64,000 nucleotides of DNA. Origin: Rodentibacter caecimuris. Its GTDB lineage: Bacteria; Pseudomonadota; Gammaproteobacteria; Enterobacterales; Pasteurellaceae. The stretch covers positions 1,798,001 through 1,862,000 of the forward strand of contig NZ_BBXJ01000001.1 in NCBI RefSeq assembly GCF_001019715.1, given 5' to 3'. Positions 1 to 64,000 of the stretch are shown here, piece by piece; within the stretch, counting starts at the first letter, position 1; every line of letters starts with the position of its first letter. The position numbers and the translations under genes are program-made. A model generated the notes under the pieces. That model worked only from the letters and a program-made list of their open reading frames with translations. It did no database searches and was not told where the DNA came from.

Positions 1-80
1 TATTATTTTCTGACTTATCGAAATTTATCGCGATAAAAAATGCGGTCAATATTATTCACAAACTCACTTACTCGTTTGCT

Positions 81-133
81 CACCCCTATCGGGGGTGTTG
101 GCAAAGCCAACGCTCAAAAAACGTTGTTTTTTG
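81..133. repeat. Cluster of three adjoining hairpins downstream of the symporter gene
   Basis: Three short inverted repeats follow each other: CACCCC/GGGGTG (81-86 with 92-97), GTTGGC/GCCAAC around an AAA loop (97-102 with 106-111), and CAAAAAAC/GTTTTTTG around a 3-base loop (115-122 with 126-133). They lie just past the stop codon of the minus-strand symporter, next to an uptake signal at 135-143, so they probably form its 3' end structure. The first two share base 97 and could compete. None is a classic GC stem plus U tract. Confidence 0.5.
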
Positions 134-146
134 TGACCGCACTTTG

Positions 147-1580
147 TTATTTCCAAGTTTGTTGTTCAAACACACGTTTTCTCAATTCCGGATAATCTTC
201 AATTTTAAATTCCGGTGTTTTTCCTGCCTTAAGTTGATGTCGATAGTCCTTCAGTAATTTCCATACAATCGGTGAAAGTAGCACGATTGCAACCAAATTA
301 AGAATTGCCATTACCGCCATAACCGTATCGGCAAAATTCCACACCACATTGCCTGGACGCACTGCACCGAAATAAACGAAAAACAGAACCGTCAAACGGA
401 ATAACAATACAAACCAAGGTTTATTTTTAATAAAACGGATATTACTTTCTGCGTAAGCATAGTTTCCGATAATTGAAGAATAAGCAAAAAGCAACAAGAT
501 AAATGCAAGGAAATGCAAGCCAAATTCACCTACATGATATTGCAAGGCGTTTTGTGTGAGAGAAATACTTTTGAGCGCTTCACTGCCATAATTATTTGAA
601 AGCAAAATCACCACAGCGGTGCAAGTACACACCATCATGGTGTCCACAAATACGCCTAACATTTGGACTAAACCTTGGCTGACAGGGTGTTTCACATGAG
701 CAGCCGCTGCCGCATTAGGCGCCGATCCCATACCCGCTTCATTGGAAAATAAACCACGTTTAATCCCCATCATCATCGCTTTAGAAACCATCGCACCAAA
801 AAAGCCGCCAGCCGCCGCATCAAAAGTAAAGGCGCTTTTGATGATGTTACCCACGACGGTTGGCACCATCTCAATATTCATACCAAGAATAATGACCGCC
901 ATAATTAAGTAAAATAACGCCATCATAGGGACAAGACTGCTGGAAATCACGGCAATACGTTTGATACCGCCAAAAATAATAGCGGCGGTTAAAATAACTA
1001 ACGCAATGCCGACATACTCACCCTGCCAATCCCAAGCATTATGCGTTGCTTCCACAATAGCATTTGATTGCACGGAATTGAACGCAAAACCGAAAGTAAA
1101 AATAAGTGCGACGGCAAATGACACAGCCATACTGCGTGACTTCAAGCCTTGTACCATATAGTAAGCAGGCCCGCCACGAAATGAGCCGTCTTTATCCTGA
1201 ACTTTAAATAGCTGCGCTAAGGTAGATTCCGCAAAGGCACTCGACATACCAATAAAGGCAGTCACCCACATCCAAAACACCGCGCCTTCTCCACCGAGCG
1301 CGATAGCGGTCGCAACACCGCCAATATTGCCTACCCCAACACGGCTTGCTAATCCGGTGGCGAAAGCTTGAAACGGTGTTAAAGAATTTCCTTCAGCGGC
1401 CCGTCCAAACCACATTTCTCGAATACTGACAGGAAACAACCGCAACTGTACAAAGCCGGTGGTAATGGTAAAAAACAGACCTACACCAAGTAAAACGATA
1501 ATTGTCAGGTTCCATAACGGTTCATCAAGATGTTCAACAATCCACATTAAGAATTGTTCTAAATAAGCAATTAATTCCAT
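147..1580 (-). CDS. Sodium:alanine/glycine symporter, AGCS family
   Basis: A 477-residue polytopic inner-membrane protein of the alanine or glycine:cation symporter (AGCS, AlsT/DagA) family. It would import small neutral amino acids with sodium. The family signature is visible at about residues 80-105 (GVGNIGGVATAIALGGEGAV followed by FWMW), and a second conserved stretch, GLFSNEAGMGSAPNAAAAAH, lies near residue 280. About ten hydrophobic segments are spread over the whole length and the protein is full length for the family. The start is supported by AAGGA six bases upstream. The next gene upstream on this strand, nagK, has its own terminator, so this is probably a single-gene unit. The substrate is not readable from sequence. 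Confidence 0.9.
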   Translation of the reverse strand: MELIAYLEQFLMWIVEHLDEPLWNLTIIVLLGVGLFFTITTGFVQLRLFPVSIREMWFGRAAEGNSLTPFQAFATGLASRVGVGNIGGVATAIALGGEGAVFWMWVTAFIGMSSAFAESTLAQLFKVQDKDGSFRGGPAYYMVQGLKSRSMAVSFAVALIFTFGFAFNSVQSNAIVEATHNAWDWQGEYVGIALVILTAAIIFGGIKRIAVISSSLVPMMALFYLIMAVIILGMNIEMVPTVVGNIIKSAFTFDAAAGGFFGAMVSKAMMMGIKRGLFSNEAGMGSAPNAAAAAHVKHPVSQGLVQMLGVFVDTMMVCTCTAVVILLSNNYGSEALKSISLTQNALQYHVGEFGLHFLAFILLLFAYSSIIGNYAYAESNIRFIKNKPWFVLLFRLTVLFFVYFGAVRPGNVVWNFADTVMAVMAILNLVAIVLLSPIVWKLLKDYRHQLKAGKTPEFKIEDYPELRKRVFEQQTWK

Positions 1581-1710
1581 AGCATTCCTTCAAATAAATA
1601 TGAGGGCAGAATTGTAGTGAAGAAGAATGAAAAAAGCGATATTTATCAAAAAATAAATCCATTTAAAAAGATTTTATCTAATAAAAACAAACAATCATTA
1701 GATAAAAATA

Positions 1711-1739
1711 AAAGGCGTATAGAGAAAATATACGCCTTT
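1711..1739 (-). terminator. Rho-independent terminator of nagK
   Basis: A perfect 11-bp stem, AAAGGCGTATA (1711-1721) with TATACGCCTTT (1729-1739) and a 7-base loop. On the minus strand the right arm is followed by a T-rich tail. It begins seven bases past the nagK stop codon. Confidence 0.85.
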
Positions 1740-1745
1740 AAAAGA

Positions 1746-2660
1746 TTATTTAGTTAAAAATAATGCCGCCGCACCACGAACGCCGCCGGAATCACCATGT
1801 TTGGCTTTTTTAATCGGCGGTACTTTTGCCGTACGCATTAAATGAGGCGGTAAAGCTTTCGGCAACGCTTCATAGAGATAATCAAAATTAGACAGACCGC
1901 CACCTAATACAATCATATGCGGGTCGAATGCCGTGATAATATTTCCAATAGAAATAGCCGCCAATTCAACAAAAAGATTCACAAAATCGACCGCACTTTC
2001 TTTGCCCCGATAAAAGGCATCGATAATTTCACGGGCAGACAGCTTTTCCCCTTTGAGATCATGGTACAGCATTTCAAAACCACGACCGGAAAGATAGGTA
2101 TCTAAGCACGCGTTATTACCGCAGCCACAGTCATAAATTGGGGCTTTATCCCAACCTAATAATTTCAACGCATGATAATTTAATTGCAAATGCCCAAGTT
2201 CACCAGCCATACCGACTTGACCGGAATGGACTTTTCCATTCAGCACAAAACCGCCGCCAAATCCTGTACCGAGAATCAATCCAAGCACAGTGGGATATTG
2301 TTGGTTTTCCTCATCCCATGCTTCAGATAAAGCAAAACAATTTGCATCATTTTCCGCCCGCACTTCACGCCCCAAACGAGCAGAAAGATCACGTAAAATC
2401 GGCTTACCATCGGCAACACGAATATTGGTAATTTCCGCAAGCCCCGTTTGTTGATTCACAAATCCCGGCACCCCTAATCCAACCGTGCCACATTCACCGA
2501 ATTGCTCATCGGCACGATTGACTAAATCCGCAATCACATTCAGCCATTCGTCATAATCCGTTTTAGGCGTCGGCACTCGTTCTGAATACAGTTTTTCTAG
2601 TTTCTCATTAAATACGGCAAGTTCAATTTTTGTGCCGCCAATATCTAACCCATAGTACAT
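1746..2660 (-). CDS. nagK: N-acetyl-D-glucosamine kinase (ROK family)
   Basis: 304 residues, the same length as E. coli NagK (303). It phosphorylates free N-acetylglucosamine with ATP, feeding cell-wall recycling and amino-sugar catabolism in the cytoplasm. Visible features are the N-terminal ATP-binding DIGGTK (residues 6-11), the sugar-contact END-AN stretch near residue 105, the ROK glycine-rich ILGTGFGGG near 130, and the zinc-binding [17 protein letters not shown] near residues 178-194. The start has a strong AAGGAG upstream. N-acetylmannosamine kinase (NanK) is the main alternative, but the [17 protein letters not shown] opening and overall alignment fit NagK better. It has its own terminator at 1711-1739. 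Confidence 0.9.
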
Positions 2661-2682
2661 AATCGGCTCCTTTTCTAAAACT

Positions 2683-2716
2683 GTGCGGTTAAAATCTCGG
2701 TTAATTTTAACCGCAC
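2683..2716 (-). terminator. Uptake-signal dyad terminator downstream of pgpB
   Basis: A perfect 13-bp stem, GTGCGGTTAAAAT (2683-2695) with ATTTTAACCGCAC (2704-2716). The right arm carries the exact uptake core ACCGCACTT. It lies 14 bases past the pgpB stop codon and just before nagK, so it separates the two minus-strand genes. The U tract is weak (AGTTTTAG). Confidence 0.7.
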
Positions 2717-2729
2717 TTAAATTTTTCTG

Positions 2730-3449
2730 TTATGACGAAGATCGTTTTTTCTGTAAAAAACCAAAAATAACCAGATTCACCAACCAAGCAAAAACCGTTG
2801 CAACAAAAAGATCTATCGGATAATGCATACCAAGGCGCACACGGCTAATCAGCATAAGCAAACTCCACACAGCCATAATGCCCACCAATAGCTTAGCTTT
2901 CCACGAACGATTGCCTAATAATTGCGTAAATCCGACCGCAAGCATTAACCATGTAGCAGCAAAAATAGTATGTCCCGACGGGAAAGCATAGCCGGTTTCA
3001 TTTTCATAATGGTTCACCAACCAAGCCGGTGTGTTTGGCTGCGTAGAATAAAAGTTTTTTGCAATAATTGCCCGCTGAGTGCGGTCATTTTCATAAAATT
3101 TTTCTGTTGTTTGATTAGTTTGTTCCGCGAGATATACCGTGAACGGGCGTGGTTCTTTAAACATCGCCTTTAATCCCGTTTTTACCGCTTGAGTGGCGAT
3201 AACGGAAAATGCCATCACAGCCACCCCTAACATCCACTGTTTACGACTTTTGAATAAAAAGCCAAAAATAAGAGCAAACACGCCACAGGTAATCAAAGCA
3301 TAAGGCACACTACCGGTTTCAGTAAGCAAATAAAGCCAATAATCCGCCTCCGTTAATTGCTCATTGCCATGCCATTGATAGGAAAATCCCCACATAAAAA
3401 ACGGTACAAGACAAAGTAATAACGTATATAATGACAGCCTCTTAAACAT
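2730..3449 (-). CDS. pgpB: PAP2-family lipid phosphatase (phosphatidylglycerophosphatase B / undecaprenyl-diphosphate phosphatase)
   Basis: A membrane phosphatase of about 239 residues that would remove phosphate from phosphatidylglycerophosphate and undecaprenyl diphosphate. The three PAP2 motifs are present in order: KAMFKEPRPF near residue 90 (motif 1, with Lys and Arg), YAFPSGHTIF near 155 (motif 2, catalytic-support His), and SRVRLGMHYPIDL near 200 (motif 3, nucleophile His). About six hydrophobic helices fit E. coli PgpB. The ATG at 3449 is preferred because AAGGGG lies five bases upstream; a GTG two codons earlier would sit directly on that site. Transcribed divergently from ribA. Confidence 0.88.
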   Translation of the reverse strand: MFKRLSLYTLLLCLVPFFMWGFSYQWHGNEQLTEADYWLYLLTETGSVPYALITCGVFALIFGFLFKSRKQWMLGVAVMAFSVIATQAVKTGLKAMFKEPRPFTVYLAEQTNQTTEKFYENDRTQRAIIAKNFYSTQPNTPAWLVNHYENETGYAFPSGHTIFAATWLMLAVGFTQLLGNRSWKAKLLVGIMAVWSLLMLISRVRLGMHYPIDLFVATVFAWLVNLVIFGFLQKKRSSS

Positions 3450-3516
3450 GCTCACCCCTTAATAATTAAAATAACGTGCGCATTTTAGCAGAAATGAAAA
3501 TGAATAAGGATAGCTT

Positions 3517-4176
3517 ATGACAAAAATTCAGCTGGTTGCTCAAGCCAATTTACCTACCGAATACGGTATTTTTAAAATGGTAGGGTTTGAATTTCCTGAT
3601 ACGAAAAAAGAACATGTTGCGTTAGTAATGGGCGATATTTCAAACAGCGATGAGCCTGTTTTAGCCCGAATTCATTCCGAGTGCTTAACCGGTGATGCCC
3701 TGCATAGTTTAAAATGCGACTGCGGTTTCCAACTTGCCACCGCACTTCGTCAAATTAAGGAAGAAGGGCGTGGTGTCTTAATTTATCACCGTGAAGAAGG
3801 ACGTGGTATCGGCTTAATTAATAAAATTCGTGCTTACTCACTACAAGATCAAGGAATGGATACGATTGAAGCGAACCTCGCTCTAGGTTTCAAAGCGGAT
3901 GAACGCAATTTTGAAGTCTGTGCCGATATATTTGAATTATTGGGGGTAAAAAAAGTGCGTTTAATGACAAACAATCCTGAAAAAGTGGAAACGATGAAAA
4001 AAGCCGGGATTAATGTCGTTGAGCGTGTGCCGTTAAATGTGGGCGAAAATCGCTACAATACAAAATATTTAGACACAAAAGCCAAAAAAATGGGACATTA
4101 CATTGTACATAACAATGAAGAACATCTAATGAACTGCCCACATTGCCAAGAAGAAGTGATACTTACTAAAAAATAA
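3517..4176 (+). CDS. ribA: GTP cyclohydrolase II
   Basis: 219 residues. It opens GTP to 2,5-diamino-6-ribosylamino-4(3H)-pyrimidinone 5'-phosphate, the first committed step of riboflavin synthesis. The zinc-binding cysteines appear in the run from [20 protein letters not shown] (near residues 46-65), followed by [19 protein letters not shown] (catalytic Arg region) and the GTP-binding TNNPEKV near 148. It is somewhat longer than E. coli RibA (196): the tail ends with an extra CPHC pair (near residue 207) that could bind metal, although this is only inferred. AAGGA lies six bases before the ATG. Confidence 0.93.
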
Positions 4177-4184
4177 AGCAAAAT

Positions 4185-4208
4185 ATAACCGCACTTTTGT
4201 GCGGTTAT
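4185..4208. terminator. Bidirectional uptake-signal terminator between ribA and argG
   Basis: A perfect 10-bp stem, ATAACCGCAC (4185-4194) with GTGCGGTTAT (4199-4208), around a TTTT loop. The left arm plus loop reads ACCGCACTT, an exact uptake signal. It sits between the convergent ribA and argG stop codons and could serve both. Confidence 0.8.
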
Positions 4209-4224
4209 TCATCTCAATTCAATG

Positions 4225-5568
<1,344 letters not shown>

Positions 5569-5582
5569 TTACTTAACGTTGT

Positions 5583-5621
5583 TTTGAATATTTAATCATT
5601 TTAAGTGAATAAAAACTCGAT
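5583..5621 (-). promoter_or_regulatory. Tandem ARG boxes upstream of argG (ArgR operator)
   Basis: Two 18-bp boxes with TGAAT halves at 5585-5589 and 5606-5610 are exactly 21 bp apart, which is the 18 + 3 spacing of E. coli ArgR operators. The first reads TGAATATTTAATCA, one mismatch from TGAAT-N4-ATTCA. The second reads TGAATAAAAACTCG and is weaker. They begin 24 bp upstream of the argG start codon. The match is seen in sequence; ArgR binding is inferred. Confidence 0.6.
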
Positions 5622-5703
5622 AAAATATAACCGCACTTCTATCATTTGTCTAGCGGTTTCCATACTAAGCAAACCATTTTCACGGCTTTTTATCTATAAA
5701 AAT

Positions 5704-5722
5704 CCCTGCCTTCTTAGCAGGG
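5704..5722 (-). terminator. Rho-independent terminator of purC
   Basis: Stem CCCTGC (5704-5709) with GCAGGG (5717-5722), extended by A/T pairs on both sides. On the minus strand it is followed by ATTTTTATAG. It lies about 10 bases after the purC stop. Confidence 0.85.
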
Positions 5723-5731
5723 TTTTTAGCA

Positions 5732-6598
5732 TTATTGAGTTAAAAGATCTAAAGCCTCTTGATATTTCGCAACCGTCTTTTCAATAACATCAGCCGGAAC
5801 TTTAGGGGCCGGCGGTTGTTTGTTCCAACCGCTATTTTCTAACCAGTCGCGTACAAATTGCTTATCAAATGAAGGCGGATTCGTGCCTTCTTTATAAGTA
5901 TCAATCGACCAAAAACGGCTTGAATCCGGCGTTAATACCTCATCCATCAGGGTTAGTGTACCCTCTTCATCCAGCCCAAATTCAAATTTAGTATCACAGA
6001 TAATAATGCCTTTAGTGAGTGCATATTCCGCCGCTGCCGTATAAAGCGCAATCGCTTTTTCTTTAACTTGAGCCGCCAAATCAGCGCCAATTAATTTTTC
6101 ACATTCTTCATAGCTGATATTAATATCGTGATTACCCACTTCCTCTTTGCTTGACGGAGTAAAAATCGGCTCCGGCAATTTGCTTGCTTCCAGCAAACCT
6201 TCCGGCAGCTTCAAGCCACAAATCGTGCCGGTTTGCTGATAGTCTTTTAACCCGCTTCCGGTTAAATAACCGCGCACAATAGATTCAATTTTAATCGGAT
6301 TCAAACGTTTGCAAACTACCGCGCGATCTTTCACTAAATCCGCTTCTTCTTTTGGCAATACATCATAAACAGAATCGCCGGTGAAATGGTTCGGCATAAT
6401 ATGTGCCAATTTGTTAAACCAAAAATTAGAAATTTGCGTCAAAATCTCGCCTTTTCGTGGAATAGGATCATCTAAAATCACATCAAATGCCGAGAGCCGA
6501 TCTGTGGCGACCATCAACATTCGCTTATCATCAATTTCGTAAAGATCACGCACTTTACCGGAGTAGATTTTTTTCAGACTTAGGTTTTGTTGTGTCAT
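5732..6598 (-). CDS. purC: Phosphoribosylaminoimidazole-succinocarboxamide (SAICAR) synthase
   Basis: 288 residues. It ligates aspartate to CAIR in purine biosynthesis, step 8. Recognisable SAICAR synthetase motifs are [15 protein letters not shown] at the N-terminus, [20 protein letters not shown] near residues 32-51, [17 protein letters not shown] near 106, and [14 protein letters not shown] near 217. It is of the longer type (about 290 to 300 residues) typical of H. influenzae rather than the 237-residue E. coli form. A strong PurR-like operator lies about 57 bp upstream of the start, and a terminator follows directly. Divergent from prfC. Confidence 0.94.
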
Positions 6599-6654
6599 GG
6601 GTTATACCTTTTTTATTGCGGTAAAAAATCGGCGCATATTGTACCGCACTTTTT

Positions 6655-6670
6655 AAGCAAACGTTTGCTA
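6655..6670. promoter_or_regulatory. PurR-type operator upstream of purC
   Basis: AAGCAAACGTTTGCTA contains the palindrome AGCAAACGTTTGCT, close to the PurR consensus ACGCAAACGTTTNCNT. It is about 57 bp upstream of purC. The same palindrome occurs once more in this window, before arcB. Binding by a PurR homologue is inferred from the match. Confidence 0.75.
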
Positions 6671-6775
6671 TTTTTGAAAAAATAATAAAGTTCGTTGAAT
6701 TTTTCCAATTTAATTTGAGCAAAATCTTAAAATCAGCGAAAATAGCGGACATTTTTTAATGAACAAGAGAAGATC

Positions 6776-8356
6776 ATGACTTATCCTCAAGAAGTGAATA
6801 AACGCCGTACTTTTGCAATTATTTCCCACCCCGATGCGGGTAAAACAACCATTACCGAAAAGGTACTTTTATACGGCAATGCCATTCAAACCGCCGGTTC
6901 GGTAAAAGGCAAAGGCTCGGCAGCACATGCCAAATCCGACTGGATGGAAATGGAAAAGCAACGCGGCATTTCCATTACCACCTCTGTGATGCAATTTCCT
7001 TATAATGATTGTTTGGTCAATCTGCTTGATACCCCGGGACACGAGGATTTCTCGGAAGATACCTACCGCACTTTAACGGCAGTGGACAGCTGTCTAATGG
7101 TCATTGATTCCGCGAAAGGTGTTGAGGAACGGACGATTAAATTAATGGAAGTCACCCGTTTGCGCGATACGCCGATTATCACCTTTATGAACAAACTTGA
7201 CCGTGATATTCGCGATCCCATGGAATTATTGGATGAAGTAGAAAATGTACTGAAAATTCGTTGTGCCCCGATCACTTGGCCGATCGGCTGCGGTAAATTG
7301 TTTAAAGGCGTCTATCATCTGAGTAAAGACGAAACTTATTTATACCAGTCAGGGCAAGGCTCAACCATTCAAGAAGTACGCATTGTGAAGGGATTGAATA
7401 ACCCTGAATTAGATGAGGCAGTGGGCGATGATTTAGCCCAACAATTGCGTGATGAATTGGAATTGGTACAAGGGGCGAGCAATGAATTTAAGTATGATGC
7501 CTTTATCAAAGGTGAATTAACCCCTGTATTTTTTGGTACCGCACTTGGTAATTTCGGTGTTGATCATTTCCTTGACGGTTTAACCGAATGGGCGCCAAAA
7601 CCACAGGCACGCCAAGCGGATACTCGCACGGTAGAAAGCTCGGAAGAAAAATTTAGCGGTTTCGTGTTCAAAATTCAAGCCAATATGGATCCAAAACACC
7701 GCGATCGTGTTGCCTTTATGCGTGTGGTTTCCGGTAAATATGAAAAAGGAATGAAGCTTAAGCACGTGCGTATTGGTAAAGATGTAGTGATTTCTGATGC
7801 GCTAACCTTTATGGCTGGGGATCGCGCCCACGCTGAAGAAGCCTATGCTGGCGATATTATCGGTTTGCATAATCACGGCACAATCCAAATTGGCGATACC
7901 TTCACCCAAGGTGAAAATTTAAAATTCACCGGAATTCCAAATTTCGCACCTGAATTATTCCGCCGCATTCGTCTGAAAGATCCGCTCAAACAAAAGCAGT
8001 TGTTAAAAGGTTTAGTACAGCTTTCCGAAGAGGGGGCGGTGCAAGTCTTCCGTCCGCTTCTCAACAACGATTTAATCGTAGGAGCGGTTGGTGTGCTACA
8101 GTTTGATGTTGTGGTATCCCGACTAAAAACAGAATACAACGTAGAAGCTATTTATGAAAATGTGAACGTTGCAACAGCTCGTTGGGTAGAATGTAGCGAT
8201 GGGAAGAAATTTGAAGAGTTTAAGCGTAAGAATGAGCAAAATCTAGCTTTAGATGGAGGAGATAATCTGACTTATATCGCGCCAACAATGGTAAATTTGA
8301 ATTTAGCTCAGGAACGCTACCCTGATATTGCTTTCTTCAAAACGAGAGAACATTAG
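6776..8356 (+). CDS. prfC: Peptide chain release factor 3
   Basis: 526 residues, the standard length of RF3. This GTPase removes RF1 or RF2 from the ribosome after termination. The G domain shows SHPDAGKTT (P loop, near residues 18-26), [14 protein letters not shown] (G3, near 87-100), and NKLDR (G4, near 140). [16 protein letters not shown] is the switch I region. The EF-G-like domains fill the rest. AAGAGA precedes the ATG. The next element downstream is a hairpin terminator at 8371. Confidence 0.95.
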
Positions 8357-8370
8357 GAAAATGCAAAAAG

Positions 8371-8397
8371 TGCGGTCAATTTTGATCGCATTTTTTT
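8371..8397 (+). terminator. Uptake-signal terminator of prfC
   Basis: Stem TGCGGTCAA (8371-8379) with TTGATCGCA (8382-8390), containing one G-T wobble, followed by seven T. The left arm is part of the uptake signal AAGTGCGGT at 8369-8377. Confidence 0.8.
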
Positions 8398-8457
8398 ATA
8401 TAGTAAAACTAAAAAATCTTAAACAGGCTAAATCGAAACGGAACAATCAAGATGATA

Positions 8458-8532
8458 TGGCTGGGGTACTAGGATTCGAACCTAGGGATGCCGAGATCAA
8501 AACCCGGTGCCTTACCGCTTGGCGATACCCCA
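8458..8532 (-). tRNA. tRNA-Gln (UUG), copy 3
   Basis: The reverse complement folds as a cloverleaf with a 7-bp acceptor stem, TTTTGAT anticodon loop (anticodon TTG), GGTTCGAATCC T arm and an encoded CCA end. It closely matches E. coli tRNA-Gln(UUG). Identical to the two copies upstream; it is the last gene of the minus-strand tRNA cluster. Confidence 0.97.
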
Positions 8533-8700
8533 ATAGAGTTTCTTCTAATTAAGAATAAAGAATATTTTAGGATAGTATGGCTGGGGTACTAGGATTCGAA
8601 CCTAGGGATGCCGAGATCAAAACCCGGTGCCTTACCGCTTGGCGATACCCCAATAGAGTTTCTTCTAATTAAGAATAAAGAATATTTTAGGATAGTATGG
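8461..8700. repeat. Two exact tandem copies of a 120-bp tRNA-Gln unit
   Basis: Bases 8461-8580 and 8581-8700 are identical, and the third copy matches through 8772, where the shared part (the tRNA gene) ends. The unit is one tRNA-Gln gene plus a 45-bp spacer. Complete identity of the spacers points to recent duplication or gene conversion. Confidence 0.95.
8578..8652 (-). tRNA. tRNA-Gln (UUG), copy 2
   Basis: Identical in sequence to the flanking tRNA-Gln copies: TTG anticodon, encoded CCA. It is separated from copy 3 by a 45-bp spacer that is the same as the spacer after copy 1. Confidence 0.97.
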
Positions 8701-8772
8701 CTGGGGTACTAGGATTCGAACCTAGGGATGCCGAGATCAAAACCCGGTGCCTTACCGCTTGGCGATACCCCA
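8698..8772 (-). tRNA. tRNA-Gln (UUG), copy 1
   Basis: First tRNA-Gln of the cluster in transcription order; TTG anticodon and encoded CCA. The flank on its 5' side is unlike the 120-bp repeat spacers, which marks the boundary of the duplication. Confidence 0.97.
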
Positions 8773-8801
8773 ACTACTATTTTGACTTACAAAGCGATAA
8801 A

Positions 8802-8886
8802 TGGTGCGGGACGAGGGACTTGAACCCACACACCTCTCGGCGCCAGAACCTAAATCTGGTGCGTCTACCAATTTCGCCAGTCCCGC
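8802..8886 (-). tRNA. tRNA-Leu (UAG)
   Basis: An 85-base class II tRNA with a long variable arm. The anticodon loop between CCAGA and TCTGG reads TTTAGGT, giving anticodon TAG for CUA and related Leu codons. The T arm GGTTCAAGTCC and CCA end are encoded. Confidence 0.96.
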
Positions 8887-8889
8887 AAA

Positions 8890-8966
8890 TGGTGGCTACA
8901 GCGAGATTCGAACTTGCGACCCCAACATTATGAGTGTTGTGCTCTAACCAACTGAGCTATGTAGCC
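8890..8966 (-). tRNA. tRNA-Met (CAU), elongator
   Basis: A 77-base tRNA starting GGCTACATAGCTCAGTTGG, with anticodon loop CTCATAA (CAT). It is very close to E. coli metT/metU elongator tRNA-Met, and lacks the C1-A72 mismatch and GGG-CCC anticodon stem of the initiator. It is the first gene of the cluster, giving the order Met-Leu-Gln-Gln-Gln, like the E. coli metT-leuW-glnU-glnW operon. Confidence 0.96.
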
Positions 8967-9001
8967 TCTTATTTGCTAACCATATCGGCTTTGCGGAGCG
9001 T

Positions 9002-9030
9002 ATTATGCTGATTTGCCTCTACCTCGTCAA
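9002..9030 (-). promoter_or_regulatory. Sigma-70 promoter of the tRNA cluster
   Basis: On the minus strand TTGACG (9030-9025) and CATAAT (9007-9002) are 17 bp apart, followed by a GC-rich discriminator (ACGCTCCGC) typical of stringently controlled stable-RNA promoters. The tRNA-Met gene begins 36 bp downstream of the -10 box. Confidence 0.85.
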
Positions 9031-9089
9031 TCATTTTTTGTAAAAATCCTAATTTTTAGGTTCAGTTGATTATAAAAAAAACGCTTTTG

Positions 9090-9821
9090 TTATTTTTTAT
9101 CCAGTTCAGTCACGGAGATCATTCCAACAAAATGCTTCCAATGGAAACTGCTAAAGCTATCGGGGATATACCAATTAGAAATCGTCCCGTCTAAGTACAA
9201 GGCATGGTAACAGCCTATTTTTTGTAATCCCTGACTGAAAGTATAAAGATTCGGTTTTCCTGATGTCGTTAAAATAAAAAACAATCGGTTTTTCTTATCC
9301 AAACATACCGCATTACGTTTATGATAACTTTCCAATCCTGCTCTAAATTGACGATTTATCTTCCCTTCAATCAGTAGCATAGGGCCGGATTGCATAGCAA
9401 ATGTTGGTTTTAATTGTTTTTGCTGATAAGCTTTTGTCGTGAGAATGTAAGCCGTCTTGCCGACTAAGGCAAACACACCATTCGGCTGAATGTGGAAATT
9501 CCCTTTCCCTCGTTTATTATTCAGAGGATTTAATTCTTGCCCATTTTCAATCCATAAGCCTGCCGGTGCGTTATGTTTACTATAAATACCGGCATTCATG
9601 AGCATTTTTATTTGATAATCTTTTTGTAAGGCACGTTTCAGATTGGTAAGAGAATTGTAGTTTTGGCCTTTGCCATCCCGCCAATGTAATCTCACTTCTT
9701 CCGGTTTAGCGTGAAAAATCCCGTAGGTAATATCCGTATCGGTAAAAGTTCGATACTCCGCCAGCGTAGGCAATGTGATAACCGCACCAAGTGCGGTCAA
9801 AAATTTAACTATTTTTTTCAT
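9090..9821 (-). CDS. Exported phosphodiester glycosidase family protein (DUF2233/NAGPA-like)
   Basis: 243 residues with an N-terminal signal peptide (MKKIVKF, then a hydrophobic stretch ending TLAEY), so it should act in the periplasm. The family hallmarks are MNAGIYS near residue 96, [11 protein letters not shown] near 145, and LDGTISNWY near 210, as in the phosphodiester alpha-N-acetylglucosaminidase (NAGPA) fold. The natural substrate is unknown. The coding start lies 17 bp inside the 3' end of hemA, so the two are translationally linked. An uptake signal (9789-9797) encodes part of the signal peptide (LTALG). Confidence 0.75.
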
Positions 9822-11127
9822 CCAGAGGGTGGGAAAGATTCAGCGTATTAGAGAATAAATGCAACCCCTCCGCATTACCCGCTTTCATCATAGATTGCAT
9901 GGTTTGCGTAGGTGCGTGAATCAGTTTATTCATTAATTTATAACTTAATTCCTGCAACACGGTTTCCGCACTACCGCCTTGTCGTAGATGTTGTAAAGCT
10001 TTTTCCAATAGCTCTTGTCGCATCTGTTCCGCATCTTCGCGATAATGTTTAATCAGATTAGAAAACTGGCGTACTTTCAACCATTCAAAAAAATCTTCGC
10101 ATTCCTGAGCGATAATCCCTTCCGCTAGTTGTGAGGCTTGTTCCCGCTGGCTCAAATTACGCTGAATAATATCCTGCAAATCATCCACCGTATAATGATA
10201 AACACTATCCAATTTGGCGACAGTTTCATCAATGTCGCGCGGAACCGCAATATCGACTAACAACATCGGAGAATAGTGCCGTTTTTTCTGGGCAAGCCCC
10301 ACCATATCTTGGCTAATGAGTACATTTTGACTCCCCGTTGAGCTAATCACAATATCCGCTTGTTCTAATGCTTCTTGTAATTGATCAAGAGAAAAAACAT
10401 CAATGGGAATATTACTGGCCAATTTTTCTACGAGTAACTCCGCTTTTACCACGGTACGGTTTGCAATCATCAGTCTTTTCACGCCATGGCGTAACAAATG
10501 CCGGCTCACCAATTCAATGGTTTCCCCTGCCCCGACCAATAAAATATTCACCCCGTGCAAGGATTCAAAAATTTGGCGGGCTAGACTACAAGCGGCATAC
10601 GCCACCGATACGGCACTTTCACCGATATTGGTTTCCGTACGCACCCGTTTTGCCGTAGAAAAGGTTTTTTGAAATAAGCGGGAAAATTCACTTGAGAGAG
10701 CCACTTTCGACTGTTGATAATAGGCTTCCGTGATTTGAAAAGCCTGCTTAACCTGCCCCAAAATTTGCGGCTCGCCTAAAATTAACGAATCCAAACCACA
10801 AGCCACCCGCATAAGGTGATTGGCGGCTTGTTGATTTTGATGAGTATAAATACTCGGCAAAAGATCAGTCAAAGCCAGCTGATGAATACCCGCAAACCAA
10901 TTTTCTACATTTTGTCGCCATTTATCACACTCTTGCGGTGAAATTTGGCGATGGTGCAAATACACCTCCGTGCGATTACAGGTTGAAAGAATCACAGCCC
11001 CTTCGGCAAGGTTTTGTTGCTGAATTTGTTGTAAGGCAAGCGCTCGCTTTTCATCGGAAAAAGCGACTTTCTCACGCACCGAGACAGAGGCGGTTTTATG
11101 ATTAATGCCAAGTACAAGAAGGGTCAT
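9805..11127 (-). CDS. hemA: Glutamyl-tRNA reductase
   Basis: 440 residues from the ATG at 11127. It reduces glutamyl-tRNA to glutamate-1-semialdehyde, the first step of tetrapyrrole synthesis. The N-terminus [20 protein letters not shown] aligns with E. coli HemA ([13 protein letters not shown]), which is why I prefer it to a start five codons upstream. The catalytic Cys lies in [12 protein letters not shown] near residue 50, and [13 protein letters not shown] near 113 and the NAD(P)-binding [10 protein letters not shown] near 188 follow. No strong ribosome-binding site precedes either start. The 3' end overlaps the phosphodiester glycosidase gene by 17 bp. Confidence 0.93.
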
Positions 11128-11260
11128 AATAGATTTAAACATTACCGCATTTTCACTATGCGATAAAATATTTAATAAAAAACTAATGCGCTATTTTAAT
11201 GAATTGTGCGACATTGAGCAAATCAACAAACAACAACTCGTCAAGAATAACCCAAAAGAG

Positions 11261-11962
11261 TTAAAAAATATCTTTTTGTTTTCGTAAAATAATGAAATCT
11301 TCCAGTGTCCTCGCTTGCAGAAAAGGATTAATAGACTTCTCCAATCCTAACTTTGTAGGCAAACTTGGTTTTCCTTCCAAGCGGAGTTTTTCGACAAAAG
11401 TGCGGTAATTTTTAACCGCACTTTTATCTGCGATGACTGTTTCGGCAAAGGCTAAATTACTCAGTGTATATTCATGCGCAGGGCAAACGACGGTTTCAGC
11501 AGGCAATGTTTTTAAGCGTAACAATCCCTCAAACATTTGTGCATAATTGCCGGTAAAAACACGCCCGCAGCCGGCAGAAAATAACGCATCACCGCAAAAC
11601 AAGTGATTATCTACCAGAAAACTCACGTGCTGTGCCGTATGCCCGCCGGTCGGGATCACTTGAATACGATAATTCGGCGTTACAATTTCCCCTTCATTGA
11701 CAACCCGTGTCGCCCCTTTTTTAGCACATTCTTGCGAACCATAAATCGGCACATTTGGATAACGTTGCTTAAACTTTTCGACACCTTGCGTATGATCATC
11801 ATGCTCATGGGTCAGTAAAACCGCTTCAATCGGCAGATTGTGTTGTTCTATCCAAGAAAAGAGCTTGTTCGTTTCCGATAAATCAACAATAATAATCGGT
11901 AAATTTTCACGTTGATAAAGCCAAATATAATTGTCATTCAACACAGACAAAGCTACTAACAT
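11261..11962 (-). CDS. gloB: Hydroxyacylglutathione hydrolase (glyoxalase II)
   Basis: 233 residues of the metallo-beta-lactamase fold. It hydrolyses S-D-lactoylglutathione to D-lactate and glutathione, completing methylglyoxal detoxification. The metal-binding [10 protein letters not shown] lies near residues 51-60, followed by [23 protein letters not shown] and [10 protein letters not shown], all expected glyoxalase II motifs. GAGGAA precedes the start. An inverted pair of uptake signals lies inside the coding region (11397-11425). Divergent from the yafS-like methyltransferase, the same arrangement as in E. coli. Confidence 0.92.
11397..11425. repeat. Uptake-signal inverted pair inside gloB
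   Basis: AAAGTGCGGT at 11397-11406 and ACCGCACTTT at 11415-11424 form a 10-bp stem with an 8-base loop, within the coding sequence. On the coding strand it encodes [10 protein letters not shown]. Confidence 0.85.
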
Positions 11963-11983
11963 AATTCCTCGCTAAATTTATTT

Positions 11984-12712
11984 ATGATCCTCAATTGGCA
12001 AGCGAAAGCAAAACGCCCTTTCACATCACCGACAAGCTGGCAACAACTGCCACAAGGTGAGGCCTATTGTAGCGCATTAGAGAACGCATTTGCCCCTTGG
12101 TTACTAAAAATTTTAGGCTACCAAATCGTAAAAATCGGTGCATTAAGTACAGAAATACCGACTGAATTAGCAGTACACCACCAAATCCTGATTAGTGAAA
12201 AAATTTCTCAAAATTTAACCGCACTTTTAGCCCCCAACAAGAGCTTGCTACAAGCAAACCTAACTGAATTGCCACTGATTCAGCAAGAAATCAATGCTTG
12301 TTTTCTCGCCAACACGCTCAACTTTTCCCACGATCCCCATCAAATTTTACGGGAAGCCCATCGCATTCTGGCTGATGAGGGCTGGTTATTGCTCTCTTTG
12401 TTTAATCCCCTCAGCCCGCTGATTTTCAAACAAAAAATTGGTGATTTTCCTTTCCGCCAATATCCCACTTGGCGCATTATTGACTGGTTAGAGTTACTGC
12501 ATTTTGAAATTATAGAACATAAAAATCTTGCCATTAAGCATAACAATACCACGCGGTTTTCACCTTTAACCCTAATTGTGGCACGAAAACGAACTTACCC
12601 ATTAACACTGAATAGCGAAAAAGTGCGGTCGAAAATCCCTGCGTTTTTACAACCGTCCGAAGCCTTTCAAGAAGACATCACATCTTGTCGAATTTCGCCC
12701 GATAACAAGTAG
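11984..12712 (+). CDS. yafS: Class I SAM-dependent methyltransferase, YafS-like
   Basis: 242 residues resembling E. coli YafS, a Methyltransf_11-type protein encoded divergently from gloB. The usual nucleotide-binding motif I is represented only by IVKIGALSTEIP near residues 47-58, without the full GxGxG. The later FSHDPHQILREAHRILADEGWLL block, seen in two parts near residues 110-133, is the conserved motif II/III region of the family. The substrate is unknown. It carries two uptake signals, one near each third of the gene. No clear ribosome-binding site precedes the ATG. Confidence 0.78.
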   Translation: MILNWQAKAKRPFTSPTSWQQLPQGEAYCSALENAFAPWLLKILGYQIVKIGALSTEIPTELAVHHQILISEKISQNLTALLAPNKSLLQANLTELPLIQQEINACFLANTLNFSHDPHQILREAHRILADEGWLLLSLFNPLSPLIFKQKIGDFPFRQYPTWRIIDWLELLHFEIIEHKNLAIKHNNTTRFSPLTLIVARKRTYPLTLNSEKVRSKIPAFLQPSEAFQEDITSCRISPDNK

Positions 12713-12804
12713 AAAATTCCTCATAAAGTTGAAATCAATCCTTGCTCCCTTTGCAAAACTCCCCTATTATTCACCGCACTTTTTTCTTGAATTTAGGAAC
12801 AAAA

Positions 12805-14568
12805 ATGACCGAACAAACCTTTATCCCCGGCAAAGATGCAGCACTTGAAGACAGTATTGGCAAATTCCAACAAAAATTAACCAATCTGGGTTTTAATATT
12901 GAAGAGGCCTCTTGGTTAAACCCCGTACCTAATGTGTGGTCGGTACATATTCGTGATAAAGATTGTCCACAATGTTTCTCGAACGGCAAAGGGGCAAGTA
13001 AAAAAGCAGCACTTGCCTCCGCATTAGGTGAATATTTCGAGCGTCTTTCCACCAACTATTTCTTTGCAGATTTCTATTTAGGACAAGAAATTGCAAACGG
13101 TGATTTCGTTCATTATCCCAGTGAAAAATGGTTTCCGATTGAAGAGGAAACCACGTTACCGACAGGGATTTTAGACGACAATTTGCTCAACTATTTTGAT
13201 CCGGACGGCGAACTCACGCCGGAGTTACTCGTGGATTTACAATCGGGCAATTATGATCGTGGTATTGTTGCAATGCCTTATATTCGTCAATCTGATGAAC
13301 AAACAGTCTATATTCCGCAAAGTATTATCGCCAATCTTTACGTGTCAAACGGAATGTCGGCGGGCAACACCAAATTTGAAGCGCGCGTACAAGGTTTATC
13401 GGAAGTATTTGAGCGTTATGTCAAAAATAAAATTATCGCTGAAGCCATTAGCTTACCGGAAATTCCAAAAGAAGTGATGGATCGCTACCCTTCCATTCAA
13501 GCCTCTATCGCTAAATTGGAAGAAGAAGGTTTCCCGATTTATGCCTTTGATGCGTCCTTAGGCGGAAAATATCCGGTTATTTGCGTAGTATTATTGAACC
13601 CAAATAACGGCACATGCTTTGCTTCTTTTGGCGCTCATCCTAATTTCCAAGTGGCATTAGAACGTACCGTGACAGAACTTCTACAAGGTCGTAGTTTGAA
13701 AGATCTAGACGTATTCGCCCCACCTTCTTTCAATAATGAAGATGTTGCCGAACACGCTAATTTAGAAACCCATTTTATAGACTCTAGCGGTTTGATCTCA
13801 TGGGATCTGTTCAAGCAAACGCCTGATTATGTATTTGTCGATTGGGATTTCTCCGGTACAACGCAAGAAGAGTATCATAATCTAATGGCGATTTTCCATT
13901 CGGAAAACAAAGAAGTCTATATTATGGATTATAGCCATTTGGATGTGTACGCCTGCCGTATTATCGTACCGGGCATGTCGGATATTTATCCGGCAGATGA
14001 TTTAATCTATGCCAATAACAATATGGGAATGGATTGGCGAGAAATTCTGCTTGATTTACCGAACTGGCATCATGATTCGGCAACTTACCAAGAATTATTG
14101 CAAGAATTGGATACGCAAAATATTGATGACGCAACCCGCGTACGTGAATTTATTGGGATTGTAGCCCCTAAAACCAGTGGCTGGACAACATTACGGATTG
14201 GTGAACTAAAATCAATGCTGCATTTGGCTTTAGGCGAGTTAGAACAAGCATTGGATTGGGCAAATTGGACGTTGAATATGAATAGCTCTGTTTTCACAGC
14301 GGAGCGTACCAATTATTACCGAGCATTAATTAGTATTATTGAACTCCATTTGGACGAAAATCGTGCTCCAATGCAGTATCGCGCCGCACTTGAAAAAATG
14401 TACGGCAAAGATGCGGTGCAATACGCTTGGGCTGCCACGGCAGAAAAAGGGAATCCTTTCTATAACTTACCGGCAAGTGATGAGATGTTGAAAAATTTCA
14501 AAGAACATCAAGCCTTGTTAAATGCTTATGGGAAACTACAAAAAGCCAAACGTGAAAATTGGAAATAA
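12805..14568 (+). CDS. ycaO: YcaO cyclodehydratase-family protein (S12 methylthiolation accessory factor)
   Basis: 587 residues, closely similar to E. coli YcaO throughout. In E. coli it enhances RimO-dependent beta-methylthiolation of ribosomal protein S12; the YcaO fold is an ATP-dependent backbone activator in other systems. The N-terminal two thirds are the YcaO domain, including GKGASKKAALASALGEYFER near residues 55-74 and YVSNGMSAGNTKFEARVQGL near 180. The C-terminal third is helical and TPR-like. The ATG at 12805 (MTEQTFIPGKDAALEDS) matches the E. coli start and has AGGA upstream; a longer reading frame of 21 codons lacks such support. Uptake signal at 12774-12782, just upstream. Confidence 0.93.
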   Translation: MTEQTFIPGKDAALEDSIGKFQQKLTNLGFNIEEASWLNPVPNVWSVHIRDKDCPQCFSNGKGASKKAALASALGEYFERLSTNYFFADFYLGQEIANGDFVHYPSEKWFPIEEETTLPTGILDDNLLNYFDPDGELTPELLVDLQSGNYDRGIVAMPYIRQSDEQTVYIPQSIIANLYVSNGMSAGNTKFEARVQGLSEVFERYVKNKIIAEAISLPEIPKEVMDRYPSIQASIAKLEEEGFPIYAFDASLGGKYPVICVVLLNPNNGTCFASFGAHPNFQVALERTVTELLQGRSLKDLDVFAPPSFNNEDVAEHANLETHFIDSSGLISWDLFKQTPDYVFVDWDFSGTTQEEYHNLMAIFHSENKEVYIMDYSHLDVYACRIIVPGMSDIYPADDLIYANNNMGMDWREILLDLPNWHHDSATYQELLQELDTQNIDDATRVREFIGIVAPKTSGWTTLRIGELKSMLHLALGELEQALDWANWTLNMNSSVFTAERTNYYRALISIIELHLDENRAPMQYRAALEKMYGKDAVQYAWAATAEKGNPFYNLPASDEMLKNFKEHQALLNAYGKLQKAKRENWK

Positions 14569-14618
14569 TAAACCGTAGCTCATTAGCAAAGAAATTGGGC
14601 GTTAATTTGGTAAGAAAA

Positions 14619-14644
14619 AATAGGCGGAGCTATTTCCGCCTATT
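14619..14644 (-). terminator. Terminator of eptA, between convergent ycaO and eptA
   Basis: Stem AATAGGCGGA (14619-14628) with TCCGCCTATT (14635-14644) and a 6-base loop. On the minus strand it is followed by TTTTTTCTT, so it serves eptA best; ycaO may also end here. Confidence 0.82.
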
Positions 14645-14676
14645 ATAATCAAATATCGTACGAATTAGATTTAGGT

Positions 14677-16311
14677 TTAAATTTTACACTGCGCCAAGAT
14701 ATCCAGTTTTTTATCGTAAATATTTAAATCATTCTTTATATCTAACATTGAAAAAATCGTGTGAAAATAATTGTCGTGAGAATATTCTTGGGTCTCCGCA
14801 TTTTTACGTAAACAGTTCAAATCAAAGCCTTCATTTTTTGCCCATGCCGGTGAAAACCACATCACCATCGGAACTTTGGTTTGGTATTCAGGTGCAATAG
14901 CGTAAGGCGCAGCGTGCAAATAAATACCGTCTTCACCTAAACTTTCACCGTGGTCGGACACATAAAACATAATACTTTCCCAATTTGTTTTTTGTTCCAA
15001 AAGTTTGATTACCTCATTCAAAAAATTATCAATATAGAGAATGCCATTATCATAAGTATTTACTAATTGTTCATTTGAACATTTTTGAATTTCGTTAGTT
15101 TCACAAGTTGGTGTGAATTTTTCAAAGGCTTTGGAATAACGCTCATTATAGGTCGGACCATGGCTACCAATCGTGTGTAATACGATGACGATATCTTTGT
15201 CTGACTTATTCAGTTCCCTATCTAAATCTTTTAATAAAATTTCATCTAAACATTCCCCATTTCTGCAATATTCAGCCAAATTTAATGCTGTTAGATCTTG
15301 TGTAGGAACACGCTCGCACACACCTTTACATCCCACATCGTTATCACGCCACAAAACATCAACACCGGCACGCTGTAAAATATCTAATAAATTATCTTCA
15401 TGTGCCGCCTTAGTTGCATTGTAATCAGAACGGGTATAACGAGAAAACATACAGGGCACGGAAATTGCCGTTGCAGTACCGCAACTTGAGACATTTTTAA
15501 AATTGATAATATCATCACGAGCTGCCAATTTTGGCGTAGTTTGGCGGACATAGCCATTCAATCCCCAATTTTGGGCTCTTGTCGTTTCCCCTACGACTAA
15601 AATAGTCACATGACGATATTCATCCGGTTTTTCTACTGATGTATCTAAACCAATCTCTGTAAATGGTAGATTAGTTCGATAATTTTTCTTCACTAACTGT
15701 ATTGTTGAGCCAATAAAATTCGATGGGACAATCAAATGTACAATTTCTTTATTATTACGTGAGAATGCGGCGTAATCCTTGTAATAAAATTTACCAATAA
15801 TGATCACAACTACGCTAGAAAATACAATCATCCCTAAACGAATTAAAATTTCTTTATACCAGCGACGGTAATTTACTTGTGTGCGAATATACAACCAAGC
15901 GGGAATAATCCCTAAAGCAAAGATCCATAACAGATAAGAGGTTGTAACCATTCGAGAACTTTCGGCAACGTTCGTCTGAAGAACATTATTTAGCTGATTA
16001 CTATCAAAATAAATACCAAAGAAAATTTCCTGATAACTAATTGCCGCACTAATTACCAAAAGTAACGGAATGATTACTTTATGGAGAATAGGTAAACTAA
16101 TGAGCTGAAATGCAGCATTTAGCGTAAAAAAAACAAAAAATGGTACTGTAAATAAAAAATAGTCTTCAGTATTACCTGTAAAAGGATGGATTTTTAATAT
16201 CGTTTTATAAAACTGATAATTTAAAACCAGTGTGAAATAAAGAGAAACTAAAGCAATAAGTGCCGTTGATGAAAGAGAAAACTTTCTAAAAAAATATTGT
16301 GAAAATCGCAT
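14677..16311 (-). CDS. eptA: Lipid A / LPS phosphoethanolamine transferase, EptA family
   Basis: 544 residues. It would move phosphoethanolamine from phosphatidylethanolamine to lipid A or LPS on the periplasmic face, lowering surface charge and polymyxin binding. Five N-terminal membrane helices (to about residue 175) precede a sulfatase-fold domain. Conserved residues are the zinc ligand Glu in VVGETTRAQNWG (near 242), the nucleophile Thr in SSCGTATAISVPCMF (near 279), and the SDHGESLGEDGIYLHA zinc site. Many cysteines (SSCGT, CKGVCE, CRNGEC, CETNEIQKC) fit the disulfides of this family. The ATG at 16311 is preferred (AAGG upstream); the frame extends five codons to a TTG. The exact acceptor position is not readable. 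Confidence 0.88.
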   Translation of the reverse strand: MRFSQYFFRKFSLSSTALIALVSLYFTLVLNYQFYKTILKIHPFTGNTEDYFLFTVPFFVFFTLNAAFQLISLPILHKVIIPLLLVISAAISYQEIFFGIYFDSNQLNNVLQTNVAESSRMVTTSYLLWIFALGIIPAWLYIRTQVNYRRWYKEILIRLGMIVFSSVVVIIIGKFYYKDYAAFSRNNKEIVHLIVPSNFIGSTIQLVKKNYRTNLPFTEIGLDTSVEKPDEYRHVTILVVGETTRAQNWGLNGYVRQTTPKLAARDDIINFKNVSSCGTATAISVPCMFSRYTRSDYNATKAAHEDNLLDILQRAGVDVLWRDNDVGCKGVCERVPTQDLTALNLAEYCRNGECLDEILLKDLDRELNKSDKDIVIVLHTIGSHGPTYNERYSKAFEKFTPTCETNEIQKCSNEQLVNTYDNGILYIDNFLNEVIKLLEQKTNWESIMFYVSDHGESLGEDGIYLHAAPYAIAPEYQTKVPMVMWFSPAWAKNEGFDLNCLRKNAETQEYSHDNYFHTIFSMLDIKNDLNIYDKKLDILAQCKI

Positions 16312-16438
16312 AAAAACCTTGTTCAATTAAATATAAAACTGAGTAAATAAACAGAGCGAACCTTAAGACAATCTTAAACATTTAAAGTGCGGTCAGTTTT
16401 AATGTAATTTTTATGCGAAATTATAAATACTTTTTTAA

Positions 16439-17233
16439 TTAGCTATCAGAGGAAAAATAACCTAGTTCAAAGGAAATATCACGGGCAGTTTGTGCAATTT
16501 CCTTGAGAAAAAATTGGATACCCAATTCCTGTAATTTATAAACCGACATCGAAACAGAGACCGAGTAATCCACATGACCACGGAAATCAAATATCGGACA
16601 GGCAAGACACACTACCCCCAGCTCATTTTCTTCTTTATCCATTGCATACTGCTTTCTAGAAATGTCCTCTAATTCTTTACGCATTTCCCCCAATTCCGTT
16701 ATGGTATTGTGGGTAAGCTTATGAATAACATCTTGATGAGATGCCCAGTATTCGTCTAAATAATCACTATTTTTATCGTAGGCAAGATAAATTTTACCCA
16801 TCGCAGAACAATATAATTGAAGATGCTGCCCAATATATGCTCTCGTTCTAATCATCCCTACCGTTGGCTCTAACTTATAAATCATAATCGCCCGTTCCCC
16901 CTCCCGTTTTGAAAAATTCACTGTTTCTCCGAGAGTTAAATTCAATTTTTCCAAATGTGGCGCTGCAATATGTATGATATTCAATGAAGAAAGAACCTTA
17001 TGACCAAGACTCAAACATTTGGTCGTTAAACGATAGCTACCATTTGAACTAGCTGCTTGTACATATCCTTCGTTTTGCAATCCCTGCAACAGGCGGTGTA
17101 CCGTACTTTTATTTAGCTCTGCTATCTCAGCCAGTTTTGCCAAAGGGCAACCGTTGGGGAAATTGCTTAAAATATCAAGAATGCGTAATCCACGAATTAA
17201 ACTCTGATTTCCACTTGGCTTTTCACTTACCAT
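16439..17233 (-). CDS. yiaJ: IclR-family transcriptional regulator of the yiaKLMNO operon
   Basis: 264 residues from the ATG at 17233, with GGAAGGA upstream; a start 14 codons earlier has no such site. The winged helix-turn-helix occupies about residues 10-75 (ILSNFPNGCPLAKLAEIAEL, then NKSTVHRLLQGL), followed by the IclR effector domain. Strong similarity to E. coli YiaJ, including IGQHLQLYCSAMGKIYLAY in the effector pocket and EENELGVVCLACPIFD. E. coli YiaJ represses yiaK-S. Here it is divergent from yiaK, with a shared CRP site in between, so it very likely controls that operon. Confidence 0.9.
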   Translation of the reverse strand: MVSEKPSGNQSLIRGLRILDILSNFPNGCPLAKLAEIAELNKSTVHRLLQGLQNEGYVQAASSNGSYRLTTKCLSLGHKVLSSLNIIHIAAPHLEKLNLTLGETVNFSKREGERAIMIYKLEPTVGMIRTRAYIGQHLQLYCSAMGKIYLAYDKNSDYLDEYWASHQDVIHKLTHNTITELGEMRKELEDISRKQYAMDKEENELGVVCLACPIFDFRGHVDYSVSVSMSVYKLQELGIQFFLKEIAQTARDISFELGYFSSDS

Positions 17234-17319
17234 ATCACATATCCTTCCGAGTAAATTTTCAATTAACACTGACATTATAATAGTATCGTTTTACATATTG
17301 AAATCGTATTTACATATAT

Positions 17320-17335
17320 TGTGATCGAGATCACA
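17320..17335. promoter_or_regulatory. CRP site between yiaJ and yiaK
   Basis: TGTGATCGAGATCACA has both TGTGA and TCACA halves exact with 6-bp spacing, a perfect CRP core. It lies about 128 bp upstream of yiaK and 87 bp upstream of yiaJ, so it could activate the catabolic operon and affect the regulator. Confidence 0.85.
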
Positions 17336-17462
17336 AATTCCAAAAATAATATGCAAGCATATGATTTTAAATAAATTATTATTTCGTACATTTATTGACA
17401 TTATAGTGTTGAGATCTTAAATTATGAAACGAAAATCCACTATATGAAATAAAGAGGTATCT

Positions 17463-18461
17463 ATGAGAGTTTCTTATAATGAATTAAAAGCGGAATTTAA
17501 ACGTATTTTGCTTTCACGTCATATGCGTGAGGATATTGCCGAAGATTGTGCCAGTTTATTTGCCGATACAACTCAAGCAGGCGCATATTCACACGGGGTA
17601 AACCGCTTTCCTCGTTTTATTCAGCAGCTGGAGAATGGGGATATCGTACCTGAAGCCGAGCCAACCAAAGAACTCTCTTTAGGTGCTATTGAACAATGGG
17701 ATGCTCATCAAGCAATTGGTAATCTAACCGCAAAAAAAATGATGGATCGTGCAATGGAAATCGCCCAACAGCATGGTATCGGCGTAGTAGCCTTGCGTAA
17801 TGCAAATCACTGGATGCGTGGCGGTAGTTACGGATGGCAAGCTGCAGAAAAAGGTTACATTGGTATTTGTTGGACTAATGCTTTAGCCGTAATGCCACCT
17901 TGGGGTGCGAAAGAGTGCCGTATCGGTACCAACCCATTAATTATTGCGATTCCGACAAGCCCAATAACGATGGTAGATATGTCTTGTTCCATGTATTCCT
18001 ACGGTATGCTTGAAGTTCATCGCTTGGCGGGGCGTCAAACTTTCGTGGATGCCGGCTTTGATGATGATGGTAATTTAACCCGTGATCCGGCAATAGTAGA
18101 AAAAAACCGCCGCCTACTACCAATGGGATTCTGGAAAGGCTCAGGTTTGTCCATCGTATTGGATATGATTGCAACATTACTCTCTAATGGTGAATCTACC
18201 GCAGCAGTGACAGAAGATAAAGATGATGAATACTGCGTTTCTCAAGTATTTATTGCAATTGAAGTGGATCGTTTAATTGATGGAGAGACTAAAGATGCCA
18301 AACTTCAACGCATTATAGAATATGTGAAAACCGCCGAGCGCGCCGATCCAAATGTCGAAGTGCGTTTACCAGGCCATGAATTCACGACTATCTTGTCTGA
18401 CAACAAAGCGAATGGTATTCCGGTAGATGATACGGTTTGGGCAAAATTAAAATCATTGTAG
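17463..18461 (+). CDS. yiaK: 2,3-diketo-L-gulonate reductase
   Basis: 332 residues, the same length as E. coli YiaK (DlgD), an NADH-dependent reductase of the malate/L-lactate dehydrogenase 2 family. It converts 2,3-diketo-L-gulonate to 3-keto-L-gulonate. Visible family features are the active-site region [11 protein letters not shown] near residues 42-52, [18 protein letters not shown] (with the catalytic His) near 119-136, and the NAD-binding loop [12 protein letters not shown] near 156-167. GAGGT lies before the ATG. First gene of the yiaKLMNO-lyxK unit; an uptake signal at 18500-18508 separates it from yiaL. Confidence 0.93.
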
Positions 18462-18541
18462 TCGCTAGTGTTGTGATTCTTTACATCACCGGTACATAAA
18501 AGTGCGGTCAATTTTCACTGAGTTTTATAAGCGAGGTATTT

Positions 18542-19006
18542 ATGTTTTTTGGGCATATATCTAAAGTTAATAAGAAAGCATATCCTATGGCTATCCAAAC
18601 CGCCTTGGACTATTTGGCTTCGACCGATTTCACTAACATGGAAACAGGGCGTTATCCAATTAAAGGCGATCTAATCTATGTTCAAGTGTTAGATTTAGAA
18701 ACCAAAGACAAATCTGATATTTTGCCGGAAGTTCACCGTCAATATCTTGATGTGCAATATCTCCATTCCGGTAAAGAGCGTATTGGCGTTGCGCCGGATT
18801 TAGGGAATAACCCGATTGCAAAAGATTATGATACGGAACGTGATATTTTACTCTACGCCGATATGCAAAATGAAATAGAGCTGATCATGCGTCCGGGTAA
18901 TTTTACCGTCTTTTTTCCTGAAGATATTCATCGCCCTGCTTCTATGGACGGTCAATCGGAAAAAATACGCAAAATCGTCGTAAAAATTGCCGTCAGCGAA
19001 CTTTAG
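18542..19006 (+). CDS. yiaL: YhcH/YjgK/YiaL family protein
   Basis: 154 residues of the DUF386 cupin-like family, matching E. coli YiaL across its length. The likely metal-binding His and Glu residues lie in LPEVHRQYLDVQYLHSGKER (near residues 59-78) and in FFPEDIHRPA (near 129-138). Family members such as NanQ act as sugar anomerases. A role in handling the ketogulonate product is inferred from its position inside the yia operon. GAGGT precedes the ATG. YiaM begins six to nine bases after the stop, so the two are translated together. Confidence 0.88.
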   Translation: MFFGHISKVNKKAYPMAIQTALDYLASTDFTNMETGRYPIKGDLIYVQVLDLETKDKSDILPEVHRQYLDVQYLHSGKERIGVAPDLGNNPIAKDYDTERDILLYADMQNEIELIMRPGNFTVFFPEDIHRPASMDGQSEKIRKIVVKIAVSEL

Positions 19007-19015
19007 GAGCGAATG

Positions 19016-19486
19016 ATGAAATCTCTCGCAATTTATACCGGCAAGCTACTTGAAATATTGGTGGTGACAATACTCAGCATAATGTCATGCTTAGTCTTTC
19101 TCAACGTGATTTTACGCTACGGTTTTAACAGTAGCATTAACATTACTGAAGAAGTTTCCCGCTATTTGTTTGTATGGCTAACATTCTTAGGGGCAATACT
19201 TGCCTTTAGTGAGAACCAACATGTTAGCGTTACTATGCTTACCGAACGTTTATCCAACAAAAAACGTAAAATCCTTTTTCTTTTTACCGATGCATTAATG
19301 TTTTTCTGCTGCTATTTAATCGTAAAAGGGAGTTGGGTTCAATTTCAATTAAATATCAATAATATCGCCCCCATCTCCGGCATTCCAACCGGTATCACTT
19401 ATCTCGCCAGTGTGATCTTCGGAATGTTAATCTTGGTGCGTTTTATGTCCACGTTAATCCTTTTAATTAAAGGAGAAGAGCAATGA
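19016..19486 (+). CDS. yiaM: TRAP transporter small membrane subunit (DctQ-like)
   Basis: About 156 residues with four predicted membrane helices, the usual size and topology of a TRAP DctQ subunit. The conserved NITEEVSRYLFVWLTFLGA near residue 45 is diagnostic. With YiaN and YiaO it forms a sodium-driven importer, characterised in E. coli as a 2,3-diketo-L-gulonate transporter. Two ATG codons are adjacent (19013 and 19016); AGGAG at 19005-19009 has better spacing to the second. The stop overlaps the yiaN start by 4 bp (ATGA), which implies coupled translation. Confidence 0.9.
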   Translation: MKSLAIYTGKLLEILVVTILSIMSCLVFLNVILRYGFNSSINITEEVSRYLFVWLTFLGAILAFSENQHVSVTMLTERLSNKKRKILFLFTDALMFFCCYLIVKGSWVQFQLNINNIAPISGIPTGITYLASVIFGMLILVRFMSTLILLIKGEEQ

Positions 19487-20763
19487 CCGTCGTAATTTTC
19501 CTTTCCGTTTTACTGGGTTCAATTATGCTCGGTATTCCCGTTGCATTTTCGTTATTGGTGTGCGGTATCGCTTTAATGGTGCATTTGGATTTATTTGACG
19601 CCCAAATTCTTGCCCAACAAATCGTTAGCGGTGCAGACAGTTTTTCTTTAATGGCAATTCCATTCTTCATTCTTGCCGGTGAGATTATGAATGAAGGCGG
19701 TTTATCCAAACGCATTATTGATTTACCGATGAAACTGGTCGGTCATAAACGCGGCGGACTAGGGTTTGTAGCCATTCTTGCCGCCATGATTATGGCAAGC
19801 CTTTCCGGTTCTGCGGTAGCAGATACTGCTGCGGTTGCCGCAATGTTATTACCGATGATGAAAACCACTGGCTATCCGATAGATAAATCGGCAGGCTTAA
19901 TCGGCACAGCGGGGATTATTGCGCCAATTATTCCGCCGTCAATTCCATTTATCATCTTTGGCGTTGCAAGCGGCGTGTCTATCACTAAATTATTTTTAGC
20001 CGGCATCTTCCCCGGTATTTTGATGGGAGTATGCCTCGCAACACTATGGTGGTGGCAGGCAAAACGTTTGGATTTAATGACCTTTTCTAAAGCAACTCGG
20101 GAAGACCTCTGTATTTCTTTCAAAAACAGTATCTGGGCACTTATGTTACCGGTCATTATTATCGGTGGGTTCCGTTCCGGTATGTTTACACCAACCGAAG
20201 CCGGTGCAGTAGCAGCATTCTATGCCCTATTCGTGTCACTGTTCATTTATCGCGAGTTAAAACTTAGAGATCTCTATCCTGTCATTCTAGCTGCTGCAAA
20301 AACAACAGCAGTGGTCATGTTCTTAGTCGCAGCGGCAAACGTAACCGGTTGGTTGATTACTGTTGCCGAACTTCCTCAAGCCATGACAGAACTATTAGAG
20401 CCATTAATTGATAATCCAACGGTGCTATTAATCGTTATCATGATTGCTGTATTTATTATCGGTATGGTAATGGATTTAACACCAACCGTATTAATTCTGA
20501 CCCCAGTATTAATGCCATTAGTCGAAGAAGCAAGCATTGATCCTGTGTATTTTGGTGTACTGTTTATTCTGAATACTTCTATCGGGCTGATCACACCGCC
20601 TGTGGGTAATGTACTCAATGTGATTACCGGCGTATCAAAATTACCTTTCGAGCAGGCTGCAAAAGGAGTTCTACCTTATTTGTTAATGATGATCGCATTA
20701 CTCTTTATTTTTATCTTCGTGCCATCATTAATTACCGAGCCTCTGAATTGGATGTCGGCATAA
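19483..20763 (+). CDS. yiaN: TRAP transporter large membrane subunit (DctM-like)
   Basis: 426 residues with about twelve hydrophobic segments. Family motifs include FFILAGEIMNEGGLSKR near residues 62-78, the MASLSGSAVADTAAVAAMLL stretch near 105-124, and GIIAPIIPPSIPFIIFG near 144-160. Closely matches E. coli YiaN. It forms the ion-coupled translocation channel with YiaM and receives substrate from YiaO. The start overlaps the yiaM stop codon. Confidence 0.93.
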   Translation: MTVVIFLSVLLGSIMLGIPVAFSLLVCGIALMVHLDLFDAQILAQQIVSGADSFSLMAIPFFILAGEIMNEGGLSKRIIDLPMKLVGHKRGGLGFVAILAAMIMASLSGSAVADTAAVAAMLLPMMKTTGYPIDKSAGLIGTAGIIAPIIPPSIPFIIFGVASGVSITKLFLAGIFPGILMGVCLATLWWWQAKRLDLMTFSKATREDLCISFKNSIWALMLPVIIIGGFRSGMFTPTEAGAVAAFYALFVSLFIYRELKLRDLYPVILAAAKTTAVVMFLVAAANVTGWLITVAELPQAMTELLEPLIDNPTVLLIVIMIAVFIIGMVMDLTPTVLILTPVLMPLVEEASIDPVYFGVLFILNTSIGLITPPVGNVLNVITGVSKLPFEQAAKGVLPYLLMMIALLFIFIFVPSLITEPLNWMSA

Positions 20764-20836
20764 AATAAAAATAAGGTTGTCAGAAATCATTTTATCGTAG
20801 CACTGAAAAACGCTTAATTTCTATAGGAGAAACCAT

Positions 20837-21823
20837 ATGAGATTTTTCAATCTAAAAACCTTAATCGCATTGATGGCGGGGATGGCTGTATTTGCCGCCA
20901 GTGCAAGTGCCTCAACGACACTACGTTTCGGTTATGAAGCACCACGCAGTGATACTCAACATATCGCAGCCAAAAAATTCAATGAATTATTAAAAGAAAA
21001 AACAAAAGGCGAGCTTAAACTTAGCCTTTTTCCGGACAGTACATTAGGTAATGCCCAAACTATGATCGGGGCTGTACGTGGCGGTACAATTGATTTGGAA
21101 ATGTCCGGTTCACCAAACTTTACCGGCTTAGAGCCGAAATTAAACGTGATTGATATTCCATTTATTTTTAAAGATCGTCAACACGTCTATAAAGTGTTGG
21201 ACGGTGAAATCGGTCAAGATTTATTAAAAACTCTTGAAGTACAGGGATTAAAAGGGCTTGCTTTTTGGGATGTAGGTTTCCGTGCATTTTCCAATTCCAA
21301 ACATCCAATTAATAAACCAGAAGATATTAAAGGATTAAAAATACGCACCAATCAAAACCCAATGTATATTCAAGCATTTAGTCTGTTGGGCGGTAATCCT
21401 GTACCAATGCCATTATCAGAGCTTTACACCGCGCTTGAAACCCGCGCTGTAGATGCCCAAGAACATCCAATCGGTATTTTTTGGTCGGTAAAACTTTATG
21501 AAGTACAAAAATACTTAAGTTTAACTAATCACGGCTATACTCCGCTCATCGTAGTAATGAACAAAGCCAAATTCGACAGCTTATCGCCTGAATTGCAACA
21601 AGCAATTTTGGATTCGGCCAAAGAAGCGGGAAAATATCAACGAGATCTGAACGTACAAAACGAAAAAGACATCGTAGAAAAATTACGTAAAGCCGGTATC
21701 GAAGTGATTGATAAAGTAGATAATGCCCCATTCAAAGCAGTAATTGAGGCTGATGTTCGTAAATCCTTCATTGAGAAACATGGTGACGATTTAGTCAATA
21801 AAATTGATGCTTTGGCTCAATAA
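20837..21823 (+). CDS. yiaO: TRAP transporter periplasmic solute-binding protein (DctP-like)
   Basis: 328 residues with a signal peptide cleaved near AASASA-ST (residue 24-26). DctP family features are LRFGYEAPRSDTQH at the start of the mature protein, FKDRQHVYKVLDGEIG near 113, and LKIRTNQNPMYIQAF near 164-178, with the conserved Arg that binds carboxylate ligands. E. coli YiaO binds 2,3-diketo-L-gulonate. AGGAG precedes the ATG. A 73-bp gap after yiaN may allow higher expression of the binding protein. Confidence 0.92.
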   Translation: MRFFNLKTLIALMAGMAVFAASASASTTLRFGYEAPRSDTQHIAAKKFNELLKEKTKGELKLSLFPDSTLGNAQTMIGAVRGGTIDLEMSGSPNFTGLEPKLNVIDIPFIFKDRQHVYKVLDGEIGQDLLKTLEVQGLKGLAFWDVGFRAFSNSKHPINKPEDIKGLKIRTNQNPMYIQAFSLLGGNPVPMPLSELYTALETRAVDAQEHPIGIFWSVKLYEVQKYLSLTNHGYTPLIVVMNKAKFDSLSPELQQAILDSAKEAGKYQRDLNVQNEKDIVEKLRKAGIEVIDKVDNAPFKAVIEADVRKSFIEKHGDDLVNKIDALAQ

Positions 21824-21855
21824 TCCCATATCTTAAAGATGTAACATTAATTCTG

Positions 21856-21887
21856 GTGTGATGCCATTTTCTGTTTGAGCATCACAC
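21856..21887 (+). other. Hairpin between yiaO and lyxK
   Basis: Stem GTGTGATGC (21856-21864) with GCATCACAC (21879-21887) and a 14-base loop, about 32 bases after the yiaO stop. There is no U tract, so it may protect or process the mRNA rather than terminate. The rest of the 267-bp gap holds an uptake signal near 21919 and a weak TTTTGGG/CCCAAAA hairpin at 22013-22030. Confidence 0.45.
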
Positions 21888-22090
21888 TGACGTTAAGTGT
21901 TAAAACGATTAAAAAAACAACCGCACTTTACCGCATTACGGTAAGTACAATTTGGCGTTATATTTGTTTACTCATTCCTCAAATCGAGGGAATATAACTT
22001 CAAACTGCGCCTTTTTGGGGTAACCCAAAACGTTGTTTATCACATCAAAACAGCTTATACAGACTAACTATTGAATAATAAGGAATCAGC

Positions 22091-23540
22091 ATGAATTATT
22101 ATCTTGGCATCGATTGTGGGGGAACCTTTATTAAAGCGGCATTATTTGATCAACAGGGTAATATGTCCGCTTGCATACGTAAAAATATTGAGATCATCAG
22201 TGAAAAAGCAGGCTATGCAGAACGGGATATGCCACAATTATGGCTAACTTGTGCCGAAGTCATACAACAAACAATAAGAGAAAGTCAGGTTAATCCAAAA
22301 CAAATTAAAGGGATCGGTATTTCCGCCCAAGGAAAAGGCGCGTTTTTATTAGATAAACAAAAAAAAACCGCTTGGTAGAGCAATCCTATCTTCCGATCAA
22401 CGCTCACTAAATATTGTGCGTCAATGGCAACAAGAAAGGATACCGGAAAAACTCTACCCGATCACCCGACAAACTTTATGGACCGGACATCCTGTTTCCA
22501 TTTTACGTTGGATAAAAGAAAATGAGCCTGAACGCTATACGAAAATCGGTTCAATATTGATGTCGCACGATTATCTTCGTTTTTGTTTAACCGGTGAGTT
22601 ACATTGTGAAGAAACCAATATTTCCGAATCCAATTTATATAATATGGAAAGCGGTAAATATGAAAATGAACTTGCGGAAATCCTTGGACTATCCGACATT
22701 CTTGAAAAGATGCCACCGATTATCGCACCAAATCAAGTAGCAGGTTATGTGACTTCTGAAGCGGCCGAATTATCAGGTTTAATAGAAGGTACACCGGTAG
22801 TAGGCGGATTATTTGATGTAATTTCGACCGCTCTTTGTGCCGGCTTGGATGATGAGAAAAAACTGAATGTAGTTTTAGGTACTTGGTCGGTAGTCAGCGG
22901 GGTCACGGCTCATATTGATCGGAACCAAACTATTCCCTTTGTTTATGGGCGTTATGCGGAAAAAGGAAAATTTCTGGTGCACGAAGCCAGCCCAACATCC
23001 GCCGGAAATCTAGAGTGGTTTATCAAACACTGGAAACTAGATTATAACCGAATTAATAAAGGCATCGCACAATTACCGTCTGCCTCAAGCACCATATTAT
23101 TTGTTCCTTTCCTGTATGGCTCCAATGCCGGATTGGGAATGCAGGCAGGATTTTACGGCATACAATCTCATCATACTCAAATACATCTGATGCAAGCGGT
23201 TTACGAAGGAGTACTATTCAGTCTAATGCACCATCTAACCCGAATGCTACATCGCTTTCCTGATGTCAATATTCTTAGAGTAACCGGCGGACCAACAAAA
23301 TCGACTGTATGGCTACAAATGCTTGCTGATTTGACTGGAATGACACTGGAAATTCCTACAACGGAAGAAACCGGTTGTTTAGGCGTGGCACTAATGGCAA
23401 TGCAAAGTGCGGTCGAAAACCCAATTAAATTAACCGACAGCATGCGGAAAATTTATCCAAGTTCCGATAACTATCAAGCATATCAGAAGAAATATGCTAA
23501 GTATGTTTGTCTGGTCGAGGCATTAAAAACATTACATTAA
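22091..23540 (+). pseudogene. lyxK: L-xylulose kinase, interrupted by a frameshift in an A9 tract
   Basis: An FGGY-family carbohydrate kinase split into two frames. The first part (22091-22378, 95 codons) begins MNYYLGIDCGGTFIKAALFD, the ATP-binding opening, and ends in an early TAG. The second part, in another frame, carries the rest (FGGY body, LVGGLFDVISTALCAG and a GPTKSTVWLQMLADLTG region) to 23540. The break is a run of nine A at 22359-22367. With eight A the frame reads on as DKQKKPLGRAILSSDQR, as expected for the family, so a single added A is the cause. It could be a true mutation, a slippage-prone phase-variable tract, or a sequencing error. LyxK would phosphorylate L-xylulose, linking to the yia pathway. 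Confidence 0.85.
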
Positions 23541-23774
23541 TTTGTGTTAACGCAAAAAATACTAACCATAAAAATACATAAACTAAGGATTTATAAAAAA
23601 GCGTTACTGAAAAATATAGGTTAGGTTGAATGGTTAATGATCAGATAAAATACACCGAGCAGATACAATAAAACCATCAAAAAATCTCAAGTAGCCGGTG
23701 ATTTATCGGCTACGCAACCACCAAATAATCTGCTTCGCTCATTATAATTCCTCTTCACCCTGACAATAAAAGGC
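23541..23774. other. Intergenic gap after lyxK with one weak hairpin
   Basis: No coding region seen. A 7-bp stem GTAGCCG/CGGCTAC (23691-23697 with 23707-23713) followed on the minus strand by TTGAGATTTTTTG could terminate the leucine-rich-repeat gene. The genes that follow lyxK in E. coli and H. influenzae (ketogulonate decarboxylase and epimerases) are absent here. Confidence 0.5.
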
Positions 23775-24503
23775 TTAATTTTCATTGCTAAAATATATCT
23801 CACAATTTGGCAATTTAGATTGTAACCAGTTAATATCCTGTTGGCACAGTGGATTTTCATTAAGGCTTAGTACTCTTAATTGGGTTAAGTGGGTTAACGA
23901 GCTAATATTGCTGACTTTATTTCTATCGAGGTAAAGCATGGTTAATTGAGAAAGCTGAGCGAGAGGGGATATATCGCTGATTTCGTTAAAGTCTAGGCTA
24001 AGCACTTTTAATTGGTTCAAGTGAGCTAAGGAAGTAATATCACTAATTTTGTTGTCCATAAGGCTAAGCTTGGCTAATTGACTTAGCCGAGCAAGTGCGG
24101 ATATATCTCTGATTTTATTAGATTCAAGGCTAAGCTCTTGCAAATTTATTAAGTGAATTAAAGGGGCAATATTACTGATTTTATTTCTATCAAGATAAAG
24201 CTTAGCCAATCGACAAAGCTGGGCAAGAGAGGATATGTCACTGATTTTGTTATAACGAAGACTAAACTCAGTAAGTTGGAATAATTGAGTTAAATTCTCC
24301 TTTTTATCCTGATTAAACTTATCAACATCAAGTTCTAATATTTCTAAAAAATTTTCTTGAAACTCCTTTGATAAACTATTCCACCATTGCAGCTTTTCAT
24401 TATGATTTTCTCCTGCTGCAAGTGATTCATTAACAATATTAAGTCTTTTACCAAGAGTTTTGACAAAATGTGTTTTGAGAGAAAAAATCCATTTATTACT
24501 CAT
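23775..24503 (-). CDS. Leucine-rich-repeat protein (22-residue SDS22/internalin-type repeats), cytoplasmic
   Basis: 242 residues from the ATG at 24503, which has GGAG six bases upstream; an ATG four codons earlier is the alternative. No signal peptide or membrane helix. Residues 1-70 are charged and helical. Residues 71-220 hold about seven LRRs with an exact 22-residue period: the consensus Asn falls at 85, 107, 129, 151, 173 and 195, in units such as NKISDISSLAQLCRLAKLYL. A short C-terminal cap follows (NPLCQQDINWL). This resembles SDS22-like or internalin-like LRRs. Such solenoids bind proteins; the partner is unknown. The gene has no operon partner, and AT-rich DNA surrounds it, which suggests transfer. 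Confidence 0.8.
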   Translation of the reverse strand: MSNKWIFSLKTHFVKTLGKRLNIVNESLAAGENHNEKLQWWNSLSKEFQENFLEILELDVDKFNQDKKENLTQLFQLTEFSLRYNKISDISSLAQLCRLAKLYLDRNKISNIAPLIHLINLQELSLESNKIRDISALARLSQLAKLSLMDNKISDITSLAHLNQLKVLSLDFNEISDISPLAQLSQLTMLYLDRNKVSNISSLTHLTQLRVLSLNENPLCQQDINWLQSKLPNCEIYFSNEN

Positions 24504-25157
24504 TTTATTCTCCATTTATATTTTACAAACACTATTAATTAAAAAGATTAACTTGTTCATTTAAATCAATAATAATTTCAATACCATCCAATTAAAACAC
24601 CCTCTATTAATTCTTTATCTAAATTTTAAACCACATCAATTTTTACAAAAAACTTCAAATCAACTCACAACTTCTTTACAATAAAATATAAAATCAGTTT
24701 TTTATCCCGAACCAATTACAATATTTATATCATATAATAAATTGAATAAATTCATCTATACTTATGTATGCTTACACTATTATTTTACTCTGGAAATAAT
24801 GAACAGCGCAAATCAAAATCTTGATAGTTATTTAGTCTATTAAATACTATTAATATGAAATTATATTTCTCAGATATAGCCTAAACTCACTACTTTTCTA
24901 AACTTTTTTACCTCTTCATCATTTCCTGATTGTAACGTACAAACATTCTCGTAACATCCATCATCTTTAACTATTTTCAGTTAACGCATCATTTGTTTGC
25001 AATCCTGCGCTTTCCAAAAAGAAAGTTGCCAATTTTAGAAACCAACAATAGTGTTAATCCCTTAGCAAACATTTGTTATATTGTCATATTCTACGTTCTA
25101 TCATTCTATGTTACAATGAACAAAAAGTTCTAGAAAGAAAGAAGAAAGGAATTAAAA
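24504..25157. other. AT-rich intergenic region without a recognisable gene
   Basis: About 650 bp of very AT-rich DNA between the LRR gene and the first XRE gene. I see no open frame with coding character, no tRNA and no insertion-sequence ends. At its right end a possible promoter for the XRE gene reads TTGTCA (25081-25086), 17 bp, TTCTAT (25104-25109), and a small inverted repeat GAAC/GTTC (25118-25121 with 25127-25130) could be an operator. Confidence 0.45.
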
Positions 25158-25559
25158 ATGAACATTAATGAAAAAATTCGTTTATATCGAGAAGAACATA
25201 AACTTTCTCAGGAAGAAATGGCCGATAAATTAAGTATGTCAACAAGAGGCTATGCCAAAATTGAACGAGGAGAGACCCGTGTAAATTTTGAAAGACTAGA
25301 ACAAATTCTCGGTATATTTAATATTGATATTTATGAATTGTTAAATTATGGCGAGAAAGGTAAAGTTTATATTAGTACAGGCGATAATAATAGCAATACT
25401 AATTCAAATATATTTTTAGGTGGAAACGACAATACAGAAAAATTAACTTTAATGCTGTCTCATAAAGACGAAATCATTAAATATAAAGATGATATTATTC
25501 AAGCACAACAAAAAGAAATTACATTATTAAGAAATTTAATAGAAGACGCTAAAGAGTAA
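25158..25559 (+). CDS. XRE-family helix-turn-helix regulator with coiled-coil tail (paralogue 1)
   Basis: 133 residues. An XRE/Cro-type HTH fills about residues 1-60 (LSQEEMADKLSMSTRGYAKI is the helix-turn-helix). A short Ser/Asn-rich linker follows (STGDNNSNTNSN, near 74-85), then a helical tail (SHKDEIIKYKDDIIQAQQKE) that looks like a dimerising coiled coil. AAGGA lies before the ATG. It is a clear paralogue of the minus-strand gene at 30499-30912, sharing INEKIR, the HTH, the linker type and the HKDE tail. Its targets are unknown; the LRR gene and the adhesin remnant are the nearest neighbours. A terminator follows at 25725. Confidence 0.85.
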   Translation: MNINEKIRLYREEHKLSQEEMADKLSMSTRGYAKIERGETRVNFERLEQILGIFNIDIYELLNYGEKGKVYISTGDNNSNTNSNIFLGGNDNTEKLTLMLSHKDEIIKYKDDIIQAQQKEITLLRNLIEDAKE

Positions 25560-25724
25560 AGCTAATTTTTATATATTTCATTAGGATAGTAAAACGTTAA
25601 TTGAATCGAGAATAAAGTAGATACTTGGTAGGCGTTGCACACAACGTTTTTCGGTCAATATTCCAGTAGCTATTCAAACAATCATGAAAACAGTATAGCC
25701 TATAAATTTTAACAGATAAAATTC

Positions 25725-25758
25725 AAACGCCCTTTAATAATTTAAAGGGCGTTTTTTT
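25725..25758 (+). terminator. Rho-independent terminator downstream of XRE gene 1
   Basis: A perfect 13-bp stem AAACGCCCTTTAA (25725-25737) with TTAAAGGGCGTTT (25742-25754), followed by more T. It lies between the XRE gene and the convergent adhesin remnant and could act for both. Confidence 0.85.
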
Positions 25759-25846
25759 GTTTGGTTAAAATTTGTGATTTACTTTTCATAAAGGGGAATT
25801 ATTTGCATAGAGCGAGTTTTATAGATTTGCAAATAATTCCACCGAC

Positions 25847-28260
25847 TTATATTTTTAACCGCACTTTACTGGCACTTCCACCGATTTTGATAACAACCCG
25901 ACCATTATCCGTTACTCTTGAATAACCAACTGCAATCGCCGAAGCACTGCGATAAGTACCACCGCCGACACTCACAATAGATTCACCGGCACGATAAGAT
26001 TGTGGTAATAAGCTCATAGCTACCGCTGATGCGATACCGCCACGTAGGCGACGATCTACCCGATTAATACGGTTGTGAACCTCGCCCATATTGAGTGATA
26101 GTTGTTTATTAAAGTAACCTAAGTTTACCGCATCGTGAGTATCTTTCGGAGCAGCAACATTGGTAACACGCACAGGTTTATCCGAACCGCTGTTTAATCT
26201 GACTACATCGGTATGACGTTGAACATCTTTGCCGGTTTGTGAATCAACATAAACTAACGGTCCGGTCATTTGTAATTGGGTTAGCGCTTGGCTGAGCGAT
26301 TTCTTGCTTTCATCACCGTAAATATCAAAGTTGCCTTCAATATCGGAATTGCCTAAGTCAATTTTCGCATCATCCGCCAATGTTAGAGATTTGTTTATCG
26401 TTACCTCATGTAAAACGGTTGAACCTGTTACATTACGATTTCCTTCAACTATCGAGTCGCCTTTCGTCGTACTATTTCCGTTGACGACTATATCTTTACC
26501 GATACTCACATTACCATTAATTGTCGTATCTCCCTCAACGGTTGAATTGCCTTTCACCACACTATCGCCATTGATGTACTATTGCCACCGACAGTTACAT
26601 CTTTCTCAAAGGTAGTATTACCTTTGGTAACACTGTCGCCCTCAACAGTTGAGTTGCCTTTCACCACGCTATCACCGTTGACCGTCGAATTGCCCTCAAC
26701 AACAGAATTTCCTTTGGTTGTGCTATTTCAGTTTACCGTCAAATCTTTGACAATCGTTGCATTATTCGTAACGCTCAAGTCTTTAGTGATGGTTGTGCCA
26801 TTATTTGCCCTCGCATTCGCGTTATTCGCCGTTGTGTTGGCATTATTTGCCGCATTTACAGCAGTATTCGTAGTATTTGTAATGTTACTGATAGCGTCGT
26901 CTAATTGTCCTTTATTAACTGCATCGGTTTTATCTGTACCTGTAGCAACACCACTAATTCTATTACTGCCAGTATTTATTGAAGAACCGCTAACAAAGGT
27001 AACAGTTTTACTGGATACGCCTAGAGAGACATCACTATTAGCAGAAAATTGTTGATTTACGTTAGCGGCTTGTAGATTGGATGTACCGCTGACGGTTAAA
27101 TTTTTACCGCTAATTTGTTCTTTTGCAGTCAAATTATTTGTGGTTACATCAGTAAATGTCGGGTTATCAACAGTGTTGATTATGATAACACTACCATCAC
27201 GAGAAACATTAACATTTTTTCCCGATTTAATATCAATATAGCCATTTCGTTTAATTGCCGTGCCCGCGTCACTATTGGCTTTTAATGTAAAACTTGAATT
27301 ATTTAGCGCATTATTAATTGCGTCATAAACCGTTTTTGCCGTAGTTAAACCACTTGTACCGGATACACTCGTGACACCTTTATTATCAGTTGAAATATCT
27401 TGAGTCACCACATTCACTTTAACCGCTGCACTGTTACTGCCATCGGTAACAGAAGCTGTCGTATAATTGCCGTTAGCAAAATCGACTTGACCATTATTAT
27501 TAATACGAGATTTTGGAGAATCATTCTCTTTAATATTAAAACCGGAATGAGTCATTACCGCATAAAGTTAACTACCGATTACCGCATCTGTTAAATCTTG
27601 GTTAACACGCCCTGCGGCAACATTAACAATTTGGCGTTTGTGATTTCTATTACCGATAGATAACACGCTTCCTGCCGTTTGTGCCGTAACATTAGCTGTC
27701 CTTGCTGTATTTGAATCATAATTAAATTTGAGATCTTCAACAGAATTAGTGCCATTCGCAGCAGATCCACTACCTAATGCTATGGAATATGTATTATTAT
27801 CTGCAACTGTTGCATTAACCCCTATCGCCGCCGTCCATTGTGCGCTTGCGCTTGCTTTAGAAGAACGCCCTAAGGCTGTGGAAAAACTGCTTGCGTTTGA
27901 GTCTGAACCAATCACCGTAGCACCTTCACCGCTGGTTGCGGCACTTGAACCGATAGTAACCCCGTGTTTGCTTTGGGTGGGGGCAGTAAAACCGATAGCA
28001 ATACCGCCCCGTGCATTTTCATCTTGTCCGGTGTTACCGACTTTTGAGGCAGTACCAATGACAATAGCACCGAGTGCCCACGCTCTAGAGCTATTATATG
28101 CCGGATTAGTACTATTTCGCCCTATAGCGGTTGCATTATTATCTCCCTTAGCATCACCACCTGCAATACTCGTCTCCTCTCCGGTTTTCCAAGCAATCGT
28201 TCCTGAATTACCACCAGGCGAAGAGCTAACAGAAAATGCGTTTGGTACAACCGCCATCAT
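25847..28260 (-). pseudogene. Trimeric autotransporter adhesin remnant (YadA/Hia-type), multiply broken
   Basis: Read on the minus strand, this is one adhesin in three blocks. 28260-27568 is a YadA-head-like region with repeats such as ATVIGSDSNASSFSTALG and a neck ending DAVIGS, where a CAA has become TAA (27568-27570); LYAVMTHSGFN follows in the same frame. 27567-26728 is stalk, ended by a TGA where GGA is expected (26728-26730). A missing base near 26570 then shifts frame inside the repeat stalk. 26560-25847 carries the rest of the stalk and an intact C-terminal membrane anchor (RLRGGIASAVAMSLLPQSYR, ending KVRLKI). No signal peptide exists: an in-frame TAG lies four codons upstream of the first ATG. 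With two stops, a frameshift and no head, it cannot make a surface protein. Confidence 0.88.
26400..26740 (-). repeat. Degenerate 18-bp tandem repeats coding hexapeptides in the adhesin stalk
   Basis: The stalk reads as consecutive hexapeptides of the form G-N/D-S-x-V/T-x (for example GNSVVE GNSTVN GDSVVK). They are coded by 18-bp units rich in GGCAATTCAACGGT and TGGTGAAAGGC variants. The deletion that breaks the frame lies among these units, where recombination or slippage is expected. Confidence 0.65.
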
Positions 28261-28294
28261 TTGAAAAGCTTTCTAAAAAGTGCGGTCAAAAATA

Positions 28295-28310
28295 GGGATG
28301 TTTTCATCCC
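28295..28310 (-). terminator. Terminator of arcC
   Basis: Stem GGGATG (28295-28300) with CATCCC (28305-28310) and a TTTT loop on the plus strand. On the minus strand it is followed by TATTTTTG and then an uptake signal (28279-28287). It separates arcC from the adhesin remnant. Confidence 0.75.
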
Positions 28311-28323
28311 CGTTTTTCTTAAT

Positions 28324-29268
28324 TTAGTAAAATTCCACGCCCTCAATAGAGCGAGTAACACGCGTACCGGCATCACCTTTAACAATAAGTTCAATATCAT
28401 TTAATGAACCAATGACGGCCTCTTTACCGGTGGCATTAACAAAGTTGATCACTGCTTTCACTTTCGGACCCATCGAGCCAGCCGCAAATTCAGCAGCAAG
28501 CATTTCTAAAGCCTGTGGGTTAACTTTAGCAATTCGTTTTTGATCCGGTTTATTGAAATTCACATAAGCCGCAGGCACATCGGTAGCGATAATAAATAAA
28601 TCCGCCTCTAATTGTTGAGAAATAACAGCAGAGCATAAATCTTTATCCACCACAGCTTCAACGCCTTGTAATTCCCCTTGGTCGTTATAATAACTTGGAA
28701 TTCCACCGCCACCACCGCAAATAACAATATTACGATTGGCTAATAAAGCTTTTACAGAATCAATTCCCGTGACAGCTTTTGGTAAGGGACTTGGTACTGC
28801 ACGACGATAATATTGCCCATCAACCATGATCGTCCAATCTTTCTCTGACGCTAATTTTTCCGCTTCCTCTTTGGTATAAACTTGCCCGATGGGCTTACTT
28901 GGTGTTTCAAATGCCGGATCCTTTGGATCAACAATGACTTGATTTAATACTGTGATAGTTGGGGTTTGCGGCAATAAATTGATTAATTCTTGTTGCAACA
29001 TATAACCGATCATCCCAACCGTTTGAGAAACAAGCACATCTAACGGATAAGGCTCAATTTTAGTGTCTTGCGCATAATACGCCGCATGCTGTAATGCTAA
29101 CAGCCCGACCTGTGGCCCATTGCCATGGGAAATCACTAATTCATTTTCTTGTTTAATTTTTGCCAATTGTTCTGCCGCAATATGAATATTCGCAGACTGA
29201 TTTTGAGCCGTCATCGGCTCCCCTCTTTTTAATAAGGCATTTCCACCCAATGCAACCACAATTCTCAT
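28324..29268 (-). CDS. arcC: Carbamate kinase
   Basis: 314 residues of the amino-acid kinase fold. It transfers phosphate from carbamoyl phosphate to ADP, giving ATP, NH3 and CO2, the last step of arginine or citrulline fermentation. Motifs: [15 protein letters not shown] at the N-terminus, [15 protein letters not shown] near 46-60, and [12 protein letters not shown] near 207-218. AAGGGA precedes the ATG. It follows arcB by 71 bp on the same strand. Neither arginine deiminase (arcA) nor the antiporter (arcD) lies in this window. Confidence 0.93.
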
Positions 29269-29339
29269 TTTACTTCCCTTGTTAATTTATAAAAAAATAG
29301 CATCGTTAATTTAATATTTACGATGCTATCTATAATTTA

Positions 29340-30344
29340 CTATGCCAAGCTTGCCACCATCACAGCTTTAATCGTGTGCATTCGATTTTCGGCTTGCTCA
29401 AATGCCACATTTGCCGGTGACTCAAATACTTCCTCCGTCACCTCAATACCATTTGCCAACTGAGGGTATTTTTCTGCAATTTCTTTCCCCATCTTGGTTT
29501 CGCTATTATGGAATGCCGGTAAACAGTGCATAAATTTGACTTTCGGATTGCCAGTACGTTTCATTAATTCTGGTGTGACTTGATAAGGCATTAACATATC
29601 AATACGTTCAGCCCAAGTTTCGAGAGGCTCTCCCATTGAAACCCATACATCCGTATGCACAAAATCAACGCCTTTAACCGCCGTATCAATATCTTCGGTA
29701 ACGGTAATTCTTGCACCGGATCGCTCTGCAAACTCTTGACACATTTTCACTAACGACGCTTCCGGTAATAAGGCTTTCGGTGCACAGATACGCACGTCCA
29801 TACCTAGTTTTGCACCAATTAACAATAAGGAATTCCCCATATTATTACGTGCATCGCCAATGTACACATAGCTGATTTGGCTTAATGGTTTCTCACAATT
29901 TTCAATCATTGTTAAAACATCGGCAAACATTTGGGTCGGATGAAATTCATCGGTTAAACCGTTAAATACCGGCACACCCGAGTATTGCGCAAGTTCATTG
30001 ACAACTGATTGTTTAAACCCACGATATTCAATGGCATCATACATTCTGCCTAATACCCGCGCGGTGTCTTTCATTGATTCTTTATGCCCGATTTGTGAAG
30101 AATCCGGATCAATATAAGTCACGTGTGCACCTTGATCATAAGCTGCCACTTCAAAAGCGCATCGCGTGCGAGTTGACGTTTTCTCAAAAATAAGCGCAAT
30201 ATTTTTACCGGTTAAACGAGGTCGTTCAGTTCCCGCATATTTTGCTCTTTTTAAATCTCTCGCCAAATCCAATAAGAATCGAATTTCACGCTCAGTATGA
30301 TTTACTAAACTCAGTAAATGTCTGTTTTTAAGATTAAACGCCAT
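29340..30344 (-). CDS. arcB: Ornithine carbamoyltransferase, probably catabolic
   Basis: 334 residues, the length of catabolic ArcB. It catalyses citrulline + phosphate <-> ornithine + carbamoyl phosphate. The carbamoyl-phosphate site [13 protein letters not shown] lies near residues 52-64, [11 protein letters not shown] near 134, and the ornithine-binding MHCLPAFH near 272-279. The ATG at 30344 ([16 protein letters not shown]) has GGGGAG upstream and is the family start; the longer frame is not supported. Its direct link to arcC marks a catabolic role, though it could also serve arginine synthesis with argG. A PurR-like box lies about 51 bp upstream. Confidence 0.92.
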
Positions 30345-30394
30345 AGTTGCTCCCCTTTTCTCGTGTGTTGATAAAAAATCGGCAAATTTTAGCA

Positions 30395-30410
30395 AAGCAA
30401 ACGTTTGCGT
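30395..30410. promoter_or_regulatory. PurR-type operator upstream of arcB-arcC
   Basis: AAGCAAACGTTTGCGT; its reverse complement ACGCAAACGTTTGCTT fits the PurR consensus ACGCAAACGTTTNCNT at every fixed position. It lies 51 bp before the arcB start, in promoter position. The same core palindrome lies before purC (6655-6670). Confidence 0.7.
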
Positions 30411-30450
30411 TCAAGAACAAAAAAGCAACAAAAGGAGGAAAATAACGAAA

Positions 30451-30487
30451 AAGTGCGATTAAAATTTAAGGAATTTTAACCGCACTT
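30451..30487 (-). terminator. Uptake-signal dyad terminator of XRE gene 2
   Basis: Stem AAGTGCGATTAAAATT (30451-30466) with AATTTTAACCGCACTT (30472-30487), one mismatch. The right arm contains the exact uptake signal; the left arm has the variant AAGTGCGAT. On the minus strand it is followed by TTTCGTTATTTT. It starts 12 bases after the XRE stop. Confidence 0.75.
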
Positions 30488-30498
30488 TAGAGGAGATT

Positions 30499-30912
30499 TT
30501 AATTTTGCAATTTTCGCAATAACGCCAGTTCGCGTTCTAAGCCGTTAATAATTTTGTCTTTTTGTAGTAATAATTCATCTTTGTGTGTCACCATTAATTG
30601 TAATTGTTGAATCGCTTTTTCTAAATTCTCATTCCCCACTGCAAATAAGAAATGATTAGAATTATTTGAATTTGTAGAACCACTTGAGGAATTATTAAAA
30701 TAAACTTTCTCGTTTTCCCCAAAAGCCAACAATTCACAAATATCTATCTCAAAGACTTCTGAAATTTGTTCCAAACGGGGTAAAGTCGAACGCACTTCGC
30801 CCCGCTCAATTTTGGCATACCCCGTTACCGACATTCCTAATTTCTCCGCCATATTTTCCTGAGATAGTTGGTGCTGTTCACGTAATTGACGGATTTTTTC
30901 ATTAATTTTCAT
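30499..30912 (-). CDS. XRE-family helix-turn-helix regulator with coiled-coil tail (paralogue 2)
   Basis: 137 residues. The N-terminal XRE HTH contains LSQENMAEKLGMSVTGYAKI, followed by a Ser/Asn-rich linker (NNSSSGSTNSNNSNH, near 74-88) and a helical tail (THKDELLLQKDKIINGLERE). It is paralogous to the gene at 25158-25559. It is transcribed divergently from the surface lipoprotein gene, with only 131 bp between, and a perfect 7-bp-arm palindrome lies just inside its own promoter. Autoregulation and control of the lipoprotein-Slam pair are plausible inferences. Confidence 0.85.
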   Translation of the reverse strand: MKINEKIRQLREQHQLSQENMAEKLGMSVTGYAKIERGEVRSTLPRLEQISEVFEIDICELLAFGENEKVYFNNSSSGSTNSNNSNHFLFAVGNENLEKAIQQLQLMVTHKDELLLQKDKIINGLERELALLRKLQN

Positions 30913-30935
30913 CGTTTAGTCTCACAAAATGAAAG

Positions 30936-30950
30936 TACCTTATTAAGGTA
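30936..30950. promoter_or_regulatory. Operator-like palindrome between XRE gene 2 and the lipoprotein gene
   Basis: TACCTTATTAAGGTA has 7-bp arms around one central base. It lies just downstream of the XRE -10 box and 23 bp upstream of the lipoprotein -35 box, the position expected of an XRE operator. Confidence 0.55.
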
Positions 30951-30954
30951 ACTG

Positions 30955-30982
30955 AGTGTAACTGTTGGTTAATTGTACACAA
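30955..30982 (-). promoter_or_regulatory. Promoter of XRE gene 2
   Basis: On the minus strand TTGTGT (30982-30977), 16 bp, TACACT (30960-30955). It overlaps the divergent lipoprotein promoter, so the two probably compete. Confidence 0.5.
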
Positions 30983-31001
30983 ATTAATACAAAATTATAA
31001 T
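30973..31001 (+). promoter_or_regulatory. Promoter of the surface lipoprotein gene
   Basis: TTGTAC (30973-30978), 17-bp spacer, TATAAT (30996-31001), a near-consensus sigma-70 promoter 42 bp upstream of the ATG at 31044. Confidence 0.75.
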
Positions 31002-31043
31002 TTTTTTGGTTTTTTAATCATACTACTATTTAAGGATACCAAA

Positions 31044-33170
31044 ATGAAACTAAAAAATCTCTCAGTTGCAACCGCACTTTTATTGGCATTAACCGGATGT
31101 GGGAGTAGTGGTGGGAATGATAATCGCCCAGCCACACCGAATAACGAAATCAAAAATAATCAAGCAACTCAACAGCAAAGCGAATTAGATCGCTTGAAAG
31201 CGCAACTTGCGCAAGCACAAAGCGAAAAACAATCTACCGAAGAAAAATTAAAACAGTCAGAACAGCTTTCTACGCAAGATTTAAATAAAGCAAAACAAGA
31301 TTTAGCTCAAGCCGAACAACGCTTAAAAGAGGCACAAAAAGCCTTACAAGATGAACAAACCAAAACACAGCAGGCTACTGAAAAAGCAAAAGAAAATTTA
31401 GCCAAAGAAATGGCAGCAAAAGAAAAAGCTGTGAAAGAATTAGAAGCCAAACTAGCAAATGACAAAATTTTAAACCGTAATGAAGTTCTAAAATTTGCCT
31501 TGCAAAGCGGTTTACCACAAGGTTGGGCAAACGAACTCGCCGATGATTTACAAAACAAATCCAAAGCAGAAGTAGCTGATGAAGTATTAAATGCACATAA
31601 AACCATCACATTACGCCAACTTGCGCGTAATTATGGTTTGAATAATCAGGACGCTCGTCAATTTGCCCGAGAAAATAAAAATAGCACACTTGATGAAGCT
31701 GAAACCTTGTTAGAAAGCCGTCGTGATGAAATTCAGCAAAAAAGACAACTACTGATTAATGAAATTTTTGCATTAGCAAAAGAGAAAGGTTTGCCAGAGT
31801 GGGAAGCCCATAATTTTGCCTATGGTAGAAATCATACGGATAAAGAAAGTGCGGTAGAAGATCTCAATAATTATGTTACTGAAAAAGCTGAACGAGAAAC
31901 CAAAATCAATGAATTAATCGACCTTGCTAAAGAAAAAGGATTGGAAGATTGGGAAGCTCAAAATTTTGCTAATCAAAATATAGATAACGATAAATCTAGT
32001 GCATTAGAAACCCTCAATCAACTAGCTGCTGAAAAAGAAAAAGAGCGGTTACAGGCACGAAAAGAAGAGCAAATACGTGAATTAGCTGAAAACTACAAAA
32101 ATACTTATTTCCCTAATGTTCATCACTTTAATACTTGGGAGTTTGCTCAAAAAAATAAAGATAAACCCCTTGAAGAAGCTAAAACGGAGCTTGAACAGTA
32201 CAAAACAAATCGTGAAAAGATTACAGAATTAGCAAAAATCCTCACCGAATTAAATGTAGGTAGTTATTATATCGAACAATTTATCGATCAAAATACGCTT
32301 GTTTCTTTGGAAGAGGCTCAAATCAATTTAGATAAAGAAGTTGATGAAGCGATAATAAATCTCAAAGGTACTGGAGATAAACCACTAGGATTCTTAACAA
32401 AGCAAGATCATTCTATTAGAAATGAACCCATTATTGAAAATGATCGGGAAGTCGCCAATAAAACAGTGACAACTTATGCCGATATTTATAACCAAAAATA
32501 TTCCGTCATTACAGGTAACTATAACAAAACCGTAGAGCCATATACCGAAATAGAATATTACTATGAGGAAGGCGATGATAAAAATTCATCTCCTTTTCGT
32601 TCTCGTGAAGTTTCTAAGACTAGAACAAGCGAAACCTATACAGTAGATGCCGGTTCTTATCCAGGTCATACAAATGGTTTTAAAACACCGGTTGATAAAT
32701 TCCCTTCAGAAGGAAGAGCAACCTATACCGGTGTTGCATTTGATGCTAAAAAACAGGGTGAACTATCTTACACTGTAGATTTCGCTGATAGAAAAGGCTC
32801 AGGAAAAATTACAGGGTTAGATCATATTGGTGATATTACTTTGCAAGAAGCTGAAATTTACAAATCAGCAAGTCATAATAGTATGAGAGTTAAAGGCAAT
32901 GCCATTGCAGAGGCTTGGAACGATCAAGGTGGTGTAACAGGTGAATATGCGGCTAATTTCTTTGGTCCAAATGCAGAAGAAATCGCAGGTAAAGCATCTT
33001 TATCACAAGGGACATATAAATGGATTGAAGGCTCTTCTGAGCCAATGCCACTAGATAGATATATAAGAGATGTTACAATTGAAAGAATAAATGATTCTTC
33101 TCAAGATGGTAGCCCTCGCGGTAATATTGACATTGGCTTCGGTGGCACGCGCGGTGAAATCCAAAAATAA
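31044..33170 (+). CDS. Large surface lipoprotein with coiled coil, helical repeats and TbpB-like C-terminal barrel
   Basis: 708 residues. Residues 1-19 are a lipoprotein signal peptide with lipobox LTGC (Cys19) followed by GSSGGND. Residues about 41-145 are a Gln/Lys/Glu-rich coiled coil. Residues about 144-433 hold six degenerate helical repeats of 40-56 residues with a core like LAKEKGLPEWEAHNFA (near 144, 188, 237, 287, 343 and 391). Residues about 470-708 are beta-rich and end in a TbpB/fHbp-like barrel: GRATYTGVAFD (558), GELSYTVDFADRKGSGKITG (572-591) and the diagnostic FFGPNAEEIAGKASL (639-653). This is the substrate type of Slam translocators, and a Slam gene follows. Ligand unknown. 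Its near-consensus promoter and a divergent XRE gene lie directly upstream. An uptake signal encodes part of the signal peptide. Confidence 0.82.
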   Translation: MKLKNLSVATALLLALTGCGSSGGNDNRPATPNNEIKNNQATQQQSELDRLKAQLAQAQSEKQSTEEKLKQSEQLSTQDLNKAKQDLAQAEQRLKEAQKALQDEQTKTQQATEKAKENLAKEMAAKEKAVKELEAKLANDKILNRNEVLKFALQSGLPQGWANELADDLQNKSKAEVADEVLNAHKTITLRQLARNYGLNNQDARQFARENKNSTLDEAETLLESRRDEIQQKRQLLINEIFALAKEKGLPEWEAHNFAYGRNHTDKESAVEDLNNYVTEKAERETKINELIDLAKEKGLEDWEAQNFANQNIDNDKSSALETLNQLAAEKEKERLQARKEEQIRELAENYKNTYFPNVHHFNTWEFAQKNKDKPLEEAKTELEQYKTNREKITELAKILTELNVGSYYIEQFIDQNTLVSLEEAQINLDKEVDEAIINLKGTGDKPLGFLTKQDHSIRNEPIIENDREVANKTVTTYADIYNQKYSVITGNYNKTVEPYTEIEYYYEEGDDKNSSPFRSREVSKTRTSETYTVDAGSYPGHTNGFKTPVDKFPSEGRATYTGVAFDAKKQGELSYTVDFADRKGSGKITGLDHIGDITLQEAEIYKSASHNSMRVKGNAIAEAWNDQGGVTGEYAANFFGPNAEEIAGKASLSQGTYKWIEGSSEPMPLDRYIRDVTIERINDSSQDGSPRGNIDIGFGGTRGEIQK

Positions 33171-33187
33171 TCTTTAACCTTTAACAA

Positions 33188-33228
33188 AATGCCGTTTAAA
33201 ACAATTTAAATTTAAACGGCATTCTTTT
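33188..33228 (+). terminator. Terminator between the lipoprotein and Slam genes
   Basis: A perfect 13-bp stem AATGCCGTTTAAA (33188-33200) with TTTAAACGGCATT (33211-33223) and CTTTTG after it. It lies 18 bases past the lipoprotein stop and would reduce readthrough into the Slam gene. Confidence 0.75.
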
Positions 33229-33268
33229 GTTCCGTTATATAGCACGACACAAACATTTTGTTGATCTG

Positions 33269-33347
33269 TAGGGACACACTGCGTGTGTCCGTTATAAAAT
33301 CAAATTATTTCAATATGTTATAAGCGGACACACGCAGTGTGTCCCTA
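33269..33347. repeat. REP/BIME-like palindromic element abutting the Slam start
   Basis: Two arms in inverted orientation, 33269-33296 and 33319-33347, identical over 23 bases (GGGACACACTGCGTGTGTCC core) and again over TTATA after a one-base difference. Each arm is itself a hairpin, GGACACAC-3-GTGTGTCC. The spacer is 22 bp. The right arm ends nine bases before the ATG at 33357 and replaces the place of a ribosome-binding site. The form matches a bacterial interspersed palindrome rather than an insertion sequence. Confidence 0.75.
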
Positions 33348-33356
33348 CTATTTATT

Positions 33357-34781
33357 ATGAAAAAACTGACTTATTTTTTACTGGTTTTCCCCCTTATTTC
33401 TCAAGCTGAAACCATTCATACACCTAAACCAATTTTCTTTGAAGAAACAAATGTGCCGAAAACCGAGAAGCCTCAGCTAAAAACACCGCCAAAATCCACC
33501 GCACTTTCCACGCCCCAAATTGCATTGAATGAAAGGGATTCAGTGCAAACAAAACTAGAAAAGTTGATTAACTATGGCGTGGTAAATCAACAATGGGGAT
33601 TATTAAAACGATTATTACCGATCTATCAAGAACAAGCCCATTATGATGCTACCCTTTACCGCTACGCTAAAGGGGCAATGTTACGTGCCGAACGCCAATA
33701 TCCTGAAGCGATTTCCCTTTATCAACAGATCGTGAATGAAAATCCGGCATTGGCTTATCCACGCTTTGATTTGGGTGTAATGCTCTTTGAAAACAAACAA
33801 TATCGCCAAGCAAAAGCAGAAATTGAGCGAGCAATACCTGATTTATCCCCAACAATGAAAGGCTTAACCCAACGTTATTTACAAGAAATGGAAAAACACC
33901 AAAACTGGCAAGTGGATACCGAATTGCAATACACTCAAACGGACAATGTGAATAATGCCTCCGCTCAACAAGATATTATACTTGGCGGTCTTCGCTTCCG
34001 AAAAGACGAGGAATCTTTACCACAAAAAGCGCACGGTTTTCGTTATGGCTTGGGGCTAAATCGTGAAATCAATATCGGCGGCAATCATTTTGTCGCCGTT
34101 ACCAGCAATTTCAGCGGTGTACATTATTGGGATAATCAAGAATATAGCGAAAAATCCTTATATGCCGCATTAGGCTATCGCCATCGTTCCGCCTTGCAAT
34201 CTTGGGGTATTATGCTGTTTTTTGAGCAAAACTGGTTAGGTACGCCACGTTACAGCAAGAACTATGGCATCGTGGCAAATTTTCATCGAGAACTGACCGC
34301 ACTTTGGACGCTTTCAGGCACGCTTTCCCATACACAAAAACGCTACGCCGAAACCAATGTGGCACGCCGACATAATGGTTACATTAACGGTGCAACCCTT
34401 TCATTCAGTTATCAAGCTAAACTGAATTGGTTGATATTTGGTGGTATTGAAGGGAGCCTCGATCAAAGTAAAGATAAAGCGGAATCTTCACTCCGCCGAG
34501 GGCTTAATATCGGCACAATATGGCAAATCAAGGATTTTGCGATGCGTTTAAGCGGACGCTATGTAAAACGTGATTTTCGAGCGGAAAATTTTTATTTCCC
34601 GACGAAAAAACGGCAAGACAAGGAATATAGCATTAATGTAGCGGTTTGGCATAACCAGTTGCAATGGAGAGGGTTTATCCCGAAATTGAATTACCGTTAT
34701 CGCAAGATTGATAGCAATATTCCTGAATTTTACTCACGCCAAAGTGCCGAATGGTTTGTTTCGGTAGAAAAAGATTTTTAG
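33357..34781 (+). CDS. Surface lipoprotein assembly modifier (Slam, DUF560) outer-membrane translocator
   Basis: 474 residues from the ATG at 33357. A GTG six codons earlier lies inside the palindrome and is not convincing. Residues 1-17 are a signal peptide (MKKLTYFLLVFPLISQAET). A TPR-containing periplasmic domain covers about 60-180 (AEREQYPEAISLYQQI-like units such as GVMLFENKQYRQAKAEIERA). Residues about 184-474 alternate as a beta barrel with aromatic girdles and end in the outer-membrane signature EWFVSVEKDF. This matches Slam proteins of Neisseria and Pasteurellaceae, which move TbpB-type lipoproteins to the cell surface. The gene upstream is such a lipoprotein, so it is the likely client. 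No clear ribosome-binding site; a terminator and a palindrome separate it from the client gene. Confidence 0.85.
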   Translation: MKKLTYFLLVFPLISQAETIHTPKPIFFEETNVPKTEKPQLKTPPKSTALSTPQIALNERDSVQTKLEKLINYGVVNQQWGLLKRLLPIYQEQAHYDATLYRYAKGAMLRAERQYPEAISLYQQIVNENPALAYPRFDLGVMLFENKQYRQAKAEIERAIPDLSPTMKGLTQRYLQEMEKHQNWQVDTELQYTQTDNVNNASAQQDIILGGLRFRKDEESLPQKAHGFRYGLGLNREINIGGNHFVAVTSNFSGVHYWDNQEYSEKSLYAALGYRHRSALQSWGIMLFFEQNWLGTPRYSKNYGIVANFHRELTALWTLSGTLSHTQKRYAETNVARRHNGYINGATLSFSYQAKLNWLIFGGIEGSLDQSKDKAESSLRRGLNIGTIWQIKDFAMRLSGRYVKRDFRAENFYFPTKKRQDKEYSINVAVWHNQLQWRGFIPKLNYRYRKIDSNIPEFYSRQSAEWFVSVEKDF

Positions 34782-34793
34782 AAGAAAGAACGA

Positions 34794-34821
34794 AAAGTGC
34801 GGTCGATTTTGACCGCACTTT
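34794..34821. terminator. Bidirectional uptake-signal terminator between slam and sdaA
   Basis: A perfect 11-bp stem AAAGTGCGGTC (34794-34804) with GACCGCACTTT (34811-34821), loop GATTTT. Both arms are complete uptake signals in opposite orientation. It lies between convergent stop codons. Confidence 0.85.
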
Positions 34822-34831
34822 GGATTGAAAT

Positions 34832-36199
34832 TTAAGTACAAACCACTTTGACTGCAAGCCCGCCTTGTGAAGTCTCACGGTATTTTGCATTCATATCTTT
34901 GCCTGTTTCGTACATGGTTTCAATCACTTTATCAAGCGTAACCCGTGGATCAGTAGTACGACGCAATGACATACGAGCCGCATTAATCGCTTTCACTGAG
35001 GCAATTGCATTACGTTCGATACAAGGCACTTGAACTTGTCCGCCGACAGGGTCGCAAGTTAAACCAAGGTTATGCTCCATTGCAATTTCTGCTGCAATAC
35101 ATACTTGCATTGGATTAGCGCCAAGAATCTCAGCCAAACCGGCTGCCGCCATGGAACAAGCCACGCCGACTTCCCCTTGACATCCTACTTCAGCACCGGA
35201 AATCGAAGCATTCATTTTGTAAAGCGAGCCAATCATTCCCGCCGCTAACAAATAGCGTTCAACAATCTCCGCCGTTAAAGGTGAAACAAATTTATCATAG
35301 TAAGAAAGTACTGCCGGAATAATGCCGCAAGCACCATTGGTTGGTGCGGTTACTACCCGTCCACCAGCCGCATTTTCTTCATTGACTGCCAGAGCGAACA
35401 TATTTACCCAATCAATAACACGCATTGGATCGTTTGATAAATTCGTATTCGCTTGTAGCATGCGATGTAACGAAGCTGCACGACGAGGAACACGTAATGG
35501 ACCCGGTAAAATACCTTCAGTATGCAAGCCGTGATCAATACAAGCCTGCATAGTTTTCCACACATTGTCTAAATGCGCGCTCACCGCGTCTTTACCATGT
35601 AAAGCAATTTCATTTTCAAGCATGACTGTAGAAAGCATTAAACCTTTTTCAGTGCAGTGCTTTAAAATGTCTTCCGCATTTTTATAAGGATAAGGCACGC
35701 TGATTGCGCTTTCTTCTTCCTGACCGAAATGGGCTTCATCAACGATAAAACCACCGCCGATAGAATAATAAGTCTGACGGTAAAGTTCCTTACGGTCTGC
35801 ATCTAATGCAGTGATCGTCATGCCATTTTCATGTAATTTCAAAAAAGTACTGTGAAAAATGAGATTGTTATCAAAATCAAATTTCACTGTTTTTTTACCT
35901 TGATCGATAGATAATTCCGCAGTCTCTTTCACGTTTTCGATAAAACGCGGAATGAGATCAATATCTACATCATGCGGTAAATAACCTGCAAGCCCCATAA
36001 TGATCGCAATATCCGTATTATGGCCACGCCCGGTCATGGAAAGAGAACCATAGACATCTACATGAATTTCTGTTGTGTTTTCAAACTGCCCAAGCTTAAT
36101 GAGATCATCAATAAATTGTTTACCCGCTTTCATCGGACCAACAGTATGGGAACTGGACGGACCAATTCCCACTTTAAACATATCAAATACGCTAATCAT
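34832..36199 (-). CDS. sdaA: L-serine ammonia-lyase (L-serine dehydratase), iron-sulfur type
   Basis: 455 residues, the standard single-chain SdaA. It converts L-serine to pyruvate and ammonia with a [4Fe-4S] cluster. Family motifs: VGIGPSSSHTVGPMKAGKQF near residues 11-30, TAPTNGACGIIPAVL near 284, EVGCQGEVGVACSMAA near 340, and CDPVGGQVQVPCIERNA near 384, which supply the cluster cysteines. It follows sdaC on the same strand with a 40-bp gap, so serine uptake and breakdown are likely coexpressed. The ribosome-binding site is weak. Confidence 0.94.
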   Translation of the reverse strand: MISVFDMFKVGIGPSSSHTVGPMKAGKQFIDDLIKLGQFENTTEIHVDVYGSLSMTGRGHNTDIAIIMGLAGYLPHDVDIDLIPRFIENVKETAELSIDQGKKTVKFDFDNNLIFHSTFLKLHENGMTITALDADRKELYRQTYYSIGGGFIVDEAHFGQEEESAISVPYPYKNAEDILKHCTEKGLMLSTVMLENEIALHGKDAVSAHLDNVWKTMQACIDHGLHTEGILPGPLRVPRRAASLHRMLQANTNLSNDPMRVIDWVNMFALAVNEENAAGGRVVTAPTNGACGIIPAVLSYYDKFVSPLTAEIVERYLLAAGMIGSLYKMNASISGAEVGCQGEVGVACSMAAAGLAEILGANPMQVCIAAEIAMEHNLGLTCDPVGGQVQVPCIERNAIASVKAINAARMSLRRTTDPRVTLDKVIETMYETGKDMNAKYRETSQGGLAVKVVCT

Positions 36200-36239
36200 A
36201 TATTTCTCGTTAATTAAGATAAGCTAAAACCTAAGCTGC

Positions 36240-37469
36240 CTATAATAATCCATATACGACCGCAGAGATAGCTATTAATCCCATTACGGTTACAAATATA
36301 TTGCTAAAGCGACCTTGATAACGTTTCATTGCCGGAACTTTGCGAATAGCGTACATCGGCATAATGAATAAAATCATCGCAATAATTGGGCCGCCAAGGG
36401 ATTCAATCAAACCAAGAATACTAGGATTAATAATCGCAACGCCCCATAGAGTAACTAAGAAGAAAAGTGCGGTTGCATAATTTAATTTTTTACGATTAAC
36501 CGACTCACCTTTCATTTTTAAGTACAATCCCTCTAACCCCTCACGAGCCCCCATATAATGACCAAAGAAAGAACTGGTAATCGCTAAAAATGCAACCAAT
36601 GGGCCAAAGTAGGAAATATAAGGATTATCGAATTTGTTCGCTAAGAAAGACAAAATACTGATATTTTGTTCTTTTGCCGCCAATAACTCTTCCGGAGTTA
36701 AAGTTAATACGCAGCTGAATACAAAGAACATAACAAAGAAAAGTAAAATCGTTGATGTACCTTTTTCAGTGTGTTCAATATGACGTTCAGTAAGATCAAA
36801 TTCTTTGTATTCACGATATTGCGAACAGGTGAAGGAAGAAATTGCCGGAGAATGGTTAAAAGAGAATACTAAAACCGGAATCGTTACCCATAATGTCGTA
36901 ATAAAACTGCTTGTAGTCGGAAATTCCTGCAACATAGAACTGTTCCATTCCGGAATTAAATAAATTGATAACACAAATAAAATGAGCACTAGCGGATATA
37001 CAAGCCATTCTGTAATTTTTAGCATCACTTTTTCATTGAAAAGCATCACTGAAATTAATACTGCAATTAAGACAAAAGAAAGTAACACACGATTAGGCGA
37101 TGCCATGCCAAGTTGATTCACAATAAAGGAATCTACGGTATTGGTAATACCATTACCATAAATTAACAAAATTGGAAAAATTGCGAAAAAATAAAGTAGA
37201 GTAATTAATTTACCTGCCGTTTTACCAAAATGTTCTTCTACAACTTCGGTAATGTCACTTCCCGGTTTTTTGGAAGAAAGCACGAAATATGATAAACCAC
37301 GGTGAGCAAAATAAGTCATCGGTCCGACTAAAATTGCCATAATAACTAGCGGCCAGAAACCACCCATACCGGCATTAATCGGTAGAAATAAAACACCGGC
37401 ACCTACTGCCGTACCAAATAAATTTAACATCCATGATGCATCAAATTTATTCCATTTTGGATTTTTCAT
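36240..37469 (-). CDS. sdaC: Serine transporter, HAAAP family
   Basis: 409 residues from the ATG at 37469 ([20 protein letters not shown]), which has GAAGGT upstream; the longer frame of 35 extra codons looks spurious. It is an H+ (or Na+)/serine symporter with eleven hydrophobic segments. Family features are [16 protein letters not shown] near 19-34, [15 protein letters not shown] near 55, and [13 protein letters not shown] near 205. Related TdcC imports threonine and serine, but the sdaC-sdaA pairing favours serine. A near-perfect CRP site lies about 123 bp upstream. Confidence 0.92.
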
Positions 37470-37591
37470 AATAAAGACCTTCAAAATTAAAAAAGAAATT
37501 AGTTTACTATAATTGTTCAAGTAACCACCTGAAAATCTGGCGCGCATAATATGCTTTAAGAAAGTGAAATTCAAAAGAATATTTTTAGAAA

Positions 37592-37607
37592 TGTGATCTA
37601 GATAACA
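37592..37607. promoter_or_regulatory. CRP site upstream of sdaC
   Basis: TGTGATCTAGATAACA keeps the TGTGA half exactly and has TAACA for TCACA, in an extended palindrome TGATCTAGAT. It is positioned for control of the sdaC-sdaA operon; sdaC is also CRP-controlled in E. coli. Confidence 0.65.
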
Positions 37608-37696
37608 GTTTTTCCATGATTAAATAAGCAAAATTTGGTTTAGATTAAAGTGAGGTTAAAAAGCAATCAATATCTTAACCGCACTTTCTATATAAA

Positions 37697-38680
37697 TTAA
37701 GCGTTCTCAATAGAAAAGGAGAGCACTTCGTTAATACTGGAAGCCTCTAGGGCAATCATAATTAAACGATCCACTCCTAAAGCAACGCCCGATGTATTCG
37801 GTATCCCCGCTTGCAATGCACTAAGAAAGCGCTCATCTATTGCCCGCTCCGGTAAATCGAGCTTTTCACGCTGACGGTTATCCTGCTCAAAACGATGCCG
37901 TTGTTCATTTACATCCGTTAATTCATGAAAGCCATTGGCGAGTTCTAATCCTTTGTAATAAAACTCAAAACGTTCCGCCACACGTTGATCTTCCGGACTT
38001 AATTGCGCAAGTGCGGCCTGTGAGGAAGGGAAATGGTAAATCGCAACCGGCGCATCCTGCCCAATTTGCGGTTCCACCACTTCACTAAATAAAAATTGCA
38101 ATAACGTATCGCGATCCTCGTCCTCTTCTGCCATAAAATTATGTTGACGGGCAGCCTCGACCAATTCTTTCCGACTTGCTGAAAGCGGATCAAGTCCCAC
38201 ATACTCTTGGAAAGCAAATTGGTAAGTCATACTTTCTGCCGGCTTACAATCAAGAATTTGTTGGAGTAAATCATCTACTTCATTAATCAAACGATACATG
38301 TCAAAGTGCGGTCGATACCACTCCAACATAGTAAATTCAGGATTATGGCGATTACCCGCTTCTTCATTACGAAATACTTTGCTAATTTGAAAAATAGGGC
38401 CGCTACCCGCAGCCAATAAACGTTTCATATGATATTCAGGACTGGTTGAAAGCCACAAGGTTTTTGAGAGTTCATTAATCGGTGCAATAAATTCGGTGCT
38501 AAATGTAGAAAGGTGAATATCCGTCACACCAAATTCACTCAAAACCGGGGTTTCAACTTCAAGCAAACCCCGATCGGTAAAAAAACGACGAATTTCAGCA
38601 ATGATTTTTGCTCTGGCAAGTAAATTTTTAATGGAGGCTGAAGGCTGCCATGACACAGTTTGCGAAGTAAGTGCGGTCAT
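37697..38680 (-). CDS. epmA: Elongation factor P lysine-34 beta-lysyltransferase
   Basis: 327 residues, a truncated class II lysyl-tRNA synthetase lacking the anticodon domain (also called GenX, PoxA or YjeA). It attaches (R)-beta-lysine to EF-P so that ribosomes pass polyproline. Features: [16 protein letters not shown] at the start, [20 protein letters not shown] (motif 1 region) near 33-52, [20 protein letters not shown] near 81, [20 protein letters not shown] (motif 2) near 103, and [11 protein letters not shown] (motif 3) near 299. GAGGAAAA precedes the ATG. The start codon overlaps a reverse uptake signal, coding MTALT. Divergent from frdA, a conserved arrangement. Confidence 0.92.
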
Positions 38681-38826
38681 TTTTCCTCTTATTTTTTAGT
38701 AAAATCATCATAAACTTCAACATTGTAAACTAGGGAATTTAACAACTCAACTTTCCGGCCTTATCATCACAAAAGCACGTCAAATAAAAAACCTTCTCAT
38801 TTGATTTGGTTAAATAAATTAACTTT

Positions 38827-38842
38827 TTTGAGGTAGATCACA
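38827..38842. promoter_or_regulatory. FNR/CRP-like site upstream of frdABCD
   Basis: TTTGAGGTAGATCACA contains TTGAG-GTAG-ATCAC (FNR consensus TTGAT-N4-ATCAA, last base of each half different) and also reads TTTGA-N6-TCACA (CRP-like). A likely promoter TTATTA (38880-38885), 17 bp, CACAAT (38903-38908) follows, which places the site near -80. A second weak FNR-like sequence, TTGATTTGGTTAAA, lies at 38801-38814. FNR control of fumarate reductase is known in relatives. Confidence 0.5.
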
Positions 38843-38966
38843 AAATTCACAATTTCTCTGAAATTCCTCCGAAAAAAAGTTATTAATTTGTAAAAAAAGT
38901 GGCACAATGCCTCCGCTCACCCTTTAAAGGGCTTTTATTATACTTTCTACATGATTGGAGGATATC

Positions 38967-40766
38967 GTGCAAACAGTTAATGTCGATATTGCAATTGTTG
39001 GTGCCGGTGGTGGCGGTTTACGTGCAGCAATTGCAGCAGCAGAGGCAAATCCTAATTTAAAAATCGCATTGGTTTCAAAAGTTTATCCAATGCGTAGCCA
39101 TACCGTTGCAGCTGAAGGCGGTGCAGCGGCGGTTATTAAAGAAGAAGATTCCTATGATAAACACTTTCATGATACCGTTGCCGGAGGCGATTGGTTGTGT
39201 GAGCAAGATGTTGTAGAGTATTTTGTAGAACATTCTCCGGTAGAAATGACTCAGTTAGAACGCTGGGGCTGTCCGTGGAGCCGTAAAGCAGATGGTGATG
39301 TGAACGTACGCCGTTTCGGAGGAATGAAAATCGAGCGCACTTGGTTCGCAGCAGATAAAACCGGCTTCCACTTGCTACATACCCTGTTCCAAACCTCAAC
39401 ACAATTCCCTCAAATTCAACGCTTTGACGAGCATTTCGTATTAGATATTTTAGTCGATGATGGTCACGCCCGCGGTATGGTCGCGATGAATATGATGGAG
39501 GGTACACTCGTTCAAATCAATGCCAATGCGGTAGTTATCGCAACCGGTGGTGGTTGCCGAGCATTTAAATTCAATACCAATGGCGGCATTGTAACCGGAG
39601 ACGGCTTATCCATGGCATATCGTCACGGCGTGCCACTACGTGATATGGAATTTGTACAATATCACCCAACGGGCTTACCAAATACCGGTATTTTAATGAC
39701 TGAAGGTTGCCGTGGTGAGGGTGGTATCTTGGTTAATAAAAACGGCTACCGTTATTTACAGGATTATGGACTAGGACCGGAAACGCCGATTGGTAAACCT
39801 GAAAATAAATATATGGAATTAGGACCGCGTGATAAAGTTTCTCAGGCTTTCTGGCAAGAGTGGAAGAAAGGAAATACCTTAAAAACCGCTAAAGGTGTAG
39901 ATGTTGTACATCTGGATTTACGTCACCTCGGTGAAAAATACTTGCACGAACGTCTTCCATTCATTTGTGAGTTATCAAGTGCGTACGAAGGGGTAAATCC
40001 GGTTAACGAACCAATTCCTGTTCGTCCGGTCGTTCACTACACCATGGGCGGTATTGAAGTCGATTTCAATAGTGAAACCCGTATTAAAGGCTTGTTTGCC
40101 GTAGGTGAATGTGCTTCTTCGGGGTTACACGGAGCAAACCGCTTAGGGTCTAACTCATTGGCAGAGTTAGTTGTTCTTGGTCGGGTAGCAGGTGAATATG
40201 CGGCTCAACGTGCGGTTGAAGCACCACAAACAAACCAAAGTGCGGTAGATGCACAGGCTAAAGATGTCGTAGCTCGTTTAGAAGCACTTCACAAACAAGA
40301 AGGTAATGAATCTTGGTCTGAAATCCGTGATGAAATGGGAACCGTTATGGAAGAAGGCTGTGGTATTTACCGCGATCAAGCCAGTATGCAAAGAGCCGTT
40401 GATAAAATTGCAGAATTAAAAGAACGCTATAAACGTATTCGTGTCGCAGATAATTCAAGTGTATTTAACACCGATGTACTTTACACCGTTGAATTAGGTT
40501 ACATCCTTGATGTGGCACAATCTATCGCTAATTCCGCTATCGAACGTAAAGAATCTCGTGGGGCTCATCAACGCTTAGATTACACTGAACGTGATGATGT
40601 CAATTATTTAAAACACACCCTTGCTTTCTACAATGAGAATGGTGCACCGCGCATTGAATACAGCCCGGTGAAAATCACTAAATCCCAACCTGCAAAACGT
40701 GTTTATGGCGCAGAAGCAGAAGCTGCCGAAGCTGCTGCGAAAGCTAAGGAGCAAGCAAATGGCTAA
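38967..40766 (+). CDS. frdA: Fumarate reductase flavoprotein subunit
   Basis: 599 residues from a GTG at 38967 with GGAGG five bases upstream; the H. influenzae protein also starts (M)QTVNVD. It reduces fumarate to succinate at the end of anaerobic respiration, taking electrons from menaquinol through FrdBCD. The FAD-binding [11 protein letters not shown] lies near residues 10-20, [10 protein letters not shown] near 44-53 carries the His that binds FAD covalently, and [20 protein letters not shown] near 228-247 and the active-site [14 protein letters not shown] near 354 follow. The C-terminal tail is Ala/Lys/Glu-rich. FrdB starts inside the last codons. Confidence 0.95.
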
Positions 40767-41529
40767 TTCACCAGTAATGAATGTGGAAGTTTTACGCTAC
40801 AATCCTGAAAGCGATCAAGAGCCACATTTAAGCACTTACCAAGTGCCTTATGACAACCAAACGTCCTTACTTGATGCGTTAGGTTATATTAAAGATAAAC
40901 TTGAACCTTCCCTTTCTTACCGTTGGTCTTGCCGTATGGCAATCTGCGGTTCTTGTGGAATGATGGTTAATAATAAGCCAAAACTGGCATGTAAAACTTT
41001 TTTACGTGATTACAGTGGTCATATGCGTATTGAACCGTTGGCAAACTTCCCTATTGAACGTGACTTGGTAGTAGATTTAAGTCACTTTATTGAAAGTTTG
41101 GAAGCCATCAAACCGTATATTATTGGCAATGAGGCGCCGCCATTAGATGGAAAACCACATCTATCGGCAGAACTTGCGAAAAGCCGTACTAAGCAGACAC
41201 CGGCTCAACTTGAAAAATATCGCACGTTCTCAATGTGTATTAACTGTGGTTTATGTTATGCCGCTTGCCCGCAATTCGGCCTAAATCCTGAATTCTTAGG
41301 GCCTGCCGCAATCACCATGGCTCATCGTTATAACCTTGATAACCGTGATCACGGAAAGACACAACGTATGCCATTGTTAAACGGTAAAAATGGGGTGTGG
41401 AGCTGTACTTTCGTTGGTTATTGCTCTGAGGTCTGTCCAAAACATGTGGATCCGGCTTCTGCAATCAACCAAGGTAAAGTGGAAAGTGCTAAAGATTATG
41501 TGATCTCTATGATAAAACCAAAAGGCTAA
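40759..41529 (+). CDS. frdB: Fumarate reductase iron-sulfur subunit
   Basis: 256 residues from the ATG at 40759, overlapping the frdA stop by 8 bp, with AAGGA eight bases upstream. The [2Fe-2S] ligands are Cys58, 63, 66 and 78 ([14 protein letters not shown] ... LACKT). The [4Fe-4S] and [3Fe-4S] ligands lie in [12 protein letters not shown] (160-171) and [17 protein letters not shown] (216-232). It carries electrons from the membrane quinol site to the FrdA flavin. A reading frame beginning 20 codons upstream is only the alternative frame of frdA. Confidence 0.95.
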
Positions 41530-41539
41530 GGGGGAAAGA

Positions 41540-41950
41540 ATGTCAGTAACTGTAAGTAAACGCAAAAAATATGTTCGCCCAATGACGGCTACTTGGTGGC
41601 AAAAACTAGACTTCTACAAAGCCTATATGCTACGTGAAGCAACCTCAATCTTTGCCGTATGGTTCTGTATTGTTCTGCTTTATGGTGTACTCTGCCTTGC
41701 CAGCAACCCCGTTCCGGGATTAGGCATTTTGAGCTTTATTGAATTTTTAAGAAACCCAATTGTGGTGATCTTAAATATCATTACACTGGTAGCAACGCTT
41801 TATCATACTGTCACCTATTTCTTAATGACACCAAAAGTGATGAACATCATTGTCAAAAATGAACGTTTACCACACCATATAGTAAGAAATGCACTTTGGG
41901 CAGTAACCGCTCTTATTAGCGTAATTGCATTAGTTTTAGCTTATATCTAA
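41540..41950 (+). CDS. frdC: Fumarate reductase membrane anchor subunit C
   Basis: 136 residues with three hydrophobic helices. The N-terminus contains [20 protein letters not shown], like E. coli FrdC (131 residues), and the helix-2 region holds [15 protein letters not shown]. With FrdD it anchors the complex and forms the menaquinol site. Follows frdB by 10 bp with GGGG upstream. Confidence 0.93.
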
Positions 41951-41963
41951 GGGGAGAGAAAAA

Positions 41964-42308
41964 ATGGTTGATAAAAATCCAAAACGCTCCGGCGAGCCAC
42001 CGGTATGGTTACTTTTTGGTGCAGGAGGTACAGTAAGTGCAATTTTCTTTCCTGTGGTCATTTTAATCTTAGGCTTATTACTACCATTTGGTTTAGTCGA
42101 TCCTGCGAACTTAGTTGCTTTTGCCTATTCTTGGATTGGTAAGCTTGTCATTCTCGTGTTAACTATTTTCCCAATGTGGTGTGGTTTGCACCGGATTCAC
42201 CACGGAATGCACGATCTTAAAATCCATGTACCAGCGGGTGGCTTTATCTTCTATGGTTTAGCAACTATTTATACTATTTGGGTATTATTCGCGGTAATTG
42301 GTTTATAA
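41964..42308 (+). CDS. frdD: Fumarate reductase membrane anchor subunit D
   Basis: 114 residues with three hydrophobic helices; [20 protein letters not shown] at the N-terminus and [15 protein letters not shown] in the middle are the family signatures. Last gene of frdABCD, 13 bp after frdC, with GGGGAGAG upstream. A strong terminator follows. Confidence 0.93.
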
Positions 42309-42321
42309 GAAAATTAGATAC

Positions 42322-42355
42322 AAAAAATAGCGAGTATAAAAACTCGCTATTTTTT
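42322..42355. terminator. Bidirectional terminator between frdD and ndk
   Basis: A perfect 14-bp stem AAAAAATAGCGAGT (42322-42335) with ACTCGCTATTTTTT (42342-42355), giving a U tract in both directions between convergent genes. Confidence 0.92.
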
Positions 42356-42368
42356 ATCTACAATAAAA

Positions 42369-42791
42369 TTAATAATTACAAATTTCCGAATCGGCAAAAA
42401 AATAAGCAATTTCACGATTCGCACTTTCTACGCTATCTGAACCATGCACGGAATTTTCACTCTGACTTAACGCAAACTCCCTACGAACAGTACCTTCTGC
42501 TGCACTTTCCGGATTTGTCGCACCAATCAAAGTGCGGTAGTCTTTTACGGCATTTTCTTTTTCCAATACTGAAACCACAACAGGCGCAGACATCATATAC
42601 TCCACTAATGATTCAAAAAACGCCTTACCTTGATGCTCGGCATAAAAACCTTCAGCTTGCTCCCTCGTTAAATGTACCATTTTTATCGCAACAATTTTGA
42701 ATCCATTTTGCTCAAAACGTGTCAAAATTGCCCCGATAAGGTTACGTCTCACCGCATCGGGTTTAATAATTGAAAATGTTCTTTCTGTCAT
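42369..42791 (-). CDS. ndk: Nucleoside diphosphate kinase
   Basis: 140 residues from the ATG at 42791 ([17 protein letters not shown]), which has AAGG six bases upstream; the longer frame is spurious. It balances nucleoside triphosphate pools through a phospho-His intermediate. The active-site His lies in [19 protein letters not shown] near residues 113-131. It starts 8 bp after the pepB stop on the same strand, forming a pepB-ndk operon as in H. influenzae. Confidence 0.95.
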
Positions 42792-42799
42792 ATTCATCC

Positions 42800-44104
42800 T
42801 TACTTTTCTGATTTTGACAACAATAAATTCGCTAATGTTTGTACTCCAATACCTGTCGCGCCAATCGCCCATAAATCATTTGCAGATTTACGATAAGTTG
42901 CAGAGCAATCAATATGCAACCAATTCTGCCGGTAATTCTTCACAAAATAGGAGAGAAAGGCTGTCGCTGTACTTGCCCCTGCTCCAACAGGCACTGTACC
43001 AATATTAGCAATATCCGCAAATGAAGAGCTAATTTGTGAACGATGGAACTCCTCAAATGGTAAACGCCAAAATGGCTCATTTTCGGCCTTAGCCGATTGA
43101 AAAAGCGCTGTCGCAAGTTCATCATCCATTGTGAGCAGCGAATGGTAGTCATTACCTACCGCCACTTTAGCCGCACCGGTTAAGGTAGCGCAATCAATAA
43201 TAAACTCAGGATGTTGATTATCCGCTTCAATTAATCCGTCTGCCAACACTAAACGACCTTCTGCGTCGGTATTTAAAATCTCCGCTGTCACACCATTTTT
43301 ATAGGTAATAATATCGCCTAATTTAAACGCATTGCTGCTCACTAAATTTTCTGCGCAACATAAGTAGAGTTTCACTCGCTGCTTTAATCCTCGAGCAATA
43401 GCTAATCCTAAAGCGCCGGTTAATAATGCTGCGCCCCCCATATCAGTACGCATTGTACTCATTCCATCACTTGGCTTAATACTATACCCGCCACTATCAA
43501 AGGTAATTCCCTTACCGACTAAGCAAGCCAATACGGGGGCATTCGAATCCCCTGTCGGATTAAAATCTAACTGCAACATTGCCGGCGGATTTGACGAACC
43601 TTTTCCTACTGTCCAAATCCCTTGATAGCCTTGTTCTTCCAACTCTTTCCCGAAAATAATCTGAAAACTGACCGCACTTTTCTCCGAATGATTTTCTGCT
43701 TGAGCCGTAATAAACTCTGCCGCACGCTCAACCAGTTTAATAGGTGTTAAACTTTGTGCCGGTTCATTAATTATCCCCCGAACAAAATCGCCACATTCAA
43801 TACGGGCTAATAATTCATCTTGTAACTCATGCTCTAAATGTGGAAACTCAATGGCATAATCTTGTTTTGCTGTGTAAAACCCTTGATAAAATGCCCAACA
43901 AAACTCTAAATTCCACTCATTACCAACTAATTCTACATCTTTAATACCTTGCCCACGTAACTTACGCGCAGCACTCTGCACCAAAGTGCGGTCATTTTTT
44001 TCATTATTTTTTAAGTGAATAATCGCTTCTTCGCCATTAAAACTTAATATCGCATTTTTACCCCAACAATCCGCTGCAGGGCGATTAGAAAGAATAATCT
44101 CCAT
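42800..44104 (-). CDS. pepB: Peptidase B (M17 leucyl aminopeptidase family)
   Basis: 434 residues. A cytoplasmic metalloaminopeptidase with broad specificity. M17 signatures: [20 protein letters not shown] near residues 190-209 (Lys and Asp metal ligands) and [14 protein letters not shown] near 276-289, which supplies the catalytic Arg and metal ligands. It is closer to E. coli PepB (427) than to PepA (503). GGAGAG precedes the start. Two uptake signals lie within the gene (near 43671 and 43984); the latter is the last exact one before the glycan locus. Confidence 0.93.
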
Positions 44105-44202
44105 TTTTTAACTCTCCTTTAAAAGAAAAAACCGGTTAGCGAACTATACCAGTTTTTATAGGGGAAGATAATCTTAAATGTGCTTATTTCATCAACTAAG
44201 GC

Positions 44203-45237
44203 TTAACTTTTTTCTATCATGTATCTTCCTGATTGAAATTGTTTAACATACCATTCTATTGTTTTTCTTAATCCTGATTCAAAAGCTTCTTGTGGTTTCC
44301 AACCTAATTCACGACTAATTTTTGTCGTATCAATTGCATAACGTACATCATGACCAGAGCGGTCTTTTACATAAGTGATTAAATCTTCATATTTTACGAT
44401 GCCATCAGGTTTATTTGGTACAAGCGTCTCTAAGATGCCACAAATAGAACGAACGACGGTAATGTTCGTTTTCTCACAGCTTCCACCAATATTATAAGTT
44501 GCGCCAACCTTGCCTTCTTTAAGCACTTTATATAAAGCTTTAGCATGATCTTCTACAAATAACCAATCTCGAATTTGTAAACCGTTTCCATATACAGGCA
44601 AAGGCTTGCCCTCTAAAGCATTTAATATCATCAAAGGTATCAATTTTTCCTTATGCTGAAATGGTCCATAATTATTTGAAGAATGAGTAATGATAGTTGG
44701 TAGACCATAAGTTCGATGCCAAGCACGAACCAAATGATCACTCGAAGCTTTTGAGGCAGAATATGGGCTACTTGGTTTATAAGGCGAGTTTTCAGTAAAT
44801 AAGTCGTCTTTATTTTCTAAATCACCATAAACTTCATCGGTTGAAATGTGCAGAAATTTAAATCTTGCTTTTTTATCAGCTTCTAAATTATTCCAATAAT
44901 CAAGAGCAACTTCTAATAGCGTATAAGTACCAACTATATTAGTTTGAATAAATTCTGCAGCATCATTGATTGAACGATCAACATGGCTTTCAGCAGCTAA
45001 GTGCATGATGGCATCAGGTTGATGTTGTTCAAATACCCTAGATAGCTCTTTCGCATCACAAATATTGACTTGATTAAAGGAATACCGAGAACTATCTTTG
45101 AGTTTTTGGAGTGAAAACAAATTCGCAGCATAAGTAAGTTTATCAATATTGACGACACTATCTTGCGTGTTTTGGATAATATAACTAATAACAGCGGAAC
45201 CGATAAAGCCAGCTCCACCTGTGACTAAAATTTTCAT
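44203..45237 (-). CDS. rfbB: dTDP-glucose 4,6-dehydratase
   Basis: 344 residues of the extended short-chain dehydrogenase family. It converts dTDP-glucose to dTDP-4-keto-6-deoxyglucose with NAD. The Rossmann [10 protein letters not shown] is at residues 7-16, the [11 protein letters not shown] catalytic Thr-Asp-Glu at about 128-138, and [11 protein letters not shown] (Tyr, Lys) near 160-170. It is the last gene of the glycan operon, nine bp after wbaP. In H. influenzae the homologue (rffG, HI0873 as I recall) also lies here. No other dTDP-sugar gene is present in the window. Confidence 0.92.
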
Positions 45238-45246
45238 GAAATATCT

Positions 45247-46668
45247 TTAATAAGCTCCATCCCTTTTCAAAACAACATTTACTGTCTTAAATAAAATCGC
45301 AATATCATTCCATAAAGACCAATTTTTTACATACCATGAATCAAAATAAACCCGGGTGTCGTAATCTACATCATTACGTCCACTTACTTGCCAAAGGCCT
45401 GTCATTCCTGGTTTTGCCATTAGATAGTAATCTACATTTTCTTGGTAACGTTCTAATTCATCGGCAACAATTGGACGGGGGCCAACTAAACTCATTTCGC
45501 CTTTCAATACGTTCCAAAGCTGTGGGAGTTCATCAAGACTTGTTGCTCTTAAAAATTTACCAACTTTCGTAATTCTTGGATCATTTTTTAATTTAAAATC
45601 TTTTTCCCATTCCGCTCTAGCTTCAGGATCATTTTTTAATAATTCATCTAATACTTCTTGAGAATTTACTACCATTGTTCTAAATTTTAAGCATCTAAAT
45701 TTTCTACCATTTTGCCCAATTCTTGGATGCCCATAAATCGCATTCCCACCATCTTTTCTAACTGTATAATAAAGATAAAGTAAAATAGGAGAGAGCAAAA
45801 GCATAATTGCAAAAGCTCCCACAAAGTCGACGACTCTTTTTTGTATTCTGGATGATAATTTTGCTAAATTATTATTCACGCGAAGTAGCATCACTTCATA
45901 ACTAAACATAAAAGACATATCTGTACTATAAAGAGGTAAACCACGTAATGTTGGAATAACAGAAACAAAACGATATCCATTTGTTGAAAAATAACGGAGT
46001 AAATCATCTCTTTCAAGATTTTCATTTTCTTCAAGTGCAATAATAAATTGATCTGATTTTTTTGTTGCTAATTTCCACCTATTCTTTTTAACATTAGAAA
46101 ACATTGGAATATTTAAATTTTTTATTTCTTCACAAATATCATTAACAGAGACAAAATGCGTAATTTCCAATCCTAAATATCGCTCACTTTGTAATGCTTT
46201 ATAAGCATCAAAGGCATTATTCCCAGTACCTAAAATAACCGTCTTTCTTAAATACCAAGCTGAATGAATTAGCCATTTTTTTAGTATTACTCGACCCAAT
46301 GGAACAACCGCTAATGCAATTCCCCAAACTATAATCCAAAGCAATCTTGAAAAATAAAGTTTAGAAAAAGAGATAATAGAAAGCTCAAAAATGGCAAAAA
46401 TCACTAATGTACGGATAATTTCTTTTAACTCTAACCAAAAAGGTTTTCGATAAGTATAATGACGTAATCTAATTGTAAGCCAAGCAATAAATAAAAATGA
46501 TAAAAACAAATGAATATAAATTCGATCATCTAATTCTGTATAAGGAATGTATGCTGTGTAATTTCCTTTATAGCTATCAATAAGATAAAGTGCAATAAAA
46601 AAGGATGACGTGAGCGTAAGAAAATCTGTGATTAATAATAGTATTTTTGATAGAGCTAATTTATTCAT
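45247..46668 (-). CDS. wbaP: Undecaprenyl-phosphate sugar-1-phosphate transferase (WbaP-like)
   Basis: 473 residues, the full-length polyprenyl-phosphate hexose-1-phosphate transferase form. Five N-terminal membrane helices (to about 130), a central Rossmann-like domain, and a C-terminal catalytic domain (from about 275) with [37 protein letters not shown] (the catalytic Asp-Glu) and [15 protein letters not shown]. It starts repeat-unit synthesis by loading a sugar-phosphate (galactose or similar) on undecaprenyl phosphate. The start overlaps the preceding gene by 8 bp, with GGAGAAA upstream. Confidence 0.9.
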
Positions 46669-47575
46669 AGGTTATTTCTCCGAATCGTTTTTCTAATTTA
46701 GGATGTATTTTAGTGCCATAGAAGTCCACGTTCTCCTTTGGATAAACATATACAGCTGTTGAGAAAAGTGTTACTGCTTTCTCAAACTTAACCCCTAATA
46801 CATCTAAAATCTCAGATGGATAATTTTCATTAAATACTTCTACATCGGGAAAATAACCTTGATAATTTGTTTTCTCTCTAGGATGTGTTTTAACTACCAG
46901 TTTTTCTTTATCATAATTTTCAATAATAGATGAATAAATATCAATTTTTTCTTGCTCAGTTAAAACATTATCTTCTGAAAGCGGTTGAGTAAATAAAACA
47001 GTATTCTTACTCTTTAAATTTTTTATTTTATTTACATTCACATCCAATAAAAAAAGGATTTCATCTTGTTCTACTTTTGTTTTTTCTTTCCACAATTGAT
47101 GAATATCAATAATTTCTACTTTTTCTTTTATACAATCAGGAATATTATCATTTTTTGTTAAATAGATCTTTTTCACATTTTTATACATTCCAAATTTAGG
47201 CAATGAAAACAATCTATTTTTTAGACTTCTTTTATAGTTTTTTAACTGATAATTCTCTGTTCCATCTTCAATTAGATAGAAAGGACATCTTTTCAAAAAG
47301 AAGGAAGAACCTAAAATATGATCTGCACCATAGACATTAAACTTAGATAAATCCAATTTATTCTTCCATAGAATTTTTTTAAAGGTAAAATAATTTTTCA
47401 ACAAACTAAAAAAAAGAGCAATATTCCCTTTTCCTTTTTTAGTTCTTACCATCACTTCAATATTTAAATCACTTACATCATCCCCCATAATAAAAATATT
47501 ACCTTCATGATATCGATTTAGCAGAAAATAAATAAAAATCATTCTTAAATTACTAATTATAACTATATTTTTCAT
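46661..47575 (-). CDS. Glycosyltransferase family 52 protein, candidate sialyltransferase
   Basis: 304 residues resembling GT52 (Lst / SiaA-type) alpha-2,3-sialyltransferases: SNLRMIFIYFL at the N-terminus, YLIEDGTENYQL near residues 100-111 (the acceptor or CMP-binding Asp-Gly motif), LVVKTHPREK near 225 (conserved His-Pro) and TLFSTAVYVYPKENVDFYG near 267-285. In an operon that makes CMP-sialic acid, transfer of sialic acid is the natural role. The family also includes glucosyltransferases, so this is not proven. It lies 20 bp after wzy and overlaps wbaP by 8 bp. Strikingly AT-rich. Confidence 0.7.
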   Translation of the reverse strand: MKNIVIISNLRMIFIYFLLNRYHEGNIFIMGDDVSDLNIEVMVRTKKGKGNIALFFSLLKNYFTFKKILWKNKLDLSKFNVYGADHILGSSFFLKRCPFYLIEDGTENYQLKNYKRSLKNRLFSLPKFGMYKNVKKIYLTKNDNIPDCIKEKVEIIDIHQLWKEKTKVEQDEILFLLDVNVNKIKNLKSKNTVLFTQPLSEDNVLTEQEKIDIYSSIIENYDKEKLVVKTHPREKTNYQGYFPDVEVFNENYPSEILDVLGVKFEKAVTLFSTAVYVYPKENVDFYGTKIHPKLEKRFGEITYE

Positions 47576-47595
47576 TTTAATATTCCTGAATGTTC

Positions 47596-48693
47596 TTACA
47601 TATAATACTTAAATATTGTTTCATAAGGTAAAAATGTATTTATATTAAACACTACATGTACGTACAAAATTCTAAAAAAGACAATTGCAGAGTAAATTAT
47701 AGATAATAAAAGTAAAAAATTTCTATACTTTAAATTTTCTAATAGCAATGATAAATAAGGGATGATTGCTATCAAAAACATATCAGAGATCCTAAATGCA
47801 ATTCCTCCCGCTCTAGATAACGAAAAGAAAAGTAATGCATATAGAAATAAGATTATACCTAGCTTATTAATTTTTTTGTTTTCACTTTTATAAAAAATCA
47901 TAGCTAAGAATCCAATAAGAATTACCTTTAGATAATTAAATATATTAACTGGTTCAAGGCTATATTGTATAAAATAGTATTGATAAATCCTAGAAAACAT
48001 ATAATTCACATCTTTATAATTAGTATAGCAATATTCAATTAACACCCCAAACAAATCATAATACATTACAAAACTTACTAATGAAATTAAACCTACCAAC
48101 ACCTTTTTTTTCACATTAAAACTAAGTATAAAATAAGCTATTATATAAATTAAACTCGAACGATGAAAAATATAAGCTAATATTATAAAAAATGAAAATT
48201 TAATAAAGTTTCTGTCAAGTAAATATCTTAAGTTATAGAACAGTATAACCATCGCCATTGCTTGGCGATGACCACTTATATAATAAACATGAAAAAGTGA
48301 AAAAAATAATAATAGTTGTAAATTCTTAAATGGATATCTTCTTACAGCAGCATATAGAAAAGAAAATAAAATAATATTATAGATAAAAATAAAAACATGA
48401 AAATTATTAGTAAAGGTTTTGATTAATGATTCAAACAATAAATATCCATATTCAATACTATGTGGATTAGACAAGAAATAATCTGTATTTATTTCATAAA
48501 GTGGTTTAGCATATGAAAATAGTTCTTGATATTGATAATAATCAGTTCCAATTCCCGTTCGAGTAGATACAATAATAAAAAAAAGTAAAATATTAATACC
48601 AAAAAATAGATTTTTAATATTTCTAGAAAAATTACTAAAATCTATAATACTACCTACCGTTAGTAATGAAAAAAAAGAAATATATATGTACAT
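47596..48693 (-). CDS. wzy: Oligosaccharide repeat polymerase, EpsG-like (Wzy)
   Basis: 365 residues with about ten to twelve hydrophobic segments. EpsG-family motifs: STRTGIGTDYYQYQELFSYA near residues 43-62, SGHRQAMAMVILFYNLRYLL near 139-158, and the AYIFHRSSLIYIIAYFILSF segment near 172-191. It would join flipped repeat units in the periplasm. Between a GT2 gene and the GT52 gene, and extremely AT-rich, as polymerase genes of such clusters usually are. Confidence 0.78.
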   Translation of the reverse strand: MYIYISFFSLLTVGSIIDFSNFSRNIKNLFFGINILLFFIIVSTRTGIGTDYYQYQELFSYAKPLYEINTDYFLSNPHSIEYGYLLFESLIKTFTNNFHVFIFIYNIILFSFLYAAVRRYPFKNLQLLLFFSLFHVYYISGHRQAMAMVILFYNLRYLLDRNFIKFSFFIILAYIFHRSSLIYIIAYFILSFNVKKKVLVGLISLVSFVMYYDLFGVLIEYCYTNYKDVNYMFSRIYQYYFIQYSLEPVNIFNYLKVILIGFLAMIFYKSENKKINKLGIILFLYALLFFSLSRAGGIAFRISDMFLIAIIPYLSLLLENLKYRNFLLLLSIIYSAIVFFRILYVHVVFNINTFLPYETIFKYYM

Positions 48694-48705
48694 AGAACTT
48701 ACTCG

Positions 48706-49590
48706 TTAATATAACAACCGACCTTTTACATTCTTAATATAATTTAGTGTAGTATTAGAAATAGTATATTTTCCTAACTTCCTTAATTCATAATGTACTT
48801 TTATTACACTCTTTAAGTTCCCTTCCATTCTTAATAAATAAAACAAAGACCAAATTATATTTGCACTATATCGGTAAGTTCTAGGCATATAACGATTTAA
48901 AACAATTAATTGATTACGATAACGAAAGAAATTCTCTTGTGTTTTGCTCATTCTGCCATTTGGCGAAACTTTGTGATAAATAACAATATCACTCGCATAT
49001 AATATCTGATAACCTTCCTCTAAAATTCTAAAAGAGAGATCTCTTTCTTCTCCACCATATAATCCCAGATCTTTAGGATAAAGCCCTGCTTTCTGATAAA
49101 CATCCTTTCTTATTGCATGCCCTGCTCCGATAAAATAATAAGTTAATAAATTCTGTGAAAAATCTAGTTTCTTATTACCATGTGGGATTTCGTGTGATAG
49201 TGCATTACGAGTAAAATAGTTTTTAATATTAAAAGCTAATGCTCCCAAGAGGGTATTATTTTCCATATAATCAATCACTTTTTTAATTAAAAAAGTGATA
49301 TCTTCAATTTCAATATCATCATCTAGTGTAATTAAGATATCACCTTGAGCCTTTTCGATTAATAAATTTCGCCCTTCTGCCACACCTAAATTCTCACCTG
49401 TATGAAAATATTTAAATAAAATGCTACTATTACTTTCTATGATAGAAGATAAAGCAGTTTCTAATTTTCTTTCTGAGTTATTATCAAGAAAAAGTAATTC
49501 TACCTGATTGCCTTGATATTTATTGATACATTGGAACGTTTCTAATACTTCTTGGTAACGTCCAAAGCTAATAATAAGTAATGAAATCAT
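48706..49590 (-). CDS. Glycosyltransferase family 2 (DDD-type)
   Basis: 294 residues of the GT-A fold. The nucleotide-sugar region is LFLDNNSERKLETALSS near 34-50, GENLGVAEGRNLLIEKAQGD near 65-84, and the metal-binding LDDDIEIED near 88-96. The later GGEERDLSFRILEEGY holds the base ED-like motif. Resembles rhamnosyl- or galactosyl-transferase types; the sugar cannot be assigned. Five bp after the next GT2 gene. Confidence 0.78.
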   Translation of the reverse strand: MISLLIISFGRYQEVLETFQCINKYQGNQVELLFLDNNSERKLETALSSIIESNSSILFKYFHTGENLGVAEGRNLLIEKAQGDILITLDDDIEIEDITFLIKKVIDYMENNTLLGALAFNIKNYFTRNALSHEIPHGNKKLDFSQNLLTYYFIGAGHAIRKDVYQKAGLYPKDLGLYGGEERDLSFRILEEGYQILYASDIVIYHKVSPNGRMSKTQENFFRYRNQLIVLNRYMPRTYRYSANIIWSLFYLLRMEGNLKSVIKVHYELRKLGKYTISNTTLNYIKNVKGRLLY

Positions 49591-49595
49591 ATCTT

Positions 49596-50348
49596 TTATT
49601 TTTTGTATTTAATAAATCCATTATAGGCATAGTGAAGAAAATAATAAATTGATTTTACTAAGCCTAATTTTTCTCTTTTAAAATAAATATTAAATGTCCA
49701 AATAGCACTTTTAAATTTATTTGATGAAACACTCATTTTTCCAATTCGAACAAAAGAACTTGGCTGATTACTATATAAAGTAGATTCTTCAATTTTTTTT
49801 AAACAATCTAAAAAGAAAGCATAATCTTCGTGTTTTATTTGGGGGAAGAGAAGATTTTTAATTTTATCTCTTCTAATCAACACCGTCATTATTTTGAATT
49901 GATTACCTTTTAGTAAAGTGTGATAGTCAATCTTTTCACTTGTCGTCACTGACTTTATTACCTTTCCTTCTAAATCACAAAAACTGTAATTTCCATGACT
50001 CATTATTAAATTATGCTTAAGCATAAAATTAAGCTGATGTGCTAACTTAGCTTTTTCAATAAAATCGTCACTATCTAAGAAAGTAATGTATTCTCCTTTT
50101 GCTTGACCTAAGCCAATATTTCTTGCCATTGCCGGTCCTTGATTACTAGATGTGAAGAAAAGTTTAATCCTTGGATCTTGGTTCATTATTTCTTTTATAA
50201 TATTTACGCTATTATCCGTTGAACCATCATCAACCGTAATAATCTCAATATTTGGATAAGATTGATTAAGGCAAGAATTTAATGCCTGAACAAGATAATC
50301 TGCCGAGTTATAAACTGGCATAATAATACTAATAAGTGGCTCGTTCAT
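49596..50348 (-). CDS. Glycosyltransferase family 2
   Basis: 250 residues. The typical GT2 opening [20 protein letters not shown] (residues 6-25) is followed by [13 protein letters not shown] near 35 and the DxD motif TFLDSDDF near 90-97. Shorter than many GT2 enzymes, with a basic C-terminal tail ([14 protein letters not shown]) likely to touch the membrane. It overlaps the end of the flippase gene by 20 bp. The sugar is unknown. Confidence 0.78.
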
Positions 50349-51546
50349 TTTTTTCTACTCTTTTTGTTATAATATACAGCACTGGTAAAATTCCTAAAGC
50401 TCCCAATATACTAGCATAAGGAACATAAATTACATCCGTAAAAATCAATCCCCCCAATGAGCTTAAATAAATTATTGTTGATAATATTGAACAAAATGAG
50501 ATTTCTTTAGTTTTACCACAATAAAACAAATAATTAACTAAAAATAGATATGGAATGCTTAAACTAGTAGAAAATAAAAATACAGTAATGTAATACTTAA
50601 CCCCTAGAAAATGCTCTCCTAATAAAAATAATACCCATTCTTCAGGTATAATTTGTGCAATCAACGATGGAATTGGTACAATCAAAAATGAATACAATGC
50701 CCAACGATGTAATTTACTTAGTGTTACTGTTCCTTTTTTTATATTTTCAAACAAATAAGGAACAAGTGCTTTATTTATTGCTAGAATAAATACTGATAAA
50801 ATAGAAGCAATTTGAGCTCCCATTGCATATAAACCAAGATCGCTTTCGTTAAAGCGGTGAAAAATAAAAACTCTATCTAATTGTCCTTTAATAAAGAAAC
50901 TACCATGATGGAAAATCATTGGGAGACCAAAAGAGATAATATATAAAAATGCAGTCTTATATTGTGAGAAAGTAAAGTTTTTATTATGACTACCTTTTCT
51001 ATAAATAAAATAGGCTAATAAAGCCACTAAAATATTACTAATTAAAATAGATAAAATACGTTTTTCAACTAGTTCTGTTTCATATATTTCCAGCATTAAT
51101 ATAGTTAATAATGCATTTGTAATACTGGATGTAATTTGAATCAAGGTATAAGGAATTGCCTGTTTCTGGCATTGCCTAATACTCAGTTGAACTGATAGAA
51201 ACACCTGAAACATTGCATTCAAAACTAAATAAAACATAATTTCTGAGTGCATTAGCCAACAAAAGAGTATTCCTATTCCACCAAGACAAAGCGTATATAC
51301 GTAACCTGTATTAATAACAAGATTCAAAGAACGCTTACCATAAACATAAAAATAGCGCGCAACAGCACCATCTTGGCTTAACCCAATAAAGATAACAAAC
51401 AATGCTAAGAGAGTTTGATAATAAGACAGCTCACCAAATCCCTCTACCCCTAATTTACGTGATAAATAAGGTAGTAATAGAAAAGGAATACATTTAGATG
51501 ATAGTTCACCAATAAGGTAAATCGAACTATCTTTAACAAGGCTCAT
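50329..51546 (-). CDS. wzx: Oligosaccharide-lipid flippase (Wzx)
   Basis: 405 residues with about twelve membrane helices. The N-terminus [20 protein letters not shown] and [19 protein letters not shown] are typical of the MOP-type polysaccharide exporters. It would move undecaprenyl-linked repeat units across the inner membrane. Overlaps neuC by 14 bp and the GT2 gene by 20 bp, which implies strict operon coupling. Confidence 0.82.
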
Positions 51547-52717
51547 TTGTTATTCCCCATAGATCATAAAATCTTTTTGGCTCATTATTTTTATTATTTT
51601 GTAAGAAATTTTTAATTAGATAATAGGCTTTCTCGGCAGAATTTTCTTGATAATATGGGTTAACCATCAGAGGTAAACACGCTTGAAAATCATCAGAAAG
51701 TAATTTTTGAATGCCTTGTTCAATAGCAGTTTGATTACTTTCAACATCAACAACAGAGTCTCCCCTTACACGCCCCTCTTGGCGCTTTCCTATATTGACA
51801 GTACCAACTCCTAATGAAGGAGCTTCAAGTAACCCTGATGAGCTATTACCAATTAATCCTTTTGAATATTTGATTAAAGCTAAGTACTCTTCCGGTTTTA
51901 CCGACGTAAAAAATGCAAATTGATTCTCTTCAGTGTAGCTTTTTATTTTGGCAAAAATCACATCAGAGTGGGTATCAGAATTTGAACCGATAAAGACAAA
52001 TTGATAGTCTTGCTTGAAGCGATCAAGTGCTAAAAGTAGTTGCTCAACTTGCTCTTCTACAGACTGACCTGTTATAGTTTCTGGGTGAAATGCCACCATG
52101 AAATATGGCTTATTTTGTAAATTTAGCTCTGAGAATAACCGCTCTTTTGTTGGTAATGTTAGACTTAATCCATTTTCAGCACCTAATGAGCCGATATTAT
52201 GTACAGTTTCAGGTGCTTCACCCAACTGAATTACACGTTTACGATAAACTTCTGTTGCGGTTAAATGCAGTTTCGCCATTTTAGTAATACAATGGCGAAT
52301 AAATTCATCATAATTACCCAACGTTTGCTCACCACCATGTAAATGGATAAGTGGAATATTATGCGTTGCCGCTGCGGTTGCTACAGAAAGCATTTCATAA
52401 CGATCACCGAGAACCATTACTGCATCATAATAATGAGTTTGGAAGTGGTGACCAAACAAATCTAATGTATCTGCCATTGAGGTTAAAATGGTTTGATTAT
52501 TTTGGCTATCCAATTTAACGGCAATTTTTTCACTAATCCTAAACCCATCTTTCTCAATAATTTCTACAGTATTGCCATATTGTGGTTCAAGATGCATTGC
52601 GGTAACAATCAAGCTAAAATCTAACTCTTGATCTTCCTGTAAACGTTTTAATAAACGTTTTACAATGCCATACTCTGCACGTGAACCTGTTACATATGCA
52701 ATTCGTTTTTTAATCAT
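51533..52717 (-). CDS. neuC: UDP-N-acetylglucosamine 2-epimerase, hydrolysing (NeuC)
   Basis: 394 residues. It converts UDP-GlcNAc to N-acetylmannosamine and UDP, the entry step of sialic acid synthesis. Motifs: [19 protein letters not shown] near residues 8-26, [20 protein letters not shown] near 100-119, [20 protein letters not shown] near 123-142, and [20 protein letters not shown] near 290-309. It overlaps neuA by 4 bp and wzx by 14 bp. Of the same family as E. coli K1 NeuC (391). Confidence 0.92.
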
Positions 52718-53973
52718 AATTCTGATTCAACAATTGTTCTTAATAATTTATAACCTTGTTCATTTAAATGTAAACCATCTTGGGTATAATCTAAATTTAG
52801 CTTGCCATATTGATCACTAAATGGTTTATCTAATGAAATCCATTGGATGTCTTTAAGATTTGTTTTTAGAAACTGATTCAGCTGCCTAATAACTTCATTA
52901 TCACGATCCACACGTAATGCAATAGGCGTGATTTCTAAGAAATAAAGTATAACATCGGGCTTAATATTTTTTAGCTTGTGAATGAGTAATTGAATATCTG
53001 CTAATACTTGTTCATTAGACCAGCCTGGATAAATAATATCATTGGTACCAAACATTAAGATAGCTTTATCACCAAGATGTTGAATTAGATTTTTATCTAA
53101 AATTAACTCAAGATATTGTTTTGTTGAAATACCAGCAATTGCAAGATTATTAACCACTTGATCATTAAGCTCTTCAACATTCCAGTAATCTAAAATAGAG
53201 TGCCCAATTAAACTGATTGCTTCCGTTTGACTGAAATTCTCTTTCTTAGCAGCAATAGTTTTTTTAATCGTTTCTAATAAGATTTTTTCTTTATTACGCT
53301 GTTGAAGAATAAAATAGAAATATTCAAAATCAAGACGATCATCAATATCAACAGAAACTTCTTTATCCATAAAATAAGCGATACATCTTTCACCATAAAA
53401 ATGTTTCTGTTTTAGATACGCTTGTGGTTTTGCGGAAAAAATTGCCCCATTTGGTGAAAATTCCGGATGATGCTGTTGACGTGTATAATTTGAATAATCA
53501 AGTTTAAAATTTTTTAAACTTTCATCCTCATCAATCTCACGGGTTAAAGTTGTTGGCTTATGAGCATCTGATACTGAAACTAAAAAATCAAACCTATCAA
53601 AATGTTGCTCAAATTTAGCATTTGCTTCTTGAATATGTTGCGATGTTCTTAATGGAGAAGTCGGTTGCAATAAAACAAAATAATCAAAATTAAGATGTTG
53701 ATATTTATCCAATACATCTTCAATCACCACAAAAGAGCTAGCCTTATCTGAAGCCAATTCTGCCGAACGTTTCACAAATTCAATAGGATAATGTGAAAGT
53801 AAATCAATATATTCTTGCGAATCAGTGCTTACAATAATTTTTTCAAATTCTGCACTCTCTAAAGCAGCCTCAATACTGTAAGCCATAACCGGTTTACCGT
53901 TTGCAAATAATACATTTTTATTTGGCAAACCTTTTGAACCAGATCTTGCAGTGATAATTGCAATTTTTTTCAT
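52714..53973 (-). CDS. neuA: Bifunctional CMP-sialic acid synthetase / SGNH sialate O-acetylesterase
   Basis: 419 residues from the ATG at 53973, the size of E. coli K1 NeuA. Residues 1 to about 225 are the cytidylyltransferase: ITARSGSKGLPNKNVLFANG (residues 7-26), LLQPTSPLRTSQHI near 101, and FSPNGAIF near 172. From about 245 an SGNH hydrolase domain follows: IGHS (256-259, nucleophile Ser), FGTND (308-312) and DGLH (399-402). It activates sialic acid with CTP and may remove O-acetyl groups. It begins 16 bp after neuB; the longer frame upstream overlaps neuB and is unsupported. The start region carries the degenerate uptake signal ACCGCTCTT. Confidence 0.92.
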   Translation of the reverse strand: MKKIAIITARSGSKGLPNKNVLFANGKPVMAYSIEAALESAEFEKIIVSTDSQEYIDLLSHYPIEFVKRSAELASDKASSFVVIEDVLDKYQHLNFDYFVLLQPTSPLRTSQHIQEANAKFEQHFDRFDFLVSVSDAHKPTTLTREIDEDESLKNFKLDYSNYTRQQHHPEFSPNGAIFSAKPQAYLKQKHFYGERCIAYFMDKEVSVDIDDRLDFEYFYFILQQRNKEKILLETIKKTIAAKKENFSQTEAISLIGHSILDYWNVEELNDQVVNNLAIAGISTKQYLELILDKNLIQHLGDKAILMFGTNDIIYPGWSNEQVLADIQLLIHKLKNIKPDVILYFLEITPIALRVDRDNEVIRQLNQFLKTNLKDIQWISLDKPFSDQYGKLNLDYTQDGLHLNEQGYKLLRTIVESEL

Positions 53974-53989
53974 AAATTTGACCGCTCTT

Positions 53990-55027
53990 TTATTCTTGAT
54001 TTTTGAAACGACTATCTTGAATAAGTTGATCTTCTTCAAAATCCATTTCAGCTTCTTTACCTAAAATATCATACCAAAACATAGGACTAATGCCGTTGCC
54101 TGGCCGCTTAGTCGTTAGGTTCTCAGTGGTATAAATTTCTCCTTTCTTAATTGGACATGCAGCAATGATGGATTTACGTGCAACAATCTTATTTTTTGCC
54201 TCTGACATAGTCACAATCTTTTCTGATGAACCAAGTGATTTTTCAACAGCACGAATACCTTCACAGAGTAATTTTAATTCTTCAGGTGTCACCGATGCTT
54301 TATGATCAGGACCTTCAAAATTTTTATCTAGCGTAAAGTGTTTTTCGATGAAAGTAATCCCATAAGGTACAGCAGCAATACCTGCAAAATATCCTATCGA
54401 ATGATCAGAAAAGCCTAAATTATAATCTGAGAATACTTCTTTTAATTGATGAAATGCATTTAAATTCACATCTTCATAAGATGTTGGATATTCTGTATTA
54501 CAATGAAGGATAGTAATATCTTTCTTTAAAATACCGTTTTTTTCTAACACGGCTAAGGCATCTTTTATTTCATCAATTGTTGCCATCCCAGTTGAAATTA
54601 CAATATTTTTACCTTCAATTGGTAAACAGGCTATTTTCTCTAAGTAGGGTAAATTGGTTAATTCACCTGATGGAATTTTCCAAACTTTTTGCTTTTCTCC
54701 CGCAAGAAAATCAATAGATTCCATATCAAACGGAGTAGAAAATACTTCCAAGTCAAGTGAACGGGCATAGATTTCCAACTTACGAAATTCATCATAAGGA
54801 AGTTCTAATTTTCGGGTCATTTCAAGCTGACTATCTCCGGTACCAGTGGTAACTTTTTGATATTCCGCCTTTGGAGCATATTTTGAAATTAATTTATCTG
54901 CTTTAAATGTTTGGAACTTAACGGCATCTACACCACATTCTTTAGCTACATCAACCATTTTCTTTGCTAATACGGGATCACCATTATGGTTACAACCAAT
55001 TTCTGCCACAATAAATACTTGACTCAT
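53990..55027 (-). CDS. neuB: N-acetylneuraminate synthase
   Basis: 345 residues. It condenses N-acetylmannosamine with phosphoenolpyruvate. The TIM-barrel part has VAEIGCNHNGDPVLAKKMV near residues 7-25 and VDAVKFQTFKADKLISKYAP near 33-52, with FSDHSIGYFAG near 199 and EKHFTLDKNFEGPDHKASV near 219. A C-terminal SAF (antifreeze-like) domain (from about 283: RKSIIAACPIKKGEIYT) completes the family architecture. Two bp after neuD. With NeuC and NeuA this gives full de novo synthesis. Confidence 0.95.
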   Translation of the reverse strand: MSQVFIVAEIGCNHNGDPVLAKKMVDVAKECGVDAVKFQTFKADKLISKYAPKAEYQKVTTGTGDSQLEMTRKLELPYDEFRKLEIYARSLDLEVFSTPFDMESIDFLAGEKQKVWKIPSGELTNLPYLEKIACLPIEGKNIVISTGMATIDEIKDALAVLEKNGILKKDITILHCNTEYPTSYEDVNLNAFHQLKEVFSDYNLGFSDHSIGYFAGIAAVPYGITFIEKHFTLDKNFEGPDHKASVTPEELKLLCEGIRAVEKSLGSSEKIVTMSEAKNKIVARKSIIAACPIKKGEIYTTENLTTKRPGNGISPMFWYDILGKEAEMDFEEDQLIQDSRFKNQE

Positions 55028-55029
55028 TT

Positions 55030-55662
55030 TTATTCAATTTCCTTAATCAATTTTGCGGGCACGCCTGCCACCACTGTTCGTGGTTTAACATTACGAATCA
55101 CTACAGCCCCAGCACCTACAACTGCGCTTTCGCCTATTCTCAATTGCCCTGTAACAACAGAGGAGCTTCCGATAAAACAATAATCTTCAACAATCACATC
55201 GCCATTTAACGTACTATTTGTGGAAATATTACTATGACTACCGATATAGCAACCATGTTCCACAAGAGATTTTGTGTTGATAATAACGTTATTGCCAACA
55301 GTAACACCACTATTAACAATTGCCATTTTTCCAACAAAAACACCTTTACCTAAGGTTGAATGATTAGAAATGATTGATGTTCTATCAATTACGTTAATAA
55401 CATCGCATTGATATTTTTCTAACTTTAAATATTTTTCTAAACGGTAGTTATTATTGCCAATACTAATGAAAAAACTATAATTACCTCTTTCTTTAAATTC
55501 ATCAATTGTTTTTGCAAGTACAGGATAGCCTAAATGAGTTGTTCCTTCAGGTTTGAAGTTATCAATAAACCCACAAAACTCATATTGAGAAATATCTAAA
55601 GAATCTAGTACTGATTTTGCATAACCACCCGCACCAATAAATATTACCTTTTTCTTCATCAT
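55030..55662 (-). CDS. neuD: Sialic acid O-acetyltransferase-type protein (NeuD)
   Basis: 210 residues: an N-terminal PglD-like Rossmann half (KKKVIFIGAGGYAKSVLDSL) and a left-handed beta-helix of hexapeptide repeats from about residue 95 (for example SNHSTLGKGVFVGKMAIVNS), ending VVAGVPAKLIKEIE. Such proteins are acetyl-CoA transferases; in E. coli K1, NeuD is needed for sialic acid production and NeuD-like proteins O-acetylate it. The start overlaps the wzz stop by 4 bp (ATGA). Confidence 0.85.
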   Translation of the reverse strand: MMKKKVIFIGAGGYAKSVLDSLDISQYEFCGFIDNFKPEGTTHLGYPVLAKTIDEFKERGNYSFFISIGNNNYRLEKYLKLEKYQCDVINVIDRTSIISNHSTLGKGVFVGKMAIVNSGVTVGNNVIINTKSLVEHGCYIGSHSNISTNSTLNGDVIVEDYCFIGSSSVVTGQLRIGESAVVGAGAVVIRNVKPRTVVAGVPAKLIKEIE

Positions 55663-56777
55663 TCTTTTCTGCTGTTTTGGAACACTAGACCGAATAAAAT
55701 AATCAACGTGGATAGAATTACCCCAATAATAAATCCAATTACAATAATTAACGCTTTCTTAGGCTTATCCTTCACCACTGGATAATCAGGAGAAGCCTGA
55801 TAGCTAAATGTATTTGCTTTAGCTTCTTTTACTTTGCTTAATAATGGTCCCAATTCTTCTAGCTGTGCAGTAACTTGATAATATTTCGGTGGATATACAA
55901 CTGCTTCTTGATTTAATACATCAATTTGGGCTTTTAAATATTTTTCACCTAGCATAAACAGATATGTACCATCGCTCAACTTAGAATCGGAAAGAGGCAA
56001 TTTTACCTCTGACATAGCAAGAGCTTGAAGAGCATTATCGCTTGTTGAGCTAAATGATTTTGCATAGTCTTTAATATCTGCTTTTTGAGCAATTCTCAAT
56101 GCATTATTTAAGTTTTCTAGTTGAACCTTTTTTTGAATAGCAAGATCTCGCTCAAATTTTGTTTTTTCATAGGTTAAATCAGAAAGCACCTCATTAAAGT
56201 CAATGAGAAAATTCTCAACTTCAAGTTGATAAGCCTCTTTTCCTGCAAAGCTAATAAATTGTTGTAATGTTTCTTGCGCTTCAATTGGTGTTTCAGCAAT
56301 AAACTTTATTCTACGTCCTAATAAATCCGGCTCTTTTTTAGGATCCGGTTTAGTAATATTAATATCTTTAGTAATGAGGTCGGAGAGAATAAGTCGTTTA
56401 GCTTTCTCTTCTTTCCCCCCTGAAATTTGTTGATAAACGTCTGACTGTTCAAAAAAAGTTTCGCGCGTATCTAAAGATTCAGACATCAGATTAAATTTGT
56501 CAAATAACGATTTTCTCAATCCATTTGCGTCGAACTCTTGTCCTAAGATCCGAGCATATTCTTTGCGAATATTGAAATACTCACCTAAATCAGAAATTTT
56601 GGGCTCTATCACTTCTGCTTTAGAAGTCCACTGCTCTTTTGCAGTAAACGCATACACACCTGCAATTAAAGTGCATATAAATGCAGAAAGTAGAATCCAA
56701 ATTTTTTTATTCCATAAAACTTTAATCAATTCAATGAGCTCAATCTCATCATTATTAGTTATACTCGTACTATTCAC
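55659..56777 (-). CDS. wzz: Chain-length determinant protein (Wzz)
   Basis: 372 residues with the Wzz/PCP1 layout: an N-terminal helix (KIWILLSAFICTLIAGVYAF, residues 25-44), a large periplasmic alpha-helical domain, and a C-terminal helix (KALIIVIGFIIGVILSTLII, near 339-358) next to the Pro-rich SPDYPVVKDKPKKA. It sets the modal length of the polymer. The start codon is GTG with GAGGA seven bases upstream. First gene of the 12-gene operon; no JUMPstart/ops element is visible before it. H. influenzae has a wzz at the same place, after glnA. Confidence 0.87.
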   Translation of the reverse strand: MNSTSITNNDEIELIELIKVLWNKKIWILLSAFICTLIAGVYAFTAKEQWTSKAEVIEPKISDLGEYFNIRKEYARILGQEFDANGLRKSLFDKFNLMSESLDTRETFFEQSDVYQQISGGKEEKAKRLILSDLITKDINITKPDPKKEPDLLGRRIKFIAETPIEAQETLQQFISFAGKEAYQLEVENFLIDFNEVLSDLTYEKTKFERDLAIQKKVQLENLNNALRIAQKADIKDYAKSFSSTSDNALQALAMSEVKLPLSDSKLSDGTYLFMLGEKYLKAQIDVLNQEAVVYPPKYYQVTAQLEELGPLLSKVKEAKANTFSYQASPDYPVVKDKPKKALIIVIGFIIGVILSTLIILFGLVFQNSRKE

Positions 56778-56889
56778 TGTAAAATCCTCTATCTAGTGGT
56801 TATTCCATAGTATCACGTCGGGTATGATAGGCTATATTATTCTCCTTCACAAGGATAAAAAATGTAAATGGATGTAAAAGAAAAGTAAA

Positions 56890-56917
56890 AAAGTGCAGTC
56901 AAAATCAACCGCACTTT
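56890..56917 (-). terminator. Terminator of glnA (imperfect uptake-signal dyad)
   Basis: AAAGTGCAGT (56890-56899) pairs with ACCGCACTTT (56908-56917) with one mismatch. On the minus strand the stem is followed by TTTACTTTTCTTTT. The right arm is an exact uptake signal; the left arm has one change. Confidence 0.72.
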
Positions 56918-56948
56918 CTTTGCTCAATATACAATTTTCTAGCCCAAA

Positions 56949-58367
56949 TTACGCATAATACATCTCAAACTCTACCGGATGCGGGGTCATATTCAAACGT
57001 TCTACTTCCTTGCGTTTAATGCCGATGAAAGCTTTCACAAACTCTCTGCTAAATACATTACCGTGGGTTAAGAACTCGTAATCCTTCTCTAAAGCATTCA
57101 ATGCTTCTTCAAGTGAGCTTGCTACGGCAGGAATGTCTTTAAGTTCTTCCGGTGGTAAATCGTAAAGGTTTTTATCCATCGCATCACCCGGGTGGATTTT
57201 ATTCACGATACCGTCTAACCCCGCCATTAATAAAGCGGCAAATGCAAGATATGGGTTTGCCATTGGATCAGGGAAACGGGCTTCAATACGAATCGCTTTC
57301 GGGCTTGTCACTGCGGGAATACGGATTGAGGCGGAACGGTTACTTGCCGAATACGCCAATAGTACCGGAGCTTCATAACCCGGCACTAAGCGTTTATAAG
57401 AGTTGGTACTTGGATTTGTAAACGCATTTAAAGCTTTGGCATGTTTGATAATACCACCGATATAGTAAAGTGCGGTTTCAGAAAGCCCTGCATATTTATC
57501 ACCTTGAAAGATGTTTTTGCCATCTTTACTTAATGACATATTACAGTGCATACCCGAACCATTGTCGCCGGTGATTGGTTTAGGCATAAAACACGCAGTT
57601 TTACTATGTTCAAGTGCGACATTTTGCACTACATATTTATAAATTTGGGTTTCATCCGCTTTTAAGGTAAGGCTATTAAATTTTGTTGCGATTTCATTTT
57701 GACCTGCTGTCGCAACTTCGTGGTGATGTGCTTCGATCACTAAACCGAGTTCTTCCAAAATTAAGCACATTTCAGAGCGAATATCATGGGCTGAATCAAT
57801 TGGTGCAACCGCACAATAACCGCCTTTCTTAAGTGGGCGGTAAGCATTATTGCCGCCTTCATATTTTTTATTGGTATTCCAAGCAGCTTCCACATCATCA
57901 ACGGAAAAAGAAGCACGGTTCATAGACACATCAAAACGCACATCATCAAATAAGAAAAATTCCGGCTCCGGCCCGAAAAATGCTTGATCTGCAATACCGG
58001 TAGAACGCATATAATTTTCAGCACGAATAGCAATAGAGCGGGGATCACGATCATAACTCTGCATAGTCGTCGGTTCATATACACTACAACGCAGAGAGAG
58101 AGTTGGAATTTGAGCAAACGGATCAACCACAGCGGTTTCTGCCATTGGCATTAACAGCATGTCGGCCTTATTAATTGTTTTCCAACCTTCCACGGATGAA
58201 CCATCAAACATTTTACCATCTTCAAATATGTCTTCATCAATAAGACTAACTGGAATAGACACGCCGTGTTCTTTACCTTTTATATCAGTGAATCGAAGAA
58301 TGACAAATTTAATATCATTTTCTTCAATTAACTTGAATACATTTGCGATAGCGTTTGCGTTTGACAT
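56949..58367 (-). CDS. glnA: Glutamine synthetase, type I
   Basis: 472 residues, the length of the E. coli enzyme (469). It makes glutamine from glutamate, ammonia and ATP. Motifs: [20 protein letters not shown] near 25-44, the [10 protein letters not shown] entry near 53, the [18 protein letters not shown] stretch near 371, and the adenylylation loop [15 protein letters not shown] near 400 with its Tyr, so control by GlnE is likely. Transcribed divergently from typA, with wzz downstream after a terminator. Confidence 0.96.
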
Positions 58368-58562
58368 AGGGAACCCTCTATTTTGCTGTGTAAATATGAT
58401 TGAAATAAGCGTGCATTATAACGTAATCCCATCGACTTTTCATTGGATTTATTTTTCAGATTTAGCGTAGCGGGCAATATAAAAGTCATGTATAATCCCT
58501 GCCCTTTCGTGCGTGAAACCTTGTTTTACACACTCTACATCTTTAATAACTCTGAATGAACA

Positions 58563-60413
58563 ATGACAAATAAAATTGATATTAATAAACTGCGCAATAT
58601 TGCAATTATTGCGCACGTTGACCACGGAAAAACCACACTTGTAGATAAACTTCTTCAACAATCCGGTACTTTTGAAGCAACACGTGGCGATATAGACGAG
58701 CGTGTTATGGATTCAAATGATCTAGAAAAAGAACGCGGCATTACTATTCTTGCTAAAAACACTGCGATTAATTGGAATGATTACCGTATTAACATTGTCG
58801 ATACGCCGGGGCATGCGGACTTTGGCGGAGAAGTAGAACGTGTTCTTTCCATGGTTGATTCCGTACTTTTAGTCGTTGATGCGTTTGACGGCCCAATGCC
58901 GCAAACCCGTTTCGTCACCCAAAAAGCCTTTGCTCACGGATTAAAACCGATTGTTGTAATCAACAAAGTTGACCGTCCGGGGGCTCGTCCTGATTGGGTT
59001 GTAGATCAAGTTTTCGATTTATTTGTCAATCTTGGTGCAACAGATGAACAGCTAGACTTTCCGATCATTTATGCCTCCGCATTAAACGGTGTTGCGGGTC
59101 TTGAACATGAAGAATTGGCAGAAGATATGACACCGTTATTTGAAGCCATTGTTAAACACGTTGAACCACCAAAAGTGGAATTAAATGCACCGTTCCAAAT
59201 GCAAATTTCCCAATTAGATTACAACAGCTATGTTGGGGTAATTGGTATTGGTCGTATTAAACGCGGTTCGATTAAACCAAATCAACCTGTAACCATTATT
59301 AATAGTGAAGGAAAAACCCGTCAAGGGCGCATCGGTCAAGTGCTTGGTCACCTTGGTTTACAGCGTTATGAAGAAGAAATGGCTTATGCGGGCGATATCG
59401 TGGCTATCACCGGATTAGGCGAACTCAATATTTCCGATACTATTTGCGATATCAATTCCGTTGAAGCCTTACCTTCATTAACTGTGGATGAACCGACTGT
59501 CACGATGTTCTTCTGTGTCAATACTTCACCATTTGCCGGTCAAGAAGGAAAATATGTGACTTCACGTCAAATTCTTGAGCGTTTAAATAAAGAGCTGGTT
59601 CACAATGTGGCGTTGCGTGTGGAAGAAACGCCAAACCCGGATGAATTCCGCGTATCCGGTCGAGGTGAATTACATCTTTCCGTATTGATTGAAAATATGC
59701 GCCGTGAAGGCTATGAACTCGCCGTATCCCGTCCAAAAGTTATCTATCGTGAAATCGATGGTAAAAAACAAGAACCTTATGAACAAGTAACGATTGACGT
59801 GGAAGAACAACACCAAGGTTCTGTCATGGAAGCCTTAGGTATCCGTAAAGGTGAAGTGCGTGATATGTTACCGGATGGCAAGGGGCGTGTTCGTTTAGAA
59901 TATATCATTCCAAGTCGCGGCTTAATCGGCTTCCGTGGCGAATTTATGACTATGACTTCCGGTACCGGTTTGCTTTACTCCAGTTTCAGCCATTATGATG
60001 ACATCAAAGGCGGCGAAATCGGTCAACGTAAGAACGGCGTGTTAATCTCTAACGCCACAGGTAAAGCCCTAGCCTACGCATTGTTCGGTTTACAAGAACG
60101 AGGCAAATTAATGATCGATGCCAACGTAGAAGTGTATGAAGGGCAGATTATCGGTATCCATAGCCGTTCAAACGATTTAACCGTCAACTGCTTACAAGGT
60201 AAAAAACTCACCAATATGCGCGCTTCGGGTAAAGATGACGCCATTGTGCTCACTACACCGGTGAAATTTAGCCTTGAACAAGCCATTGAATTTATTGATG
60301 ACGATGAATTAGTGGAAGTCACCCCTGAATCGATCCGAATCCGCAAAAAACTATTGACGGAAAACGATCGTAAACGTGCAAACCGAACAACAACCAGTAC
60401 AAGCACACATTAA
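58563..60413 (+). CDS. typA: Translational GTPase TypA/BipA
   Basis: 616 residues, standard length. This ribosome-binding GTPase helps 50S assembly and stress adaptation. G motifs: [16 protein letters not shown] (P loop, near residues 16-31), [13 protein letters not shown] (switch I, near 59-71), [11 protein letters not shown] (near 80-90) and [15 protein letters not shown] (near 125-139). The C-terminal domain includes [20 protein letters not shown]. No strong ribosome-binding site is seen before the ATG. Divergent from glnA. Confidence 0.95.
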
Positions 60414-60420
60414 TGAAAAT

Positions 60421-60445
60421 AGGGATCAACCATGATCCCTTTTCC
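60421..60445 (+). terminator. Terminator of typA
   Basis: Stem AGGGATCA (60421-60428) with TGATCCCT (60433-60440), an ACCA loop, and TTTCCCT after it. It lies 7 bases past the typA stop. Confidence 0.72.
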
Positions 60446-60591
60446 CTCTAAAAAAGTACTCTAAATATCATGTCACGCAATAGTGACATAGCTTGAATGT
60501 ATCAAAATACTCCATGATAGTTTGGCTGTTGTACTTAATGACAATACCAAACTTTTTAATCTCCCGCATTTTAGTCATAGGAAATGTTATT

Positions 60592-61530
60592 ATGCTTACG
60601 ATGTTCATTGGAATTCTCATCGGTATTATCGTGAGTTTTCAAACGGCAATTAATTCCCGCTTACGCAGTTATCTCCGCGTCCCTTTTTTATCTTCCTTTA
60701 TTTCTTTTAGTGGCGGAACACTCTTTTTACTAATACTTGCCAAGCTATCAAACGAACCGCTAACGATTGAACCGGAAACCCTTTTACAAACACCTTGGTG
60801 GCTTTGGATTGGTGGATTAATGGGAATGGTCTCATTAACGGCAAATATTTTACTATTTGCTAAGCTCGGCAGCGTACAAACGGCAATCATTCCTTTGCTT
60901 GGGCAAGTTATAATGGGCATATTGATCGATACTTTCGGTTGGTTCTATTCCCCTAAAATCGATCTTAATCTTATTCGTATATTAGGTATTAGTTTAGTTT
61001 TTCTAGGGATATTTTTTACCGTTGTTATGCCTATCATGAAAAAAACAAAATCACCTCATAGTCAATCAGAACCTCATCTTTGGTTATGGCGGTTTTTTGG
61101 TATTTTTGCCGGAATGTTATTGGCTGCACAAACGGCAATCAATGCAGAATTAGGACGTGTGCTGCACTCCTCCGTTCAAGCCGCGTTTGTCTCCTTTGCG
61201 GTTGGTGGAAGCGGATTGTTTCTAGTGGTTTTATTTTATGAAAAAAGTTTTTCAACGCTAAAAAATGCTATCGGCAAAGGAAAGCCTTGGTGGGTATGGT
61301 TCGGTGGATGTTTAGGCGCGTTGTTTATTTTCGGCAGCATTACTCTTGTTCCCCAAATCGGGACTGGCGGAGCAGTGGTTTTAGCGTTACTCGGTTTAAT
61401 TTCAGGGAGTTTATTAGTGGACAAATTTGGCTTTTTCGGCGCACAACGAAAAGTAATTCGTCCTATTCAGTTAGCCGGTCTGGGCATTTTAATCTGTGGT
61501 GTGATGCTAATTCAGTTGATTAGGATATAA
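60592..61530 (+). CDS. DMT-superfamily transporter, YdcZ/DUF606-type tandem repeat
   Basis: 312 residues from the ATG at 60592, which has AGGAA eight bases upstream; the frame extends further to a TTG but without support. About ten hydrophobic helices arranged as two similar halves. Each half holds a FQTAINSRL or AQTAINAELG motif followed by SF.SGG or SFAVGGSG, and an inner-membrane WWLWIGG or WWVWFGG, the pattern of DUF606 (YdcZ) duplicated in one chain. The substrate is unknown. Confidence 0.82.
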   Translation: MLTMFIGILIGIIVSFQTAINSRLRSYLRVPFLSSFISFSGGTLFLLILAKLSNEPLTIEPETLLQTPWWLWIGGLMGMVSLTANILLFAKLGSVQTAIIPLLGQVIMGILIDTFGWFYSPKIDLNLIRILGISLVFLGIFFTVVMPIMKKTKSPHSQSEPHLWLWRFFGIFAGMLLAAQTAINAELGRVLHSSVQAAFVSFAVGGSGLFLVVLFYEKSFSTLKNAIGKGKPWWVWFGGCLGALFIFGSITLVPQIGTGGAVVLALLGLISGSLLVDKFGFFGAQRKVIRPIQLAGLGILICGVMLIQLIRI

Positions 61531-61545
61531 AGGATTTATCATAAA

Positions 61546-61566
61546 GTGCGGTTCAAATCGAACCGC
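61546..61566 (+). terminator. Terminator of the DMT gene (uptake-signal dyad)
   Basis: GCGGTTC (61548-61554) pairs with GAACCGC (61560-61566), flanked by AGT and ACT. The left arm lies within the uptake signal AAGTGCGGT (61544-61552). A second exact uptake signal in reverse follows at 61604-61612. Confidence 0.6.
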
Positions 61567-61621
61567 TACTCTTTGTCGAAACCTATAAAACAACAATATT
61601 TCTAACCGCACTTTTTCAGCT

Positions 61622-62836
61622 CTATTGGCGATAATTTTGTAAAAAACGTCCCAATTTTGTAATGGCCTCTGTCAATTGGTTCACGTAAGGCAACGTGACA
61701 ATACGGAAGTGATCCGGTGAGTGCCAATTAAATCCTTTACCGTGAACAAGCAACACTTTTTCTTGGCGAAGTAAATCCAGCACCATTTTTTCATCACTAT
61801 GAATATTAAATTTTTTCACATCCATTTTGGGGAACATATAGAGTGCCCCCATTGGTTTCACACAAGTGATGCCGGGAATTTGTGTTATCAATTCATAGGC
61901 TTTATTACGTTGCTCCAATAAACGTCCGCCCGGCAAAATAAACTCATTAATGCTTTGATAGCCGCCTAACGCTGTCTGAATCGCATGCTGCATCGGCACA
62001 TTGGCACATAAACGCATAGAGGCCAACATATCCAAGCCCTCAATGTACCCTTTAACGTGATGTTTCGGCCCATTTAGAATCATCCAACCTTGGCGGAAAC
62101 CGGCGACACGGTAAGATTTTGATAATCCGTTAAAAGTTACCGTTAATAAATCGGGGGCTAATGCCGCAATATGATGGTGAACCGCATCATCATATAAAAT
62201 TTTATCGTAAATTTCATCAGCAAAAATAATCAGATTGTTTTGACGCGCTATCTCCACGATTTCTTCCAACAATGCTTTGCTATATACTGCACCCGTTGGA
62301 TTATTCGGGTTGATAATCACGATAGCTTTTGTTTTAGCATTCACTTTTGCCTTAATATCATCGATAGCAGGAAACCAACCGGCGTCTTCGTCACACAAAT
62401 AATGCACAGCTTTACCGCCGGAAAGCGTCACCGCCGCCGTCCATAACGGATAATCCGGCATAGGTACCAATACTTCATCACCATCATTTAACAATGCCTG
62501 CATAGCCATCGTAATCAGTTCGGAAACACCGTTACCAATATACACATCATTCACTGTCGAGCCTTGAATGCCCTTTGATTGATAATATTGCACAATGGCT
62601 TTACGGGCGGAATATAGCCCTTTAGAATCACAATAACCTTGTGCAGAAGGCAAATTACGCAAGACATCCACCAAAATCTCATCCGGCGCTTCAAAACCAA
62701 ATGGTGCGGGATTACCAATATTTAATTTTAAAATTTTATTGCCTTCCTCTTCTAAACGGAGCGCCTCTTTGTGTACCGGTCCGCGAATATCATAACAAAC
62801 CTGTTCCAATTTATCGGATTTGGGGAATAATCGCAT
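61622..62836 (-). CDS. alaA: Alanine aminotransferase (pyruvate-glutamate transaminase)
   Basis: 404 residues from the ATG at 62836 (MRLFPKSDKLEQVCYDIRGP), with AAGGAA upstream; the longer frame is unsupported. A fold-type I PLP enzyme that makes alanine from pyruvate and glutamate. INPNNPTGAVYSKALL near residues 175-190, ADEIYDKILYD near 206 and FNGLSKSYRVAGFRQGWM near 235-252, with the PLP-binding Lys in LSKSYR, are visible. Matches E. coli AlaA (YfbQ). Divergent from menF, as in H. influenzae. Confidence 0.92.
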   Translation of the reverse strand: MRLFPKSDKLEQVCYDIRGPVHKEALRLEEEGNKILKLNIGNPAPFGFEAPDEILVDVLRNLPSAQGYCDSKGLYSARKAIVQYYQSKGIQGSTVNDVYIGNGVSELITMAMQALLNDGDEVLVPMPDYPLWTAAVTLSGGKAVHYLCDEDAGWFPAIDDIKAKVNAKTKAIVIINPNNPTGAVYSKALLEEIVEIARQNNLIIFADEIYDKILYDDAVHHHIAALAPDLLTVTFNGLSKSYRVAGFRQGWMILNGPKHHVKGYIEGLDMLASMRLCANVPMQHAIQTALGGYQSINEFILPGGRLLEQRNKAYELITQIPGITCVKPMGALYMFPKMDVKKFNIHSDEKMVLDLLRQEKVLLVHGKGFNWHSPDHFRIVTLPYVNQLTEAITKLGRFLQNYRQ

Positions 62837-62980
62837 ACAAATTCCTTTTATTTTTGTGATAAGTGCGGTTAATTTACGCTGAATTTTCAATCTTGAAAAG
62901 ATTTTGTAAAAAAATTTTTTGTAACAAACAAACTGCGGTAAAATAACCAGCAATTTTTACTATAAATTTAACAATATCTA

Positions 62981-64000
62981 ATGGATAGTTTAGAGCAAGC
63001 GACAAGCCAATTAAGTCGGCAGATTGAGGATTATTTGCGACAAAAACAAAGTGATATTGTGTGTTTCCAAACGGATATCACCAATGTCAATTTATTGGCG
63101 TGGCTGAAAGCCCAAAGTATTTATCCACAATTTTATTTGCATTTTCGTGACGAAAACAAAAGCCTTGCTGCTGTCGGTCAAGTGCGGTCATTTTCCCAGC
63201 TGAATTTAGCCCAAACATTCATTGAGGAATATAATTTTCCCATTATCGGCGGTTTACAATTTCAGGGAAGCGGGCAATTTATTTTGCCTCAGCTTTTATT
63301 GGAAGAAAATGGGAATGGCACGACAATTAGCTGTTTCGTTGAAGGTAAAACCTCAGCGCAAAACGCATTAACAATATTAAAAACCTTGCCTAAAACGACC
63401 GCACTTTGTGTATTGACAAAACAGCCCCCATTACATACCGAACAACGGGCAAATAAACGAATTTGGTGCGATTGGGTAAACCAAGCCCTGTATGAAATTA
63501 AGCAAGGCGGGCTGATAAAACTGGTGTTAGCCAACGAAACCGTTTTTCATTTAAAACAAGCTATCAACCCCTATGACTTTTTAGCAGAAAGCCAAAATCA
63601 AAATCAAGGTTGTTATCATTTTTTATGGGCGGAAAAACCCTATTCGACATTTGTCGGTTCAACGCCGGAACGTTTATTTGCCCGTGAATACAATCTGTTT
63701 TTAACTGAAGCTCTTGCCGGCACCGCACCGATTACGGCTGATCCAAAAGAAAATCAGCAGCAAGCAGAATGGTTATTAAATGATGAAAAAAATTTGAACG
63801 AAAACTGGCTTGTAGTGCAAGATATTTCACAAAATATTCACCCTATGGTGGAATCTTTTGATATCAGCGAAGTAGAGCTCAAACCTTTGCGCAAAGTCCA
63901 GCATTTACTGCGAAAAATTCGGGCAAATTTGACCGCACATTATCGGGATTCAGTATTACTTCAAGCCATTCATCCTACAGCGGCAGTTTCCGGTTTGCCC
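62981..64000 (+). CDS. menF: Isochorismate synthase MenF, 5' part (runs off the window)
   Basis: An open frame of 340 codons from the ATG at 62981 that reaches the window end without a stop. It starts MDSLEQATSQLSRQIEDYL. Chorismate-enzyme features appear in order: KLVLANETVFHL (the Lys general base region, near residue 178), FVGSTPERLFARE near 220, LTEALAGTAPITADP near 236 and HPMVESFDISEVELKPLRKV near 287, ending at the start of the HPTAAVSGLP motif. MenF converts chorismate to isochorismate for menaquinone, which fits the fumarate reductase chain. No clear ribosome-binding site. Uptake signals at 63179 and 63400. Confidence 0.92.
   Translation, partial: MDSLEQATSQLSRQIEDYLRQKQSDIVCFQTDITNVNLLAWLKAQSIYPQFYLHFRDENKSLAAVGQVRSFSQLNLAQTFIEEYNFPIIGGLQFQGSGQFILPQLLLEENGNGTTISCFVEGKTSAQNALTILKTLPKTTALCVLTKQPPLHTEQRANKRIWCDWVNQALYEIKQGGLIKLVLANETVFHLKQAINPYDFLAESQNQNQGCYHFLWAEKPYSTFVGSTPERLFAREYNLFLTEALAGTAPITADPKENQQQAEWLLNDEKNLNENWLVVQDISQNIHPMVESFDISEVELKPLRKVQHLLRKIRANLTAHYRDSVLLQAIHPTAAVSGLP

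Follow-up and report, generated by a model that had tools for sequence, protein, structure and literature searches.

In the current study, analysis of a 64,000-nucleotide stretch of the Rodentibacter caecimuris genome (contig NZ_BBXJ01000001.1, positions 1,798,001 to 1,862,000; hereafter termed the window) revealed a three-gene unit encoding a Cro/C1-type helix-turn-helix (HTH) protein, a stalked client lipoprotein and a Slam (type XI secretion) outer membrane protein (Table 1), and DNA comparisons show that the client at this locus has recently been exchanged between species with the exporter staying put. We consider it quite probable that the locus represents a regulated surface-display unit, in which an HTH-controlled stalked lipoprotein is combined with a generic Slam and the client interior is swapped between species. 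The client and Slam are a variant of the published Pls-like kind (Grossman et al. 2025, PMC12282271), relative to which both the three-gene unit and the client exchange are new: in the available text of that paper the words regulator and helix-turn-helix are absent, and horizontal acquisition is treated there with regard to the T11SS rather than to client exchange.

Table 1. Features of the locus; positions are counted from the first nucleotide of the window.
Feature	Position	Strand	Details	Basis
Cro/C1-type HTH gene, RstR-like	30499..30912	-	137 aa, HTH_3	Pfam, NCBIfam, conserved position
Palindrome TACCTTATTAAGGTA, candidate operator	30936..30950			sequence
Candidate sigma-70 promoter of client	30973..31001	+	TTGTAC, 17 nt, TATAAT	sequence; promoter scan
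Slam-type client lipoprotein gene	31044..33170	+	708 aa, lipid Cys19	intact ORF
Lipoprotein signal peptide and lipid-bearing Cys19	31044..31100	+	residues 1-19	lipobox LTGC, from sequence
Two long rod helices	31146..31451	+	residues 35-136	AlphaFold2
About six helical modules of about 37 aa	31473..32345	+	residues 144-434	module HMM; stalk model
Four-stranded sheet, handle/pedestal position	32427..32645	+	residues 462-534	AlphaFold2
C-terminal barrel, proposed Slam export signal	32715..33152	+	residues 558-703	FHBP_C; AlphaFold2; Foldseek
Hairpin just past client stop, candidate attenuator	33189..33222	+		fold
Inverted repeat, MITE-like	33268..33348		81 bp	fold; genome copies
Slam / type XI secretion outer membrane protein gene	33357..34781	+	474 aa from ATG	intact ORF

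The pairing of a 708-residue lipoprotein with an adjoining Slam had been proposed in a preliminary description of this DNA, which is partly supported by the present analysis, and both open reading frames are indeed intact. The Slam, for which an alternative in-frame GTG start exists at 33339, carries the TPR domain and the barrel ending in EWFVSVEKDF that had been ascribed to it, as Pfam identified SlipAM (the domain called DUF560 in papers) at residues 184-474 (E 8.5e-60, 203 bits, cut-off 22) and TPR_Slam (E 4.3e-22, 79 bits, cut-off 35.2; TPR residues 64-155), this being the barrel with N-terminal TPR domain that defines the Slam family. Since the genome contains five Slam genes, the assignment of the client to this particular Slam rests on adjacency. 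The 186 bp between the two genes contain a hairpin (33171-33240 folds at -16.8 kcal/mol, z -5.6), which is absent from the terminator-scan results and is a possible attenuator, and a MITE-like repeat (33262-33354 folds at -52.5 kcal/mol, z -11.7) of which two further full copies and one partial copy are present elsewhere in the genome.

The client possesses a lipobox, read in the sequence as LTGC ending at residue 19, and a C-terminal eight-stranded barrel of the TbpB/fHbp type on which Pfam, the structural model and Foldseek agree. Pfam matched FHBP_C (residues 551-651, E 6.7e-26, 91 bits, cut-off 28.1) and TbpB_B_D (E 2.2e-6, 28.6 bits, cut-off 26), and the TbpB-like end FFGPNAEEIAG recognised previously lies at residues 639-649. 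The preliminary description had made its reading depend on a TbpB/fHbp-like fold at residues 470-708, where AlphaFold2 indeed predicted a block of strands followed by the barrel, although confidence in the sheet is low to modest because its pLDDT is 39-75, a barrel loop (residues 656-693) is modelled at pLDDT <50, and the relative placing of the client parts is uncertain given a pTM of 0.36. Foldseek aligned the client barrel with the C-terminal barrel of meningococcal factor H binding protein (fHbp; 4ayn) at a target TM of 0.89 (rmsd 2.6 Å, 167 columns), whereas whole fHbp chains aligned poorly over about 250 columns of sheet and barrel (target TM mostly 0.4-0.6, rmsd 7-14 Å) and sequence profiles matched the C-terminal fHbp domain only. 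The NCBIfam models slam_lipo (NF041636; 58 bits, cut-off 80; residues 542-655 only, the model having 154 positions) and factorH_bind (38.3 bits, cut-off 200; residues 544-653 only) remained below their cut-offs. To our knowledge, fHbp has no long helical stalk.

Between lipid anchor and sheet, the client model is helical from residue 35 to 441, thereby substantiating the earlier placing of the barrel distal to a helical stalk, and comprises a Q/K/A/E-rich rod and about six modules. Of the coiled coil suggested previously, the long helices were predicted with low to modest confidence (pLDDT averaging 62-88 over ten-residue blocks starting at residue 41), but hydrophobic periodicity of the rod revealed no heptad, the peak period being 4.55 with a power reached by 101 of 1000 shuffles. 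The helical repeats, in contrast, were borne out by a module HMM trained without the window client and its closest relative, which scored five modules at 17-48 bits and a sixth at 3.3 bits, whereas the best score among 1000 shuffled client stalks was 6.0 bits; the stalk was modelled with high confidence (mean pLDDT 92.5), and the modules form an array that is structurally specific and conserved. Short helical modules are likewise strung together in the tandem three-helix adhesin domains of other bacterial surface proteins (the BibA N-terminal domain and Protein A repeat constructs). The client was also thought to be unusually long: its barrel profile starts 525 residues past the lipid cysteine, yet this spacing spans 102 to 667 in the 36 measurable members of a 40-client sample picked by similarity to the window locus, so that the window client, ranking fourth, is long but not exceptional.

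The contention that no client of such layout had been described did not hold, as the available text of PMC12282271 reports 173 lipoproteins and 20 soluble proteins of the Pls-like type, in which a long helical repeat precedes a pedestal and a C-terminal barrel, an arrangement which the models reproduce for the window client. Haemophilus parahaemolyticus Pls, cargo of the T11SS with TepS, shares with it the lipoprotein nature, helical region, sheet, C-terminal barrel and nearby Slam; according to the same text, this Pls was detected by flow cytometry on the Escherichia coli surface only with co-expressed Slam, while some Pls was found in vesicles without Slam. The EEARKA repeat of Pls-like cargo, homologous to staphylococcal Pls, is lacking in the window client (zero EEARKA-like units), although relatives at orthologous loci (L043, L044, L045 and L109) carry 3-31 such units ahead of the same modules as those of the window client. 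PmSLP of Pasteurella multocida, as far as the available portions of PMC10075479 and PMC12080921 extend, also combines handle and barrel and, like the orthologues of the window client, is diverse, with strongly divergent variants within one species; its anchoring peptide is predicted to be disordered in place of a helical rod, its gene lies downstream rather than upstream of slam, and its display is Slam-dependent, as that of the window client would be by analogy.

With respect to the host-facing part of the client, a less favoured though still credible reading is that the stalk provides passive spacing, with the barrel at its tip acting as an fHbp-like ligand-binding head, since host-protein binding is known for other Slam clients, whole fHbp chains can be aligned, if poorly, and barrel parts co-segregate with the rod class and, at the loci compared within the genus, are far more divergent (39-53% identical to that of the window, R. 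mrazii (L036) aside) than the Slams (74-87%). The restriction of the sequence match to the C-terminal fHbp domain and the specific, conserved nature of the module array argue against such a head, and the authors of PMC12282271, in its available text, locate the effector on the N-terminal side of the pedestal. We favour the barrel as the likely export tag. Some of its positions are invariant and the tail GFGGTRGEIQK is mostly conserved among client barrels, which together mark a probable recognition surface for Slam. For PmSLP-1, the available text of PMC12080921 postulates Slam recognition by the barrel and function by the N-terminal domain and loops.

The HTH gene is divergent from the client gene, and its product matched Pfam HTH_3 (E 9.3e-14) and, below the cut-off of 80, NCBIfam phage_RstR (46 bits). 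Among 17 testable orthologous loci (Slam at least 56% identical and sufficient upstream DNA), 15 have such a gene, likewise divergent, immediately upstream of the client, the exceptions being L107, without it, and L108, where it is 2.3 kb off and no client was recognised; it also accompanies three distant Slam loci (L048, L049 and L051). As the genome holds six members of this HTH family, the link to the operon rests on conserved position and on the palindrome, at the site of which several relatives have inverted repeats (GTTACC-N7-GGTAAC in L043 and L109, GCCACC-N7-GGTGGC in L044) and L037, L076, L077 and L110 have none. On these grounds the HTH protein is likely the regulator of the unit. 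The candidate client promoter is weakly supported, because the scan, which found an overlapping TGTACA-16-TATAAT (10/12), gave a region total of 14, close to the shuffle mean of 12.2.

Three client rod classes occur at the orthologous loci, and it is a new observation that these are scattered on the Slam tree yet track the barrel tree. Across 17 loci, the rod class changes nine times on the Slam tree (4-10 in 500 shuffles; five of 14 inner branches unresolved) and twice on the barrel tree, which joins long branches (none of 500 shuffles as low, all at least 4), and seven times on the HTH tree of the 14 loci with that gene; AU tests with the Slam data rejected four client groups (p 1e-42, 0.005, 0.0006 and 0.003). 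In DNA walks, L040 and L042 share 99-100% identity in the client interior and 64-91% in the flanks, while the window locus and L038 are mostly 93-99% identical in the flanks, with a rod lacking DNA match between. Similarly, clients of L040/L042 are 95% and their Slams 83% identical, whereas clients of L036/L044 are 40% and their Slams 94% identical. Synonymous divergence (dS) between the window and R. mrazii (L036) is 0.025 for the stalk, 0.23 for the barrel part and 0.33 for Slam, and between L040 and L042 0.026, 0.12 and 0.84, respectively; dN/dS values of 0.11-0.54 (stalks) and 0.12-0.28 (barrel parts) indicate that sequences of the same class are constrained rather than positively selected.

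It is improbable that the scatter reflects old allelic diversity sorted among species, for which the available text of PMC10075479 offers a parallel in the 37.9% identity of PmSLP-1 and PmSLP-3 within one species: the low stalk dS relative to Slam dS requires recent exchange for at least two pairs, and old sorting may explain others. It is very unlikely that the Slam is a coincidental neighbour and the client a lipoprotein spacer that faces inward or lies in the periplasm, for although lipoproteins with long helices are able to bridge the periplasm and the Slam ORF lies beyond a hairpin-containing gap, the client bears a Slam-substrate barrel and a Slam was present in the stretch around the client match in 15 of 16 loci, drawn from 39 genomes with such a match (none at L046).

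In the proposed display unit, the HTH protein would control the divergent client-Slam operon. The client would pass the inner membrane via Sec, be lipidated at Cys19 and proceed to the outer membrane, where Slam would recognise the barrel and, as expected from its family, deliver the client to the outer surface with the lipid anchor retained. The rod and modules would hold sheet and barrel off the membrane, forming with these and the barrel loops the host-facing part, of which rod plus sheet would be the exchangeable portion; the rod may have an adhesin-like or immune-facing role. The Slam would be generic within its clade; given the conservation of the locus, we assume a single Slam type to export clients with barrel parts only about 40-50% identical. 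Homologous recombination in the conserved flanks would replace the client interior (rod plus barrel) across species, so that different proteins would be displayed per species from one export locus. We rate as evenly balanced a further reading, by which the locus would act as an open display socket: a conserved regulator and a generic Slam would accept whole rod-and-barrel cassettes, with three or more rod chemistries, that Pasteurellaceae species and genera exchange by natural transformation via the conserved flanks (carrying uptake-signal 9-mers in many loci), such that related species, perhaps strains, show different rods.

For type XI secretion, the locus makes it testable which client part is read by Slam and how much client diversity each Slam tolerates, with natural swaps on offer at L036/L044 and L040/L042. 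Because of class exchange, the client at this locus is no species marker for serology or vaccine work.

The client-Slam transcription unit of the window and the Cro/C1-type HTH gene that diverges from it (see table) form an arrangement that was followed through 41 loci (designated L) from related genomes or from elsewhere in the same genome, a Slam match being found in 40 and lacking in L046, which may harbour an orphan client as no Slam match occurs within the 8.9 kb fetched. Slam identity was at least 56% in 19 loci, and 17 were testable once L036 (the Rodentibacter mrazii locus) and L041, whose stretches end too early, were set aside. In 15 of these 17 the HTH gene lies immediately upstream of the client and points away from it; the exceptions are L107, where it is absent from this position, and L108, where it is located 2.3 kb away and a client was not recognised. 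It is likewise absent upstream of the client in L039 (Slam 51%), while a 43% identical HTH gene occupies the same position in the distant loci L048, L049 and L051 (Slam about 30%) and none is present there in the remaining distant Slam loci of the survey. The HTH-client intergenic region of the window contains a palindrome with a promoter-like TTGTAC-17-TATAAT downstream of it. The palindrome arms differ in several relatives, yet remain largely complementary, and in the intergenic regions compared the palindrome was not seen in L037, L076, L077 and L110. From this layout we infer that the client-Slam operon is regulated by the HTH protein.

Features of the window and of related loci
Feature	Locus	Coordinates	Strand	Remark
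Leucine-rich-repeat protein gene	window	23775-24515	-	near HTH paralogue
HTH paralogue	window	25164-25538	+	58% identical
YadA-anchor protein gene	window	25847-26560	-	near HTH paralogue
HTH gene	window	30499-30912	-	divergent from client-Slam unit
Lipoprotein client, 708 aa	window	31044-33170	+	upstream gene of pair
Inverted repeat, 81 bp	window	33268-33348		separates client and Slam
Slam gene	window	33357-34781	+	downstream of client
Family client	L046	5680-7026		possible orphan
HC2-like client, 396 aa	L054	5443-6633		window's genome
Hemophilin-like client	L055	7776-11741		window's genome
Slam gene	L125	1203-2609		divided into two ORFs by a stop

Six HTH genes of this type are present in the window's genome. 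The 81-bp repeat is MITE-like, with two further full copies in this genome; in L042 and L044 it occurs at the same place, 100% identical and in opposite orientation, and has perhaps been flipped.

The client carries FHBP_C at residues 551-651 (Pfam, E 6.7e-26). AlphaFold2, supplied with an alignment of 12 clients, predicted helices at 35-74 and 77-136, alternating short and long helices up to residue 441, strands at 462-534 and a barrel at 558-703 (mean pLDDT 74.2), the low pTM of 0.36 meaning that the model fixes neither how the parts are placed relative to one another nor the true length of the stalk. Residues 141-439 modelled separately from six sequences gave a mean pLDDT of 92.5 and a pTM of 0.50. 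Using Foldseek, the C-terminal parts matched fHbp and, more weakly, hemophilin, LbpB, HpuA and TbpB; the target TM was 0.89 for the fHbp C-terminal barrel 4ayn, and whole fHbp chains aligned over approximately 250 columns with poor superposition. Within the stalk a unit of approximately 37 aa (consensus ELKKLAKEKGLDEWEANEFADQNKNKSLDEAKTNLDK) is repeated. An HMM trained without the window and L036 scored five window units at 17-48 bits and a sixth at 3.3 bits, the top score among 1000 shuffled stalks being 6.0. The array was matched in 10 of 140 Pasteurellaceae genomes (weakly in G007 and G012) and, the window's own genome aside, in none of the 320 genomes drawn from across the class; domain and fold searches gave no confident match to a known domain or fold. 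Among 40 clients picked by similarity from Slam-bearing loci, 36 were measurable, and the distance from lipid cysteine to barrel start ranged from 102 to 667 residues (525 in the window client, rank four), so that stalk length is a continuum within this similarity-chosen sample.

Seventeen loci were assigned manually, on the basis of their sequences and the numbers of modules and EEARKA units, to a rod with modules (class A: window, L036, L037, L039, L074, L076, L077), a long helix without modules (class B: L038 and, of RLEAETAK type, L040 and L042) or an EEARKA or KAEQEAKA-like rod (class C: L043, L044, L045, L107, L109, L110, L111; one to three modules in six of the seven). L041 (truncated), L108 (no client), L075 (client length and module matches as in L074) and more distant Slams had been dropped. 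Rod class required nine changes on the Slam tree, within the range of 4-10 given by 500 label shuffles and thus no better than random, and two, the minimum, on the sheet-barrel tree, where every shuffle required at least four; for the 14 loci with an HTH gene, the HTH, Slam and barrel trees required seven, seven and two. With the Slam data, monophyly was rejected for four client groups (p-AU 1.2e-42, 0.005, 0.0006 and 0.003) and, with the barrel data, for two Slam groups (0.0002 and 0.0008), these groups having been chosen after pairwise identities had been inspected. Both trees leave five of their 14 inner branches open; the program also warned of joined long branches in the barrel tree, whose deeper order is therefore unsure. 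Pairwise identities, which are independent of any tree, place dissimilar clients beside similar Slams in L036/L044 (Slam 94%, client 40%), L045/L074 (90%, 34%) and L076/L110 (93%, 40%), with the converse in L040/L042 (83%, 95%) and L045/L109 (72%, 85%).

The client interior has recombined between loci. L040 and L042 are 84-91% identical in DNA over the HTH gene and signal peptide, 99-100% within the client from 6712 to 7911 and 64-89% beyond. The window and L036 share 96-100% in the stalk and a mosaic of 75-100% downstream, with flanking genes at about 87%. Stalk dS was 0.025 (window/L036) and 0.026 (L040/L042), against Slam values of 0.33 and 0.84. Window and L038, whose client comprises 402 aa, agree upstream (otc 97-99%, HTH gene 87-99%, 99% as far as the signal peptide) and downstream of Slam (94-99%; sdaA protein 100%), the DNA comparison giving no match across 31256 to 32935. 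The 9-mer AAGTGCGGT, which we take to be the uptake-signal motif, occurs in the signal-peptide codons (31071) and early in Slam (33498). The former recurs at the same 27-nt offset in L036, L038, L040, L043 and L074 and not in L042, L044, L045 or L109, the latter at 141 nt in L036, L038, L040, L042-L045 and L074 and not in L109; the scanned stretches of L037, L076, L110 and L111 held none. As the window contains 44 such 9-mers per 64 kb, these positions are compatible with, and not proof of, transformation.

The window's genome encodes five Slams, each of the other four neighbouring a TbpB_B_D and/or FHBP_C match. The L054 client, with an HC2-like (histone-H1-like) helical region (30.5 bits, under the cut-off of 40) preceding a TbpB-type barrel, may represent a further type of stalk within the same cell; that of L055 adjoins a TonB-dependent receptor gene, the two probably serving heme uptake.

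No description of the module array, of the unit formed by HTH gene, client and Slam, or of clients being exchanged while the Slam stays conserved was found in the parts of the open-licence literature that were searched. PmSLP already provides an example of a Slam client with discrete divergent variants, PMC10075479 describing two clusters 37.9% identical, and the window client layout is a variant of that of Pls-like cargo. Slam-dependent surface display has been demonstrated for clients including one Pls-like (Grossman et al. 2025, PMC12282271, section 16) and barrel recognition by Slam is proposed in PMC12080921; by analogy with the family, the window client would also reach the surface through its Slam. 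The rod and sheet would then constitute the host-facing part. Within classes, stalk dN/dS was 0.11-0.54, a constraint indicating that rod sequence matters. This is more in keeping with a functional domain than with a simple spacer, and is silent on ligand or role.
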